64,000 nt of DNA. Source: Linnemannia elongata (lineage: Eukaryota; Mortierellomycota; Mortierellomycetes; Mortierellales; Mortierellaceae). Under the pieces are notes generated by a model. The model was not told where the DNA came from and did no database searches. It saw nothing but the letters and a program-made list of their open reading frames with translations. The position numbers and the translations under genes were made by a program. This document shows, in pieces, positions 1 to 64,000 of the stretch (positions are counted from its first letter, which is position 1; the number at the start of each line of letters is the position of its first letter). The stretch is taken from the NCBI GenBank assembly GCA_036320915.1, contig JAXBDG010000013.1, positions 1 through 64,000 on the forward strand, written 5' to 3'.

Positions 1-2884
1 TTGTTTCTGTTGTGTTTTTCCAATCCCCATTCAAGAAGACTATATGGCAATCACTTTTCCACACGTTCTCTCCTTCCTCTCCTTTTTATATGCATCGCTT
101 TTCTTTACATGCTCACCCACCATCATCTGTTTGCAAGTTAATACTCATTCCTTCGCCACCAACGTCACAACCATTCACTGCCTCATCCGTTTTCCTCTTG
201 CTCTCTCATTCTTCATCTTCATTGCTTCCTTGAACCACACTAATCGTGTGTTTTGCTTCGTTTGATCATCAATACTCACATGGATTACTTCAAACTCTGG
301 CTTGTTCTACTTTTTTTTTCTTTCTCTTTTCCACCCTCCCTGGTTACAAGTCCTCAATCTACCAACCTTTTCTCACGCTCCCACTTACTCTATCCTTCCC
401 TCCTGCCTCTGTAATCGCGTTTTCCCTTCTCATTCTCTTTTCTCTGTTACTTTTCCCCCATACACAGTGCATCAACGTCCTTCTAACGAATCAACACTCG
501 CTTCTCCCCAATCGCAAGACAACATTACATCATCCTTTGTTCTCAGGCAAACGCATCCTCTTCTTTTTCTTACTTCTTCATTCCCTTTTCTGTTCATCAT
601 TGTGTCGATTCCTTTGATCATCAACATTCAGCTGGGTTAACTTGCGACCTAATCTTTTTTGTCCTCTCTGTTACCTTTTTTTTCTGTCTTGCCTCGTTCT
701 TTCTTGCAAAGAATTATTCTCCCTCCCTCTCTCTCTTTCACGCATTCTTGCACTCTTTCTCTTTCTCATCCGGTTTTTTTTTCCAACTCCTTTCATGCCC
801 TTCTTTTCCTCCACTCTCCTGCACTCTTTTTTTTTGTTTTTTTTCCTTCTGTTGTTGTTTTCTTCCCTCTTCCTTCCAACCCATCCTCCCCTCTCTTCCT
901 CTCTCGTTCTTTTTTCCTGAAACCCCCTCTCCATTTCCACCTCATCATCAACAGCAAGGTCATGGTTAAGCAACATTCATTTCCTCAGTCTTCACAATTA
1001 TTCACAACCTCATCCTTTTACTCTTGCAACCTCATTCTACCGGTTCACACACAAGACTCTCTCGTCCTCCACCTTTTTTTTTCATTAAAAGCATCGTCTC
1101 AAATTCTCCCTCTTCTGTCGCTCTCTTTTTCTTGCTCGTTATTTCTTTCCCTTCTGTCTTCTTTTTTTCTCTGCTGTCTTCTTTTTCTCTTCAGTCTTCC
1201 TTCTTTCGTTCTCTTCTCTCTTCCTTCTTTTTTTCTTTTTTTCTTTTTATTGTTTCTCTGCTGTCTTCCTTCATTTTTATGCCACTGTCTGTAGCAACCC
1301 ATTGTTCTTTTGCCTTCTTCCTGTCTCATGAATCCCCCCCCCCGTTCTGCACCTCTTTTTTGTTCTCCTTTCTTCTTTCCTCTCCCTCATCTCTCTCTTC
1401 ATTGTCCTTCTCGTTACCCATCTCGTTTCCTTTCTCATTCCTACTTTTGCAAGAAATTACCCTCCACGTATTTTACCTTTTTTCACTCACGTCACTCCTT
1501 GTTCGTGTCCCTTCTCACCCTCTCTCTCCTCTCCTTTCTATTTCTTTTCTCTATTCCTCTTCCTGTCTCTGTTCCCACTTCACTAACACTTATTTTCATG
1601 AATCAATGTTCCTTCCTTCCCTCACCTTCAACAATCATTCACATCATCCCTTCACTGATCGCAACTCTCTTCCCTCCTTCACTCCTTTTTCATTCTTCGT
1701 TTCGTTGATTCCCTTGATCATCAAAACGCACTTAGACATCTTGTCACTCAATCTCTTTTTTGCTCTTTGTTTTTTTTTGTGTTGGTTGTGTTTTGCTTTG
1801 TTTCTCTTCCCTCTTACAGAATAACCATCCTCTCCCTGCTTGTCTCTCTTTTCCCTTTCCTTTGTCCCTTCTTCACATCACATTTGTCCCCGTCCACACT
1901 CCCTCTCTCATCTATCTCCCACTCTCGCTTCATTCCTCACTCTCTCCTCTACTCTCTCGATTCTCGTTCTTTTTGACATTCCTCCTGTATGCATATATAC
2001 TCTTCCCAAGTTTCACATCCACCTTACCTTCGAATCAACATACACACGCACACCGTCACCTTCGCCCCGCTTCGAGTCAAGCAACACACACACACACACA
2101 TTCTCTCTCTCTCTGTCCCTCTCTCCCTCCCTCCCTCCCTTTCTCTCAAAAAAGAGAAAGAATAGACAAAGTGAACGGAGAGAGAAAGTAAAGAGAGAGA
2201 GAGAAAGTAGAGAGAGAAAGGAAAGAGTGAGGGGAGAGAGAGACGAGGTAGGGTGGGATGATGTTTCTGCGCGGTGAAAGGAAAACGAAGCAGAAGGAGG
2301 AAGAGAGAATTGAAAGGGAGCCAGAAGATGACAGAGTTCGGTGTGGGAACGAGAATAACTACGGCTGTGGTAGGAGTGTCTTTTGCATTTTCTTCCCCCT
2401 CTATCAAGTGAGACTGGTAAGGTTCTTGAGTTGCACTCTTATCCCGATCTGTTTTGACTGCCTCACTCCTCGCAAAAAAAAAAAAAAAAAAAAAGAGACC
2501 GGTAAAACATTGTGTCTTTTTTTTTATCCTACAGTTTTCCTTGCTGGCACTTTTCCTTTGTAACCTGTAGTTACTTCACCATTGGTGTCCTCCGGAAAAC
2601 CAGCAGGTCTAATTAGCTTCGACGGGAACGAAAGTAATCTCATAAACAAGAACGTGTTCAAGAAAGTACAACGACAACACCACAAAAAAATTAACCATTG
2701 ACGGACAAGGGATGCCTTCCCAACGCATCATAAACAAAATTAGAGCTATCCATTCGAACTGTCCGCTCTCATCGATGGCAGCCAAACAAACACATGTAAA
2801 TGAAAAGAGGACAAAGCCAGGCTTTGCATAGTATTACATTGGACAAAAAGGAATAAAAATGGAAGACCCTACTAGTTTAACATT
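1..2884. other. Gene-free pyrimidine-rich block
   Basis: No gene is supported here. The first ~2150 bases of the + strand are overwhelmingly C and T. Long frames exist on both strands, but they encode only Ser/Leu/Phe/Pro strings (or Lys/Glu/Arg on the other strand), as expected of skewed DNA. Around 2150-2340 the skew flips to purine-rich (GA repeats), followed by an A21 tract at 2474-2494. The 11-mer TTGATCATCAA occurs three times (262-272, 614-624, 1714-1724). From 2500 to 2884 lies the unremarkable 3' flank of the CHMP7-like gene. The pyrimidine-rich strand resembles the leaders of other genes in this window, so part of it could be the 5' region or a long leader of a gene outside the window. 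Confidence 0.6.
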
Positions 2885-5471
2885 TTATGCATGCTCCATC
2901 ATCCTGGTCTCCTTGCGCGTCGTGTTCACTTTCTTCTCCTCCTCATCCTCCTCCTCAGCATCTTCAGTTTCGCTTTCTGAGAGTCCTACACGTGAGGCGG
3001 ACTTCATCGGAATGTCGTCTTCTGGTACGTGGATATCCTGAAGCTCACTCATCAATTTTTCCTGGTTCAAAGTGTCGTCCTCTATCTCATCCTCACAAGA
3101 ACTCTGCCCTGGTTGATTCTTGATTTCCTGTCCCGTTGACTCCGAAACGGCTCTGTCAGTATCCATTGGCGTGGTGGAGTGCATCTCTGGCAGAGAATCA
3201 GTAGCCATGGGTTGCGCTTGCTCTAATGCCTCATGCGAAGATCCCAGGCTGCTCGACATTTCGCCCGCTTCGCGCTCCTCGCCTACCGATCGTGGTGGAT
3301 GGATGGTCGCTTGGCTGACCTTTCTCTGCTTGACATAGGCCTGCACGGGTATCTCGGCGACACGTTTTCCTGGGGTCGTTGGTGTAGGACCGTAGGACTG
3401 CGAAACAAATGGGTCAGTTGGTAATGGCGGAGTTGTCTTTTTGATTGCCGAAGGCCTCTCAGGACTGGTGTGTTTCTTTGGAGGCGTCGTTGCCTTGACA
3501 GTCGAAGGGGCGGACATGGACGTCGACTCTGCCTCGGCCATTGCCTCCAGCTCGGCCATCAGCGCATCTTCGTCGTCTTCACCAGTGTGGGTAGTTTCCA
3601 TCAGCAAGTTCGCACCATCGCTCATTGCCTGATCCACTTCCTGCTGATCTGCAAAGACATCAGCCAAGCGGTCCATCGTAGCGTCTACATTGTCCCTGGT
3701 CAGCATCTCCTGACCGTTCTCGTCCTTGGTCGCCATGACAGAGGCAAGAGTGCTGGCGCCCAACTTGTAGGACTGAAGGAGCTCCGCATCCGTTTCTGAT
3801 GACTGAATCCTGAAAAAGATGGACGAAATCGTGTCGATAGACTTGAGCCGTTTGTTAAGAACCTCGTCAAGATGCTTTCGTTGACGCAAGGCATATGTAG
3901 CCTGTGAACGCTGGTTCTTCTTAAGACACGCCTTTGCTTTCTCCGTTAACCTATGGAGGGAAATGACATACCAGTGTGAATTATTTTTTTTGTTGAAACA
4001 ATGCATAAAAGTCAACTCGCTGAAAAATGACGATAGCCACTTACTCGGCGATACGATCCTCAATGTCCTGAACCTGCTTCTCGAGCCGACCAATAGTCTC
4101 GCGTAGCTCAATGATCCCACGGTCTGTTGTTGTAATCTCCTGCTTTGCCTTGTCCCGAATAGTCTCCTTGTTAGCAAACTTTATAACCTAGAAAGGCCAA
4201 AATGCAAAATCAAGACATAATTAAATGGACATTTCTCGCATACAGCTGCAGTAACTAAATTTGAGTGTAACAAAGATATACTCTCTTACCAGCTCGTGAT
4301 CCTGAAGTTCGTTGGTCTGCTTGCTTTCGTCCAACTTTCCAGTAACAAGGACCTTCATTTCATACTGCATGTAGCGAATCAAGATCTCTAGATCCCTGTC
4401 CGTCAAAACAATCGTTGGCCCAGCACCTGCTACAGCCCCATCATTCGACAATGAACACCTGGTTCGGAGAGGCAGTAGTGCCGTCCTTGAAAACTTTTGT
4501 CGAAAGTCAGCAAAGGTCATAAGGTTGTCGGAGGCGGGATAGTTGACGGACTCTTGTTGGATCTTATGGATGCGCGCGGCGGCCTCCTGCACAAAGGAAA
4601 TGATAACAAATGTTTCCCGATATCCAGTCGAGGGTGAGTTCGAGGATGTCAACCCCAGTCCCAGTCCTGAAGTAGCCCCTCCGGAGCTAGCCCCTATTCC
4701 ACCTAGGCCTAAATTTCCATTGGATGCTGCCCCTGTAGACGCCAGTGTAGGGGATGCTGAATATCCTGGTGGTGGGGTGTTAGAGTCTGACAGACTCAAT
4801 TGCTTGAGACTCCAAAGCAGCGGTGCCTTGACGACCTTGTGAAATATCCACCCTGTCCAGCCCACACCAGCCCAAGGCAGAAATTCGGATCGCGGTATGA
4901 CAACACCCATCCTGGTCATCTCGCTTATGACCGTCGGAAGAGATTGAGGTTGCTTCTCTTCTCTCCTGTAAAACTTTGCTGCAAGGTGGTCCAGCTCTAG
5001 TTCCAAGATTCCGATAGCGGCTCCTGTGGGTTCATATCGTGGTTTGGCTCTAGATGCGCCACCGCCTCTGTCCCCTTGCCCCAAATCATGAGTGTAGGAT
5101 GATATCGTGTAAAGAAACGAGTCGTCGTGGGGCTGATAGGCAGATAAGAATCCGTTCCGTGCCGCTCCAAGGATGGCTGTCTGCCACCAATTGATGTTGG
5201 CCTCATATCCGAAAGGGTTGGTCTCCTTGAGCTTGTCGAATTCCGAGTAGAGGGACTTGTAGCGTGATGGGCTGCACTTGCCCGGAAAATTGGCGAGGTA
5301 TGTGGTGAGTGATGTCGGACGGCTGGGTTTGGAGCTCTGTGGGGAGTCAGGAGGAACCATGGGTGGCGATGGTGTTGTAGGTGTGTCAGGTAATGTGTTA
5401 TTGTTGGTATTTGTGATGTTGCTATTGTGTTGTCGCCATCGGTGGTAGTCAGGGTCTGTTTTTGTTGCCAT
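2885..5471 (-). CDS. CHMP7/Chm7-like ESCRT-III (Snf7 family) protein
   Basis: Three exons (5471-4290, 4187-4045, 3950-2885) join in phase to 796 residues. The N-terminal ~390 residues have a CHMP7-style head (from about residue 50: YKSLYSEFDKLKETNPFGYE), interrupted by a Gly/Ser/Ala-rich insert. A charged Snf7-type helical region spans about residues 385-560, with basic first helices (IGRLEKQVQDIEDRIAELTE) and the later acidic segment typical of ESCRT-III. The last ~230 residues are low-complexity, rich in Ser, Pro and Glu, ending in an acidic run. CHMP7 proteins recruit ESCRT-III to the nuclear envelope and ER for membrane sealing. At 796 residues this is much longer than the ~450 of human CHMP7, because of the insert and tail. 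It is divergent from the NmrA-like gene, with 679 bp between their starts. Confidence 0.82.
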
Positions 5472-6150
5472 GGAGTTGCCTGTGAGTGTTTGTTGGTATA
5501 ATAGATTGCGATGTAGCTGGTAGGTGTGTGATTATATTGAAGGATGCGCAAATTGATGCCTTGTCTTCTGCTCTTGTGCCTTGCTAGTTGTCGTTGCCGT
5601 TGTCGTTGTCGCTGTAGTTGTCGGTGTAGTTGCAGCAAGCTGTCGGGGCGTCAGGGAGTCTGTGGTTGAAGTTGACTTGACCCACGTGATGGCGCACTAG
5701 AAGAGGAAGCGGATGAGTGCGTCGTCGTCCTTGATGCAGTCGTATTTGTGGTGTGAGTGAGTGTGCTTGTAGTGCGTGTCGATGGCGAGTCGGGCAGGGA
5801 GTATGTTGGTGGTGCAAGGTGATGTAACGTATACAAAGAAGAAAAATAAAAAAAAAAAGGAAAAAAATAAACGAGAAGCAGACACGGTAATTCTGAAGTG
5901 TGTTTGACAAGAAACCAGACAAGTCGGACAATGACAGTCGAATGGTTTCATTTTTTATTTTATCGCACACGTGGTGTGATGCTCATAAAAGGGAAGATTG
6001 CACGATCGCAAACACAACGTCGCGCTCCTGTCGTTCTGACTTTTATTCAATTCTTCGTCTCCTTCCTTCTACTTCTTCTCTTTACTTCGCTCTCCCCCAG
6101 ACACATTCACATATACATCCACAAGCAAACAAAAAAAAACACTAAGCAAA
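5472..6150. promoter_or_regulatory. Shared divergent promoter region
   Basis: This 679-bp gap separates the divergently transcribed CHMP7-like (-) and NmrA-like (+) genes, so it must hold both promoters. Immediately before each ATG the sense strand is C/T- and CA-rich, a leader style seen throughout the window. An A-rich patch lies near 5845-5870. No specific factor site could be assigned. Confidence 0.5.
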
Positions 6151-8311
6151 ATGACCTCCACTCTCACAGGCAACAAGCCTTCTGTCCCCCAAGAACCCTC
6201 CCTCGCCATCACAAACTGCGATTCCTTCGAAGGCCAGACTCTTGCCCTCGCTCTCGCCGACTATCTCGAACACAAGTGCAAGCACACCAACATCAAGAAG
6301 GCTGACAAAGAAGGCGAGGACCATGTCCATGACGATCCATCGAAACCTACTCCACCCGTCGTCCCTCAGCTGGTCTGTATCACCCGTGACAAGAACAAGT
6401 GTGGCGACCTCAACAAGCGGGACTCATGCAAGGTTGTCCAGATTTCTTACGACGACCCAAACACGATCGCGATCGCTCTTCGAGGTATCCAGACTGTTGT
6501 CTTTGTTCCCGAGATCCAGCCTCAGCGGGTCGACTGGGCCGACCGTGTTGTTGATGCTATGAAGCAAGAGAATGTAACACGCTGCATCGCCATCTCGAGC
6601 ATCGGCACTGATGCCTCTGACAAGGACCAGCTCGACCGTTTCCGTCGTGTCGAGGACCGTATCAAGAAGGACCTTCCGCGCTGGACTATCCTCAGGTACT
6701 TTTGACGAACAGAGGCAGTTCTTGCATTGTCTTGGCATTGTTTTCTTTTACACACGCACTTTTTTTGCTTTTCTCGGTGTATTTGCATCATCCTACATCA
6801 TCATTTCAATGGGAGTGATCTAGGACATCACCACGAAGCACACACTGATCTCCTTCTCACTCTTTCACCCACGCATGCATCGATATATCACTTTTCCTCC
6901 TCCTCCACTTTCACTTCTTTTCACTTGTCTCTTCTGTTTACCACTTTTACTCTGTTCACCCGCATCTAACAACCATCGAAAAAAAAATGAACAGAGAGGG
7001 ATTCCCCTTCCAGACACTGTTCTACTGGATCCCGATGGTGCAGGACCAAGGCGTCTTGGGGATGCCCATCAAGCGGGACCGAGAGTTTGCGCCTCTCGAC
7101 ATCATTGATCTTGGCCGGGCATTGATCTCGGTGACTTTTCCCTCCAATTATCACCCTGGCGGAAGCGGTAATGGTGGTGAGGTTGTGCTTGGCGAGTCCT
7201 CTCTGGATGATACCAGTGACATCCAAAAGTCACTCATCAAGCTCAAGCTCACTGGCTCTCATCCTTACGCTGCACACGAAACCGTCTCTCCGATCCCCGT
7301 GGCTCCTTTGACTCTAATCACTCCTGCTGGACCTGGAGATGGTAACGACCGGCATGATGGACAGATCTACACCTTGACTGGACCAGAGACTGTCACCGGA
7401 CCCAAACTCGCCGATGAACTCACTCGCGCCTTGCAATCTGACAAGAAGCACAAAGACAAGGTAACCTTCTGCAATTTTCTCTTATCACTTTGTTATCAAG
7501 CTACCACTACCATTATGTTTCTTTTGTCCATCGCGCTTGCATGCAACTCTTTATCCTTCTCTCTTTCTCGAATGAGATTTATCTTTTATTATTGTTTATT
7601 GTTCATGCATAAACTGTAGACACACGTTGACCAAGAAAAAAAAACATATTCTACTTACAACAATACAACACATGATAGCACCCGAAGCCGATCGAGTTCA
7701 AGGAGCTGACGCGTGACGAGTTCCATAAGTACTTGCTCACCCTTCGAAACAAGTCTAGTGGCGATATGCCGATGACTACCGCTGGATTCCAACCTGTGGC
7801 CAGCTTCTTGCGATTCTTTCAGCACATGACTGACGCCGTCAAGGGTGTTCACCTTCATCATCACCGGTTATCCCCCGAAGAGAAGGACGAGAAGACCTCT
7901 TCTTCCGCTCCCGCCAAGATTGCACCCCAGTCTGATGTCGCTAAGATCACTGCTGCTGAGGTCAACGATGACGACGATGTTTCTTTGATTGATGTATTGA
8001 GTGGAGACGAGAACTGCCCTGGATGCAAGGCATCCTTGAAGGAACACGAGCCTGTGTTGGAAGCACCCAGCGACACGGAAATCGATCTGGTCTTGGAACT
8101 GCTGGACTACATCAACGAAAACCGAGCAACCTTCCAGTCGGGCGATCTGCAAAAGATCACTGGCGAGCGAGGCAACAATGCCAAGGCGTTCTTTGAAGAG
8201 CACGCTCGCAACTTTCGCAAGAGTCAGTCAACTGCCGTTGACGAGAGTGGTTCACCCTTCGCTACTCCAGCGTCGACTGTCCAAAGCGAGGGACATCAAC
8301 GAGCTGCCTAA
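6151..8311 (+). CDS. NmrA-like / NAD(P)-binding Rossmann-fold family protein
   Basis: Three exons (6151-6695, 6995-7460, 7679-8311) join in phase to 547 residues. The order of elements is that of NmrA-like atypical short-chain dehydrogenases: an N-terminal beta-alpha unit (LAITNCDSFEGQTLALALAD), a strand with VVFVPEI, CIAISSIGT, then WTILREGFPF with a substrate-side segment (GVLGMPIKRDREFAPLDIID). The expected Gly-rich dinucleotide loop (GxxGxxG) is absent; the first loop reads NCDSFEG, so cofactor binding is uncertain and a sensor-like role is possible. The C-terminal ~190 residues are an extension with an acidic linker and a helical end (DLVLELLDYINENRATFQSG). Such proteins sense redox cofactors and regulate transcription or metabolism in fungi; the specific role here is unknown. 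Confidence 0.68.
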
Positions 8312-8746
8312 GCGACCTGCTGCTGCTCTTGAACCACCGCCACCATCACATCCTCTTTCATATGGGTAGAAAGAGATGATGTCGCACCATCTGAATACTG
8401 TGTCGTACCCTATACTGCTCCAGGAAAAACAGCATGTTTGCCTTCGTTTTTACTCTGTTACTGTCCCTTCCCCTCTGTCTTTGCTATTCTCTTCCACACC
8501 CTTTCGCCCTCCTTCCTTTTCTTTTCTTTTCTTTTCTTTTCTTTTCTTTCAGCCCCTTCGTCCATAGCTTCTTTCTACAAAAAAAATATAAAGTCGCGTC
8601 AAGTTGCTTTTAATTGATCGATCAGTATCACATGATTCCGGAGCGCGCTCTCATTTTTTCCCTTGGCTTGTTCTTGGTTACCCACATCTTTTCTCTTCTT
8701 CCATCCTTCTTTACTAATCCAACCTTTAACCGACCATCCATTCAGC
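8312..8746. other. Short intergenic region, C/T-rich leader
   Basis: This 435-bp spacer lies between the NmrA-like stop and the dephospho-CoA kinase start, both on +. It contains a run of TTTTC repeats at about 8516-8550 and a pyrimidine-rich stretch that probably belongs to the kinase promoter and leader. No further gene is seen. Confidence 0.5.
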
Positions 8747-8851
8747 ATGAAAGTCGTCGGTCTCACTGGAGGCATTGCCTCAGGTACATTCACACCCACC
8801 CTTCTCTATTTTCAGGACAGTGTTAGCAGCCGACATCTGCACCCCTTTCTC

Positions 8852-8894
<43 letters not shown>

Positions 8895-9943
8895 CGACCA
8901 CCTCCATGCCCGTGCACCCTAGTTGTTGGCCGTTGGAACGCTTCGGCTCGTCCTTTTCTCCTTCCGGACTGTCCCTCACAATGACACATTTTTGCCACTA
9001 ATATCACTTCATTAACACATTTTTTTTTCTTTTTACTTTTTTTACTCCTACTCCTATCCAATCCCACTCCCAAAAGGCAAATCAACGGTCGCAAAGACAA
9101 TCCAATCGCTCAACATCCCGCTCATCGACTGCGACCTCCTCGCCCGCCTGGTCGTCGAACCAACCCACGCCTGCTACCGCAAACTCGTCAAACAGTTCGG
9201 CACCGTTATCCTCCAGAACCAACAAGACGGTCAACCTCTGGATCGATACAAGTTTGGAACTATTATCTTTTCGGATGCTGCTCAGCGACGGATTGCGAAC
9301 GGGATTATTCACCCGGCGGTCAGGGATGAGATTCTGAAGAGGTTGTTCAAGTATTGGATTAGGGGCACTTCTTTGGTCGTTGTCGATGTTCCCCTCTTGT
9401 TGGAAGGAGAGCTCTGGCGTATCGTCAGCGAGGTCATCGTCGTCTACTGGTAAAGCTTTTGGTTTTTTGCTTTTGTCAACTGTTCAACGCCTAGAAAACA
9501 ATGGCTCTAATATGTCACTTTGTAACATTCTCTTGATCCAAAATAGCCCACCAGAGGTGCAGTTAGAGAGAATCAAGACACGGGATGGCTTGTCAGAAGA
9601 AGACGCCCTGGCGCGCATCAACGCACAAAGAGCACTCATCGAAAAAGTCGACTATGCAGACCATGTCATCTACAACACCTCTGACCTCGAATCCCTCAAT
9701 AACGCAACCCTCAAAGTCATGGACACCATCAAACCAAGTCCCTTCTGGACCGTCCTCGCCTGGTTCCCTCCATTTACGGTTCTCTTGGCTGGATGGGTCA
9801 TTGTCAAGAGACACTTGAAGGGTGATCCTAGAAAGACTCTGGATAGCAAGAAAAAGAAGAACGACGATGATCATCATCCTAAGACTGCCGAGCCGGCTTC
9901 CACGTCATCATCTACTCCCGCACCTCCTACCCACGCGTCTTAA
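8747..9943 (+). CDS. CAB5: Dephospho-CoA kinase (CoaE/Cab5 family)
   Basis: Three exons (8747-8783, 9077-9449, 9547-9943) encode 268 residues. The first intron splits the P-loop: residues 8-16 become GGIASGKST only after splicing. Family motifs follow in order: LIDCDLLAR, YKFGTIIFSDAAQRR, IHPAVR, VVDVPLLLE, and CPPEVQLERIKTRDGLSEEDALARI with the second intron just inside the Cys codon. The enzyme phosphorylates the 3'-hydroxyl of dephospho-CoA with ATP, the last step of coenzyme A synthesis. After the kinase fold a hydrophobic helix (about residues 210-232, FWTVLAWFPPFTVLLAGWVI) precedes a Lys/Asp-rich tail, suggesting membrane anchoring, as in eukaryotic DCAKD-type proteins. Intron 1 carries an 18-unit CT microsatellite. 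Confidence 0.93.
8855..8890. repeat. (CT)18 microsatellite
   Basis: An uninterrupted CT dinucleotide run inside intron 1 of the dephospho-CoA kinase gene, on its sense strand. Confidence 0.95.
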
Positions 9944-10210
9944 GAACAATAGAGAGTCATAATTATATGTATACCGTGTTACCTGTTTTTTGTTCAGTGG
10001 TTTATTTTCGGTGAAATGGAGATGTTACTAATGCTAGGGGGATAGGAATTGGTGCTGGAGTTGTGGCTATGTGTTAAGTTAGAGGGTGAAGGGAAAGGGT
10101 CAAAAGTGTGCAATGGTGTGGAATGGAAAGAGGGATGGTATGAACAGTAAAGGGAAAAAAAAAAAAAAAAAAAATGAAATAAAAAATGTTTTCCAAAAAG
10201 AAAAAGTCTT

Positions 10211-11764
10211 TTATGCTCGCTTTCGGGGCTTGACATCGATCTCGTTCACAGAATGCAACATAATCTTGTTTTGTGTCTGAGCCGTTGCTCCCGTATGACC
10301 CTGCGGAGTAAATTAATACGAGATGAACAAAATAGTTAGCAGTTGGAATGAGTACCGCTTCTTAAAAGTACCATAGATGAAAGAAAATATAAAAATCGAC
10401 GCAAAATGTTACCTTGTTCCAGTCGTAGCTGACGGCATAGGCAAAGATAGTGCCGTTGCGGTTGAAGCATGTTGTCGAGATGGGGCTGCCGACCTTGGGG
10501 AAGGTCTTGAGCTTTTGGCGAGAGTCCTTGTCCCAGAAGGCAAACGATCCATCAGCTCCCGCAGTCGAGAATGTTCCGTGGATGGGGTGCCAGTTGATAC
10601 AATTGACAGAGTACACCGTAGCCTTGTCACGGACGGTCTGTCCACCCTCGCGATGGCACTTGAACGAAAAGTTGAGGGAAGCATCCTTGTCCTCGACATA
10701 CTGAATAGCGACGCGTCCTTCGATACTGCCGATTCCATATCCTGTGCCAGCAGGGAAACACGAGATGGTCCTGGTCTGCCACTTCAATGGGCTGGTCATG
10801 GACTTGAAAGGAGTTGAGGGGTTGTTCAGGTTGTAGATGACCAGATGACGATCAGCAGTGGCTGCAACCAGTAGAGGGAAAACGCTGTCCATAGCATAAA
10901 GTCGTTCCGGAAGGTTGACGGTTGAAATGGGTGTAGGTTGCCGTGTGTCCCAGTACTTGATAGTCTTGTCCCAGCTTCCGGTGGCCAAAATCGGGCTGGC
11001 TCCGTCCACCCAACGGACCTCCTTGATAGGCGCATCGTGCTGAGCGACTTGTGTAGACTGTCCTGTGGAAATATCGAACAACTTTGCAATTTTGTCCGCG
11101 CCACCCGACACCAGCTTTGTTCCATCCTATATGAGATCATGGAAGGCGAAGAGGATAATAGTATTCGGGTTAGTAATCTTCGATTTTCTTTTTATGTTCG
11201 ACAATGTGCTGCGCCCAATGCATTGAGTCCATGCAGTCAATGATTGCTCTCTTTCTCTCTCTCTATTTCGTACCTTGCTCCATGCGCAGCAGAGTGCGGG
11301 CGCAGAATGTTGGTACATGGCCTTGGCCACGCTTGTTCCGTTTGGTTGAATCTCATAGATGCGGACCTAATTTTGAAAAGAAAAAGGCGATTAAATTCCA
11401 AACATCCTGCCTTTATGTTGTTGCTGTCCTGTTCCACTGATCATGCGGCTGCTGTTTGCGGTCCCTAAATTATTTACATTATTGTCCCACGAAGCCGCTG
11501 CGAGCAAGTCTGCGGTAGGGGAGAACTGCATCTCCGAGATACCATCTGTTGGGGGGTGTTGAACCTATATAAGAGAGAGGCAATTGAACGTGTTTTGTTA
11601 GAATTAGTTTATTCCTCTGCAAGTTCTTGTTCAACAAGGGAGTTTGCTCCTTTCTTGTCAATTGCCATGGCAAAAAAAAAAAAAAAAAAAAAAGATCTTT
11701 GTGAGCTGCTGCTTTGTCGGTTGTGTACCTCCATGTCCTGTGAGGCCTGGTTTGACTTGATCAT
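10211..11764 (-). CDS. RAE1: Rae1/Gle2 WD40 mRNA export factor
   Basis: Five exons (11764-11729, 11564-11478, 11366-11274, 11126-10413, 10300-10211) join in phase to 339 residues, close to the family's ~340-370. Rae1 hallmarks are visible: DGISEMQFSP near the start, AASWDNNVRIYEIQPNG, GADKIAKLFDI, a GSWDKTIKYWDTR blade, and the very characteristic IEGRVAIQYV with FKCHR. The C-terminal blade ends YDWNKGH. Rae1 is a seven-bladed propeller that binds the GLEBS motif of nucleoporin Nup98 and takes part in mRNA export and mitotic checkpoint control. Exon 1 codes for only 12 residues. The head-to-head neighbour is a small unknown gene; 361 bp separate the two likely starts. Confidence 0.93.
11672..11693. 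repeat. A22 homopolymer in Rae1 intron 1
   Basis: A 22-nt A run on + (T run in the sense of the gene), inside the first intron of the Rae1 gene. Confidence 0.9.
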
Positions 11765-12125
11765 GGCAGCAAAGAGGCTAGAGTGTGCGTGTGTTTGTTG
11801 TAAGGAAGGACAGGTGGGGATCTGTGTGCGAGTTGGCGTTTAGGGTAAGTGGTGTGGCGTTGAATGGAGTGGAGTGGAGTGAAGAAAGGGAGAGGAAATG
11901 GGAGTGTGGGAATGAAAGAAGAAACACCACGCCGGAAGGAGAACCACCCACTTTATGTAGGTTCTGCAAAGAGCCTCGCCTGCCACTTAGAAAAAAAATC
12001 TTGCAGCGGTGGCTGGAAGGCTGGATCCGACTCATGTCACGTGCGCCTTTTTGCTCATTTGCAGTGCCCTTGTTGTTTGTTCTTTTCTGCTTTGCCCCAC
12101 TTCTCACTTCCAACAAACGAACAGC

Positions 12126-12608
12126 ATGCACAACGACAACGAATCGACAGCAATGGCTGCAATGGAGATGATCCCGGACATGACTCACTATTCCGAAGGC
12201 TTAAGCCCAGATACATTTCCTCTCAAAGTTACCCCACACCAGAACAACACTACGACCAAGGACACTAGCGACGACGACAACAACACCCTTACTGTCAATT
12301 TCACGGTGGTGACACTCGAAAAAGGAACCACAGAAATCACACTGGACGGCCAAGGTTTTCGCGTCCTATCCTTCTCCCTGTCACCACAACCCACCAATCC
12401 CCAACTATCAACCCGCCAAGAAGAGGCTGTGTCAGGGCTCACATATGAGACCATAGAGGCTCTTCTCATGGCATTGAGTCCAGGCTTTGAAGCCTTCTTT
12501 GGCCAGGAACTAGCACGAAAACTCGAGAACGTGTCCTGGGATCAAAATCGGTTTCAACATTCCAGTGACGATGACAGTGCCAATGACTCGAGCAACGAAG
12601 ATCGGTGA
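12126..12608 (+). CDS. Small hypothetical protein
   Basis: An intronless frame of 160 residues from the ATG at 12126; the frame stays open upstream to an ATG at 12009. I prefer 12126 because the upstream part is the hydrophobic, C/T-driven translation seen in many leaders here. The protein is acidic at both ends. Its centre has a strand-rich stretch (TVNFTVVTLEKGTTEITLDG) and a helical stretch (TYETIEALLMALSPGFEAFF). I do not recognise a family. It shares a divergent promoter with Rae1. An A30 tract begins about 70 nt after the stop. The structured centre, with acidic tails typical of soluble eukaryotic proteins, makes a real gene likely, but no function can be given. Confidence 0.55.
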   Translation: MHNDNESTAMAAMEMIPDMTHYSEGLSPDTFPLKVTPHQNNTTTKDTSDDDNNTLTVNFTVVTLEKGTTEITLDGQGFRVLSFSLSPQPTNPQLSTRQEEAVSGLTYETIEALLMALSPGFEAFFGQELARKLENVSWDQNRFQHSSDDDSANDSSNEDR

Positions 12609-12673
12609 CAACCGCGTCACTTCCTGCTTGTTATCGACGTAGTACTCTCATTCCATTTCGCGCACACCTCGTG

Positions 12674-12706
<33 letters not shown>

Positions 12707-13103
12707 ATAATTATTTTTCGTTCTAACCATTGCCAAGCAACTATAATCTAAACTATTTGAACCTTTGGAAATATGTGGTCTCATGGCAGTGCTACACGAT
12801 TCGACTGTGGTTATGATACAGTTGGACTTTTGATTTAATACAAGCAGTAGGAATGGAGGGATAAGGATAACAAAAAAAAACAAGGGAAATTAAACTACAC
12901 AAAACTAGCAGAAGCAAAAGACGTCGAACTCATGACCATTGAAAAACTGAAAACTGCGACTTCAATCGCCAACAAAAAAAAAAAGCAAAGATAAAAATAA
13001 AAGAAGAGAAGAAAGAACAATCGTAGGGCGAAAGAACAGTCATTCCTCCATTGGCTAAAGATATATAATCGCTTTTTGTTGCGGATATGAGAAACCTCAT
13101 AGT
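12609..13103. other. Convergent intergenic spacer with A30 tract
   Basis: Two genes end toward each other here. The spacer is A/T-rich, with a 30-nt A run at 12676-12705 and A-rich patches near 12870 and 12975. It probably contains both 3' UTRs; no gene is seen. Confidence 0.6.
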
Positions 13104-15227
13104 TTAGGCACGGTAGGGATTGGAGGGCAACCCATTCGGAATAACCGGTTTCCGGTAGCGAGGGTGGTTGGGATGACTGGCGCGGGGAGTCGATGTCGAC
13201 GATGAGGAGGCAGCTGCATTTGAAAGCAACGGTGATGGTGGGTGAGGCGAGCCGCTCCTGTTGAGAGATGTTGGGGTCAGCATCGGTGCTGGGGTCAACA
13301 TGGGGGAGCCTCGAGCAGTTATGCCTCCATTGCTACTGCTCGAGTCCGAAAAGAGTCGAGCATCGTACTGTGGAGAAGGGTAGTTGCCATGCTCGTATCC
13401 ATATGAAGCAGAGGGTGGGTATGGAGGCCGGGTGTAGTTGGGATCAAGAAACTGTGTCGAGGGTGGTGCTGGAATGCCCAATTGGTGTCGGAATACATTA
13501 ACAATCTCATAGAGTGTCTGCTGTCTGGCGTTGGGGTCCTCGCTCCATGCCTGAGTGTAAACTGCGTGGTACCATGGAGGGGTGCCCTCGATCATTGGTT
13601 CACGAGCGCCTGGTCGGAATGTAGAAAAGTCCTTGAAGGGGTATCGGCCGGCCATGATGAACCAGTAGATGACACCCAGTGCAAAGATATCACATCGGAC
13701 GTCGTACCGGGGTCGATTCTTGGCCATTCTTTCGGGAGCCATGAACTGCCAGACACCTCCAAACTGTTGACTTGAAAAGGCATTCTTGTTGTCGCGGATG
13801 CGTCGAAGTCCAAAGTCAGTGAGGCGGGCAAGATAGCGACCTTCATGAGGCGCGCGGTTCCGGCGGACGTCGATCAGAATGTTTTTGGGATGGAGGTCTC
13901 CATGGTGGAACCCACAATTATAAAGATGCTCCAAACCTGTGGCGATGTCCATGGCGAGGTAAAGTCGGTCTTCCAGGGAGGGGGCCTCGAGTGCGCCTAC
14001 AGGGGCCTCGAGCAACTTGACGAGATCTCCGTGCTCATAGTACTGCATGATCATGAATCGATCTCCATTGCGTTCGTCGCCACAGTTCCTGATAGCGACT
14101 CCATAGAACTGAACCAGGTTGTCGTGGTGGCCACACTGGTTCATCACCTCGACCTAGAACGTGAGTTATAATTGAATTGGATTGGGAATGTTAGTATTCG
14201 CATACATAGCCAATGGATACACAAACGCATAATAATAGAACAGTTGGATAGGGATGGGAAGGGGCACAAGGTTGTGGTTGGGTGTACAAACCTCCTTGTC
14301 AAACAGCTTGGCGATCTTGGCTGGGGTGTGCTTGGTGTCGATCAGACTCTTGAGAATGACGACAGCCTGGCGCGAGGCCCAATGGGCACGACGAATCTCA
14401 CCGTTGCCACCCTTGGCGATCCGCTGGCGTTGGGTGAACTCTGCGAGGTAGTCGTAATGGGGCACGGGTGGAGCCGCTCCCATGGGTGCGATCATGTTGA
14501 GGACCGAGGTCAAGAAATAGTCTCCATCGACCCCTTCAGGACTGTCGGCTGCTTGAGGCGAGACGGAAGGTGAAGGCGAGGGGGGGGCAGCAACAGCCCG
14601 GGCTGTTCCTTGAGGCATCATCACCTTGGAGGATGTCGAGTTGTTGGAGTTGGAGTTGTCAGAGAAGGCCAAGCTGGGCATCTCGGTCTCGACAGATCGG
14701 CCGGACGAAGGGGTCATCAGATGACATTCAGTTCCAGGGTAGCCAGATGCTTGTGAGGGTGGATAAAGGTGCTGCTGCTGTTGTTGGTGTGTAGACTGTT
14801 GATAGTTGAAGGTAGGGTTGGCTTGCTGTTGTAGCTGTTGCTGTTGCTGTTGTTGGTTGTGGTACTGCTGATACTGTTGTTGATACTGCTGGAGATGGGA
14901 CAATGGTGGTTGTGGGAATGGATATTGTGGGGGGTGCTGTTGTCCTTGTGCTTGTCCTTGTCCTTGGGCCTGTTGACCTTGGCCGTGGCCCTGCTGCATC
15001 ATTTGGAACTGTTGTTGATATTGACGCTGTTGTTCGAGACTTGAGGGAGCGTTGTTGGCATAGTGCTGGATCCTTGCGTTGTGTGCCTCGATGGGTCGAG
15101 AGTCGAGGTCCATTCCGTCCGAGTTTGAGTTTGTTGACATGTTGGAGGAGTGGGTGAGACTGGGGGCAATGTCGATTGTGTTGTCGGTGTTGGTGGTTGT
15201 GTTCTGGTAGTCATAAGGCGGATACAT
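13104..15227 (-). CDS. Protein kinase, TKL-like, with Gln-rich N-terminal region
   Basis: Two exons (15227-14292, 14153-13104) encode 661 residues. The kinase domain spans about residues 258-545. Visible motifs are the Gly-rich loop KGGNGE (272-277), the ATP-binding Lys in VVILK (Lys293), the catalytic loop HGDLHPKNIL (Asp398, Asn403), DFG (Asp425) and APE (Glu453). The HGDLHPKNIL loop resembles the TKL-like kinases expanded in arbuscular and related fungi, rather than the HRDLKPxN loop of Ser/Thr kinases. The first ~200 residues are low complexity, with Gln/Gly/His repeats and poly-Gln around residues 120-160. The C-terminal ~110 residues are Pro/Ser/Thr-rich. All key catalytic residues are present, so it should be active; substrate and pathway are unknown. 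The intron falls just before the strand carrying HHDNLVQFYGV. Confidence 0.88.
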
Positions 15228-17000
15228 CTTGGCTTGAAGGTTGGTATGGTTGAAGTGAAGGGTGAAGGTGACGAAGGGTAGAGTGGATAGGATAGAAAAG
15301 GTATTACTAGAGTGATAAGGAAGTGAAGAGGCGTATATATATTTTTTTGTTTGTTGAAAGAGTGAAGAAGGGGAAAGAGTAAAAAGAGAGAAAAGGTTTT
15401 AGTTGAGAAGAAAAGAGAGAGTGAGGGTGGTGACGAGAGAGAGAAAAGGGTGACGACGAAAGTAGGAAAAGGAAGGGGAGGGTGTGTGAGAGAGTGAGCG
15501 AGTGAAATATTCAGTCAGGAGAAAAGGGCTGTGGATGATTGGATTGGAAGACGGCACGGATGGACGATGTATGAATGAAAATATCAGATGTACCGTTGTT
15601 GGAGTATATGTCTTTTTTTCTTGTAGATATTTTACGTGGTCAACGAAGGGAGAATGTAGTGAGAAGTAAGGAGACGAAAGGAAACAAGAAGTGGGAAAGA
15701 AAGAACGAAAGAAGAAAGAAAGATAACAAGAAGGTTGAGTTTTGAGAGTCAGGGGTGGAAAAAAATTAAAAACAAAGCAAGAGAGCGCGAGTTGGATAAA
15801 AACAACAAACAAAACAAAAACGCAACAAAAGGGACCGTGAACAACGCGAAACTGAGAACGGAAAGGTAGGAAGAAAGAGTCGACAGGAACAGAGAAAGAA
15901 GGAAGTGGTTAAAGGAGGTGTTCAGTGGAGCGATCAATGATCAAGACTAATAAAGTTGCAAGAGGCAAAGAAGGTTTTTAAGGGCCAACCATGAGTGAGG
16001 GATCAGTCATAAAACTAACGGGCTGATGGTGGGTGGAGGGGATGGCGAGGGGATAAGATGGCGAGGGTAAAGTGGAGTGGAGAATCGAAGGAAAGAAGAA
16101 AAGAAAAGAAAAAAAAGGTGAGCAGCAAATTCTTAAATCCTCAGAGCAAAGAGAGCAAACCAAGATCGTGCTTGTTCTTGTATGCCTGTCAATGCAATGA
16201 TATGATAGTGAGCGAATTACCACCTTTGGAGCAAACAGACAAAGTGGCGAGTGGAATGCTCGAGTGGCAATGGTCGGTTGCTCGGATCTGGTTGGTGTCT
16301 TTCACAGTATTATAAAAACTCACGTATGTGCTATTGTTACACGTTTACAAAAAAGGTGTCATGTGAGCAGTATCGAACAAGTATATGAGAAACGGCAATT
16401 TGGGCCATGCACCTACCCATCGGGGCAATTCTCTTTCCTTGAAGGCTAAGGCAAAAGAGCAAAAAAAGAAGAGATGGTTGCTCATCCGAATCTGTACAAC
16501 ATATCGATTCGACCTCCACCAAAAAAAAAAGCGCAGGCCGCAGCCAATTGTCGATTTTATTGTAAAGCATTGGCAATACAGGGTCAAGGGTCGATAGTTC
16601 AGTAAACCATGCATCAATACTAAAAAGACTTCAACAAACAAAAGAAAAAAAAATCAATCGGAGTGAAAAATGGCATCGACACAGGCACGGATATCGGAAG
16701 GGACAATGGGACAATGGAGAAAAGAAGGTTCTCGTGGCTGGTATTTTTTTTTTTTTTTTTTGTAATTCGGGTATTTCCACCTTGTTTGTTATCCCATCCA
16801 AGGTAACATCATTATACATCCTATTTCCATTCCCATTCAAAACTCCAGCCCTTTCTACTGAGCCTCCTCCTTTCCCCTTCCAACTTTATTCATCATGGAA
16901 CAACTCACCATCCATCATTTAGGAAAAGGAATGGACGTGTCGATTTCTTCTTCTCTTGGTTTTTTGCCTTAAATTTCTAATTTTCTCCGCGGAGGAATCC
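15228..17000. other. Purine-rich upstream region of the kinase, gene-poor
   Basis: From 15228 to about 15950 the + strand is strongly A/G-rich, so the kinase sense strand is pyrimidine-rich, the leader signature of this genome; this is probably the kinase promoter and 5' UTR. From 15950 to 17000 the composition is mixed, with a T17 tract at 16745-16761. Only short frames with no recognisable protein are present. Confidence 0.5.
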
Positions 17001-19069
17001 CCTTTGTCGTACACATTTTTTTTTCTTCTTTCTTGCTCTCTGTTGTACACCATCCTCTGTCCATTAAACGCCGATTTGACGGTAGGGTCTTTGCGTTGAT
17101 CGACAGGGTCATTGTTGTTCTTGCTATGCCTCACTTTTAGGCGGGAACACGCTGTTCGTAACGCAGCAGCTGCGCAGCTATGAATATCAGGCAACCGAGT
17201 TTTTCTTCGCAAACTAATTGCCCTTGATCCTACGCGTTTTGGTTATGGCAAAACGCGTCGCGACATTTTTTTATATCATTACTCACACTAATCAAACATA
17301 TGGACTTGATCCTCAGACATATGAAAGGATCCGGGAACAAGTCTTCTTTAAGCAATGGTCTTATGGTTCCTCATTCTCCATTACTCACAACTTCAGGCGC
17401 GAGGTCAAGCCACTCACCCTTTTGTTCTCACCCCTACCTGATCCAGACCTTTTTGTTTTTTTTTTCTTTCTCGCTTCTCTTGTCACCCAAGCTCTATGCC
17501 ACCCATTTGCGATTGACATGAAGGAAAAGAAAGCAGCAATGATAAATAAATGACTTAAAAGGCACGGGCAAGTGTTGGATGCTTGGTTACAAAGAAGATA
17601 AAAAAAAATACGTGAACGAAAAGGTAAAACCCAACCCCTGGCATATCGCAAGATGCTCATTCTAATAAAGCGCTGTATGGTCTCATCACTTTTTTGAGGG
17701 TCTCATCACCATCTCATCCACACTCTTTTCTCCGCCTTGAATCCTTGACATCACACCTATAATCCTGCACCACTATCGCCCTGCCTTTGCCATACCTCTC
17801 AACCACTCTTCTCGAAGAGTAAGTGAGTAAAGTGGATAAGGATGCTGATGCGACTCCATTCCATGGCGTTTTGCTGTCGATTACCCATTTAAACCGCGAT
17901 GCCTACAACGTCCCATCTGTCATTTCTCACTCTCGTCCTCATCATCACATGCCACTCTCTATTATACACATTTACCTCTTGTTTTTGTGGAGCGGCCCTC
18001 TTCGCTCTCGTTGTCATCCAAGATCTCCCTATGTCCTGTGCGCCTAATTGCTCCATGCATGACTTATACTCTTCCATCTCTTCATGACTCTATTGGAATC
18101 CTAAAACGCTGCCTCATTATAGGCCTCATCTACTGAGAGCGTCGGAACACAAATGCGGTTGCAAAGAAATCGGCGTGGAACATATACAGGCAACATGATC
18201 TGAGACTTAGGGCGTTCTGTGGAGACCAACATGGCCGAAAACGTCAATGAGCAGAGATAGCACTCTGCTTTGCCTTCCTATGTGCCATGTGTCTCCAACA
18301 CACGGCATCAGACCTCCGACACATCGCGTCTTACCCCTAACGCCAAGAGGATCGGGAACTACAAGACCCTTCGCACGATTTGGCATATAGAACTTTTCGT
18401 GCGCATTCTCAGGTCACTGTACTGCCATTTGATTGACTTCATGCTAACATTTTGTTCTGCTTCTTAATTTAACCAAGGCCACTAAGGAGGATCCAGAGCG
18501 CTAGAAACTCTATGGATTGGCATGGCGACATGTCAGAGATGCCAAAGACGTCTTGAGCAACAAAACGTCAACAAGAAAACATGTATCCACTTCAATGGCG
18601 CCTTTGTTGCCGTATCTGAGGCCTTCAACTTATACTCGCCTATGGCGAGCAAAGTGCTGCCTTTTGCCGATTACTCGAACCCCAAGGGCCTGTGTTGGAT
18701 GCCAGAGCCGGGGCACAAGTATGAGGAGCTCGTAAAGCTACTGGACTCTAAAAGCCCACAAAGACAAAGAAGCTAGCCGCAGTCATAAAGGATGCGCATG
18801 CGTGGCTCTTAGCATTGATAGAATGGTATAACAAACGTCAACCGACATTTGTTACATACATTTTTTTCTTTCTTCTTCTTACTCTTTTTTAACATCATTG
18901 TTCTACAATCTAACTTCTCCTACTGAGCCCCTCTATCCCATTAAAAACCGATTTGGCTGTTGTCTCGCTCGTTTGGGTAAGGACACCAAGAGTAAACGCT
19001 GCGTCGAGCGGTCGATTTTGCCACCAACTTTTAAAAGCTCGATCCATTGAATGTTGGTGGCTTTGAAAA
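17000..19069. other. Gene-poor block with degraded coding relics
   Basis: About 2 kb without an intact recognisable gene. Two stretches in the same orientation, about 17010-17090 and 18865-18960, look like diverged copies of one sequence: a T/C-rich run, then TTGTnnTACA-like, then CCATTAAAnnCCGATTTG. Between them are interrupted coding-like pieces, for example 17218-17553 and the region ending in the small frame at 18522. This pattern suits the remains of a mobile element or dead gene, but no transposase motif could be recognised. Confidence 0.35.
18522..18776 (+). CDS. Small cysteine-containing hypothetical ORF, possibly a gene fragment
   Basis: An 84-residue frame beginning MATCQRCQRRLEQQ. 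Its composition is that of a real protein rather than of skewed DNA: a CxxC pair near the N-terminus, a further Cys, then a helical Lys/Glu-rich end (HKYEELVKLLDS). I do not recognise the family. The preceding ~400 bases contain more coding-like but interrupted sequence (for example HKCGCKEIGVEH near 18140), so this may be the last exon of a decayed gene rather than a whole gene. Confidence 0.3.
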   Translation: MATCQRCQRRLEQQNVNKKTCIHFNGAFVAVSEAFNLYSPMASKVLPFADYSNPKGLCWMPEPGHKYEELVKLLDSKSPQRQRS

Positions 19070-19309
19070 ATGGTGCACACAAAATTATTTCCTTTGCGTC
19101 TTTGTCCTAAGAACCCCACAGACGCACTCAACATACCCACACAAACATCCAGGCAGGACACATCCATCTCTCTCGCGTTGCCGGCGACATCATCATCAAC
19201 ATCATCAATCATCTACCGGCAGCCATACTTGTCTCAGTCAAGTCACCCATCAGGAACAAGGAAGGTCACATCCACGAACCAAAACAACCAACCAACCAGA
19301 ACAGATCGC

Positions 19310-20562
19310 ATGGCCTATAATCAACAACACGGTGCGGCAGTGCCTCAGTACACCCCAGAGGAGATAGCCTACTGGGAGTCAATGGGCTATGTCATGGACC
19401 CATCCTACGCTGCACCTGCCCCCGTTGTCCCTGCTTATCCTCAATACCCACAACCACAACCATACCAACCATACGGAGTCGCTGGGCCATCAATAGGAGG
19501 AGTAGGTCGCGGAGGCTATGCAGCAGGAGGGCGACACGGCGGAGGGGGCGGAGCAGGACCAGGAGCAGGACCAGGAGGCTACTATGGTCACAATGGATCA
19601 AGAGGTCCAGTGGTAGGAGCAGGGCCTGGAATCAATAACGGCTATACCCAACCCTACGGTATCCCAGGAGCTGTCGAGGAGCCGCCAGTCTCGGAATACG
19701 AGGATCTCAACAAGCTTTTTGTCGACCCCAAGAAGGCCCAGGAAGAGGCCGAGGCTGCTGCTGCTGCTCTTGCTGAGGAGGAAGACAAAGCAGCCAAGGC
19801 CAAGGCTGCCGCTACCGTCATCCGCAAAGCTGCCGGCAAGACCTGGGAGGACTCTACCCTACTTGAGTTTGAAGAAAGTACGTCGTCTTCCTGTTTCTTA
19901 ACGGAATTTCTGTTTGATCTCACTCGAAGGCTTTATGCAAGAACACAAATCTCGTTCTGCTGATCACACCCTGCTTGTTTTTGAATGGATTGGATTATGT
20001 TTAAATACTTCTTCTGTATCCTATCTGGACATAGTCATCTAACTCATTGTCTTCCTTTGCTCATGTGTATCTCAAAATAGATGATTTTCGATTGTTTGCT
20101 GGAGATTTAGGAAACGAGGTGACGGACGAGATACTGACAAAGACCTTTTCCAAATACCCGTCGTTTTTGAAGGCCAAGGTCGTCCGGGACAAGCGCACCG
20201 ACAAGAGCCGCGGCTATGGCTTTATTAGTTTCGCAGAACCCGATGACTTTGCCCGCGCCTGGAAAGAAATGAACGGTACTTTTCATGGCTAGACGTCACT
20301 ATACGATGCTTGTTTGTTTGTTGCTATCTTGTATGCAAACAAATATGCTAACTGCTTTTTGTGCTTCTTCAACTTGGTACTAATAGGAAAATATGTTGGA
20401 AACCGTCCGATCAAATTGAGGAAAAGTCAATGGAAGGATCGCAATGTGGAGATTGTCAGGGAACCAAAGGCTCCTCGTGGTCCCTATGATCCCGAGGCCT
20501 TTACTAAGAAGGAACGTGCCAAGCCATATAAGGTCAAGAAACTGAACAATGCTGGAAAGTAA
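19310..20562 (+). CDS. RBM42: RBM42-like RNA-binding protein
   Basis: Three exons (19310-19877, 20081-20275, 20387-20562) encode 312 residues. The ATG at 19310 follows an A/C-rich leader; the open frame upstream (to 19070) is unlikely to be translated. Residues 1-130 are low complexity (Gly, Pro, Tyr, Ala), then an Ala/Glu/Lys coiled helix. A single C-terminal RRM (about residues 188-270) has RNP2 RLFAGDLG and RNP1 SRGYGFISF, with the family-specific stretches LGNEVTDEILTKTFSKYPSF and GKYVGNRPIKLRKS. RBM42 binds hnRNP K and 3' UTRs and is linked to splicing and stress granules. AATAAA-type poly(A) signals lie near 20627. Confidence 0.92.
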
Positions 20563-20783
20563 TCTCGCTCTCTCGTTTGCCTTTGTGCTTTTGCTGTTGC
20601 CTTTTTGCTTTGTGGACCCTTGCAGATAATAAAAGCATTGGACGTTTCTATTTTTTTATATCACTCAACATCGTCTTTTGTTTGGTGTTAAGCACAAATT
20701 GTTGTATTGCTACATGTTCAAGTTTCCAAGGTACACAGATCGATATCGTACTTTAATTTTAAAAAATGAACGATAATGATACT

Positions 20784-22219
20784 TCAAAGCCCAAGGTCAG
20801 ATCGGAACAAAGAAAACTCGCGCTTGACCATGTCAGGTCGGACAACGGGCACCCAGTCCTTGGCCATCTTTGTGTATCCAGTAGAGCTGAAGTGGCGTCC
20901 GTCCTGCCAGTACAGATTTCTGCGCTTCATTTCAAAGTTGCTCGCCAGATCCACCTTCAGTCCTGGTAGCACACCATCCGAGTTCCTAGAAAAGAGAAAA
21001 GAAGCGAATTGGAGTTAGCGTTGTTAGTATTACTTGGATCTACCCATCACATTTTACAAATGTCCTCTGAACCATTGAGACGTACTTGTCGCAGTAGGCT
21101 TCGATGAGTTGGTTCCTGGTCAAGTTGTCGGCCATTTGCTCCTCAGTCAGGTAAGTGTCGTCACCGGCGGTGGGAATGGTGCAGAGGTAGATGGATTTGT
21201 TTTCGTTTCCTGTCCTCTTCAATGCCTGACAGATCAACTCCAGATTACGCACTGTCTCCTGCGGCGTGATCGAAGGATCCTTGCGTCTATTTTCGTTTTT
21301 GGTGCAATAAGAAAAAGAAATTGTCAGAAGAAGTAGAACATTCGGAACGTAAGTAAAACGACATCGACGGAGAGACATACAAGACGTCGTTGGATCCGAG
21401 CATGACGATGACGATCTCTGCCTTGAGATACTTGGGATCCTGGAAGAGTTTTGTCAACAGTGCTGGCTTTTCCATCCGTTTCTATCAGGTCAATTGGAGA
21501 TGAAGTGTCAGGTATGATTATTTTTTTTTCTCGATCCCCAATGCATTTGCAAAAGAGTCATCATGGTTCAAGTACGTACTGAATCGGCAGGGTGCAGCCA
21601 ATCTTCGGTGGAGGTCTTGTACTCTCCACGGTTAAAGATCTGCCACGATTGGCGAATGGAAACTTCCTTGGCCAGCTCTCCTCCAAGTTTATGCGCTAAT
21701 CCTACATCAATTGAAGAGAGTGGCCTATCTGTAAGACCCGTTCCTTGTGCCCATCGTGAGTCAATGGTGTGCTTCGAAGGATAGAGACAGCGTGCATACC
21801 TGATCCTGCGGTGAGAGTACTGTAGTCGCCTACTCCTAGAGCGTGATCATCGCCTATAGGTGGGAGGGATCAATTGGTTCAGCAGTGTTAAGAGACAGAG
21901 AGGTGCCAGAGACGGAGAAGAAGCAAGAGAGTTGGATCCAAGTGTTGTTACCTAGTACCACGATAGTGTGGTTGTAGCTTCCCTTTGTCCTCAGTTTTGG
22001 TTCATGCCACTATTTGATACGAAGCAATTGAGTTTGTAAGTCTTGACCGAATGCCCTCTTCCCTGTCTTCATACCATAGGCCATTGCATTGCACCTCGTT
22101 TTGCACATTAAGAGATTTCTGCTTACTCTTGCAAAGTAGATGAATCCGAGTTTGAAGTAGAAGAGAGAGACGGTGAAGAAGACCTTGACTGTCCTTATGA
22201 GTGCGTTTATGGCCTCCAT
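20784..22219 (-). CDS. SGNH/GDSL hydrolase-like protein (IAH1-type) with Ser-to-Asp change
   Basis: Seven exons (22219-22127, 22009-21952, 21853-21800, 21743-21580, 21481-21381, 21286-21086, 20985-20784) join in phase to 259 residues. SGNH blocks are recognisable: block I VVLGDDHALG (about residues 48-57), block III LGSNDV, and block V DGRHFSSTGY with the Asp/His pair. In active enzymes block I reads GDS, with Ser as nucleophile; here it reads GDD. The remaining architecture is intact, so it may be a pseudo-enzyme or use altered chemistry. A hydrophobic N-terminal segment (about residues 11-30, VKVFFTVSLFYFKLGFIYF) suggests a signal anchor. Active relatives such as yeast Iah1 hydrolyse short-chain acetate esters. 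The third intron is only 56 nt, and its acceptor was chosen because others give an immediate stop. Confidence 0.8.
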
Positions 22220-22589
22220 GGGAATTATGTTTCCTGTGGATTCCTGTTTCCTTTGATTTTTTGCGTTGATGGGTGATTGAAGTGAAGAGGTGGGTGTAGA
22301 GAGAAAACACAAAAAAGAAAAAAAAAAAAAAAAAAGCGTCGAAGGGGGTGTCTGTCCTGTAGAAAGGTGGTCGTGAGCGATTATTTTTTTTTTTTTCGTG
22401 CGTTGTGTCTCCGCATTTGAACATATGAAAATAGCATTGAAAAATCGCGCGCTGAGGTCATTTATTTGTGATGTGAAAAGGGGTCAATGGGCATTGAGAG
22501 CAGCGCACACCAATCGATGGACCCCTTCACCCTTCCTCTTTACACCCCCTATGAACGCACAAATAGAATTCAGAGCACTTCTATCCATT

Positions 22590-23030
22590 TCACTTGCGTA
22601 GAGGCCAAGAACACTATTAAAGGCTTGTTTAACGGCAACACCTATGGCATAATTGAAGACTTTGCGGCGTTGGTCAAGAAGGCGTACGGGGATTCGCACA
22701 CTTGGAACCATAAGGATTTGGCGACGGTGAGCCCTCGTGAGAGAGTCAAAGAGCTGATGTGGTGTAAGTATTTGGCCTTTTTTTATAGATCTTGTGCGTT
22801 GTATTGAGAGTGCACAATGCAATGGGTTCTGAATTGATACGAAGACTGATTTATTTTCTTAGCCGTTATTTTCTCAGAGGACGCGTTTAGGAGGATATTG
22901 GCGTGCTCCTACGTTCACCGTTTGGGTCCTTGAACGAGCCGATTCTTGATCTTTTGGGTCAGCGGAACTATACTGTCATCTTGTGGTCCCAGGACACCAA
23001 GGACTGGGCATATACGTTCATCAATCCATG
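22590..23030 (+). pseudogene. Polysaccharide (chitin) deacetylase remnant
   Basis: This is a decayed NodB-type deacetylase. The first piece (about 22590-22762) carries SHTWNHKDLATVSPRERV, the His-x3-His metal-binding motif with its family context. A plausible intron (GTAAGT...TTAG, ending near 22860) leads to SEDAFRRILA, where the frame breaks. The next frame, ending at 23030, carries RSPFGSLNEPILDLLGQRNY and VILWSQDTKDW, the conserved end of the catalytic barrel. The upstream TFDDGP metal-binding motif is missing, so the gene is truncated as well as frameshifted. Chitin deacetylases convert chitin to chitosan in the fungal wall. An A47 tract starts 20 bases after the terminal stop. Confidence 0.7.
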
Positions 23031-23048
23031 ACTAAGGCACAGGCGGGC

Positions 23049-23049
<1 letters not shown>

Positions 23050-23096
<47 letters not shown>
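23050..23096. repeat. A47 homopolymer
   Basis: An uninterrupted 47-nt run of A just downstream of the deacetylase remnant, the longest homopolymer in the window. Confidence 0.95.
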
Positions 23097-23099
<3 letters not shown>

Positions 23100-23933
23100 A
23101 TATTGTGCCACTACACACTCACATCTCTGCAATATATTACTTCATGAATTCATGAATGTAATAACATGAAATAGATAAAAGGTTGCTACTGTGGGCGAGT
23201 GTTGGAGGATCCTTAGAGTAACTAGTATACTAATGGAGTTATCGATACTACTGTTTACGATTGAGGTGCGGACGCAACAGGTTTCGTGTGCTTTCCCTAT
23301 CTTATCGATATGTCCTCCTTTTTCTAGTGAGTCCATTTTCTTATTCTATAGATCGTCCCTCTTTCCTTTCCCAAATAAAAGAGGTGTCAGACTTGGATCG
23401 ATCAGTTTTCATATTCAGGTACCATCAACTTGCGATTCAGGGTTCATCAGCAATGATATGAAGGGGTGAGATTATCGCCCATTGTTAACTCCTTTGCATG
23501 GAGCACATATCCTCATATCCCATAAGGAAGCAACACCACCTCTCTTCTCACCTTGTCCTCTTGCTCTTGCTTGTTTTTTTTAATTATTTAGTGGCCATTG
23601 TTGCATGCATGTACAGATGAGTGGCCACCGCGTCGTTGTTTTTTCGCATAGAACCTTCCATGGTCCATCCAGCCACTGTCATGAACTTTTTGGCGAGTGT
23701 CTTATTTTTTTCCTCTCTTACGTCCTCCCAAGAGGTTGTTTTCTTCCTACTCCCTCCCTTCCTCTCTTGTCTCTTCCTTCTTTCTCCATCCTCTTTTCAT
23801 TCCTGTATTTACTTCCCTCTCAACACCTTCAAAAAATATCACTGTCACCCTCGCCCTCATCACAACATACACTGCATCGTCTCCTCCGATAATACCCCGC
23901 CCCCAAACCACACCGCCAGGACCCTTCAAAAAC
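23097..23933. promoter_or_regulatory. Upstream region of the first Sel1-repeat gene
   Basis: No supported gene. The last ~350 bases are C/T-rich on +, matching the leader style of this genome and of the paralog at 26809, so this is probably promoter and leader. The long open frames here are artefacts of that composition. Confidence 0.4.
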
Positions 23934-25589
23934 ATGCTCCAAGGAAACGTCCAGTCTCAAGAACTTCTACAAGCAATCCGCTCTGTCGAAAAGCACCTCC
24001 CACCTTCCTCTATCTTACCGCCACACATAGACGAGATTTTTTATGTCGTATGCCATCCTGACCCCGAGACACAAAAGCCATATGTGTTGTGGGATGATAT
24101 CCTCACGGCTTTTGATGGTGCGATACAAGTTCGCCACAGGGCTAAGATTGTCCCTTTTCTGAAAGGGAAAGACCTCCGAATGTAAAGTGGATGCATACCA
24201 ATGGTGGTGCCAATTGCATGCCAGGAAGGCAAAAGAAAGACTGGGAAGGGTGTGAAAGGGAAGCAAAAATCACCTGCATAACCCATACCATTTTTTCTTT
24301 TCCTATTATGATTGAATCATGCTTCACATAGTCTCGAGCCTCGCAGGATTGCAGTGGTGCCGGACACTGTGCTGGATGTGGTTGTAGGCAGCAAGGAGGG
24401 CTTATCACTGACGGGTGTATCGGAAGTGACAGCGCTAGGTTTGCTGCAGGAGGATCAAAACACGGACAGAGGGGTTGCTGTCTCCCAGGAAAATACCATC
24501 AACGCCACGTCCCCTATCAGACGGAACCCAATCTACGGTCTTGTAGAGACAGCGATGGAAAAATACACTCAAATCGTTAGGCTCTTTGCATTCCACTCAA
24601 CTCGAGGGTCGCATGCAGCACCGGACGATCAACCGCAAACTATCAACAACCTTGCTGTCCCTACTTACGCAGTCAACAATGGCAACTCTCAGCTGCTAGG
24701 ACCGCAGAGTGCAACCACCAATGTTCCTATGCAGTGGGATGTGGTTCAGATGAGCATCAGTGCTAGTCATGGAGACAAGGACGCCCAGGTCGCGATTGGC
24801 GACATGTACAGGGATGGCAAAGGGGTTCCGCAAGACTATCAGGCCGCCATGGATTGGTACCTCAAGTCCGCCGATCAAGGACACGCAGCGGGACAGGAAA
24901 GAGTAGGCGCCCTCTACGGAGAAGGATTCGGTGTCCCGCAGAACTACTCAACAGCCATGGAATGGTACCTCAAGTCCGCCAAGCAAGAGTATGCAGCTGC
25001 ACAGGACCAAATCGGCGAACTCTACGACCATGGTCGCGGTGTCCCTCGGGACTATGGACGAGCGATGGAATGGTACCTCAAGGCCGCCAGTCAAGGACAC
25101 GCCACCTCACAATACAACATCGGTGTCATCTACAAGTATGGTCGAGGTGTGCCTCTGGACTACAAACAAGCGATGGAATGGTTCCTCAAGGCCGCTAGCC
25201 AAGGACATGCTCTCTCGCAACACATCATTGGATGGCTTTACAACAACGGTGAAGGTGTTCCCCAGGACTATGCACAAGCGATGGAATGGTATCTCAAGGC
25301 CGCCCAGCAAGGAGATGGTGTTGCTCAAAACAGTATCGGAACCCTCTACCACAACGGTGAAGGTGTTCCCCAGGACTATGCACAAGCGATGGACTGGTAC
25401 CTTAAGGCCGTAAGGCAAGGGAACCGGACGGCCCATTTCAACATCGGCCAGCTTTATAGCGCCGGACAAGGTGTTCCTCAGGATTATACAAAGGCCGCGG
25501 AGTGTTTCACTAAGGCTGCCGAGCTAGGAGATGATCGCGCCAAGGAAGCTTTGGAGGACTTGAAGAGAAAGGGTGTTACTGTGAACTAA
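23934..25589 (+). CDS. Sel1-like repeat protein, copy 1
   Basis: Two exons (23934-24181, 24332-25589) encode 501 residues. The N-terminal ~110 residues form a module shared with the neighbouring paralog: DEIFYV, PETQKPYVLWDDILTAF, VVPFLKG-like IVPFLKGKDLRI and LEPRRIAVVPDTVLDVVV. The intron splits the Ile codon in DLRI. A disordered linker follows. From about residue 240 there are seven Sel1-like repeats of 36 residues with the consensus GxGVPQDYxxAMEWYLKAA, ending in a helical cap. Such repeats form alpha-solenoids that bind partner proteins in signalling or ER degradation. No enzymatic domain is visible. It is the upstream member of a tandem pair. Confidence 0.88.
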
Positions 25590-26808
25590 TATATAAAATT
25601 CTAAAAGTGAAAAATCAATAACGATTTATCGAGTTCAGACGCGACGGCGGAACGAGTCCGCAGTTTTATCCCTCATTCCTGATTATTCAGGCGTAGATTT
25701 ACTACCCGTACCTCTTGTTCTTTTGTTTTCATCAACAGGCGACGATCGTTGCACAATGAGGGTCGCGTGCTATCATCTTTCTTTACATCTACTTCAAATG
25801 CTCCTCCTCTTCTCTTATTTTCTCCTCCCTTCCAAGAACCACTATCTAATACACCTCACACGTTTTGTTAAGGTTCATAGGCGCGCCCGCCTTGCACTTG
25901 AACGCCTTTGCGAAATCGGGAGAATTCTGGGCAGCGCTGTTGATTCGCCATTGGGAATGGTTGTTGTGATTGATGAAGTCTACAAGTAACTCAAGTATGA
26001 TATTGGTGCTCCACCGACGACCGTAGGCGGTGAAGAAGAGTGGTTTCCGGGATCCATTTGTACGGGCCTGGGAGTTTTCTGTGGCGAAAGAGAGGAAGAG
26101 TCTGTGGTGGTGAATGGGATGATTGAGAATTATATGTGATTAGATTAACACAAACTTTTTGTAGATAGTATGTCTGCAGCGGTGGTGGGGAAAAAATGGA
26201 GGCGACCAAAGCGATAGGGGTAGGAAAAAAGAAGATTAGGGCAAGAAACATTTGACAATAACGACGGAAAAATAACGAATATAGAAAGATAAAAAGAGAC
26301 TCTCCGGATAGGAATAAACTCTGCTTTCTAAGGTCTTGACTGTTGTCTTCTCCATGGAGCGTCATAATGAGAAAAAGGCGGATAAGTGAGCCGATGTAGG
26401 GTAAAGAAGGCTCGCCACATCATGGCTCATTGAAAGCATTTTTAAGTTTTCACCTTGCCAGGACTTGTCCTTGTTACAGCCTCTCCCATGGTAACACAGT
26501 GGGACGATGGATGGCATGTCGGGAAAAATTTATCATTCTCTCGCCGTCCTCCTCTTACTTCCCGCGCTGCTCATTCTTTCCTCTTTTTCTACTTTTCCTC
26601 TTTTTCTTTCTTTCTCTTTCTTCATTCTTCCCCAAACGCCCACCTCATTTTTTCACACACTCTTCTCCATCCACCCTTCTTTTCCTTCCTCCCTTCTTTA
26701 CCTTCCATCCTTCTTATCAACTCACCAACACTCAACCTCCCTCAAAACTGTCGAGATCTCTCTCCCTTCGTTCCAATAAACCCATCCGTCACAGCCTTCG
26801 CTACAATA
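25590..26808. promoter_or_regulatory. Spacer and leader between the Sel1-repeat paralogs
   Basis: About 1.2 kb without a supported gene. The part from 26540 to 26790 is strongly C/T-rich and is probably the leader of copy 2. The remaining part has only short, unremarkable frames. Confidence 0.4.
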
Positions 26809-28413
26809 ATGACCCAAGGAGACGACTCTCAGGAACAAGTGCAGGCAATGCGCTCCGTCGACATCAACCTCGCACCCAGTGCTGTTCCTCCTGCTACTCC
26901 AGACGAGATCTTCCACGTCGACACTCAACTTGACCCGGAGACGCAGAAGGAAGTCGTGCTTTGGGACGATATCCTCCAGGCATTCAGGAACGTCGTTCAA
27001 GTTCGCAATAAGATGAGGGTTGTTCCATTCCTGAAGGGGAAAGATCTGAGAATGTGAGCATAGGAAAGGACCCGCCACCCCTCTGGATGGTTATAAGAAG
27101 GAATAGAGAGAGTAAAATAACTGAAGCGACTAACACTTATCGCTTACTTCAACAAATGAACCATACGTAGTCTTGAGCCTCGCAGGATCGCCGCCGTACC
27201 GAACATTGTCTTGGATGTGGTGGTGGATAGTCCATTGATGGACAAGGGGTTCACCTCTCTCCAGGTCCAACAGCCAGCATTGCAGGCAGTGTTACCACAG
27301 GACGGCAGCACGATAAAGGTCGAGGTTGCACCCCAGGACATCATCTCAACCTCTAGTGCTACATCAACGCCCATTATTACGACTGCTACATCCACGCTCA
27401 ACGCAACATCTGTGTTCAGTGTCCCCTCCAGTGCAACCTCCGCAGTCCGACGGAGCCCAGTCTACGGTCTTGTAGAGACGGCGATGGAAAACTACACTCA
27501 CATCGACAGACCCCTTGTGTTCCCATCAGCTCGAGGTCCGCAAGCAGTGTTAGACGATCGAACACCAACTGTCAAGGATCTTCCAACTACTCGTTATCCT
27601 GACAACGATAGCAGATCTCAGTTACGAAGACCTCAAATCGCGACAACCGATGTACCCGTGGAGATGGATGTTGCCCAGACGAGCATCAGCGCCAGCCTTG
27701 GAGACAAGAACGCCCAAATCGCGCTTGGTGACATGTACAGGGATGGCAAGGGGGTCCCGCAAGACTATCAGGGCGCCATGGATTGGTACTTCAAGGCTAT
27801 CGAGCAAGGAGACGCAGTTGGACAGCAAAGAGTAGGCGTTCTCTATGAAGAAGGACTCGGTGTCTCGCAGAGCTACTCAACAGCCATGGAATGGTACCTC
27901 AAGTCTGCCGAGCAAGGGTTTGCAGCTGCTCAGTACCAAATCGGCGAACTTTATAACTATGGTCGCGGTGTTATTCGGGACTATGGGCGAGCGATGGAAT
28001 GGTATTCGAAGGCCGCACAGCAAGGAGATGCGAAATCCCAGTTCAACATCGGCAAATTCTACCACTTCGCCTTTGGTGGTCATCAGGATTGTGAACTGGC
28101 GATGGAGTGGTACCTCAAGGCCGCCGATCAAGGACATCCAGCTGCTCAACACAGTATCGGAGTTCTCTACGACTACGGCCAAGGTGTTCCCACAGACTAC
28201 GCGCAAGCCATGGAGTGGTACCTCAAGGCTGCCCAACAAGGACATGAGGCCTCACAATGCGATGTAGCTTATTTCTACAGATATGGTCGTGGTGTGGTCC
28301 AGGATTATGCAAAAGCTGTGGAATGGTATCAAAAGGCCGCCAACCAGGGAAACACATATGCCCAAACTATGCTTGAGCAATCTACCAAGGAAATGGACCC
28401 TTCACTTCGTTGA
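26809..28413 (+). CDS. Sel1-like repeat protein, copy 2
   Basis: Two exons (26809-27053, 27171-28413) encode 495 residues. Layout and intron position match copy 1 exactly: the intron again splits the codon after KGKDLR and before LEPRRIAAVP. The N-terminal module reads DEIFHV, DPETQKEVVLWDDILQAF, VVPFLKGKDLR. Six Sel1-like repeats follow. The fourth is degenerate (FAFGGHQDCELAMEWY lacks the usual GxGVPQDY), and copy 2 has one repeat fewer than copy 1. Identity is high in the N-terminal module and the first repeats, and lower in the linker. This indicates a tandem duplication followed by repeat-number change. An AATAAA signal lies near 28424. Confidence 0.88.
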
Positions 28414-30885
28414 ATAAGAAAAAATAAACTAATTGTGCAAAGACAGATAGCCAAAGAAAAGACGACAGGCGATCTACATAAGACAAACTGTCAAGAAATG
28501 AGAAAAGAGAGAAACAACAGTGTTTTCACCACAGTGCGAACTTGTATCCCAAGAAAAAAAATGTCGTGATGCAACAGTCTCAATAGAATATAGGAAGAGT
28601 GGTGGATGGGGGTTATTTTTTGCTTATGTTCTTTACTCGGCCTGGTATAGAGATAGTTCTTACAGTGCGAACGAAAGCGTAGAAGAGTAGGAGAAGTGAA
28701 GAAGACGAAGTAGACTAATATTAAGGTTGGCCTTAGTTTTGTTGTTTTGTTGACCATGAGCGGTAAGGGATAGGGAGATGGATGGGGAACTAAATGAAAG
28801 CTAACAAAGGAGCGAAATCCTTGAGGAGGGTATATGCTTCATCATACCGCGTTGGAATTAAAAATGTCCAATTGGTTGCCTGGACATGGCAAACTGTGAC
28901 TTAACAGGTTGTTCCATTTTTTTTACTCGGTAGGCAGAATAACACAGGTACTCCTCCTCTACAATGTAGTACTGCTACTGCTACTGCTACCACTGTTTTT
29001 GTAATGACTATGACAATATCTACATAGGTTACTGGTACGAGTATGAATATGAGTACATGAGTATAAAGGTGAGGATGTCGCACATACAGGCACTAACAAG
29101 GCCTGTACAAAGAACAACGTGCACTGTAGTATTCACTTTCACCCTGTTTCACACCCACAACTATCGACCACTATGACCAATACACTCGTTCCAGAAGAAC
29201 TACTCGGGCAGAAAGACTTAAAGGAGCTATCCAGTTGGGAAAAAAAGTGATAGAAACCAAAGGTGTCAGGCAAGAGCCATCTCTCACTACAGCATCCAAC
29301 TTACTCCATTTTTTGACACCCGAGTAAAAGAACCACAAAAACCACATGCTCCAAACCTTCGTGGAACTGTCATTTCCCATATAGCCAAGTCCATCACTCG
29401 GATAACCAGTTTGCAGTCGCGCAAGAGCACGATGTGCGAGAGACGGAAGGTGGACAAAAAGTTTCCGATCGTGCGACATCTTGTTTTTTTTTCCTTTTCC
29501 CGGCGCTGCATGTTCTCGTCATTCCGAAGATGCTAATATACTCACACGAGATGTAATATTGGGTAAAGTGCCTGCTATAGGGATGATGGCCATGGCGTAA
29601 AATGATGGCCAGTCGATGCAACACGAGGCGAGATAAATGGGGGACGGTTTGTGCAGGCGAGGGGTGGTAATGAGTAGAGCCCGAACCCAACACAAAGCAA
29701 CGATCGACCAAAATATCTACCTGTGCTGCTGCTCTTTTCCTGTTTGTAGCGGCCTGCTCCTGCTTTACTATTGTTGTGGTGGTCGTGTGGGTGGTGCAAT
29801 CAATTGTTGATCGACACAAGGCAAACAATCTATCGAACACATCCCATCAGACCGAGCGAGTGAGGAAGATGGGAGCACATTGGTTATAACAAAAGTAAAG
29901 AAAAAAAATAAAAAAAAAAAAAAAAGGAGGAGGACACCTTCCTTGTGTTCTATCCAGCGATGGTTTGGTTGGATAGTTTGCCACCAAGCTGGCCAACCCT
30001 GAGTTCACGATGGGATATCCTTTGCTCTGATTGGCTATGGATGAGGGCGGATACGATTTCTTAATGGCCAATGTAAGAACAGCTCGAGCTAGCTTAAGTT
30101 TGGCTCGCATGGTTTCAGCCTGAGCTTGCACTGAACTCATGGACTGGGGACAGGTGAAATGTAATATCGCGTTCTTGATTGGCCATTGTTGCCATATATA
30201 GGTGCTGTAGAAAAGGCGCAAAGAAGTGGGAGAGAGTGGAGACGGAGAGAAAAAATGAAGAATACCGAGAAAAGTGAGAAAAGGGGCAAACAAGCAATGG
30301 AGATCGATCGCTGCCACGCAGGTGGTCAAGGTGGACTGGTTGATGTCTGACTCAGATAGAGCTCTACTTTACAAGTTTACAAGATGCTAGTCCACCATTA
30401 GCCCATTAGCCCTGTACAAAAGTAGTCGGAACTATGTTATATCGCCTTCTTACTCTTCTATTGAACTCGGGCTGCATTGTTTCGCACTCTCTCCTCCTCC
30501 AGGATCACGACCAAGAGACTATAATGGCCACACATGGGCCACTTCCTTCTCGCCATTCATCTGAACACTAATCCCTATCGCCACACAGACAGACTTAGTG
30601 CGCAACTCAACCCCTTGTCATCCCTACCGAGGAAAACAGCAAGTACCTTACCAGCACATTTTTTTTTCTTCCAAAGGTATAAATACAATCCTCCTCGCTT
30701 CTTTGTTGTTATATTCATTATCCAACAATCTTCCTTCTCTCCAACGACCTCCTCTTCCTCTTCCTCCTCCTCCTCCTTCTCTCACACGATCCAGGTCCCT
30801 TTCCTTCCTCCTCCTTGATCCTCATACCCTCATACCCACATACCCATTTCCCCCTCTTCACCTCTCATCACAAACACTTGTCAAA
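28414..30885. other. Intergenic region, 2.5 kb, no supported gene
   Basis: Contains a short GCTACT-type microsatellite near 28970-28990, an A-rich tract around 29897-29923 and only low-quality frames on both strands. From about 30600 to 30885 the + strand is C/T-rich with CTCCTC runs, most likely the leader of the phosphate transporter gene. Confidence 0.45.
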
Positions 30886-32573
30886 ATGATGGAAGTCGGT
30901 GATTACACCTTTCTCTTTGGGATTGGTATCTTCTTTGCCTTCATGGATGCCTTCGGTATCGGAGCCAATGATGTCGCCAACGCCTTTGCCACCTCTGTCG
31001 GTTCCGGCTCGATCACCCTCGCCCAGGCCTTGATCATTGCTTGTTTCTGTGAGTTTGGTGGTGCTTTTTTCCTTGGTGCCAACACCACCGAGACCATCAA
31101 GGGTGGAATCGTCGATCCTAAGATGTACGCCGCCGCCCCTGAGCTTTTGATGGTGAGTTTTTTTCTATTGCTTGTTTCCTTGACTTTCATTACTCCTCTT
31201 ATTATACCTACAAAGCATTGCACGAAACAGCTCACACGATATTGACAATTATTTTTGCTTGTGCTACTCTCCTTCACTCCCAACAGTTGACAATGGTCTG
31301 TGCTTTGATCGGCTCCTCGACTTGGGTCTTGTTTGCCTCGTCCCGCGGCTGGCCTGTCTCGACCACCCATGCTATCGTCGGTGCCATCACTGGTGCTGGT
31401 ATCTCTGCCTTTGGTGCCAGTGGTGTCAAATGGGACGGTATTACCAAGATTGTTCTCTCTTGGGTCATCTCCCCTGTTGCTGCCGGTTTTGTCTGCTCAC
31501 TCTTCTTCCTTTTCACCAAGCACGTCGTTCTCAAGCACGATGACTCCTTCCGCCGCGGTCTGATTGCCATCCCTGCATACTTTGGTGTCGCCATCATGAT
31601 CAACGTCTTCTACATCATCTTCAAGGGCGCACCCGACTCCAAGCTGAAGTCGGCTGCCATTGGTATCCCCGTCAGTATTGCTGTCGGTGTCGGCTTTGCT
31701 GTCTTCCTTTGGTGCCTCTTCTTCCTCAGTCCGTTCCTCCGCCGCAAGATCCAAGATGGTGAGGACCTCAAGTGGTTCCACCTCTTCTATATCCCCTTTG
31801 TTGGCAAGCGCGAGAAGCCCGCCGTCCACAACGAGGAGATCTCCCAGACTAATGGCGAGAAGCTTGCTGCTGACTCGATCGACTCTGGTGATGCCCAAGC
31901 CAACCCCTCGCTTGTCGCTCTTGAAAAGGAGGAGCACTGGATTCTCAAAAAGCTGAAGAGCACTATCTTTGCCGGTCTTTACAAGGACATTGAGTCCAAG
32001 GAGGACAGCAACATCAACGCCGTCCACGATCATGCCACCAAGTTTGACTCTGACACCGAGCGACTCTTCTCCGCCGTCCAGGTCATCTCCGCCTGCTTTA
32101 CTTCCTTTGCCCACGGTTCGAACGATGTTGCCAACGCCATTGGCCCCCTTGCCACCATTTACTACATCTGGCAGAACGCCAACATCGACGTCGCCAAGGC
32201 CCCCGTTCCTACCTGGATTCTTGTCTTTGGAGGCATTGCCATTGATCTTGGTCTGATGACCTATGGTTACCATGTCATGAAAACTCTTGGAAATAAGGTC
32301 ACCTATATGTCCCCCACCCGTGGTTTCTCTGCCGAGATGGGTACTTCGATTACTATCCTGACCTGCTCCAAGTTGTCGCTCCCTGTCTCGTCGACCCACT
32401 GCATTACCGGTGCTACGACGGCGATTGGTCTCTTGTCTGGTGGTGGCATCAAGTCACTGAACTGGCGTCTATTGCTCGGTGTCTTTGCTGGATGGATTGC
32501 TACCCTTCCTGCTGCCGGTCTTGTCTCTGGCATCATCTTTGCCTTTGTCTCCCGCTCCCCCCAGCTCCTCTAA
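30886..32573 (+). CDS. PHO89: Sodium/phosphate symporter, PiT family (Pho89-like)
   Basis: Two exons (30886-31152, 31287-32573) encode 517 residues. The duplicated PiT signature is present in both halves: GANDVANAFATSVGSG near residue 25 and GSNDVANAIGPLATI near residue 370. Paired later motifs are WPVSTTHAIVGA and LPVSSTHCITGA. Hydrophobic helices cluster in the two halves, with a large hydrophilic loop (about residues 215-340, rich in Lys and Glu) between, as expected for the cytoplasmic loop. The protein imports inorganic phosphate with Na+ at the plasma membrane, usually under phosphate limitation and at alkaline pH in fungi. Pho89 of yeast has 574 residues. Codon use is strongly biased to C-ending codons, suggesting high expression. 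AATAAA occurs near 32645. Confidence 0.95.
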
Positions 32574-32896
32574 GAAACCAATTCTTTTTCTTTCGATTGT
32601 ACCATATTCCCTCTTTACCTTGTCATCCATGCATTCCATTAGTTAATAAAAAAACATAAAGCAAAAAGCAATACTCCTTCAATATAAGCTCACGTTGACG
32701 CGTACAATTCAAGGGAAGGAAGGATGCATGATCGTGTTTCTTTCGTGCATATCACGTGTAGCATATTCAGCCGTAGCCAAGTTCGCCTTTATCTTTTCCC
32801 CTGCTCCTTTCTCTTTTTTTTTTTTTTTTTACTTTTTCTTGTCCATCAACTCCACTCACTCCTTCAACCAACACTCATTTCCACTCATAACCAACC
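32574..32896. promoter_or_regulatory. 14-3-3 promoter and leader region
   Basis: This 323-bp spacer contains the phosphate transporter 3' end and the 14-3-3 leader. The last ~120 bases before the ATG are C/T-rich, with a T run at about 32814-32830. Confidence 0.45.
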
Positions 32897-35591
32897 ATGG
32901 CCGAAACCGTCACCCGCGATAACCACGTCTACCTCGCCAAGCTCGCCGAGCAGGCCGAGCGTTACGAAGGTAAATAATATATATCTTCATCATTCTTCTT
33001 CCTTTCCTTCTATCAACCATCTTGCAACCAGCTTCTTTGGCAGCGTTTCTGGCGTTTCTGGTCTACTCTCTCTTCTCTCCTTTTATTCTTTATCTTCACA
33101 CAACGACTACAACGCATATACTACGACCATACACTATACCCGACCACCATCATGTGGCCCCCAATTTACCTTCCAACTGACTCGTCGACTGGTCACTGAG
33201 TTAGTTTTCTTTTTCAGCCTGCTCCTTTTCTGTTCATTTTTGCGTGCTTCGCTTGTTTGTTTAGTGTGGGTTGGCGCGTAGAGAGCGAGAAGAATAAGGA
33301 GAAGGACGAAGGAGCAAAGAAAGGAAAAAAAAGTCAGTTCAGGTTTAGCTATTACACCATGAGGCGCGTTTTTATTTTCCATCTTTGTGTGAATGAGAGA
33401 TCCCATTGCGCAGGAGAAATAGGACAGTGAGAGAGCGAGCATAATAAGAATTGTAGAAAGAGATGTCATGTACTGCTCGCTTCTATATGTCATGGGAAAA
33501 AAAAAGAAAGAAGGGTGCGAGTGATTGTTTGTCATCGACCAACGAATGGGGGGGGGGGTTTGTTGTTTCCCTTTCAAGAAGGGAGCGATAGAGTACGAGT
33601 CGAGGGTGTGCGTACCTTTCGTCACTGCCTCATTGTATGTCTGTTTGTGCTTCGATTGTCCCGCCTTTGCCTCCTCCCCCTTCCCTCCCCTTCCCCCTTC
33701 TCCTTCCCCTTCTTCCCTCCCAGTACCGCATTGCACGCTCATATCTTGCACTCACCCACCCCTCCCCCTCCCCCCCATCCTCGCCCTCGTTCTCCGACGA
33801 CGACGGTTGTTTGCCTGTAGTCGAATGGCATTTATGCCGCTGATATTTATACACGTCGTCGTCGTCGTCGTTTTGCCTCTATGCGCACGCATTGATTGTT
33901 CGTGTTCTTTCTCTTGCCGAAGTTTACGGTTGTCAGCTGTTTCTACCCCTTGTTTTTTTTTCCTTTTCCTCTTTGTTCGTTTGCCATTTTCACTTTCCCT
34001 CTTCTGTGCCATATCCTGCTGGTTACAATTTCCCCCTTTTGTCGTCGTTGGTTCCCCTTCGGCATGAAAAAGAAGTTCACGTCACATTTTATCGTTGTCT
34101 TTTGCTTTTTGGGTTATATGGGTGGTTGCACCAGCCAAAACGGATACCACAGACAATAGAATGACAACTCGGCAACGACAGGAAACCACAAGGCACGCTT
34201 CTGTTACTCTGGATACTTGTACTTGTACTTGTTGACGTGTACGGAACTATAGCCCCAGAAGCACAAGAAGAATTAAAAAAAAAGATGGGGTCAGAAAAGT
34301 GATACACACACCGCTATCGCCCCTCTCTGATAGGGAAAGTGTCATAAGGGGAGAAGGAGATCCCAAGGAGAAAGGAGAATGGGAAGGGGAAGGGGTGAGG
34401 TGGTCGAAGGGAAAGAGATAAAAAGACGCCGGGTTTTGTTCATATCAGTCTTGAACCGCTCCTGCAGATATTCTTGCATATCTGTAATATTTTCTCCATT
34501 CTTACCTTGACATTCTTATCATATTATTGAATAAGAAGCGCCATCATAATGTTTTCTAATGGCAATTGAAAGAGTAAACACTGGAGTGGTGCTCCATATT
34601 TGTGATAACAAAAAGCAAGATGTTATAATGACATTATAAAAGTCTGGAACTCTGGTTATTTGACACCGTTGGAAAGGACGACCCTGAAGCTGAAACGACT
34701 GACACATCCATATTGCCTTCAACTTGAATAGAGATGGTCAACAACATGAAGGATGTCGCATTCTCCGACACTGAGCTCTCTGTCGAGGAGCGCAACCTGT
34801 TGTCGGTCGCCTACAAGAACGTCATTGGTGCCCGCCGTGCCTCGTGGCGCATTGTTTCCTCGATCGAGCAAAAGGAGGAGTCCAAGGGATCGGATGCCAA
34901 CGTCGCCATGATCAAGAAGTACCGTACCAAGATCGAGGACGAGCTCGCCGAGATCTGCAACGACATTCTCGACGTTCTGGAGAAGCACCTTATCCCCTCG
35001 GCCACCTTGGGCGAGTCCAAGGTCTTTTACCACAAGATGATGGGCGATTACCACCGTTACCTCGCCGAGTTTGCGACCGGTGACAAGCGCAAGGACGCTG
35101 CCGACAAGTCTCTCTTGGCCTACAAGAACGCCTCGGATGTTGCCATCACCGAGTTGCCCCCTACCCACCCCATTCGCCTTGGATTGGCCCTCAACTTCTC
35201 CGTCTTCTACTACGAGATCTTGAACTCGCCCGACCGCGCTTGCCATTTGGCTAAGCAGGCCTTTGACGATGCCATTGCCGAGTTGGACACCCTCAGCGAG
35301 GAGAGCTACAAGGACTCGACTTTGATCATGCAGCTCCTCAGAGACAACCTCACCCTCTGGACCTCCGACATGCAGGGTAAGTCACTCTTTAACGTTCTCT
35401 CTGTTGTTAAGGTGCTGTTGGTCTTTGAAGTAACAAAACTAACCATGTTTTTTTTCTCTCTTTTTCATTTCCTCTATATGGCCGCAACTTTGACCCGACA
35501 TCGTTGATATTATCGACATAATTGGATGCCATACCAAGCAGCCAGCGATGCGCCAACCGATGCCGCAGAACCCCAGGACACTGAGGCCTAA
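32897..35591 (+). CDS. 14-3-3 protein
   Basis: Three exons (32897-32969, 34732-35376, 35542-35591) encode 255 residues, the normal 14-3-3 length. Exon 1 gives the first helix ([13 protein letters not shown]), continued in exon 2 as [10 protein letters not shown]. Binding-groove elements are present: [29 protein letters not shown] with the Arg-Tyr pair, and NFSVFYYEI. The tail ends [10 protein letters not shown]. 14-3-3 dimers bind phosphoserine/threonine motifs and regulate kinases, transcription factors and metabolism in the cytoplasm. The first intron is 1762 nt, more than ten times longer than most introns here. Codon bias suggests high expression. A poly(A)-like AATAAA lies near 35702. 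Confidence 0.96.
32970..34731 (+). other. Unusually long first intron of the 14-3-3 gene (1762 nt)
   Basis: The joined exons require an intron from GTAAAT (32970) to the TAG ending at 34731. It contains an 11-nt G run (about 33548-33558), a pyrimidine-rich block at 33640-33790, a GTC/TCG trinucleotide stretch near 33857 and no convincing gene. C/T-rich blocks inside it resemble the leaders of other genes, so an internal promoter or enhancer is possible. Confidence 0.8.
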
Positions 35592-35781
35592 ACTGTCAGA
35601 ACATGTTTTTCTCCCTTTTTTCAGTTTTCATCTCTTACTCCAAGAAAGTTGGCGTACGCGTCTTGTTTTTTTTGACATCTTTTTTGTGATGCATGGCAAT
35701 GCTAATAAACCCAGCAACCCCATTCAACTCAAGGAATGTTTTGTCTTCATGGCGTCTTTATATATCAATACATTTGAATAG

Positions 35782-36817
35782 CTACGACTGGGTAGTTGAC
35801 TGGTAGATGTAGAACTGGTGGTGCTCGCCGCCATGGACGAGGTAGTCGCTCAGTTCTGGAATCTCCCACCGCATCGATAAGATGACTTTATGTTTTGTCA
35901 CCATCGCGTCTAACAGCAAGGGCGCCAGTTTCGAAAGCGCCTCTGGGAGTAAGTAGACGAATAGGTGTGAGCTCTCGTTGATCAATGTCTCCATTGTTGC
36001 TGCTGGTGATGGTGTCGTGTTTTGGGAAGTAGGTGGTACCATGATGGTGGTGAGAGGGTCCTGCAAGGTTGTCAAGTCTCCATGGTACAACTCTAACCTT
36101 GACAGGATATCGTATTCTGATGCCGGTTGTGGTTGAGTGGAAGAAGGATGTTGTTGTGGTTGTTGTTGGATGCGGTCGCGGGCGGCTTCGAGGAGGGGTC
36201 GGTCCAGATCGACGCCAATCGCGCGTGAGAGTTGTGAGCGAGGAAAAGTTTCGAGGGCTTGGACCAAGACTAAACCGTCTCCACATCCTAGGTCTAGTAT
36301 CACGCTGCTGCTGCCTCCGTTGGTTTCTGAGGTGGAGGAAAAGTCGACGTGTTGGAGCATGTTGGTGAGGATGTCTCGTGGCGTTGGTCTGAAGGGGGAC
36401 ACGTACCCATTTGCCCTAAAATCGTAATGAAGTTTGTGCACACACGATACGAGATGTTAATGTTTCTGTTTGGTTTTCAGTGGTAATTGTAAGAAAAGGC
36501 AGCAAAAGGTTCTGTTGTCTACGAATGTGAACAGAATGACAAAAGGGGATGGGGGATTGTTACCAGTCGTAGGAGAACATGCGCGTTGCCTTGGACCTTG
36601 TCTCGCCTAGGAGCTCTGGGTTGTTCTTGTATCGGTCAAATTCTTCCTCTTCTTCCTCCTCCTCCTCCTCCTCCTCCTCTTCTTCTTCTTCTTCTCGCAC
36701 GTTTGTCCGCAGGTGTTCTAGTGCCTGTTGGTGTTTCAAGTCATGGTTAGCATTGGACTGCTTGTCCTGACCGTCGCGCTTTCCTCCTACTGGTGATTGA
36801 CTCCCGACTTGGTCCAT
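35782..36817 (-). CDS. Class I SAM-dependent methyltransferase
   Basis: Two exons (36817-36564, 36415-35782) encode 295 residues. The N-terminal ~85 residues are acidic and disordered, with a pure run of 18 Glu. The catalytic part has YVSPFRPTPRDIL, motif I ILDLGCGDGLVLVQA, the acidic end of strand 2 in GVDLDRPLLEAAR, then a later strand HLFVYLLPEAL and VILSMRWEIPEL. This order resembles the small FAM173/ATPSCKMT-type lysine methyltransferases, but I cannot fix the substrate. An upstream in-frame ATG at 36907 is possible; I prefer 36817 because the added residues look like leader. The gene lies head-to-tail behind the G3BP-like gene, with only 168 bp between its start and that gene's stop. 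Confidence 0.75.
36641..36694 (-). repeat. GAG/GAA trinucleotide run coding for 18 Glu
   Basis: Eighteen consecutive Glu codons (GAG and GAA mixed) in the N-terminal region of the methyltransferase gene. Confidence 0.95.
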
Positions 36818-36985
36818 TGTTGATGTTGTGAGTGAATGAGAGATTAGTTTGTGAAGTGAAAGATCATTTCTGTTCAAGAGACAAAGCTCGCAACCAAAAG
36901 CAGTCAAGGATGTGTGGATGTGGGATTATTTTTTATTAGAAAGTCGCGCACGCATTGCCTGTACCTCGATCGGAGCATCAAAAGG

Positions 36986-38620
36986 TTACGACTTGACACC
37001 CTGGGGCTTGTTGGGTGTAGGTTTGCGGTCTGAGGGTCCACCTCCCCGCACACCGTTGCTGTTCCCACCACCACGTCCTCCTCTGAACGCGCCCTGAGGC
37101 TGTTGCTGATGGCCATTGAAATTGTTGCTGTTGTTGTTGTTGCCATAGTATCCCTGACGGCCATTGACAGATCCTCCAGGTCCATTGTTGTTAAAGTTGT
37201 TGTTGTTGAACCCATGGTTGCCACGACGACGCTCCTCAGCCAAAACAACCTCATTGCCAACCTGGACATTCCTCTGCTTCAAGGCCGCAACAACAGACTC
37301 GGGGGTAGCAAAGTCCATAAACGCACAATTCTTCTTCTGCGTCATGTCCAAATGCTTGATCCGACCGAATTTGGAGAACGCTTCCCGAAGCTGCTCCTCT
37401 GTGATCCTGTCATTGACGTTCTTGATGAAGATCGAGTGGTACTCCGGGTACCTCCTGCCCTGTCCCTGACCCTGTCCTTGTCCATGTCCTTGCTGAACAT
37501 ATCCTCCATGGGTTTGTCCTTGACCATGTCCATGGGTAGGTGCCTGTCCGTGGTTGTGAGAGACGGCAGCAGGAGTAGGGGTCTGAGGCTTGACGGGTGC
37601 AGGTACGACAGCGGGAGTTGCAGCCTTGGAGGTTGCAGCCAGGTTTGCCCATGTCTTGGCCTTGGGAGGACCTGCTGGTGTTGGGGCTAGCACAGGTGTA
37701 GGTTCGGGTTGAGTAGATTGAGCAAGTTCGGCTGGCGTAGGTGCTACTGGGGCAGTCTCGGCTTTGACGGGTTCTACTGGCTCGGGTTTCTTGGCTGGTG
37801 TGGCAGCAACGGGCACCTTTTGCTCAGTAACAATAACACCTTGTGCGGCAGCAGCAGTAGCAGCAGGCTCCAGAATGACAGCAGCCTTTGCTTCCACTGG
37901 GACAATCGCAACGACCTCAGCCCCAGGCTGAAGGGGAGTAACGTCCGAGTCATCATCGTCTTCGGCCTTTTCGGCGTACATCTCGGTCAGATCCTCTTCG
38001 TCCTCTTCCTGTTCCTGCTCCTGTTCGTCCTCATCATCCTGTGCTTCCTCGTGGTCGTCCTTGAGAAAGCGGAAAATGTCGTTGTGGACGTAGTAACCCT
38101 TGGGCTGTTCGGCCAAAAAGAAAGTCTGGACAAACTTCTGAGCGGGTCCTCCTCTGTTGGACATTTCGCCGAGGACTTGAACAACAATGCCTCCGTGAAT
38201 CGATCCCTGGCAGTCCAGGTTGCTCACGAGGACCTTGCAGTCCTCAAAGTCCAGCTCCAAGATCTTTTCGTTGATCGCCTAGTAGAATCGATTTGATCAG
38301 TAACCAGTGAGGATGATCGGTGATCAGTGATCAGTGATAGTTATTTGGTTTCATTTCTCCTCTCCCTCATTTTTCAAACAGATCTATGGTGACATAATCC
38401 AACAAAATTGTACCTGCTGGCCGCTAAAGACTTGGATCTGCTCGCCCTGGTAGCCATGGCTCATGGTCGAGTGCTTGTTGTAGAAGCAATGGAGTCGAGC
38501 GGGGTCCTTGTTGAGAAAGGTGTAAAACTCGTGCGCAAACACCACTCCGACCTCATTGGCGATCTTGGGGTCCGTGCTGTTGACATTGGGAGACTGGGTC
38601 GAGGTTGTAGGGGCGGTCAT
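36986..38620 (-). CDS. G3BP-like NTF2/RRM RNA-binding protein
   Basis: Two exons (38620-38414, 38278-36986) encode 499 residues. The N-terminal NTF2-like domain (about 15-140) has EVGVVFAHEFYTFLNKDPAR, FYNKHSTMSHGYQGE, then GSIHGGIVVQVLGEMSNRG and FVQTFFLAEQPKGYYVHNDIF. An acidic stretch (residues 145-175) and an Ala/Pro/Thr-rich linker follow. An RRM (about residues 345-415) has RNP2 IFIKNV and RNP1 KKNCAFMDF. The tail is Gly/Asn-rich with RGG motifs (FRGGRGGG). This is the G3BP architecture (yeast Bre5 is related): a stress-granule scaffold, also a partner of a ubiquitin protease in yeast. The NTF2 part is split by the only intron. Confidence 0.92.
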
Positions 38621-39521
38621 GGTTTTTAGGCGAAGAGGATGCGATCCGCGCTGGGCGAAAGAGAAGGGGTTGCTTGACGAAGGGAGGAAGCGGTCTATTA
38701 TTCAAAGATAGAGATGTTTCGTTTTGTACGTCGGAGATTATAGTCAGTGCTCGGTGTCTGCTCCATGGACGTTTGCTTAGTCATTCTCGTCGGTGTTCAT
38801 TCGTTGTTCCTCTGTGAAGAAAGTGCTGATGCGAGTCAAGCATGCTGGTGTGATCCCGGTTGCACTTCGCTACTGTTTGTTTGCTTGCTTTGCTGTTTGA
38901 TGTAGAGGTTAGGTTGCCAGAGCGCATGCCTTTTCCACTCTTTGCCTGGGTTGATGCAAGTCATTGGCACGTTCAAGTACTTGCGCCCTGTTGTTGTCTG
39001 CGTTGAATTGCTCGTTGTTGGCTTGTGTCCTGTGCGTACTCCTACTTCTTGAAACGAAGGGTTCTCCTGTTGCAGGCGCACTCCTTTTTGCAGTGGAAGT
39101 GTGTGCAGAGTATTGAGTCCTGAGCGTCGCTATGAATGTCCCTGAACAGATATATAATAGAGGTGGGTTGTGCAGTTGACTAGGGTATTACCTAGCCTGA
39201 GAGAGAAGAGGGGAGTGAAGGAACGTAAGGAGTGGGTGCGAAAGAGAGAAGGCAAGAAAGAGAAGGAACAAAAAATGGAAAGGAAGAAAGAAAGAAAGAA
39301 AAGTATGGAAGTATCGGATTTGTTGTCTAAGCAATCCGACCCAACCCCATGTGCGCAAACAGGATCCTCCTCTCTCCTCCTTCTCACGCCCATTACACGT
39401 GACATGAACTTCTTACATACGATTTGTTCTTCGCTCCTCCGTTGATTAAGCGTTAGCGTTTTCTCCACACTCTCTCTCCTTTCCACCCACCCGACAAAAA
39501 CTACAAAAACTATCATAAACC
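38621..39521. promoter_or_regulatory. Divergent promoter between G3BP-like and Mgr2/ROMO1 genes
   Basis: A 901-bp gap between two divergent starts. It contains an A/G-rich patch on + at 39195-39310 (GAAAGAAAG repeats) and a C/T- and CA-rich leader before 39522. No gene is supported. Confidence 0.5.
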
Positions 39522-40031
39522 ATGGAACCTTCACGGTGGGAACGCGCAAAGTACGGAGCCGCAATGGGCGGCGCCGTCGGTCTCTGTATCGGTCTCGTCT
39601 TTGGCGGTCTGTCTGCCATGAGGTACCTATCATTCCCTGTTGTTATCATTTTATCACGCTCACCTCGCTCCTTTTCATTTCTTGTCGATAAAAACCTATG
39701 CAGGAGAGAGAGAGAGAGATCACCTTCCTTCCGACATGCAACAAACTAAAAAGGCCTTTCTTTCGACCTTCCCTTTCATCCTCTTAGGAACGGTCCTGGC
39801 CGCAACGGATATGTCAACAACCTGGCCCAGACCATGATGTCCTCAACGGCCATGTTTGCATTCTTCATGGCGATCGGATCTGTCATTCGGACAGAGGAGG
39901 CTCTTGCGATCGACTATGCTGAGCTGGACCAGAACAAGGGCAGGAAAAATATCTGGGGAGGAGCCATGCGGTTCAAGACCCCACCTGTTGTTATCCTTCA
40001 GCAGCAGCAGCAGCAGAGACAGGAGAACTAG
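39522..40031 (+). CDS. MGR2: Mgr2/ROMO1 family mitochondrial inner-membrane protein
   Basis: Two exons (39522-39622, 39788-40031) encode 114 residues. Two hydrophobic glycine-rich helices are present: AKYGAAMGGAVGLCIGLVFG and STAMFAFFMAIGSVIR, joined by a Gly/Asn loop. The WxRxKxGxxMGxAVG start and the FFMAIGSVIR end match Mgr2 and human ROMO1. Mgr2 couples the TIM23 complex to its motor-free form and gates lateral sorting of inner-membrane proteins. The extension after helix 2 (about residues 70-114) ends in a short Gln run encoded by CAG repeats, as in fungal Mgr2 forms that are longer than ROMO1. Confidence 0.85.
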
Positions 40032-40572
40032 GAGTATTTGATTAGGATCACGGGCGCATTGGACAGTTCAGGACGCGTCTCCTTTTGCTTTTATCATTGT
40101 TCAAGAGCAATCTTTTTTTTTTTTTTTTTTGTAGTGCAATTGAAAAAGCAGTTTCATTAAACCAAGGTACCAACATTCACCAAAGAGCCAGCTCCTTCAC
40201 GCTTTCAAGGGCTGTTGAGAGCCAGAAAAGGACGCAAAAGATCACGGAGCGCATATGGCGAATGATGGCGCGTTCTTCTTCCTTCAGTATTTAGTCAACA
40301 AAGCACCAGACTTGATCACTTTAATAATAAGTTTGGCCAAGTACAAGTCGAAACGAAGATCAAAATGATGATCCTTCATGTTTGACGTGGTCTACAATCA
40401 ACAGTGGCTTCGTTTTATTCCAACTGTACGTACAACTTCTGCTATTTACGCTCTCCCTATCAGTTGATTGTCTTTCCTTGTTCTTGGATTGACTATTACA
40501 CTCAACGATAATACTCGAAAAAAAAATATTGTTAGAGCCAGTACTTTAAAGGAGCAATACATGAATGGTAGT
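40032..40572. other. Intergenic, no gene seen
   Basis: Holds the Mgr2 3' flank and a T tract of about 21 nt at 40111-40131. No convincing coding sequence. Confidence 0.45.
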
Positions 40573-41027
40573 GATAGGAAAGTGTCTCCCACGCTAGGCG
40601 GCTTCAACCCTTGCTAAGGCCGAGCTTGGCGCACAAATACTCTTCAGAGAACCAATCGAACACCTGCGCGAACCTCTAGCAAAAAATAACGAGTCGCGGA
40701 GCCAGGCTGATGCGGTGCGTCACCGACATCTTGTTCAAAGAGGAAAATCGTACCAGACGCCCAGACTTTCCAAAAAAGAAGTGGGGTCGGTTGAAGAGCA
40801 AGAGCGGTAGGAAAGTGTGAGACGGCTATGAACCTCTGCTAAGGAACGAAGCTTGGCACTCAATACTCTTCAGAGAACCAGTCGAACGACCTGCGCGAAA
40901 CCTCTAGCAGATAACGAGTCGCGGAGCCAGGCTGATGTGGTGCGTCACCGACATCTTGTTCAAAAAGGAAAATCGTACCAGACACCCAGACTTTCGAAAA
41001 AGAAATGGGCCGGTTGAAGAATAGGCA
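40573..41027. repeat. Two tandem ~230-bp repeat units
   Basis: Unit 1 (about 40573-40807) and unit 2 (about 40808-41027) are diverged direct copies. Shared stretches include TACTCTTCAGAGAACCA, CGAGTCGCGGAGCCAGG, GTGCGTCACCGACATCTTG and GGAAAATCGTACCAGAC. On the minus strand unit 1 can be read as ending VFDWFSEEYLCAKLGLSKG and a stop, while unit 2 has one extra base and an early stop, so the units may be tails of a decayed gene or a dispersed repeat. They lie downstream of the 3' end of the minus-strand XPG-Fanzor gene, 337-790 bp past its stop. Confidence 0.75.
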
Positions 41028-41363
41028 CACTTAAACACTTGTGAAGGGGAGAGGGAGGCGGTGGTGAGACTTTTGGAGGGGCTATTCCTGACCTTGTCCA
41101 TGGTGGTAGCATCCTGTCATTGTAGTGAGTTGAGTGGTGGTGGAGGGGAGAGTTGAGAACGCCAATATAAAACCTTGAAGGGTCACAGAACAATTGGCGC
41201 TTAAATTACGTCACCGAGGTGAGTAATCGCTGCGCCTCGGCCACGATGAAGTAGCCGAGCTCACGTGACCCTACACTATGGAACATGCATACAGGCATGT
41301 ATATCTAACTACAGACGCTATGGAGCATCCTACATTGTGAAACTGCTATGGTCATTTCGCTTT

Positions 41364-44300
41364 TTACCCCATGTGGCTGGACGAAGAACTGAGGGCGTCA
41401 GTCATGGGATAGATGCCGGTGTCGGGGACCTCGACTGAGACGATCGAAGCGGCGCGCCTCTTTCTGGCTGTTACTGCCCCTCCGCCACCACCACCACCTG
41501 CTTCGTCTCCATTGCTGTCCATGGCCACAGCCGATGGTCCAGCTGCTTCTCCTCCTCCACCCCCACTACCGTCACCAGCAGCAACATCCATCCACGGGTA
41601 AGATCCGTCTTGACGCCGAGGCTGAAGGTAGTGCGGCCGCTGCTGGTGGATCAGGTGACCCTTGATTGCATTGTTCATGTTTTCGGAGGCCATAACATCT
41701 CGCTGAAGGAACCGTTTGCAAGTTGTGCAATAAAGGGTCCGCCAGTCCGACGTCGCACAGACAAATGCATGGCAGCGAGGGCATCGTTTGGAGGAATAAT
41801 ATTCGTTGATTCCAACCACAAGGTAGCCCAACGAACGAGCCTAAGTCAAGACAAAAAAAAAATAAAAGCAACATTAGCATGTCCCTGTAAAGAAATGACC
41901 TTGCTGAACAGTCGTTGCAACAGTATGCCCTACCAGATTGATGAAAAACGCCTGGAACGTGCCATTGAGGGCTGGTGGGCCATGAACAGCAGTGAACTTG
42001 GCTAGCCCAATCGCGATCACGACGTTTTGGTGTGGCAATCTCGGCCTACCGACAGATCCACCAATCATGTTTAGCAAACCCTCAGCAACCTTGTAGTACT
42101 CTTCCTTTCGGCAAATGTTGGAATCCCATTTGTGCTTCCAGAAGTTGGTGTTGTTGTAAAAGGTGTCCAGGTCTTCCTCCGACGCTCGACGCATTGCTAC
42201 ATACTCGCAAAACGAGGCACCCTCTCCCTTGAGAGGCGGTAGGGCGGTTTCAATCTTTTGAATAGTTCTGCCGGTAGATGGTCCAATGGTGTTCTCCCGC
42301 CGGTCCTCGAGCCAGTTGGAAAAGCTGTCTGTGGGCCGCGACACGGCCTTTCGCTTGACCACCAGATCAAAGCACCGAATCGCCAGAGACCGCCCGCCCA
42401 GCTTGCGCGCCTTCTGCCTCTTCCTCTGCCGCTTTCTATCACCAGGCTTCAGCTTGGCACGCCTTCTCTTCTTCCTCTTCTTTTGGCCGCCATCCTGACA
42501 CAGGGGACGCGCCAACGTGGTAGGGCTTTGGCCAGGTGGGAACGAAGCGGTGGCACCAACGATGCAGGAGGTACCCAAATCAAGTGACAACACCGTGACC
42601 TGACTGGGATCAGTAGCCAACAGATTCTCCACATCAGCAGCTGAGAAGAAGACATTTCGAGCTTCGGTCAGATAACGGTTTGTACCACCAATGGTCGTAA
42701 GGAGTGGGTTTGGGGCCTTGTTCTCGGGAATACGAAGGTACCGAACAGACTGGAGTTCCTTCAGCTTGTAGGCCAGCAGCTGCAGCAGACGTCCATTTGT
42801 CCGGATCGAGCCCTTCAGGACATAAACCTTGTTGTGCCAATCCCTGGGGTTAAATGTCTCAGCCCGCAGACATTTGAGGTGTTCCCGAAGCCCTTCCTTG
42901 CCGTCCTTGCCGTCCATGTCCATGACAGTTGTTGTTTTGCGATAGCCCTTGTCGTGCTTGTCTGGCGGGAGACCGACATCCGACAGGAAAGAGGTTATAA
43001 GGCGACCAGGCGTCGTCCTGGCTAACCAGTCCAAAGCGTCAGCCTGCGAGGGAACTATGGCCGGATCCTGAAAGTAGCGATCCTCGTTCATCATCCGTCG
43101 GATCTTGTCCTTGAGGGTTGGCCAAGACCAGAACAGTGGAAGCAACTGCCGCTCAGAGAAGCTAACGTAGCGAGGCGCCAGGGGTGAGAGAGGCGCAATA
43201 CGCCTCGATCCGCCGGTGGCCTTGTTCAAAAGTAGGTAGTTCTCAATGGCAGGTAGCTTGGGGTCGATTTTGGGAAGTACCGTGCCAGGTTGGACATCCG
43301 CTTGTGAGTTGATCTAATGTAGAGGGAAAGAAAAGCGTTAGTTTTGGAATATGTTTTGATGAATGCTATTCTCTTTGTATTTCGTCTGTGACAAAGCTTT
43401 GACTGACAACTTTCACATTACCTTCTTTTCAAGAGCGACCGAGCCGTTGCGATACATCTTCTTGATGGAGCAATAAAGTTGCTTGGTGGTCGACTCGAGC
43501 AACCCGTTGGTTTGGTAGGAGATGTCGCGTGGAGGAACAGAGGGCAAAGTGATGCCCAATGAGGTGGCACGTGTAAGCAGCTGGCCAACTTGCCGCTCGG
43601 CAACCGTCTTGAACTTGATCTTGCGGGAGTAGATATGCGCCAGAAGGATCTGGTAAAAGGCAAAGAAGGGTTTGTCCATTGCAGACGGCTCGGCATCATC
43701 GTCGCCTTCATCCTCCGCATCATCGTCGCCTTCATCCTCCGCATCCTCGTCGTCTTCGTCCTCCGCGTCTTCGTCGCCTTCATCCTCCGTGTCTTTGTTG
43801 CCTTCAGCCTTCGTGGGAGTGCCAGCGGAACTGCTGCTGCATGCCTGAGAATCCTGCTTGGGTTGAGGCACCATACGGATTTTGGACTCGACGACGGGAC
43901 ACAAAGAGTACAGAATGATACGGTCATTCTCGGTCAGACCGCTCTCAAAGACGGTCTCGATGAACGTGCCCAAAAACTCTTGTGCATGTCTCTTCGTCGC
44001 GCGAACTTGCCCAACAATGTCCAAAATGCAGGCAGAAACCTCTTGTTGCTGTTGTTGCTTTTGTTGTTCAGACGATGGGAGTTGATTGGCGTTGGTGGTT
44101 GTTGCTGCCGCTGCCCGCTTACTGTTAGCATTGACTGTGCCGACTTGAAGGGAAACAAGGGGATGCTCGTACATCATAGCGTTGATCAGCTGAGCCTTGT
44201 TCATCTCGTCGATCTTGGGCGGCGGCTTCTTGGCTACCTCCTTTTCCTTTTTGAGTCGCTGAGTCTCACGATGTCGCTTCTTCTTCGCCTTCTTTCCCCT

Positions 44301-45824
44301 GGCCTCAGCTGTCGACTCCCGGTACCGTGCCTCTTGCTCCGCCGTGTAGGGCTTTCGTTCATATTGCTTACAGATCGATGGCTGTTCGTGTTGCTGTGGT
44401 TCTGCGCGTGACTTGTACGAATGCCGCGGCCGGTGCACCTGTTGCGAGACTCGAGGCTGGTGAGCAGGCCGATCGATCACGCGATGCCTTCTAAATTCCC
44501 TATGCTTGCCCTGCCGATTGGGTTTAGAGTTGCTAGAGCATGTCGAAGAGTGCGGTAATAGGCAAACAGCATGTTAGACTGATCGCAAGTGATGGGAAAG
44601 CCATATCAAGGGTCATGTGAGAGAATCACATATCACTTAATGTGTTACCTCTTGCTGCTCGAGTTCCCTTGGCGCTTCTGTTCCTTGGCTCTGGCATGCT
44701 GGTCCTTGATCACCTTGTACTGATGACAGAGCAGTTCGTACGATAAGATGGATGCAGCAGAGGCCGTCAAAGGCGTCACTGACTGTGACGACGGGGACGG
44801 AACAGAGGATACGCCCGCTGGAGCAGCAATCTCCTGGGTCATTGTGGTAAACACGAGAATAGAGGCCGTGAAATCGATTCCTTCCTGACCGCGGCAGACC
44901 ACGCGTGGGCTCTCGAGATACTCCTTCACCAGGGATGGCACGTCTGATAGAGAAAGGGTCCAAAGGAGTCATGATGAGTCTGGCCATATCCACAAAGAAT
45001 AGAGGCGGTATGGGCATGCTGGCAAATTATTTGTTCTTACCTGTATCGGGTAGATCCTTTATAATGCTGTAGTTGGTGGCAATCCCCATCGATGGAATGT
45101 TCTTGTTCTGGTCGTTACTCGAGACGCATGCCAGTGCAGTAAGCTTGGTGGTTGACAGTCGTATCTGGGCCAGCACCGCCTCTCTACTATATTCTAAGAC
45201 CTTGACGTCGTCCCACTTGCCCACAGGACGCCAGATCGTTGTAACTGAATCGCAAGCGAAAAAGTCCGAGTCTTGAGTCAGAACAACGTCTTTGAGTTGG
45301 CACTCTGCAGCGATATCAATGTCGGCCTCGGTCCTGCAAAGGTGCGCATCGAGCTCTTGAGCCTGCAGAAAATGGACGAAGTCTTCCCGATCTTGAAGAG
45401 ACCACTTGAATCCTCCACGGAGACTCCTCTCTACATTCTTGAACATCTGCCTGGTGGGCGGTTTGCCTTGATTGATGCGGTTCCCGAGCGTCTCAATGGC
45501 AACCTTGGCATTCTTGAGGGCCTTAGCTCGCTTCTCGTTTCGCTCACGGTGAGTCTCCTTCTTCTCGAGAGCAGGGGCGCCGTCGACATAGAACACCATG
45601 TGGGAGGGGTCGCCGTATTTCTTGAGATGCTCGAATAGGATAGCTTGCGCCTTTGTTTTGTCGTCTGCATGCTTGGTGTAGATTCCGCGAATTTTGGTAA
45701 AGAAAGACAAAACATCCACGCGAATAATGGCGTCGTCAGGCAGGTGGTGGTGCATGGGGTGACGAAGCGTGGGATGGTAGCCTTTCTTCTTGCGGAGCCA
45801 AGGATAGAACCCCTTCAGTCCCAT
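41364..45824 (-). CDS. XPG/FEN1-type nuclease fused to Fanzor (TnpB-like RuvC) nuclease
   Basis: Five exons (45824-45041, 44943-44649, 44532-43422, 43313-41934, 41840-41364) join in phase to 1348 residues. Residues 1-270 are an XPG/FEN1 core: start MGLKGFYPWL, then acidic residues Asp37, Asp81 (YVDGAP), Glu166 and Asp168 (TEAD), Asp185 and Asp187 (TQDSDFF) and Asp238 (SSND) before a helix-hairpin-like segment, matching the seven metal ligands of FEN1. Residues ~360-730 are basic, then Gln-rich, then an acidic repeat (~608-645). Residues 731-1348 are Fanzor-like: RuvC-I Asp975 (SLDLGTS), a basic NLS-like tract (1008-1038), VVIAIGLAKF (1161-1170) without the canonical RuvC-II Glu, NEYYSSKRCP with Glu1203, a CxxC...CxxC zinc ribbon (Cys1210, 1213, 1228, 1231) and RuvC-III Asp1238 (QRDVMASENM). 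Fanzors are eukaryotic RNA-guided DNA nucleases. The last donor (GTAGGG) was chosen by phase and homology. Confidence 0.82.
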
Positions 45825-46527
45825 ATTGGCTAGTGGCGGATGAGATGAGAGTGGGGGTGATGTGAGGAATTGAGAAGAGGGGAACGATGGGTGAAGCTGT
45901 TGGGACAAGGGTGATTGAGTGAGGATCATGCGTTTAAGGGGCCGCGACGGCGAGAAAAGCGTTATAGGCCAGATAACGGAAGCTTATGTAACTGTGCATG
46001 GAAGTTTGCTTTTGTGGAGACTTTACTCTCGTGCAAGAGTTAACCAGTTGTGATATCAATCTAATTGACTGTGGAGAATAGTATTTCACCGCATATCCGT
46101 CTTCACCTTCAAAAAGCATCGGGCAGAAGAATGAGAACGAGAGAAGTCAGAACGGGAGGTCGCAAACACCTTGGCGTTCGAGGCTAGCGAGAACAAGCGC
46201 TGATCACTGTCGAAGTATTCCATGAGATAAGAGCCCGAAAAAAGAGAAGTGTACCTCCAATACATGTAAACCGTGGTGACAGGACTTGAGCACGGATCAG
46301 GTGCTATTTTTATAGCTTTCATCCTTCGTGTGATATGAATAAAGTCAACTCATTCTTTTCGTTACTCCCCGCACTCCCACTTAACAGCTTGGAGTCAAAG
46401 GTCTCAACGCAGTGGCTGCCGGCCGTATATATTAGTGAATAGAGCGATATAAAATATGTCAAATCAACCGAAAACTTGAGTCCATCAAATGAGTTGTCAA
46501 AGAGCTATTTTTTAGAGGGCTGAAAAG
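45825..46527. promoter_or_regulatory. Upstream region of the XPG-Fanzor gene
   Basis: The ~100 bases before the ATG are C/T-rich on the sense (minus) strand, the usual leader signature. Farther upstream only short frames occur. It ends at the hAT-type MITE. Confidence 0.45.
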
Positions 46528-46679
46528 CAGTGTTTCTCAAAATTATTCGACTCTCATTCGACTTTTATTCGACCCGTGCTAGGCCAATGTAACCGTCGAA
46601 TCGAATTTCGCATTCGATTCGACGGTTACATTGGCCTAGCACGGGTCGAATGAGAGTCGAATAATTTTGAGAAACACTG
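46528..46679. mobile_element. Foldback hAT-type MITE with 8-bp target duplication
   Basis: A 152-bp element that is one long inverted repeat. The left arm (46528-46606) and right arm (46612-46679) match perfectly, apart from an 11-nt insertion (TTTTATTCGAC) in the left arm at about 46562-46572, with a 5-nt loop TTCGC. The ends are CAGTGTTTCTCAAA and its complement, the classic hAT terminal sequence. It is flanked on both sides by CTGAAAAG (46520-46527 and 46680-46687), an exact 8-bp target duplication as hAT transposases make. There is no coding capacity, so it needs a transposase in trans. The near-perfect arms and duplication indicate a fairly recent insertion. Confidence 0.92.
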
Positions 46680-46689
46680 CTGAAAAGAG

Positions 46690-46911
46690 ACAGCTGATTT
46701 ATTGGCCAATGAGGGCGAGAATGTCCAAGCATTTGGGGACGGCGAGACAGAGTTAATGACTCTTCTTGAGAAGATGTACCATGTGCTTGAGGCTAAAAAG
46801 AAAAGAAAGTGCTCGTTACTGTACCTCCAAGAAACAGTTGCTTTGATACACAGCGCCTATCTTCAAGTCAAAGGCCCTAATGAGAGCAGTGCTTTGCGAA
46901 AATGCCAGTGA
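46690..46911 (+). pseudogene. C-terminal fragment of an unknown gene next to the MITE
   Basis: A frame open from about 46690 to the stop at 46909-46911 reads like a real protein tail (ETELMTLLEKMYHVLEAKKK, LLYLQETVALIHSAYLQVKG). There is no convincing start or upstream exon, and the MITE sits immediately upstream. The stop TGA is overlapped by AATAAA (46911-46916), the same stop/poly(A) arrangement as the next gene downstream, so it may be the 3' end of a related, broken gene. No family recognised. Confidence 0.4.
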
Positions 46912-47236
46912 ATAAATGTATTGTGTCAAATGATCTCATTGTGCCTATTTTCATTGTATTATGGTGTCAATTGACTGTAAAAATTAATCCATATTAGGAA
47001 AGATTTCATGGTTAGCTTCAGCCAATAAGAGAATTATGGCGTCCATTGTCCTGTACCCCCTTGAAATAGTGACGTATTGGTGGCCAATGCAATCGCATTA
47101 GCTGTCAATTTAAAATTAGAGTTGAGCTTGCGCCTGGCAGGTCTCAAAGCAAGTTCGTTCTTTCCATGGCGAAACAATACCCTCAGGGCCTCAACTCATT
47201 CCCTCGTCGGGCAACAACGCTGGACGCTGAATCGCG

Positions 47237-49675
47237 ATGTCGAAGCAAGGTAACTTGAAAAACGGCCCATCGAGTGTCTTTTTATTTATCAATTGGACAA
47301 GTGTTTGCCCGTGAAAGACCCGCATTTTCCAAGGTACCCTCACCCATATGAACGTTACGGTGCTCACACTTTTTCTTGGTGATTGATAGGGAAAAGCAGT
47401 ATGGAGTATGCCATTGAAGCACTGACCAAAGATCTTCAAAATGGAGACTACTTGCGCCAAACCAGCCCTCGAGAGTTTGATGCAGAAGGTTACTTTGCAG
47501 GCTTCCAGGACCAGCGAAAAGCTAGATCAATATGGTCCTCCACCGTAATCCCTCGATTGATATCAAGCAACCATGGCGAGCTGAGACAAGTTGGCCTGGC
47601 CCTCCAGAAAAAATGGGCCAGCAAATCTTACAGAAAGCAATTGGACAAGGCACGGGCGCAGGCTGAAGTTGTCTTGGACTCTGTTCACAAGCATCAAGCG
47701 AGAATCCTGGATCATTCTTATAAGGATCTTTGTCATACCTTGCAAAGGCGCGAAGGTATGGGCTTCATTTCTTTGCACTTGAAGGTGTCATACTGGTCAT
47801 GTGGGGTGGGCTATTGACTCGTCCTTGATCGTTTTTTTTTTTTTTTTTTCACTTTGAATAGAATCTTTCACAGAAGCGAAGAGCACGACCAGCGTCACCA
47901 GCACATCGCGCAATGATCATGTTGAAACCATTGCATTAACCCACGACCATAAGGAGAAAGAGCAACTCGAAAATGCCGTTCTACTCGACAAGTCAAAAAG
48001 CGTCGCACTTGACAAGGATGATTTGGCTGAGTTGGACAAGAACAGGGCTACCTTGGATTTGGAGAAGGATGTTGAAGAAAAGGCGATCAAAAGGGACGAC
48101 GCATCAAACGTGGTAGAATCAGAGGATGAGGAGACCGGCGATACCGAGGACGGATCATTTTTGGTAAGATCCATCTTACTTGTCACTTTGTAGCACCCTT
48201 TCATGTTATAAAATATGGCCAAGACCTGCCCTGACACCCATTTTTCACGCGTTTTGCTCATATTCTAGGCCCCTTTCACGGAACAGGATCGAAAGTCATT
48301 TGCCGACACTTTTCTCAAGATCCAGAACAAAGTTCTCCTTCCAAGCGGGAATCATGTCGAGGACGTGTTATTCGCCGCCGGTGTCATGAAGAACCAGCAT
48401 AGGTAATGGTCTTGTCTACCGAAGAAAGTTGTCCTCGACACACAAGTGAGCACATCTTCCAAATCTATTCTAACTGCTTTTTGGTATGGTTTTCAATAGT
48501 CTGCTGCACTCCTTTATTATCGATGTTGATGACGATTCCGTCCGGGAACTGTTTCAGGAAGAGGACTGGACATTCATCATGAAAGAGCAGAATATGTCTG
48601 TCGAACTGGATGATAAAGATATTGTCAGGACTTTGGACGCTCTCAAGGATGCAGGAAGCGCTGAAGCGATTATGGAGATTTTGAACCACCGACCCCTTCG
48701 TCTTGGAAACGCCTACCGGATGGATCATGACTACGAACTTAAGTGGCTCTTTGATTCCATCTCAAAATGGTTTGTAGTGACAAGCGATATGTTTAAGCGC
48801 GTGATGGTCTTGCTCGCGAAGGCATTCTTATTGAATGTTCACCTCTCTTTTGGTCTTTAGGATAGATATCTACACGATGCCATTCTCAGTTTTTACATCG
48901 GATGCAACGCTAGAGTACTTTTGGAGATCCCAGGTATGGGGAGTACTGGATACGCTGTTCTATGACATACCCAACACATTGATGATTGGCGGCGAAGGAC
49001 ACGGCATCGAATCCAAAGAAAGAAGGAATCAGCAACAACCAGGTCGTACTTTGAGAAAGGCAGGAGGATCTAAATCTGACGGCTACCTGCGCTCATTTGG
49101 ATCGACCAAGTCTGATTGGTTGACGATTGAGGGTGCGAGAAACTGGGACCCGTTCGCCAAGAAGTACAAGATGGAAGCCTATTGGAAGCTGGCGCGGCAA
49201 ATGCATGATATATTTCGTGCGAGGACGGCAGATCAGGATCCAAGTACCCTGAAAAACTTTCGTACATATGGACTCATTTTCGGAGGTAAGCTGGGATGAT
49301 ACACAATGTGCTTTGTTACGCGCCCTCATTCCGACAGGCTAATGTTCTCTTGTATTTTATTTCTTTCAATCTCTATCTACGATAGGTCCGACGATACAGA
49401 TTCATGTCATGGCATCCCTTGGAGGAGCGTCGACGGTATTTAGGCGACGGAGACCATTGACACTGGCAGCGAGTATCGAGTCATTTGAGGAGAATGTTGT
49501 GATGTTGGAAATATTTATGCTTCTCAAGCGTGATATTGTGAGAACTCTAACACCGCAAAGAAAGAGAGTATCCGCTATGGATCTCTTCAAAGGGACGACC
49601 ACTATATTAGATTCAGAACCGATATCGTTCACTATTCCCCTTGCACACCCGTCGCCAAAGAAGCGGCGTGCTTGA
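47237..49675 (+). CDS. Hypothetical seven-exon protein, lineage-type family
   Basis: Seven exons (47237-47249, 47390-47755, 47862-48163, 48269-48402, 48500-48769, 48861-49285, 49386-49675) join in phase to 599 residues. The first exon is only MSKQ plus one base; the start was chosen because it is the one that fits the phase of exon 2. Residues 1-125 are helical, about 130-230 charged and probably coiled (LAELDKNRATLDLEKDVEEK), and residues 230-600 look globular, with WRSQVWGVLDTLFYDIPN, MIGGEGHGIESKERRN, KSDGYLRSF, WLTIEGAR and KLARQMHDI. The spacing of GE, DG and IEG elements recalls PD-(D/E)XK-type nuclease folds, but this is a weak inference. AATAAA overlaps the stop codon (49674-49679). 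It is separated from the MITE-linked fragment by 325 bp. Confidence 0.78.
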
Positions 49676-50628
49676 ATAAAGACTTGTGTTCGTGTTCAAT
49701 TTGGTGGCGAAGAATCAGTGACGCGCTTTTTCTCCTACTTGAGCCAAGGTGCAACGTGACTTGAGCTTGCTGAGCCATGCAGACCGAGTCTCTTTTTTTT
49801 TTTTTTTTTTTTTTTTTGCTCTTTCCTTCTCACACCTCTTTCTCACTTCCTTCTCCTTCACCCTCCTACTCGCAACCCAAACCCCCCTAACCTTTTGTTC
49901 TACTCCCGTTCTCACTCCCCTTTCTCACACCACTCTGCTGGTCTCATCCCTCCCTTTCTTCACCTGAACCTGACATTCTCGGCTGAACTCAAAGTAAGCC
50001 TACATTCAAACAACGAGTGCGTAAGTCCTCCTCCTCCTCCTCCTCCTCCTCGTTCTGCTCCCACTGTTTCACACTCGCTTTCTCTTCTTGCCTTTACCCG
50101 CAAAAAAGGAGTCTATTCAGTGCATACAACCAACCTTCACCCCTTGTTATCCCCCCTTTACGCAGTGAAAAAAATGTAATGACCTGGGCGCATTACATGC
50201 AAACTCTTTCTTCGTCGGCAATGAAATGCAATTCTTGTACAGACACCGAAGAGGAAGTACTAGTAGAAGAGGCTCATATCTTTTTTTTAAACTCTTTTGG
50301 TGCTTATAGACTGGTCGTTATCTATCACACGCTTGGAAAAAAGGCACACGTAGGGACACAAAACCTTGGCGCTTGCCTTCTTTTTCTTCCGTCCAGTGGC
50401 CGTTGATACAAGACGACACTCTACTTGAACAACAGCAACAGCAACGACACAAAAAAGGGATACTTCGCCAGCCAACCTTTAATCTCGTTGTGTGCGTTAC
50501 TCCTTTTCTTTTCTTCCTCTTCCGTGCACCCCCTTTTGTGCACACGCAACACTTCCCTCGACTCACGATAAAACCAGCAACAAAACCCTCTCCTTAAAAA
50601 CCATCTTCAACCCACCCCTCGACCCACA
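49676..50628. promoter_or_regulatory. Upstream and leader region of the WDR26/Gid7 gene
   Basis: Contains a T25 tract (49793-49817), a long C/T-rich stretch (49818-50100) with CTCCTC repeats near 50025-50050, and short frames. A first non-coding or mini exon of the WDR26 gene probably lies here, because the coding frame begins at an AG acceptor-like site without an ATG. Confidence 0.5.
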
Positions 50629-53600
50629 GTGGAATCGTCAACCTCTCTTCCCGTTACTCAGGACGACTCGGCTTTGTCACCTCAGGAGCACCAGCCTCCA
50701 TTGCCTCAGCAACAACCGCCTTCCTCGTCAATAGACCGTCCAACTTCCCCTTCTTCGTCTTCGTCGTTACCGCATCAAGCACCGAGACGAGCTCGTTTGG
50801 CTAGTCAAGTGTCCGACCTTTCCCCTCGGGCCCTATCCTCATTTCAATCTCTTGCACAAGAAGCTAAACGGATCCACCTGGACCCTTCGGCATCTACCTC
50901 CTCGTCGATCACTTCCTCCAACCTCACGTTCGATATGAAGCCAGAGTCGGAATCGCGCCACCACAATGGCACTCACGCTACTTCTTCAGACGATAAAAAC
51001 GGACACAGTGCTCCGTCAATGTCAATGAATATCGATGGTGTTGATGCTGATACCACACCTTCAGGATTCAGTCGTCTGGAGTTAGTTAGGTTGATGGTAC
51101 AGTCTCTTCAAAGCCTTGGATATCAGTAAGTCGATGTCTTGGTCGATGTGGATATGTTAAACACTGTGCTCAACTTTTCTGCTTACTGCAATGCGCCCAG
51201 ACCGGAAAGAACAAACGAGTCTGCTTTTTGTCCTTTGCTCTTGAACCAGTCACATTTCACTCACATACGAACACTGCTACGGCGTCGATAGGAAATCTGC
51301 CAATGAACTCGAAGAAGAGTCTGGGTTCCAGCTGGAGAGCCTGGCAGTAACACGGTTCAGGAACAGTGTCCTCCAGGGCGATTGGAATACGGTCGAAACT
51401 CTGATCGGAGACCTTAACCTTGACACGACACATGAACTCTCGGTAATTGACCGTTCAATTATCCAATGCATTGCATTCGAAATGAAAAAAGGCTACAGAC
51501 AAATGTGAAGCCACCGCATAATATGCATGCTACTCCAAGAATTTCATGACAAACCATATGCTTGTTTACTAATCTTGATGTTTTTTGATCCTCTACTTTC
51601 TATAATGCTCAGGTCAAGTTTTTGATTAGGGAACAAAAGTTTCTGGAACTGCTGGAGAAACGTAATATTAAGGACGCTTTGATTGTGTTACGATCTGAGT
51701 TGACTCCGCTGAACCAGAACATGGACCGTGTCCACTCCCTCACAAGGTACTTTAGGCTTTTAGGTCCTATGGCTATCTGATACTCGAGCACGATAGTACC
51801 ATGTCGTACAGCAAGCAATCGCCTAACAAACATACCTTCCTTCACTTAACATAGCTATATGATGAGCAGCAGTCCGGAGGATCTTCGCCAGCGTGCCAAT
51901 TGGGATGGCGTCAATGGATCATCGCGTCAGAATTTGCTCTCTTCATTGCAAAGTACGTATCATGACATGTCCTTGGGTATATACTTAAGCACACAGCAGA
52001 TCTCTCGTCAAATAGCTTACAGGAGACCTCTCTGTGTATTGTAGAGTTCATTTCGCCAGCAGTGATGGTGCCTGAAAACCGTTTGGAGACCATGTTGAAG
52101 CAGGCAGTAGACCATCAGATCAAAAACTGCTTCTACCATGACAATCGCAATACCTCCAAGAGCCTTTACAGTGACCATATTTGCGACAAGTATGCTTCTC
52201 TTCATTTACATCATGTAATTATTGTTGCTGCTTGTTTCATCTGCTTGCTGACATCCTTTGTAATTAATTGATGTGCGGATCAAATCTAGAACCGGCATTC
52301 CAACAGTGACAAGACAGGTCCTGGAGAGGCACACAAACGAGGTGTGGTACATTTCATTTTCACACGACGGAAAGTACCTCGCCTCGGCGTCTGCTGACAG
52401 CAAGATCATTATCTGGAATTTGGAGGTATGCAATTAGCGGCTCGTTGTCCGTATCTCTCTGTGGAACATACATTCACATCATTTCAGTCATTAACCCTAC
52501 ACCTTGCTCGTTGTCGGGAACACGCAGACATTCCAACCGATGCACACGCTCCAAGGTCACAGCAACAAGGTGTCATGCTGCGCCTGGTCTCCAAATGACA
52601 CGCAACTCCTGACAGCAGGCTACGATAGGACCGTCAAACTTTGGGACATTCAGGTGCGTCCAACGCGATATTATGGCTTACTTCAACGTGAACTCTGGGA
52701 CTACTGTGGACAAATTCACTCACATCAAGGATTATGTTACTGCGTTCTCATTTTTTTTTCTAGACTGCTACTTTAAAGTCGACCTTCCCACACCACAGTG
52801 ACGTTGTTACATGCCTGGGATGGCTTCCCGACGGAGAGAGGTTTGTCTCTGGCAGCGAAAAGAACCTCTTCCTGATGGTAGGCAGCGTGAACTTTGCTCT
52901 CCTGGATGAGGTACTTTTGTTACAAGTTGGGCTAGAAAACTGACATGTATCCCGTTCCATATGTTCATTAGGCAACGGCAGGAAACTTGCTCCGACAGTG
53001 GCCATTCCCAGTCAGAGACTTGGCCATCTCTGCAGACGGGCAGACATTGGTAGCAATGGGCGGTACCATCATCCGGATGATCAGCCTTGTCGACTTTACC
53101 GAAGTCAGGTAACTGAATCATGACAAGTCAATATCTACAATGACAGAAAACACAGCGAATCGAGGCTAATGTATGTTCCATGAAAAATGTATGTGTGTCT
53201 AGCAAACTGGAAGAGACGGATGGCATCACAGCGATCAGCTTGTCCAAGGACGGGCAATTCCTTCTTGTCAACACCACCGTCAAGGTTAGCCTTTACACCA
53301 TTGACGTCTTTCATTCTGTCTTGTATGGACTGTTGATTGAATGAACCATTTACTCACAGGCCCCGCTTTATTCTTATATATGTAATAATAGCCTGCACAG
53401 TTGCCAATGCATAGAGAAATTCACTTGTGGAATCTCCCTGAGGGACGAATTGTACGAAAGTACTCGGGATACAAGCAGGGTCTATTCGTTATCAGGTCGT
53501 GCTTTGGAGGGTGGGATGAACGGTTTGTGATTAGTGGAAGCGAGGACTCAAAGGTGTATATCTGGCATCGTGAGAATGGCAACTTGATCCAGACGCTGGA

Positions 53601-53877
53601 TGGACATGATCGTTCAGTGACCATGGTAGCGTGGAACCCTACCAATCCGACCATGTTTGCTTCTGCAAGCGACGACAACACTGTCCGGATGTAAGTTCCT
53701 TGGATCCTTCGGCCTTGAGTATATTGTAGACTTGAAATGTCTTGAGCGAGGTATTTTTTGTTGGTATCTAATATCTTTATACTCTTGCTGTATTGCATGT
53801 AAAATAGATGGGGTACTCCCGAAGATGCTGAGGTCGACTCTGCCCAGATTCTGAACGGGGACAGTGACTCAGAGTAG
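50629..53877 (+). CDS. GID7: WDR26/Gid7 WD40 subunit of the GID/CTLH ubiquitin ligase
   Basis: Twelve exons (50629-51125, 51292-51442, 51613-51746, 51855-51952, 52045-52189, 52290-52425, 52528-52653, 52764-52877, 52972-53108, 53203-53284, 53392-53690, 53808-53877) give about 662 residues. Order: Ser/Pro-rich head, LisH (about 145-175, [18 protein letters not shown]), CTLH ([20 protein letters not shown] then [19 protein letters not shown]), and WD40 blades with [54 protein letters not shown] and an acidic end. Gid7/WDR26 is part of the GID/CTLH E3 ligase, which degrades gluconeogenic enzymes in yeast. The frame has no ATG before the LisH: it opens at GTG 50629 right after CAG, so the start lies upstream or is created by splicing. 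The end of exon 8 has an alternative in-phase donor at 52911-52912. Confidence 0.88.
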
Positions 53878-54456
53878 ACGGAGTAGGCGGGTGGCATGTA
53901 GACCAGGCTTTTCTTTTCTGTTCGTCATAGAGACAACCAAGAACAACCATGAGGAGCAAAAAGAGTTAGCCAACTTGGCTTGCATCAGCAAACAAACACA
54001 GACAGATGGACAGGTGGCGGTGAGAGCACCAAAAAAAAGCAACAACGGCAAACAAGAGGGCGAACTAGCCAGGCATGCAGTCATGCCATGGGCATGACAG
54101 CAGTGATTGAGAGAAAAGTACGACGACACAGAGTAGCTTTTTGTTACACTCAACCCTGCACGTGAATAAACCATGGCTTGTTTGCCACCAAAATCTCGAA
54201 AGAAGCCCTGATTGATATGATTAAAATCTGACGATACAAAAAAAGAAGCCCTGATTGATAAACGTTCACATTCTCTTTCTTCTCTTCCGTTTGTTTCTGT
54301 ACAACTATCACGTCTCTGCATCCACGTGCACACACTCTGAATCCGACAAACACACACACACTTTTCAAACATCCAAGCACCTTTCCTGATCAACCCTCAA
54401 CACGTTTACAACTTACAAAGACTCGCACAACTACAGCCCACAGCCACAACAATACC
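53878..54456. other. Intergenic spacer with short direct repeat
   Basis: Holds the WDR26 3' end (AATAAA near 54165) and the F-box leader, rich in CA repeats (54349-54360). A ~17-bp direct repeat, AAGAAGCCCTGATTGATA-like, occurs at about 54200-54217 and 54243-54260. Confidence 0.5.
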
Positions 54457-56598
54457 ATGACGACAAACACAGAGCCCGACCCTAAACAGGTCCTTGCTGC
54501 CCCCTGCCCAACTCCCGAGATACCAAACCCTTCACAACCACCACTCGGTGACTCAACGAGCCTCCTTGCCTCAGAGGCCGCTTTCACGCCTTCCATCACT
54601 GCCCAAGCAACAGTAACACTTGCACCAACAACATCAATAGAACTGGAACAAGCTTCCATGTCCTCCACACCTGCGACTCGGGCTTCCTCAGTTGGGGACC
54701 AGCAAAACAACGACAACGATGGAGACGGCGAGCAAGAAGACTCTGTCTCTGACAAAAACGCCGATTTTGAGAATAAAGATGTTGACGGTGACGATAGCGA
54801 TATGTACGGGGACGATGTGATCATTCCCGTGGAGCTGATAGTGGTTCCCGACAGCGTCCTCGAGGCGCTCCCGAACGAGATCTGGTGTCTCTTGCTCTCG
54901 TTCGTCCCGCCTGCCAAGCTTATCACATTGACTCGAGTCTGTCGACGATGGAAACTGATGATCGAACGAGACCTGGTCGCGAGCTACTGGAAGCCACTTA
55001 CCGTCCAGGCCGAACTTTTAGACCACTCCTTGTCGTTGGATCTGGATGTGGACTCTGCGCATGCCGAGATGCCGATCGGGTTTATCAAGACATTCCCGGA
55101 GCTGGTGCTTGGTCATACGCTGGTCATTTGTGAGTTGTGTCTGATGCGGTCCAAGCGTGGGTGTGGGTCTGCGATTCCCTTGCCAGTCGATCGACAGGAT
55201 ACTCTGGGACGTGTCTGGATGTGTCGCCCTTGTCGACGAGACTATTATGACCGCTACCCGGAACCCGAGAGAATGTGCAAGGCCGAAGACCGGGTCTCGT
55301 TATATGGTCTCCCGGGGTACCCGCCCAAAGTGACTCGCTCTACGGGTCCACCTGCTCCCCGTCGTCGGCACCACTACCCACGTGAGCACTGGGGTGGTAG
55401 GGGTCGCTATTATAACAACTTTGATGAGTTTGATGAGTTTGATTCGACGGATGATGAGTTTTGGGATACGGATGACTCTGGTAATAGTGGGTTTGACTTT
55501 GCGACAGAGGCAGATTTGGAGGAGGATGAGCGGTGGTCGAAGGAGGCAGATGCTAGTGAGGCTGCTGCTGATGAGGCTGCTCGAGTTTTGAAGGATGTCA
55601 TTCAGGGTAATGGTGAATATGATAGACAAGGGCTTCAGGGCTTCGGCGCCACTGAAGGTGATCAAGTCGGTCAGGGTAGCGAGTCTCCTGGTGCAACCAT
55701 CAACGAAAATCCTGCATCGGATGAACAGTCAGAGATCCAGGATGCTACTGCTACCGAGAGCAGCTTGGCCGGCGAAAGCAGCGATGTCCGAGGCACCTCA
55801 TTGGAGGATGGATATAATGCTGATGGAGAACCGGCCACTAGTGGTGTTGAGGCTGAACCTGAGGACAAACAGGATATGGTCGATGAAGATGAAGGAGAAA
55901 ACGATAAGATGGAGGAGGAAGACGAGGTCGACGAGGAGGATGAGGAGATGTCCTATGATGAGAGTGGTCGGTCTGACGACGATGACGAAGGCAATGAGGA
56001 GGATGATGTGGAGGTAAACGTGCCCCAGAAGCCAGCAAACCAATCGATCCTCCAAGAAGTTCGCCGCCACCACGGCGGTGACATCGGGATCCAAGCCCAC
56101 AGCAACAGCAACATTCAACTCCGAGTGAGCCTTCAACCCCTGCGCAACCGCCTCATGCAAACCCGTCTACACCTACTCGGCCTTCAGCTCCGCGGCGATT
56201 CGAAGCTCTGCCAGGACTACCTCAATGGCCTCATGGATGACCCCTTCAAGATCGCCGACGTTATGAAACAGATGCAGTGGTACTTTTCTGCGACCGACTA
56301 CCCTTTTTACATCGAGGACAACGACTCTTCGACGGCGAAATCTGCGGCTATGGAGCAGTGGATAGAGAACCTGATTGCGGGCCATAAAGAGAATACCAAG
56401 AAGGTTTATCGTGGGCTTGAGGAGGACAAGGACTTGGAAGATGCGGTTGTGAATGTCATGGATCCTAAGCAGCCACCCAAGAGTCTCTGGGGAGTATTGG
56501 ATTTGTGGATTGATCATCGGTTGAAGGGCGATCAGGGCTATTCGCCGGCTTTTGAGACCTTTGCCGTCCGTGTCGCCACTGATGACCTCCAGGACTAA
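54457..56598 (+). CDS. F-box protein with acidic low-complexity centre
   Basis: A single-exon gene of 713 residues. The F-box lies at about residues 130-172 (VLEALPNEIWCLLLSFVPPA, LTRVCRRWKLMI) and should bind Skp1 in an SCF ubiquitin ligase. It is followed by a Cys-rich element (CELC...C...CRPC, about residues 225-262) that may bind zinc. Residues 300-530 are highly acidic and Gly/Asp/Glu-rich. The C-terminal ~180 residues are globular and helical (LQPLRNRLMQTRLHLLGLQL, DVMKQMQWYF). The substrate is unknown. The absence of introns is unusual among the large genes here. The leader is CA-rich, like other genes of the window. Confidence 0.85.
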   Translation: MTTNTEPDPKQVLAAPCPTPEIPNPSQPPLGDSTSLLASEAAFTPSITAQATVTLAPTTSIELEQASMSSTPATRASSVGDQQNNDNDGDGEQEDSVSDKNADFENKDVDGDDSDMYGDDVIIPVELIVVPDSVLEALPNEIWCLLLSFVPPAKLITLTRVCRRWKLMIERDLVASYWKPLTVQAELLDHSLSLDLDVDSAHAEMPIGFIKTFPELVLGHTLVICELCLMRSKRGCGSAIPLPVDRQDTLGRVWMCRPCRRDYYDRYPEPERMCKAEDRVSLYGLPGYPPKVTRSTGPPAPRRRHHYPREHWGGRGRYYNNFDEFDEFDSTDDEFWDTDDSGNSGFDFATEADLEEDERWSKEADASEAAADEAARVLKDVIQGNGEYDRQGLQGFGATEGDQVGQGSESPGATINENPASDEQSEIQDATATESSLAGESSDVRGTSLEDGYNADGEPATSGVEAEPEDKQDMVDEDEGENDKMEEEDEVDEEDEEMSYDESGRSDDDDEGNEEDDVEVNVPQKPANQSILQEVRRHHGGDIGIQAHSNSNIQLRVSLQPLRNRLMQTRLHLLGLQLRGDSKLCQDYLNGLMDDPFKIADVMKQMQWYFSATDYPFYIEDNDSSTAKSAAMEQWIENLIAGHKENTKKVYRGLEEDKDLEDAVVNVMDPKQPPKSLWGVLDLWIDHRLKGDQGYSPAFETFAVRVATDDLQD

Positions 56599-56731
56599 TT
56601 CGTCCCTCCTTCTCTCTGTGTACCGACTGCAGTTTAAGTTGGCTAACAACATCAACAATGGCGAAGTGGCAGCTAAAGCAACAACAAGCGACAATCACCT
56701 ACAGGCCTACGACAGAAAACATACAGGACTA

Positions 56732-56769
<38 letters not shown>

Positions 56770-57412
56770 CCGCCACCGGCAACAACAACAGGCAACTACT
56801 AAGTAAAACAAACTCCAACTACAACAACCTAACTGGGACTACAGGAACCAGGACGACAACAACAACTGATGACCTGCAACTCCGCTAGTTTCGCTAGTTA
56901 GCTGTCACACCAAATAAAAATTGCTGAATATGCAAAACCAAGCCTTCTAAACCTCACCCCCATGGACCCTACAAATGAACAGTCCCAAATCCAAATGACT
57001 ATAAATTAAAACCACGCCTTGCAGCCCTAGTGGTTTTCCTCATAATGTCTCACAACATTAACACAGGATTTCAAATTGCATGAATCCCGTTACCTTGGCT
57101 ATAGCCTGAAAAACTATGGTTTGAGGCGTGGGTGAGTGCCCAGACACTTCCTAAGACCGAATTTGATGTACGCAAATAAAACATTTGACATTGCCGTTTT
57201 TCAATGACATGTTGAACACCACGGTGTACAGACATCTTTTATTTTCTACCAATTCCACAATTATAAAAAAAAGAAAGGTTTGGACGTTTCCACTTTTTAA
57301 TAGCATGCAATTCGTTGGTTGAACACATTTGAGCAGGAGAACGAAAAAGAAAAGAAAGGGTACAGAGTAAAGAACAAAAGGTTTATTTGAGGCAAAGAGA
57401 GGAAAAAGGGAC
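56599..57412. other. Convergent intergenic region with A32 tract
   Basis: Two genes end toward each other. A 32-nt A run lies at 56734-56765, about 135 nt after the F-box stop. A small inverted repeat (AAAACCAC / GTGGTTTT) lies near 57008-57040. No gene is seen. Confidence 0.55.
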
Positions 57413-60400
57413 CTAAGCAGGGACGGTCTCGACTTCGGTGAGGAGGATCTTGCGGCGGACATCAGCACGACGCCTGCCTGCCTTGCGCAGACGCCTATTT
57501 CGACGGAACTTCATGTACAAAAATATTCCCACCAGTACCAGAAGAATCACTCCTCCTACAACGTTGATAGCAATGAAAAGAAAGAGGTGTTAGTAGGGGC
57601 AAAGATATTATGACCCACCAGCATTGAACAACAATTGAAAATGGCAGAGAGGGTTTACCGATGGTGGAGACTTTGATGATTTCTTGCAGGGCAACGGTGT
57701 TATCTGGTTCCTGGTAGGGGCAGATACCCTCCGAGCCTCCGGGGACCCAACATCCAGCAGTTTGCCAGCTCGAAATATCGATCCAAATCACGCCTCCTCC
57801 AGACTGTTCACTGGCTCCTCCAGCCATAACTGTAGGTTCCGCCTTGATTTCTCTGATGCTGGTCGACGTGCTGCCTCCAGAGTGTTGCTGTTGTTGCTGG
57901 TGTTCATCCGACACAGATTGAGCCTTGCGACCGTTATTGCTCCTAGCGTCCCTTTCGTCGTCCTCCTCCTCCTCATCGTCGTCTTCACTGTCGTTCTTGT
58001 CATAGCGTGGCTGCAACTTCCCTGGCCTCTCCTCCCGCTTCTTGAGGTTCTTGAATGCGTCCGTGACAGCATCTGTGAAACGATTGAAAGCAGGCTTGAG
58101 CGAAGACGCTGACTTTTCCAGTTGACCGAGGGTGAGTGACTGGGATGAGGATGAGGACGAAAAGCCTGTCATATTCCAGTATGCTTGAATAGCCGAATAC
58201 AAAATCTGGTTCTCGCGTGCTGTCCGTGGCACATCAAACTTGTACCCATCTGGACATATCACATCCCGATAGTTTCCTGCTCCTTTTTCATTTATCATCC
58301 ACTAACGTTCATACAAGAAAGATTAAAAAGCGGTTAGCGTTAACAACTCTCTATTGATGAAGAAGACTGTAACAAAGAAAGATTAAAAAAAGGTGAAATA
58401 AAGTACCTGAGAGGATGTGCCGATTTTGCGGCAGGCGACAGGGAGTTTGTCGTTGCAGTCCTGTACGACCCATCGACCGTTGCTCTTCATAGCGCCGCAG
58501 CGGCGGTTTCGATCCCGCATGATTTCATCCGGCGGCTGGTCCAAGTCCCACGACCAGATCGTCATCGCCGTCTGCTCCGAGTATGTAAGCAATTGAGATC
58601 TGCCCTCTACCAACGATGAGAACCCGCAGTTTGTCTATTTTTTTGTTTGTTTCAATGTGGATTCATATAGTCGTTAGTAAAGAGTACGTCATTGAAGACA
58701 CATCATCCGTAACAGCCATGGACGACAACAACTTACGACAACACGTCCGGAGAGAAAGGTCCAGGGCGACATATCATTGTCAGACATGCTTGCAAAGGAC
58801 CAGGTCACGTTGTTGGTGATGGTTCCGCCTTTCTTCCTCAACGCCTCTAGCTCCGCAAAGCTCTCCTCAGAACCCGTCGGGTACATCAAGACACCTGGGA
58901 CAGGCAGAGAACAAGAGTCCTGGTTCAAAGTGGATGAGACCCGTAGGAGACTGCTGTTGGTCATTGATGGGCCCATCGCTGCCTGTCGGTGAAAAGTCTG
59001 ATAGTCATCCGTGATGTTGTAGGTGGTGTTGGCGGCCAGGTTGTTAGCCCCGATCCCGATCACAATCCGTCGCTTAGCCTCCTTCCGCAAATACAAACTA
59101 GTTGGCCATCCCGTTGGTGCTTCCAGCTTGTTTGTTGTAGGGTTTATTGTGGTGTTGTAGTAGTCCAACCCGACAGTACCATCCTTCCACCAGGTTGCTT
59201 TCACGTCTGCACGGTCGAGCTCCAGGAGGGGAGGGGTGTATATCGATTGAGGGAACGCGTCGATAAAGAGTTGGCGGAGAGAAACCATCTTGGTCGCAGC
59301 CAAATCATTGATGGTCCTGTTGGTGTTGGGTGAGATAATATGTCCAAAGAACTCTGCGTTGCTAATTGGTAGAGTAGTTGTTGGCGTTGCTCCAGGCGGC
59401 GTAGGAGTTGCTGAAGTAGGCGTGAGCGGAGTGGTGGATGGAGCAGTGGGTGGAGTAGTGGGGCGAGAGCCCAGGCTGTTGTTGTTGAGTTCGTTGAGGT
59501 TAAGGATGATAAGGATGACATCCTCCAGTTCTGGGGCTCTCGTTCGTTCGATCCAGCCCTCAAGTGCTTGTAGCAGCAGTACGATATCCTCGCCAGATGA
59601 ACAAGTGATCCCGTCCACTGTTTGGTCGGCTGCGCCAGCTGCAAGTGGGTTGTAGGATGCAACGATGCCCTTGCTCATAGCCAGACGATGAGGCGCTCCT
59701 CTGTGTGGATGGTGTGAGGCCGCGTACCGAGAAACCCCTCTGCTTGAGGATCCTGTAGCATCAGAGGCCATGGGTTCTTTGTTTTGGTGATTGATTCCAG
59801 AAGCCATGGGCTTGATTGGAGGGCGCACCGGTCGTTTCTTTTTCCTGAACCATTCCCGTCCTCGACTACCCCTGCTCCTGTCCTTGGATTCAGCTCTTAC
59901 CCCTGTCACCGCTACCGCCTTTTTATTGTTGTTGATATTGTTGATGCGGTTGTTGTGATTGGGCTTAGTGTTGCTCTTGTTGTGTTTGTTGCTGTCGCCT
60001 GATGTGACCGGAGGCGAATTTCTTGAATTGCTGTTTGGAGGGGAGGCTCTTTTATGAATTGTTGGACGCGAGTCTGGACCCACTTCGACGGAATGTTCTC
60101 CTGAGGAAGTCGAAGGAGAAGAAGAAGAGGCGATACCGGACAATGGTGGTAATATCGATGCAGATGGCGATAAGGGGGAAGCGGATGGTTGAGAGGGAGG
60201 AAGCACGCCCTCTACAACTTTGTCTTGTCGTCCATGTTCCTGTCCCTGTTCCTGTCCCAGTCTGCTCTCTTGGTCGATTTCCTCCGCAGTGGCCTCGACA
60301 GCAGGGGCAATATTACCCATACCCTGCAATTGCAACAGGGAATCATCTGTGGGTACCCCTCCAACTCCTCCTGCTGAACCAGACATGGCACGAATGCGTT

Positions 60401-61091
60401 CCTGTTCCTGTTCGAGAGCCAACCTAAGAGTAGTCAACGGACTCCCTGTCGTATCCCGTTTCAGTCGCGGACACAATTGCCAGCCCAACGCGGCACTATC
60501 CCACCAAAGATCCAAAACCAGCCTTCTCATCCCCGCCTGCAACAACTCTGGGACTCTGGAGATCTTGTCCTGTCCAAAGTCGTTTTTGAAGTATGCGGTC
60601 CTGGTATCGATCCCTGTCCACTGTTGTCGGTTGATAGGAATGATCGGGTCAGCAATGAGCTTTTGGGTTGCCAGAGCACCATCGGCGTATTCGCGAGGTT
60701 GTGAGAGGTTCCCGAGGGGTGTTTGTGAGGTGAAGGCAAAGTTGGGTCCTTCAAGTGGGGGGAAGTCGTTGGGGGAGGGAGCATCGACACGTTGGTTCTT
60801 GTCGCTGTCGCGCGGATTTGCGTCGCACGGTTGTAATAGGAAAAATGGAGAGGGGGATATGGATGATGTTGAGGAGGGCGACGAGAAGGAAGAGAAAAGG
60901 CAATTGAGGGAGAGGAGGATGAAAAAGAGGAGTAAGGACGGGGATGGGCTGTTGCGGTTGCTTGTTGTGCCCCTTCCTGAGCAATTGGTGGCAACTTTTA
61001 CTGGTGGTATTGGTATTGACTGGCTAGGAAGGGGCTGCTGCCGTTGTCGACAGTGTGGCAGCGAGTTGGTGCCACGGCGGGCCACACTCAT
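57413..61091 (-). CDS. MTC6/PLC-like membrane protein
   Basis: Four exons (61091-58737, 58634-58407, 58301-57659, 57555-57413) encode 1122 residues. A hydrophobic segment near residues 35-60 (SLLLFFILLSLNCLFSSF) fits a signal peptide or anchor. A PLC-like catalytic-fold start follows: INRQQWTGIDTRTAYF, RVPELLQAGMRRLVLDLWWD, GWQLCP. A low-complexity insert of ~250 residues comes before LEGWIERT and VILIILNLNEL. The later lumenal part has paired Cys (CGAMKSNGRW, CRKIG, DVICPDGYKFDVPRTARENQ) and the last exon a transmembrane helix (GGVILLVLVGIFLYMKF) with a basic tail. This matches the fungal 'maintenance of telomere capping 6' family, whose biochemical function is unclear. Its length is about twice the family's because of Ser/Pro/Asn-rich inserts. 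Confidence 0.78.
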
Positions 61092-61950
61092 TGTCGTTAT
61101 GAAGTGTGTTTGTTGAACGTGAGTGGGTATGAAAGTGATGCGACGCAAGCGTGAAGTGATTCAAGAGTGAAGACGAGGTTGTGCGCAGGTGAGTGAATGC
61201 GCGTGAATGCGGAGGATGGATGATCCGTTATGTGTGGAAAGAAAAACGAGTGAACGAGAATGAGCGGTATGGGTTGGAGAGAAGAGGGGGGCGTAGTGAA
61301 GTTGATTCAAAGAGAAGGGAGGCAGTGAGAGTGAGCGAAGGGAGTTGGTCGGAAGAAAAAGCAGAAAGAGAAAGAAGAAGCGGGTAAAAAAAGAGTGTGA
61401 ATCAGGACAATGGCGCTGGAGAAGAGGGAAAAGAGATCAGAAGACGACAAAGTGGTAGAACAGAAGGTACACGAAAGGAGGCGGGGGACGACGAACAACG
61501 GTCGTTGAATGAAAAATAAATGCAGTCGTTGAATTTGTTTGAAGTGATAAAGAGTTTGAATAAATAACTGATCGAACAGAGAACTCTATCAGTCTATGCC
61601 CTGTCCCAAAAACCAGTTTTGTTTGCCACTAAAAATAATACCACGTTTTGTCAACCTTGCTTTTGGCCTCCCTTGATGCCTTCCTTCTCTCTCTCTCCTT
61701 CTCTCCTCATCGACTCCTGCAGCATTGATTCATTCATTGTTTGCTCCTTCTTTTTTCTCCTTCTACAACTACATTATACATCGCATGGCATGATCCCGTC
61801 ATGCCCCTTCCCTCTTGCACTGGCTTGCAAATCATATCTCTCTCATATAATTGAATCTCAGTGTCATCCCAGATACCTCTGTTGTATATGTTACACATTA
61901 CTTTTTTACTCACGACAGATCCTATCTACTTGTATGTACATATGTGCTGC
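61092..61950. promoter_or_regulatory. Promoter side of the MTC6-like gene and 3' end of the next gene
   Basis: From 61092 to about 61500 the + strand is A/G-rich, the mirror of the pyrimidine-rich sense leader of the minus-strand gene. From 61600 the + strand is C/T-rich. No gene is supported. Confidence 0.45.
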
Positions 61951-63955
61951 TTAAGAGACTCCATCGTCCGGGTTCATAACTCGCAAACGAGGATTACTAG
62001 GATCATCTAGACCCCGGAAACTTGCCAAACTGCCCGAATGCACCTGTCGATGTCCACGGAAATGTCGATGTCCACCCTGGTAACCACGCGTGATGGCGCC
62101 TTGCTCATCTCCAGACAGTTCTTCAAACCCACCCTCCTCACCCAAAGATTCCGGGCGATGTCCACCACCTCCTCCTCCTCCGACTCCAACGACACCTTTC
62201 AACAGAGCGCGACTCCATCGTCGCTCATTCCCAGAAGCAAGGCCAGGCACAGGCATCGAACTCTCATACCCATTCCCTCCACCCATCAAATCCACATCCT
62301 TGTGAGGAAGGCCTTCTTCAATATACGACAAGGACGTCGGAGTGGTCGCCTGGTATTGTTGTTGGTCTCGGATCGCTTTCACATAGGGTGTTGACAGACG
62401 CTTGAAATGGTCTTTCAGCAGGTTTCCTGACAACTTGCCCATCGTATTACTGTTACTTCCTTCTCCTCCAACTCCAGTTGCTGCGGCTTTAGACGAAGAA
62501 GCGACGGCGGCCATCTCACTGTCAAAGATACTCTCTTGATCTGACGATTCGTCTAGGACATGTGTCCTATACGGCGGCGTCCTCGGTTCTGCATCGACCA
62601 CCTCTCTCCCTCCAACTCCGTGGCTCCCTGCGGAGAAGCTGTGGGGTCTCCGATAATCCGATACTCCCACCACTGACGATCGATATCCTCCTCCTGGTCC
62701 AGCCGAGGTGTGCATCGAATGTCGCTGTTGCTGGTGGTTATGGTGGTGATGTTGATGTTGATGCTGGTGATGATGGAGGTGTTCCCGTCGGTCCTGAAAG
62801 GGGTCACCATTATAGTACTCATTTACACCACTACCGCTACTGCTACCGCCATTGCTGTTGCCACTAGATATTGCAGCCGTGGGCTTGTCAAAGGGAGATC
62901 CACCTGGTTGGTGTGGATGGACCGATGTCCGGACACCCTTATTATTCTTGGAGTACACCACTACTGCTGGTCGTTGAACTCTTGAGGGAGTTGCTGCCAG
63001 TACGGTGCCATGGCCGGGCGCGTAATTGATTGACAGATGGGACAACTCTGCAGCATCGCCTTCACACTCGTCTTGGTCAAAGAACTCTTCGTACTGTTCG
63101 TTGCTGTGGTGACGCTGATGTTGGTGGTAATGATATCCGTCGTTATGTAGTGGCTCTGGGCTTCGAATGCTGGAGTATCCTCCTCCCCACGTCGGTGTTG
63201 CAACAGTAGTAGTTCCATATGATCCACGGACAGCAGACGCCGGGAGCATGACCGTGTTATGGATCGTTCTCGATCCGGCAGACTCACGTCGTGTTCCTCC
63301 TACCCCTCCAGCACTCATCGGCGTAGCAGCCACACCAGCAACCGTCGAAGCAGTACTCTGCCGCCGATCTATCATCCCTCCTCTATCCCTATCCGTCTGC
63401 GAATCGCTCGTCATCGAGTTCCGATCATCGTACAAGTTATTTCCCCTCTGATGATATACCCCTCCACCTCCTGCTGAAGGATGACTGACGCCACTCATCA
63501 TCCGACTCGTCATAGCACTGTTCATTGCACTATTGTTGTAGGGTCCTGGACTCGGTCCTCCCTGCGTACTACTTCCGTTGGCGCCAAAGACGGACTCGAC
63601 CCATGCTGCGCGGACACATTCCCGTTTCCGTTTCTTGCCCAGGTAGATCAAGAACGCACAGATACCAATTAGACATGCAACTGCCACTGAAATCGACGCG
63701 ACTGGGATCTTGGATGACGATGTTGATGAATCTTTGCCTGGGTATACAAAAAGAAAGGAAAAACAAGGTTAATGCAACGTGTTTGCCAACTTGTCAACAA
63801 ATGCAGGGTGCATTCTTAGAGTTGACGAAAAGAAAAAAAAAAAAGCTGCGTACCATGTCCGGAGAGGGCTTTCCCAGAGTTCCCGGGTTGGTCTTCATCT
63901 TCGCTATCATTCTCGTCACCATCACCTTCTTCACCCTCTCCATCTTCATCTCCAC
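61951..63955 (-). CDS. Single-pass membrane protein, 5' part outside window
   Basis: Only the last two exons are present (63955-63854 and 63737-61951); the upstream part lies beyond 64000. The visible 629 residues begin with an acidic Gly/Glu/Asp stretch (DGEGEEGDGDENDSEDEDQ). Then come a Ser/Thr stretch and a transmembrane helix (VASISVAVACLIGICAFLIY) followed by the stop-transfer KKRKRE. The rest, ~570 residues, is a cytoplasmic low-complexity tail rich in Ser, Gly, His and Asn, with His repeats in the middle. This layout, with a Ser/acidic extracellular region, one helix and a long tail, resembles fungal cell-wall sensor or Mid2/WSC-like receptors, but the N-terminal domain needed to decide is missing. 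Confidence 0.65.
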
Positions 63956-64000
63956 CTATTATCAAAAAACGAATAAAATAAACAGCAAAATTTCAGTATC

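Follow-up and report, generated by a model that had tools for sequence, protein, structure and literature searches.

An XPG/FEN-family nuclease and a Fanzor nuclease are joined in one predicted protein on a Mortierellaceae mobile element

Genomic sequence and structural models confirmed that an XPG/FEN-family nuclease and a Fanzor are encoded by a real single gene in Linnemannia elongata. Related to TnpB and Cas12, the eukaryotic Fanzors are being studied as genome editors. In the window (the whole stretch of 64,000 nucleotides analysed), five minus-strand exons gave a spliced sequence of 4047 nt encoding 1348 amino acids plus the stop, with zero internal stops and GT...AG borders in all four introns (97, 116, 108 and 93 nt), as anticipated by the sequence-only reading of five phase-keeping exons and 1349 codons. 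Exon 1 (45041..45824) carried the XPG/FEN nuclease residues 1-261 with seven ligands (splicing, PDB and profile searches, alignments). By splicing and fold comparison, the XPG fold finishes in exon 2 (44649..44943), at about residue 306, and a linker follows; exon 3 (43422..44532) held linker sequence, the start of the Fanzor near residue 483 and an acidic run from residue 609. Exon 4 (41934..43313) encoded the WED/REC part of the Fanzor and RuvC-I with D975 (splicing, alignment, fold comparison), and exon 5 (41364..41840) the RuvC glutamate E1203, the zinc ribbon, RuvC-III D1238 and a low-complexity tail (PF07282 at residues 1182-1244, alignments).

That both nucleases form one gene and one chain, as had been claimed, was supported by conservation of the fusion across nine Mortierellaceae genera: 40 of the 99 proteins retrieved matched both the XPG and the Fanzor profiles, although in seven of these the XPG match spanned under 150 residues, owing to partial gene models or truncation. 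Copy B shared 29% identity with the window protein over 1346 aligned columns, through the junction, and its intron phases (1, 2, 0 and 0) were identical. In the L. elongata genome, 35 of 39 XPG matches had a Fanzor match 3.3-4.9 kb further on, with 0.08 pairs expected. The genomic pairing, the intron phases of copy B and the proteins matching both parts argue against an accident of the gene model. A merger of two neighbouring genes into one is thus extremely unlikely and already contradicted: the collinear alignment, the pairing and other annotations, which gave single proteins (four with both Pfam domains precomputed), speak against it, while for it can be said that the gene model was derived from genomic sequence. 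Homologs were also checked for halves that are always separate and a junction that cannot be aligned; this was not the pattern found, yet 20 of the 54 Fanzor matches in the genome lacked a detectable XPG part, a point on the side of a merger. No fusion was found outside Mortierellaceae, a weak negative since the candidates scored in each protein search were limited to about 8000; among the viral-library matches listed, Fanzor-type “transposases” and flap nucleases were separate proteins, with no fusion recognised.

The XPG half resembled the XPG/Rad2/FEN1/EXO1 5' nucleases in its fold, which extended over about residues 2-306 in fold comparisons on homolog models, in its seven acidic ligands and in its N-terminal MG; unlike that family, it was fused to an RNA-guided nuclease, lay on a mobile element and showed low sequence similarity (15% identity over the fold for the best fold match). 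Searches with the XPG part gave 6vbh in the PDB (E 0.0058) and Rad2 by profile (E 1.1e-8). Pfam gave no XPG match in the window protein; among seven fusion proteins, XPG_I exceeded its cut-off of 24.9 bits in P0021 alone (28.1 bits), a chain that also carries TNB, and it was matched at E<=0.01 in 16 of 31 members. By NCBIfam, P0017 matched guided_TnpB (2.8e-9) and FEN1 (4.8e-4), both below curated cut-offs, and the window-type P0001 matched FEN1 alone (E 0.26).

All seven FEN1-type ligands proposed for the N-terminal part (D37, D81, E166, D168, D185, D187 and D238) were present, and did not vary among 14 aligned first exons, those of the window and of 13 loci selected from 30 paralogous ones. 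Among 42 fusion sequences (window, copy B and 40 database proteins), exceptions occurred at E166 (one), D185 (four) and D238 (two), with none at the other four ligands, not counting gaps, which affect 1 to 17 rows at a given position and in many cases reflect incomplete gene models. dN/dS between the window copy and copy L044 was 0.13 in exon 1, 0.23 in exon 2, 0.27 in exon 3, 0.17 in exon 4 (RuvC) and 0.08 in the TNB part. A catalytically idle XPG half acting as a DNA-junction-binding module might be read from the few sequences deviating at E166, D185 or D238 and from L077, a broken distant copy with Q at the first Glu position (read by eye); invariance in the 14 paralogs, retention of the ligands in nearly all lettered rows of the 42 and the dN/dS of the XPG exon make it very unlikely.

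For the Fanzor half, Pfam gave TNB as the sole domain of the window protein above cut-off (DNA_pol_phi matched the charged middle region below its cut-off), and the Fanzor exons matched the PDB weakly, at the TnpB-like 9b0l (E 1.1), below two kelch proteins. None of the solved Fanzors matched the 33-sequence profile at E<=1, and this half is therefore divergent. Because sequence and profile searches gave weak or no matches, its identity was decided by fold search. The comparison with FEN1 and Fanzor1 suggested beforehand recovered XPG/FEN1/EXO1 and Fanzor1 folds in models of two homologs, the latter from about residue 483. With P0014, an L. elongata protein without most of the XPG part, the first seven fold-search rows were Fanzor1 structures, covering WED, REC, RuvC and zinc ribbon, and Fanzor1 ranked above Fanzor2. 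Model confidence was moderate (mean pLDDT 63 and 65 for the two homologs), the stretch between the two folds was largely of low confidence, and the P0006 model matched SpuFz over a long, loose alignment (TM 0.14/0.22, rmsd 27.9).

RuvC-I, zinc ribbon and RuvC-III had been located in the C-terminal part, and D975, E1203, four zinc cysteines and D1238 were indeed present in the window protein. A rearranged RuvC-II glutamate, placed six residues ahead of the first CxxC, is used to recognise Fanzors in the available parts of PMC10711439; it was seen in the window protein (A, 1203-1238) and copy B (B, 1190-1224), and a slightly wider glutamate-CxxC pattern matched 29 of the 40 database fusion proteins. 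The Fanzor motif in the available text of PMC3627910, D-X(125,275)-[TS][TS]XX-[C4 zinc finger]-X(5,50)-RD, was matched by copy B and by the window protein, where D975 is one of the starts, with an internal zinc-finger spacing of our own choice.

The gene lies in a mobile element, unnoticed in the sequence-only reading, of 5878 bp in this copy (41181..47058, minus strand), delimited by inverted-repeat matches at both ends and by similarity to paralogs L040-L043 and the 83% copy L044, which stops within 1-2 bases of 41181 and 47058. The terminal inverted repeats, of about 20 bp, were GGGTACAGGACAATGGACGC on the left (47039..47058, minus) and, as the reverse complement, GGTCACAGAACAATTGGCGC on the right (41181..41200, minus). 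A 152-bp foldback MITE inside the window copy (46528..46679, strand not assigned), absent from copy L040, is outside the system. The fusion gene was the only large gene of the element: outside it and exon-overlapping ORFs, no ORF of at least 100 aa was found in the window copy or L076. The same two copies revealed no hAT transposase, and for this reason the element was not filed as hAT, although it makes 8-bp duplications. An XPG nuclease occurs in some Academ transposons. One inverted-repeat pair (C9:199857-207610), considered as a transposase-bearing partner, proved to be an A copy that has lost internal sequence and harbours other transposons.

In the window copy, the left target site duplication TTTCAAGG (47059..47066, minus; flank comparison) agreed at 7 of 8 positions with the right one, CTTCAAGG (41173..41180, minus; position from the same comparison), which would supply the first guide bases. 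The motif ACGTCAC (47069..47075, minus), a predicted TAM found through left-flank 9-mer matches, stands 2 nt before the duplication. Among 17 copies, the duplication was exact over 8 bp in ten and over 9 bp in one; the remaining six, the window copy included, had no exact duplication. The best 9-mer match fell at -19 in 14 of 18 left flanks and at -20 in two, with no motif at its place in the other two; two further left ends showed a similar motif shifted by 2 nt and no motif, respectively. Insertion followed ACGTCAC-NN in one orientation, and 22 right flanks had no motif at a fixed place. For ACGTCAC to serve as TAM, the 2 nt separating it from the duplication have to be accepted. An ORF has its first ATG about 345 bp downstream of the window copy, a position that does not by itself indicate a promoter.

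The motif could instead belong to a transposase or host factor, leaving the Fanzor to do something else, for example to cut rival copies. TGACGTCA, the CRE site recognised by bZIP factors, is a transcription-factor palindrome in keeping with this idea, as is the position of the window copy upstream of an ORF; tethering, however, does not predict the near base-exact spacing and single orientation seen in 16 of 18 copies. The 22 right flanks, too, had no motif at a constant position, and we consider a host-factor or transposase preference rather unlikely.

The 91-nt right end (41181..41271, minus) looks built to act as a guide-RNA-like (reRNA/omegaRNA) scaffold, judging from folding and covariation. 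A three-way junction was predicted, closed by the right inverted repeat and ending at the element edge (-45.9 kcal/mol, z -6.2 in A), which ranked second of 130 folded windows, after the MITE; its complement also folds well (z -4.3). Subfamily B right ends folded more weakly (z -2.4 and -3.3) and lacked helix 2. In an alignment of nine right ends, selected from 21 to represent distinct variants (at least one further distinct variant, A_C16, was left out), both sides had changed in 5 of 34 pairs, a count that 56 of 500 shuffles attained; for further pair types, 452 of 500 did so; both-side-changed cells, paired cells and covariation score were each reached by 0 of 500, a signal resting mainly on the single A-B split. 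No Rfam family reached its gathering score on the right end. Fanzor1 scaffolds also take in the duplication in the parts of PMC10711439 at hand; because the duplication here is variable and 8 bp, the guide was assumed to start with it.

These observations are best explained, with a probability of about 0.6, by a Mortierellaceae element flanked by inverted repeats whose Fanzor would take its guide from the right flank, read ACGTCAC as TAM and re-cut the empty site, with the XPG domain processing the DNA. Transcription of the right end would yield the guide RNA, its scaffold stopping at the element edge and the guide consisting of the duplication plus right flank. Since guide and left-flank ACGTCAC(NN), as TAM, would together specify the element-free form of its own site, the ribonucleoprotein would recognise that form and cut ACGTCACNN-target DNA, and repair from an element-bearing copy would restore the element at the cut, as has been described for TnpB. 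The earlier suggestion of guide-RNA site finding combined with trimming of flaps or R-loop ends may apply here: the XPG domain would act on the R-loop junction or the resulting ends, as 5' flap or 5' end processing, which would favour copying repair over simple rejoining. Insertion would depend on a transposase supplied in trans, as none was recognised in the element. Counting against this reading are the Fanzor1 scaffolds of PMC10711439 that include the duplication, the 2-nt gap, the possible transposase or host-factor origin of the motif, the weaker folding of B right ends, the shuffle count for pairs changed on both sides, the divergence of the Fanzor half and the moderate model confidence.

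The fusion protein might itself be the mobility enzyme, its two nucleases excising and inserting the element at ACGTCAC with no DDE or tyrosine/serine recombinase. The gene fills the subfamily B element (4.68-4.69 kb in five of eight measured copies, 5.07-5.09 kb in three), no element with inverted repeats and different gene content was found among the matches examined, and three B copies with nearly the same exon 1 sequence occupied different sites with exact duplications. Insertion in a single orientation to the motif points the same way, being unexpected for a symmetric transposase complex. No integrase-like domain was recognised, however, the inter-fold stretch being largely of low confidence, and insertion 2-10 nt past the motif contrasts with Fanzor cuts at about 9-21 nt (PMC10432273, in the portion available). 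A Fanzor-only element with inverted repeats is moreover termed non-autonomous in the accessible part of PMC10711439, and we regard self-mobilisation as unlikely. It is similarly improbable that the element is a transposon lacking any conventional transposase, in which one protein with two unrelated nucleases (RNA-guided RuvC and structure-specific XPG) both spreads and protects it, with insertion at ACGTCAC in a single orientation and the guide taken from the site entered.

Fanzor1 nucleases and their elements (SpuFz1/SPu-1, PpFz1 and GtFz1) share with the fusion the Fanzor1 fold, rearranged RuvC glutamate and C4 zinc ribbon; the fusion differs from these three proteins in about 480 extra N-terminal residues holding the XPG nuclease. 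As in SPu-1, the gene is alone in an inverted-repeat element, and the structured right end is also common to Fanzor1 elements in the source portions available; unlike SPu-1 (TA, CATA), it has 8-bp duplications and the ACGTCAC motif (PMC3627910 and PMC10432273, available portions). Whether such a fusion is new had been named as a point to check; in the literature searched, no XPG-Fanzor fusion was described, nor, in the sections available, a second nuclease in any Fanzor chain. Purifying selection on the fusion, together with its presence in many species, suggests that these elements depend on how the cut or the R-loop is processed; a cut made by this single enzyme could be repaired with a different outcome than a plain RNA-guided one. 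The role of Fanzors in eukaryotic mobile elements becomes testable, as the same copies yield the predicted TAM, the guide and the insertion site. MuDR-like elements of Rhizopus, Phycomyces and Mucor also carry Fanzor1 between inverted repeats, in early-diverging fungi and with no transposase, but have 9-bp duplications and MuDR-like repeats, with no flap nuclease mentioned in the available text (PMC3627910). KolobokP is likewise an inverted-repeat transposon with an added sequence-finding nuclease, but encodes a DDD/E transposase; the nuclease is a His-Me finger homing endonuclease rather than an XPG enzyme and is apparently not RNA-guided (PMC9587614, available sections).

The five exons of the fusion gene (41364..45824, minus strand) splice through GT-AG introns into 4047 nt, encoding 1348 amino acids and a stop, as the sequence-only reading had modelled them. 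In the genome of the window (51.1 Mb, 32 contigs), the XPG part had at least 39 matches and the TNB domain at least 54, and 35 of the 39 XPG matches had a same-strand TNB match 3.3-4.9 kb away (0.08 expected). As two of these 35 were pieces of one copy, 34 TNB matches were paired. Copy B (L076) could be aligned with the window protein through the junction, with 29% identity across 1346 columns, and had the same intron phases; L077, a more distant, broken copy, kept the order XPG then Fanzor part. The annotated Linnemannia elongata protein P0001 (F5H01DRAFT_405658) was treated as a paralog rather than as a sequence from a further species. The other 20 TNB matches in this genome had no detectable XPG part (e.g. 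C2:8289, C32:6152, C6:6338 and C3:12111), several lying no more than about 15 kb from the end of a contig; these matches could belong to a Fanzor family of their own, located near telomeres.

Three protein searches aimed at the fusion family, each scoring only about 8000 candidates, retrieved 99 proteins, all named Mortierellaceae: 74 matched the XPG profile, 56 TNB and 40 both, shares that describe the retrieved proteins and are not frequencies. The XPG match covered at least 150 residues in 33 of the 40, which came from Linnemannia, Dissophora, Mortierella, Podila, Haplosporangium, Gryganskiella, Entomortierella, Benniella and Actinomortierella; precomputed domain tables listed both XPG_I and TNB for P0017, P0021, P0074 and P0081. 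Between the window copy and L044, another genomic copy, dN/dS was 0.13 for the XPG exon and 0.17 for the RuvC exon, indicating that both halves are constrained. The proposal of a single XPG-Fanzor gene was thus borne out by the 35/39 pairing, the alignment across the junction with copy B and the 40 two-profile proteins: the fusion is real and conserved. It is also likely new in print, short of proven because most subscription papers were outside the literature search. Within that reach, no description of an XPG-Fanzor fusion was found, and pairing Fanzor with XPG, Fanzor with Mortierella or TnpB with Mortierell- returned nothing. The word “fusion” was absent from the texts of four Fanzor papers (PMC3627910, PMC10711439, PMC10432273 and PMC11423790), and “Fanzor flap endonuclease homologs”, in PMC11071296, was a loose label for viral proteins.

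Paralog similarity to the window copy spanned 47058 to 41181 and ended there within a few bases. A 20-base TIR pattern (up to one mismatch) had 67 matches in the genome vs. 14 for the reversed control, many of them flanking element copies, in subfamily A as well as in subfamily B. Among 17 copies with both flanks read, the target duplication was an exact 8-bp repeat in 10 and an exact 9-bp repeat in one. The best TGACGTCAC match in the left flanks lay at -19 in 14 of 18 copies (chance at a given position about 3e-25, with equal base use) and at -20 in two, so that 16 of 18 read ACGTCAC, two free bases, duplication. Information reached 0.77-1.35 bits at columns -17 to -11 and at most 0.54 elsewhere in the last 30 columns; no fixed-place motif was seen in 22 right flanks. 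Insertion is therefore anchored to the motif and occurs in a single orientation. Across 257 exon 1 codons, one nonsynonymous substitution, and none that was synonymous, separated each of the B copies at C28 and C7 from that at C5. The three had exact, mutually different duplications; the family has thus moved recently. No transposase was recognised in the element, and the TIR matches examined did not include a partner element.

The last 91 nt on the gene strand (41181..41271), the predicted guide-RNA scaffold, folded computationally at -45.9 kcal/mol (z -6.2; complement -4.3) and ranked second of 130 windows along the element, behind the foldback MITE. The predicted A fold was a three-way junction whose closing stem paired the right TIR with an upstream arm; the predicted B fold was a long stem, not three arms, lacking helix 2 (z -2.4 and -3.3 for two B right ends). 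In an alignment of nine right ends, 95% of cells were paired and 5 of 34 pairs had changed on both sides, in 13 cells; slid controls gave 0-1 such pairs and 0-3 such cells. Shuffles reached five such pairs in 56 of 500 cases, and never the cell count or the covariation score. According to PMC10711439, Fanzor1 guide RNAs take in the TIR and duplication and run about 15 nt beyond; PMC10432273 gives Fanzor TAMs such as CATA and TTAAN, and a conserved CA to the left of SPu-1.

We infer that the scaffold would come from the right end, the guide from the right flank and the TAM from the left flank, in which case the site recognised by the RNP would be the joined one that lacks the element. Such recognition is the retention logic described for TnpB. 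As the duplication varies, the guide should begin with it, leaving ACGTCAC plus two free bases as the putative TAM. XPG-family enzymes cut at single/double-strand junctions, and the substrate of the XPG domain would then be either the R-loop junction or ends.

Eight B copies matched the left 200 bp with 82-93% identity, five of them across roughly its first 150 bp; this non-coding end (46859-47058) was thus shared despite 29% identity between A and B proteins, which may reflect either recombination or strong constraint on a region acting in cis. The right-end 183 bp of A matched only A copies and short fragments. At C31:23847, the L041 copy (around 948) adjoined a 42-bp stretch 90% like the element right end, at its TGACGTAA motif; the targets of the element may thus include its own end. 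In L039 (C1, 360-791), the left end of the element copy lay directly against 432 bp of right-end sequence in inverted orientation, and L075 (C9:199700-207800), a deleted A copy, contained one pogo/Tc1-like and one hAT-like transposon, named by eye from ORFs. The foldback MITE (CAGTG...CACTG, 152 bp, 46528-46679, 8-bp duplication CTTTTCAG) sat in the leader of the window copy and was absent from copy L040. Elsewhere in the window, two plus-strand ORFs (24312-25586 and 27160-28410) were alike at the start (LEPRRIA.VP..VLDVVV) and, from this likeness, are probably paralogs.
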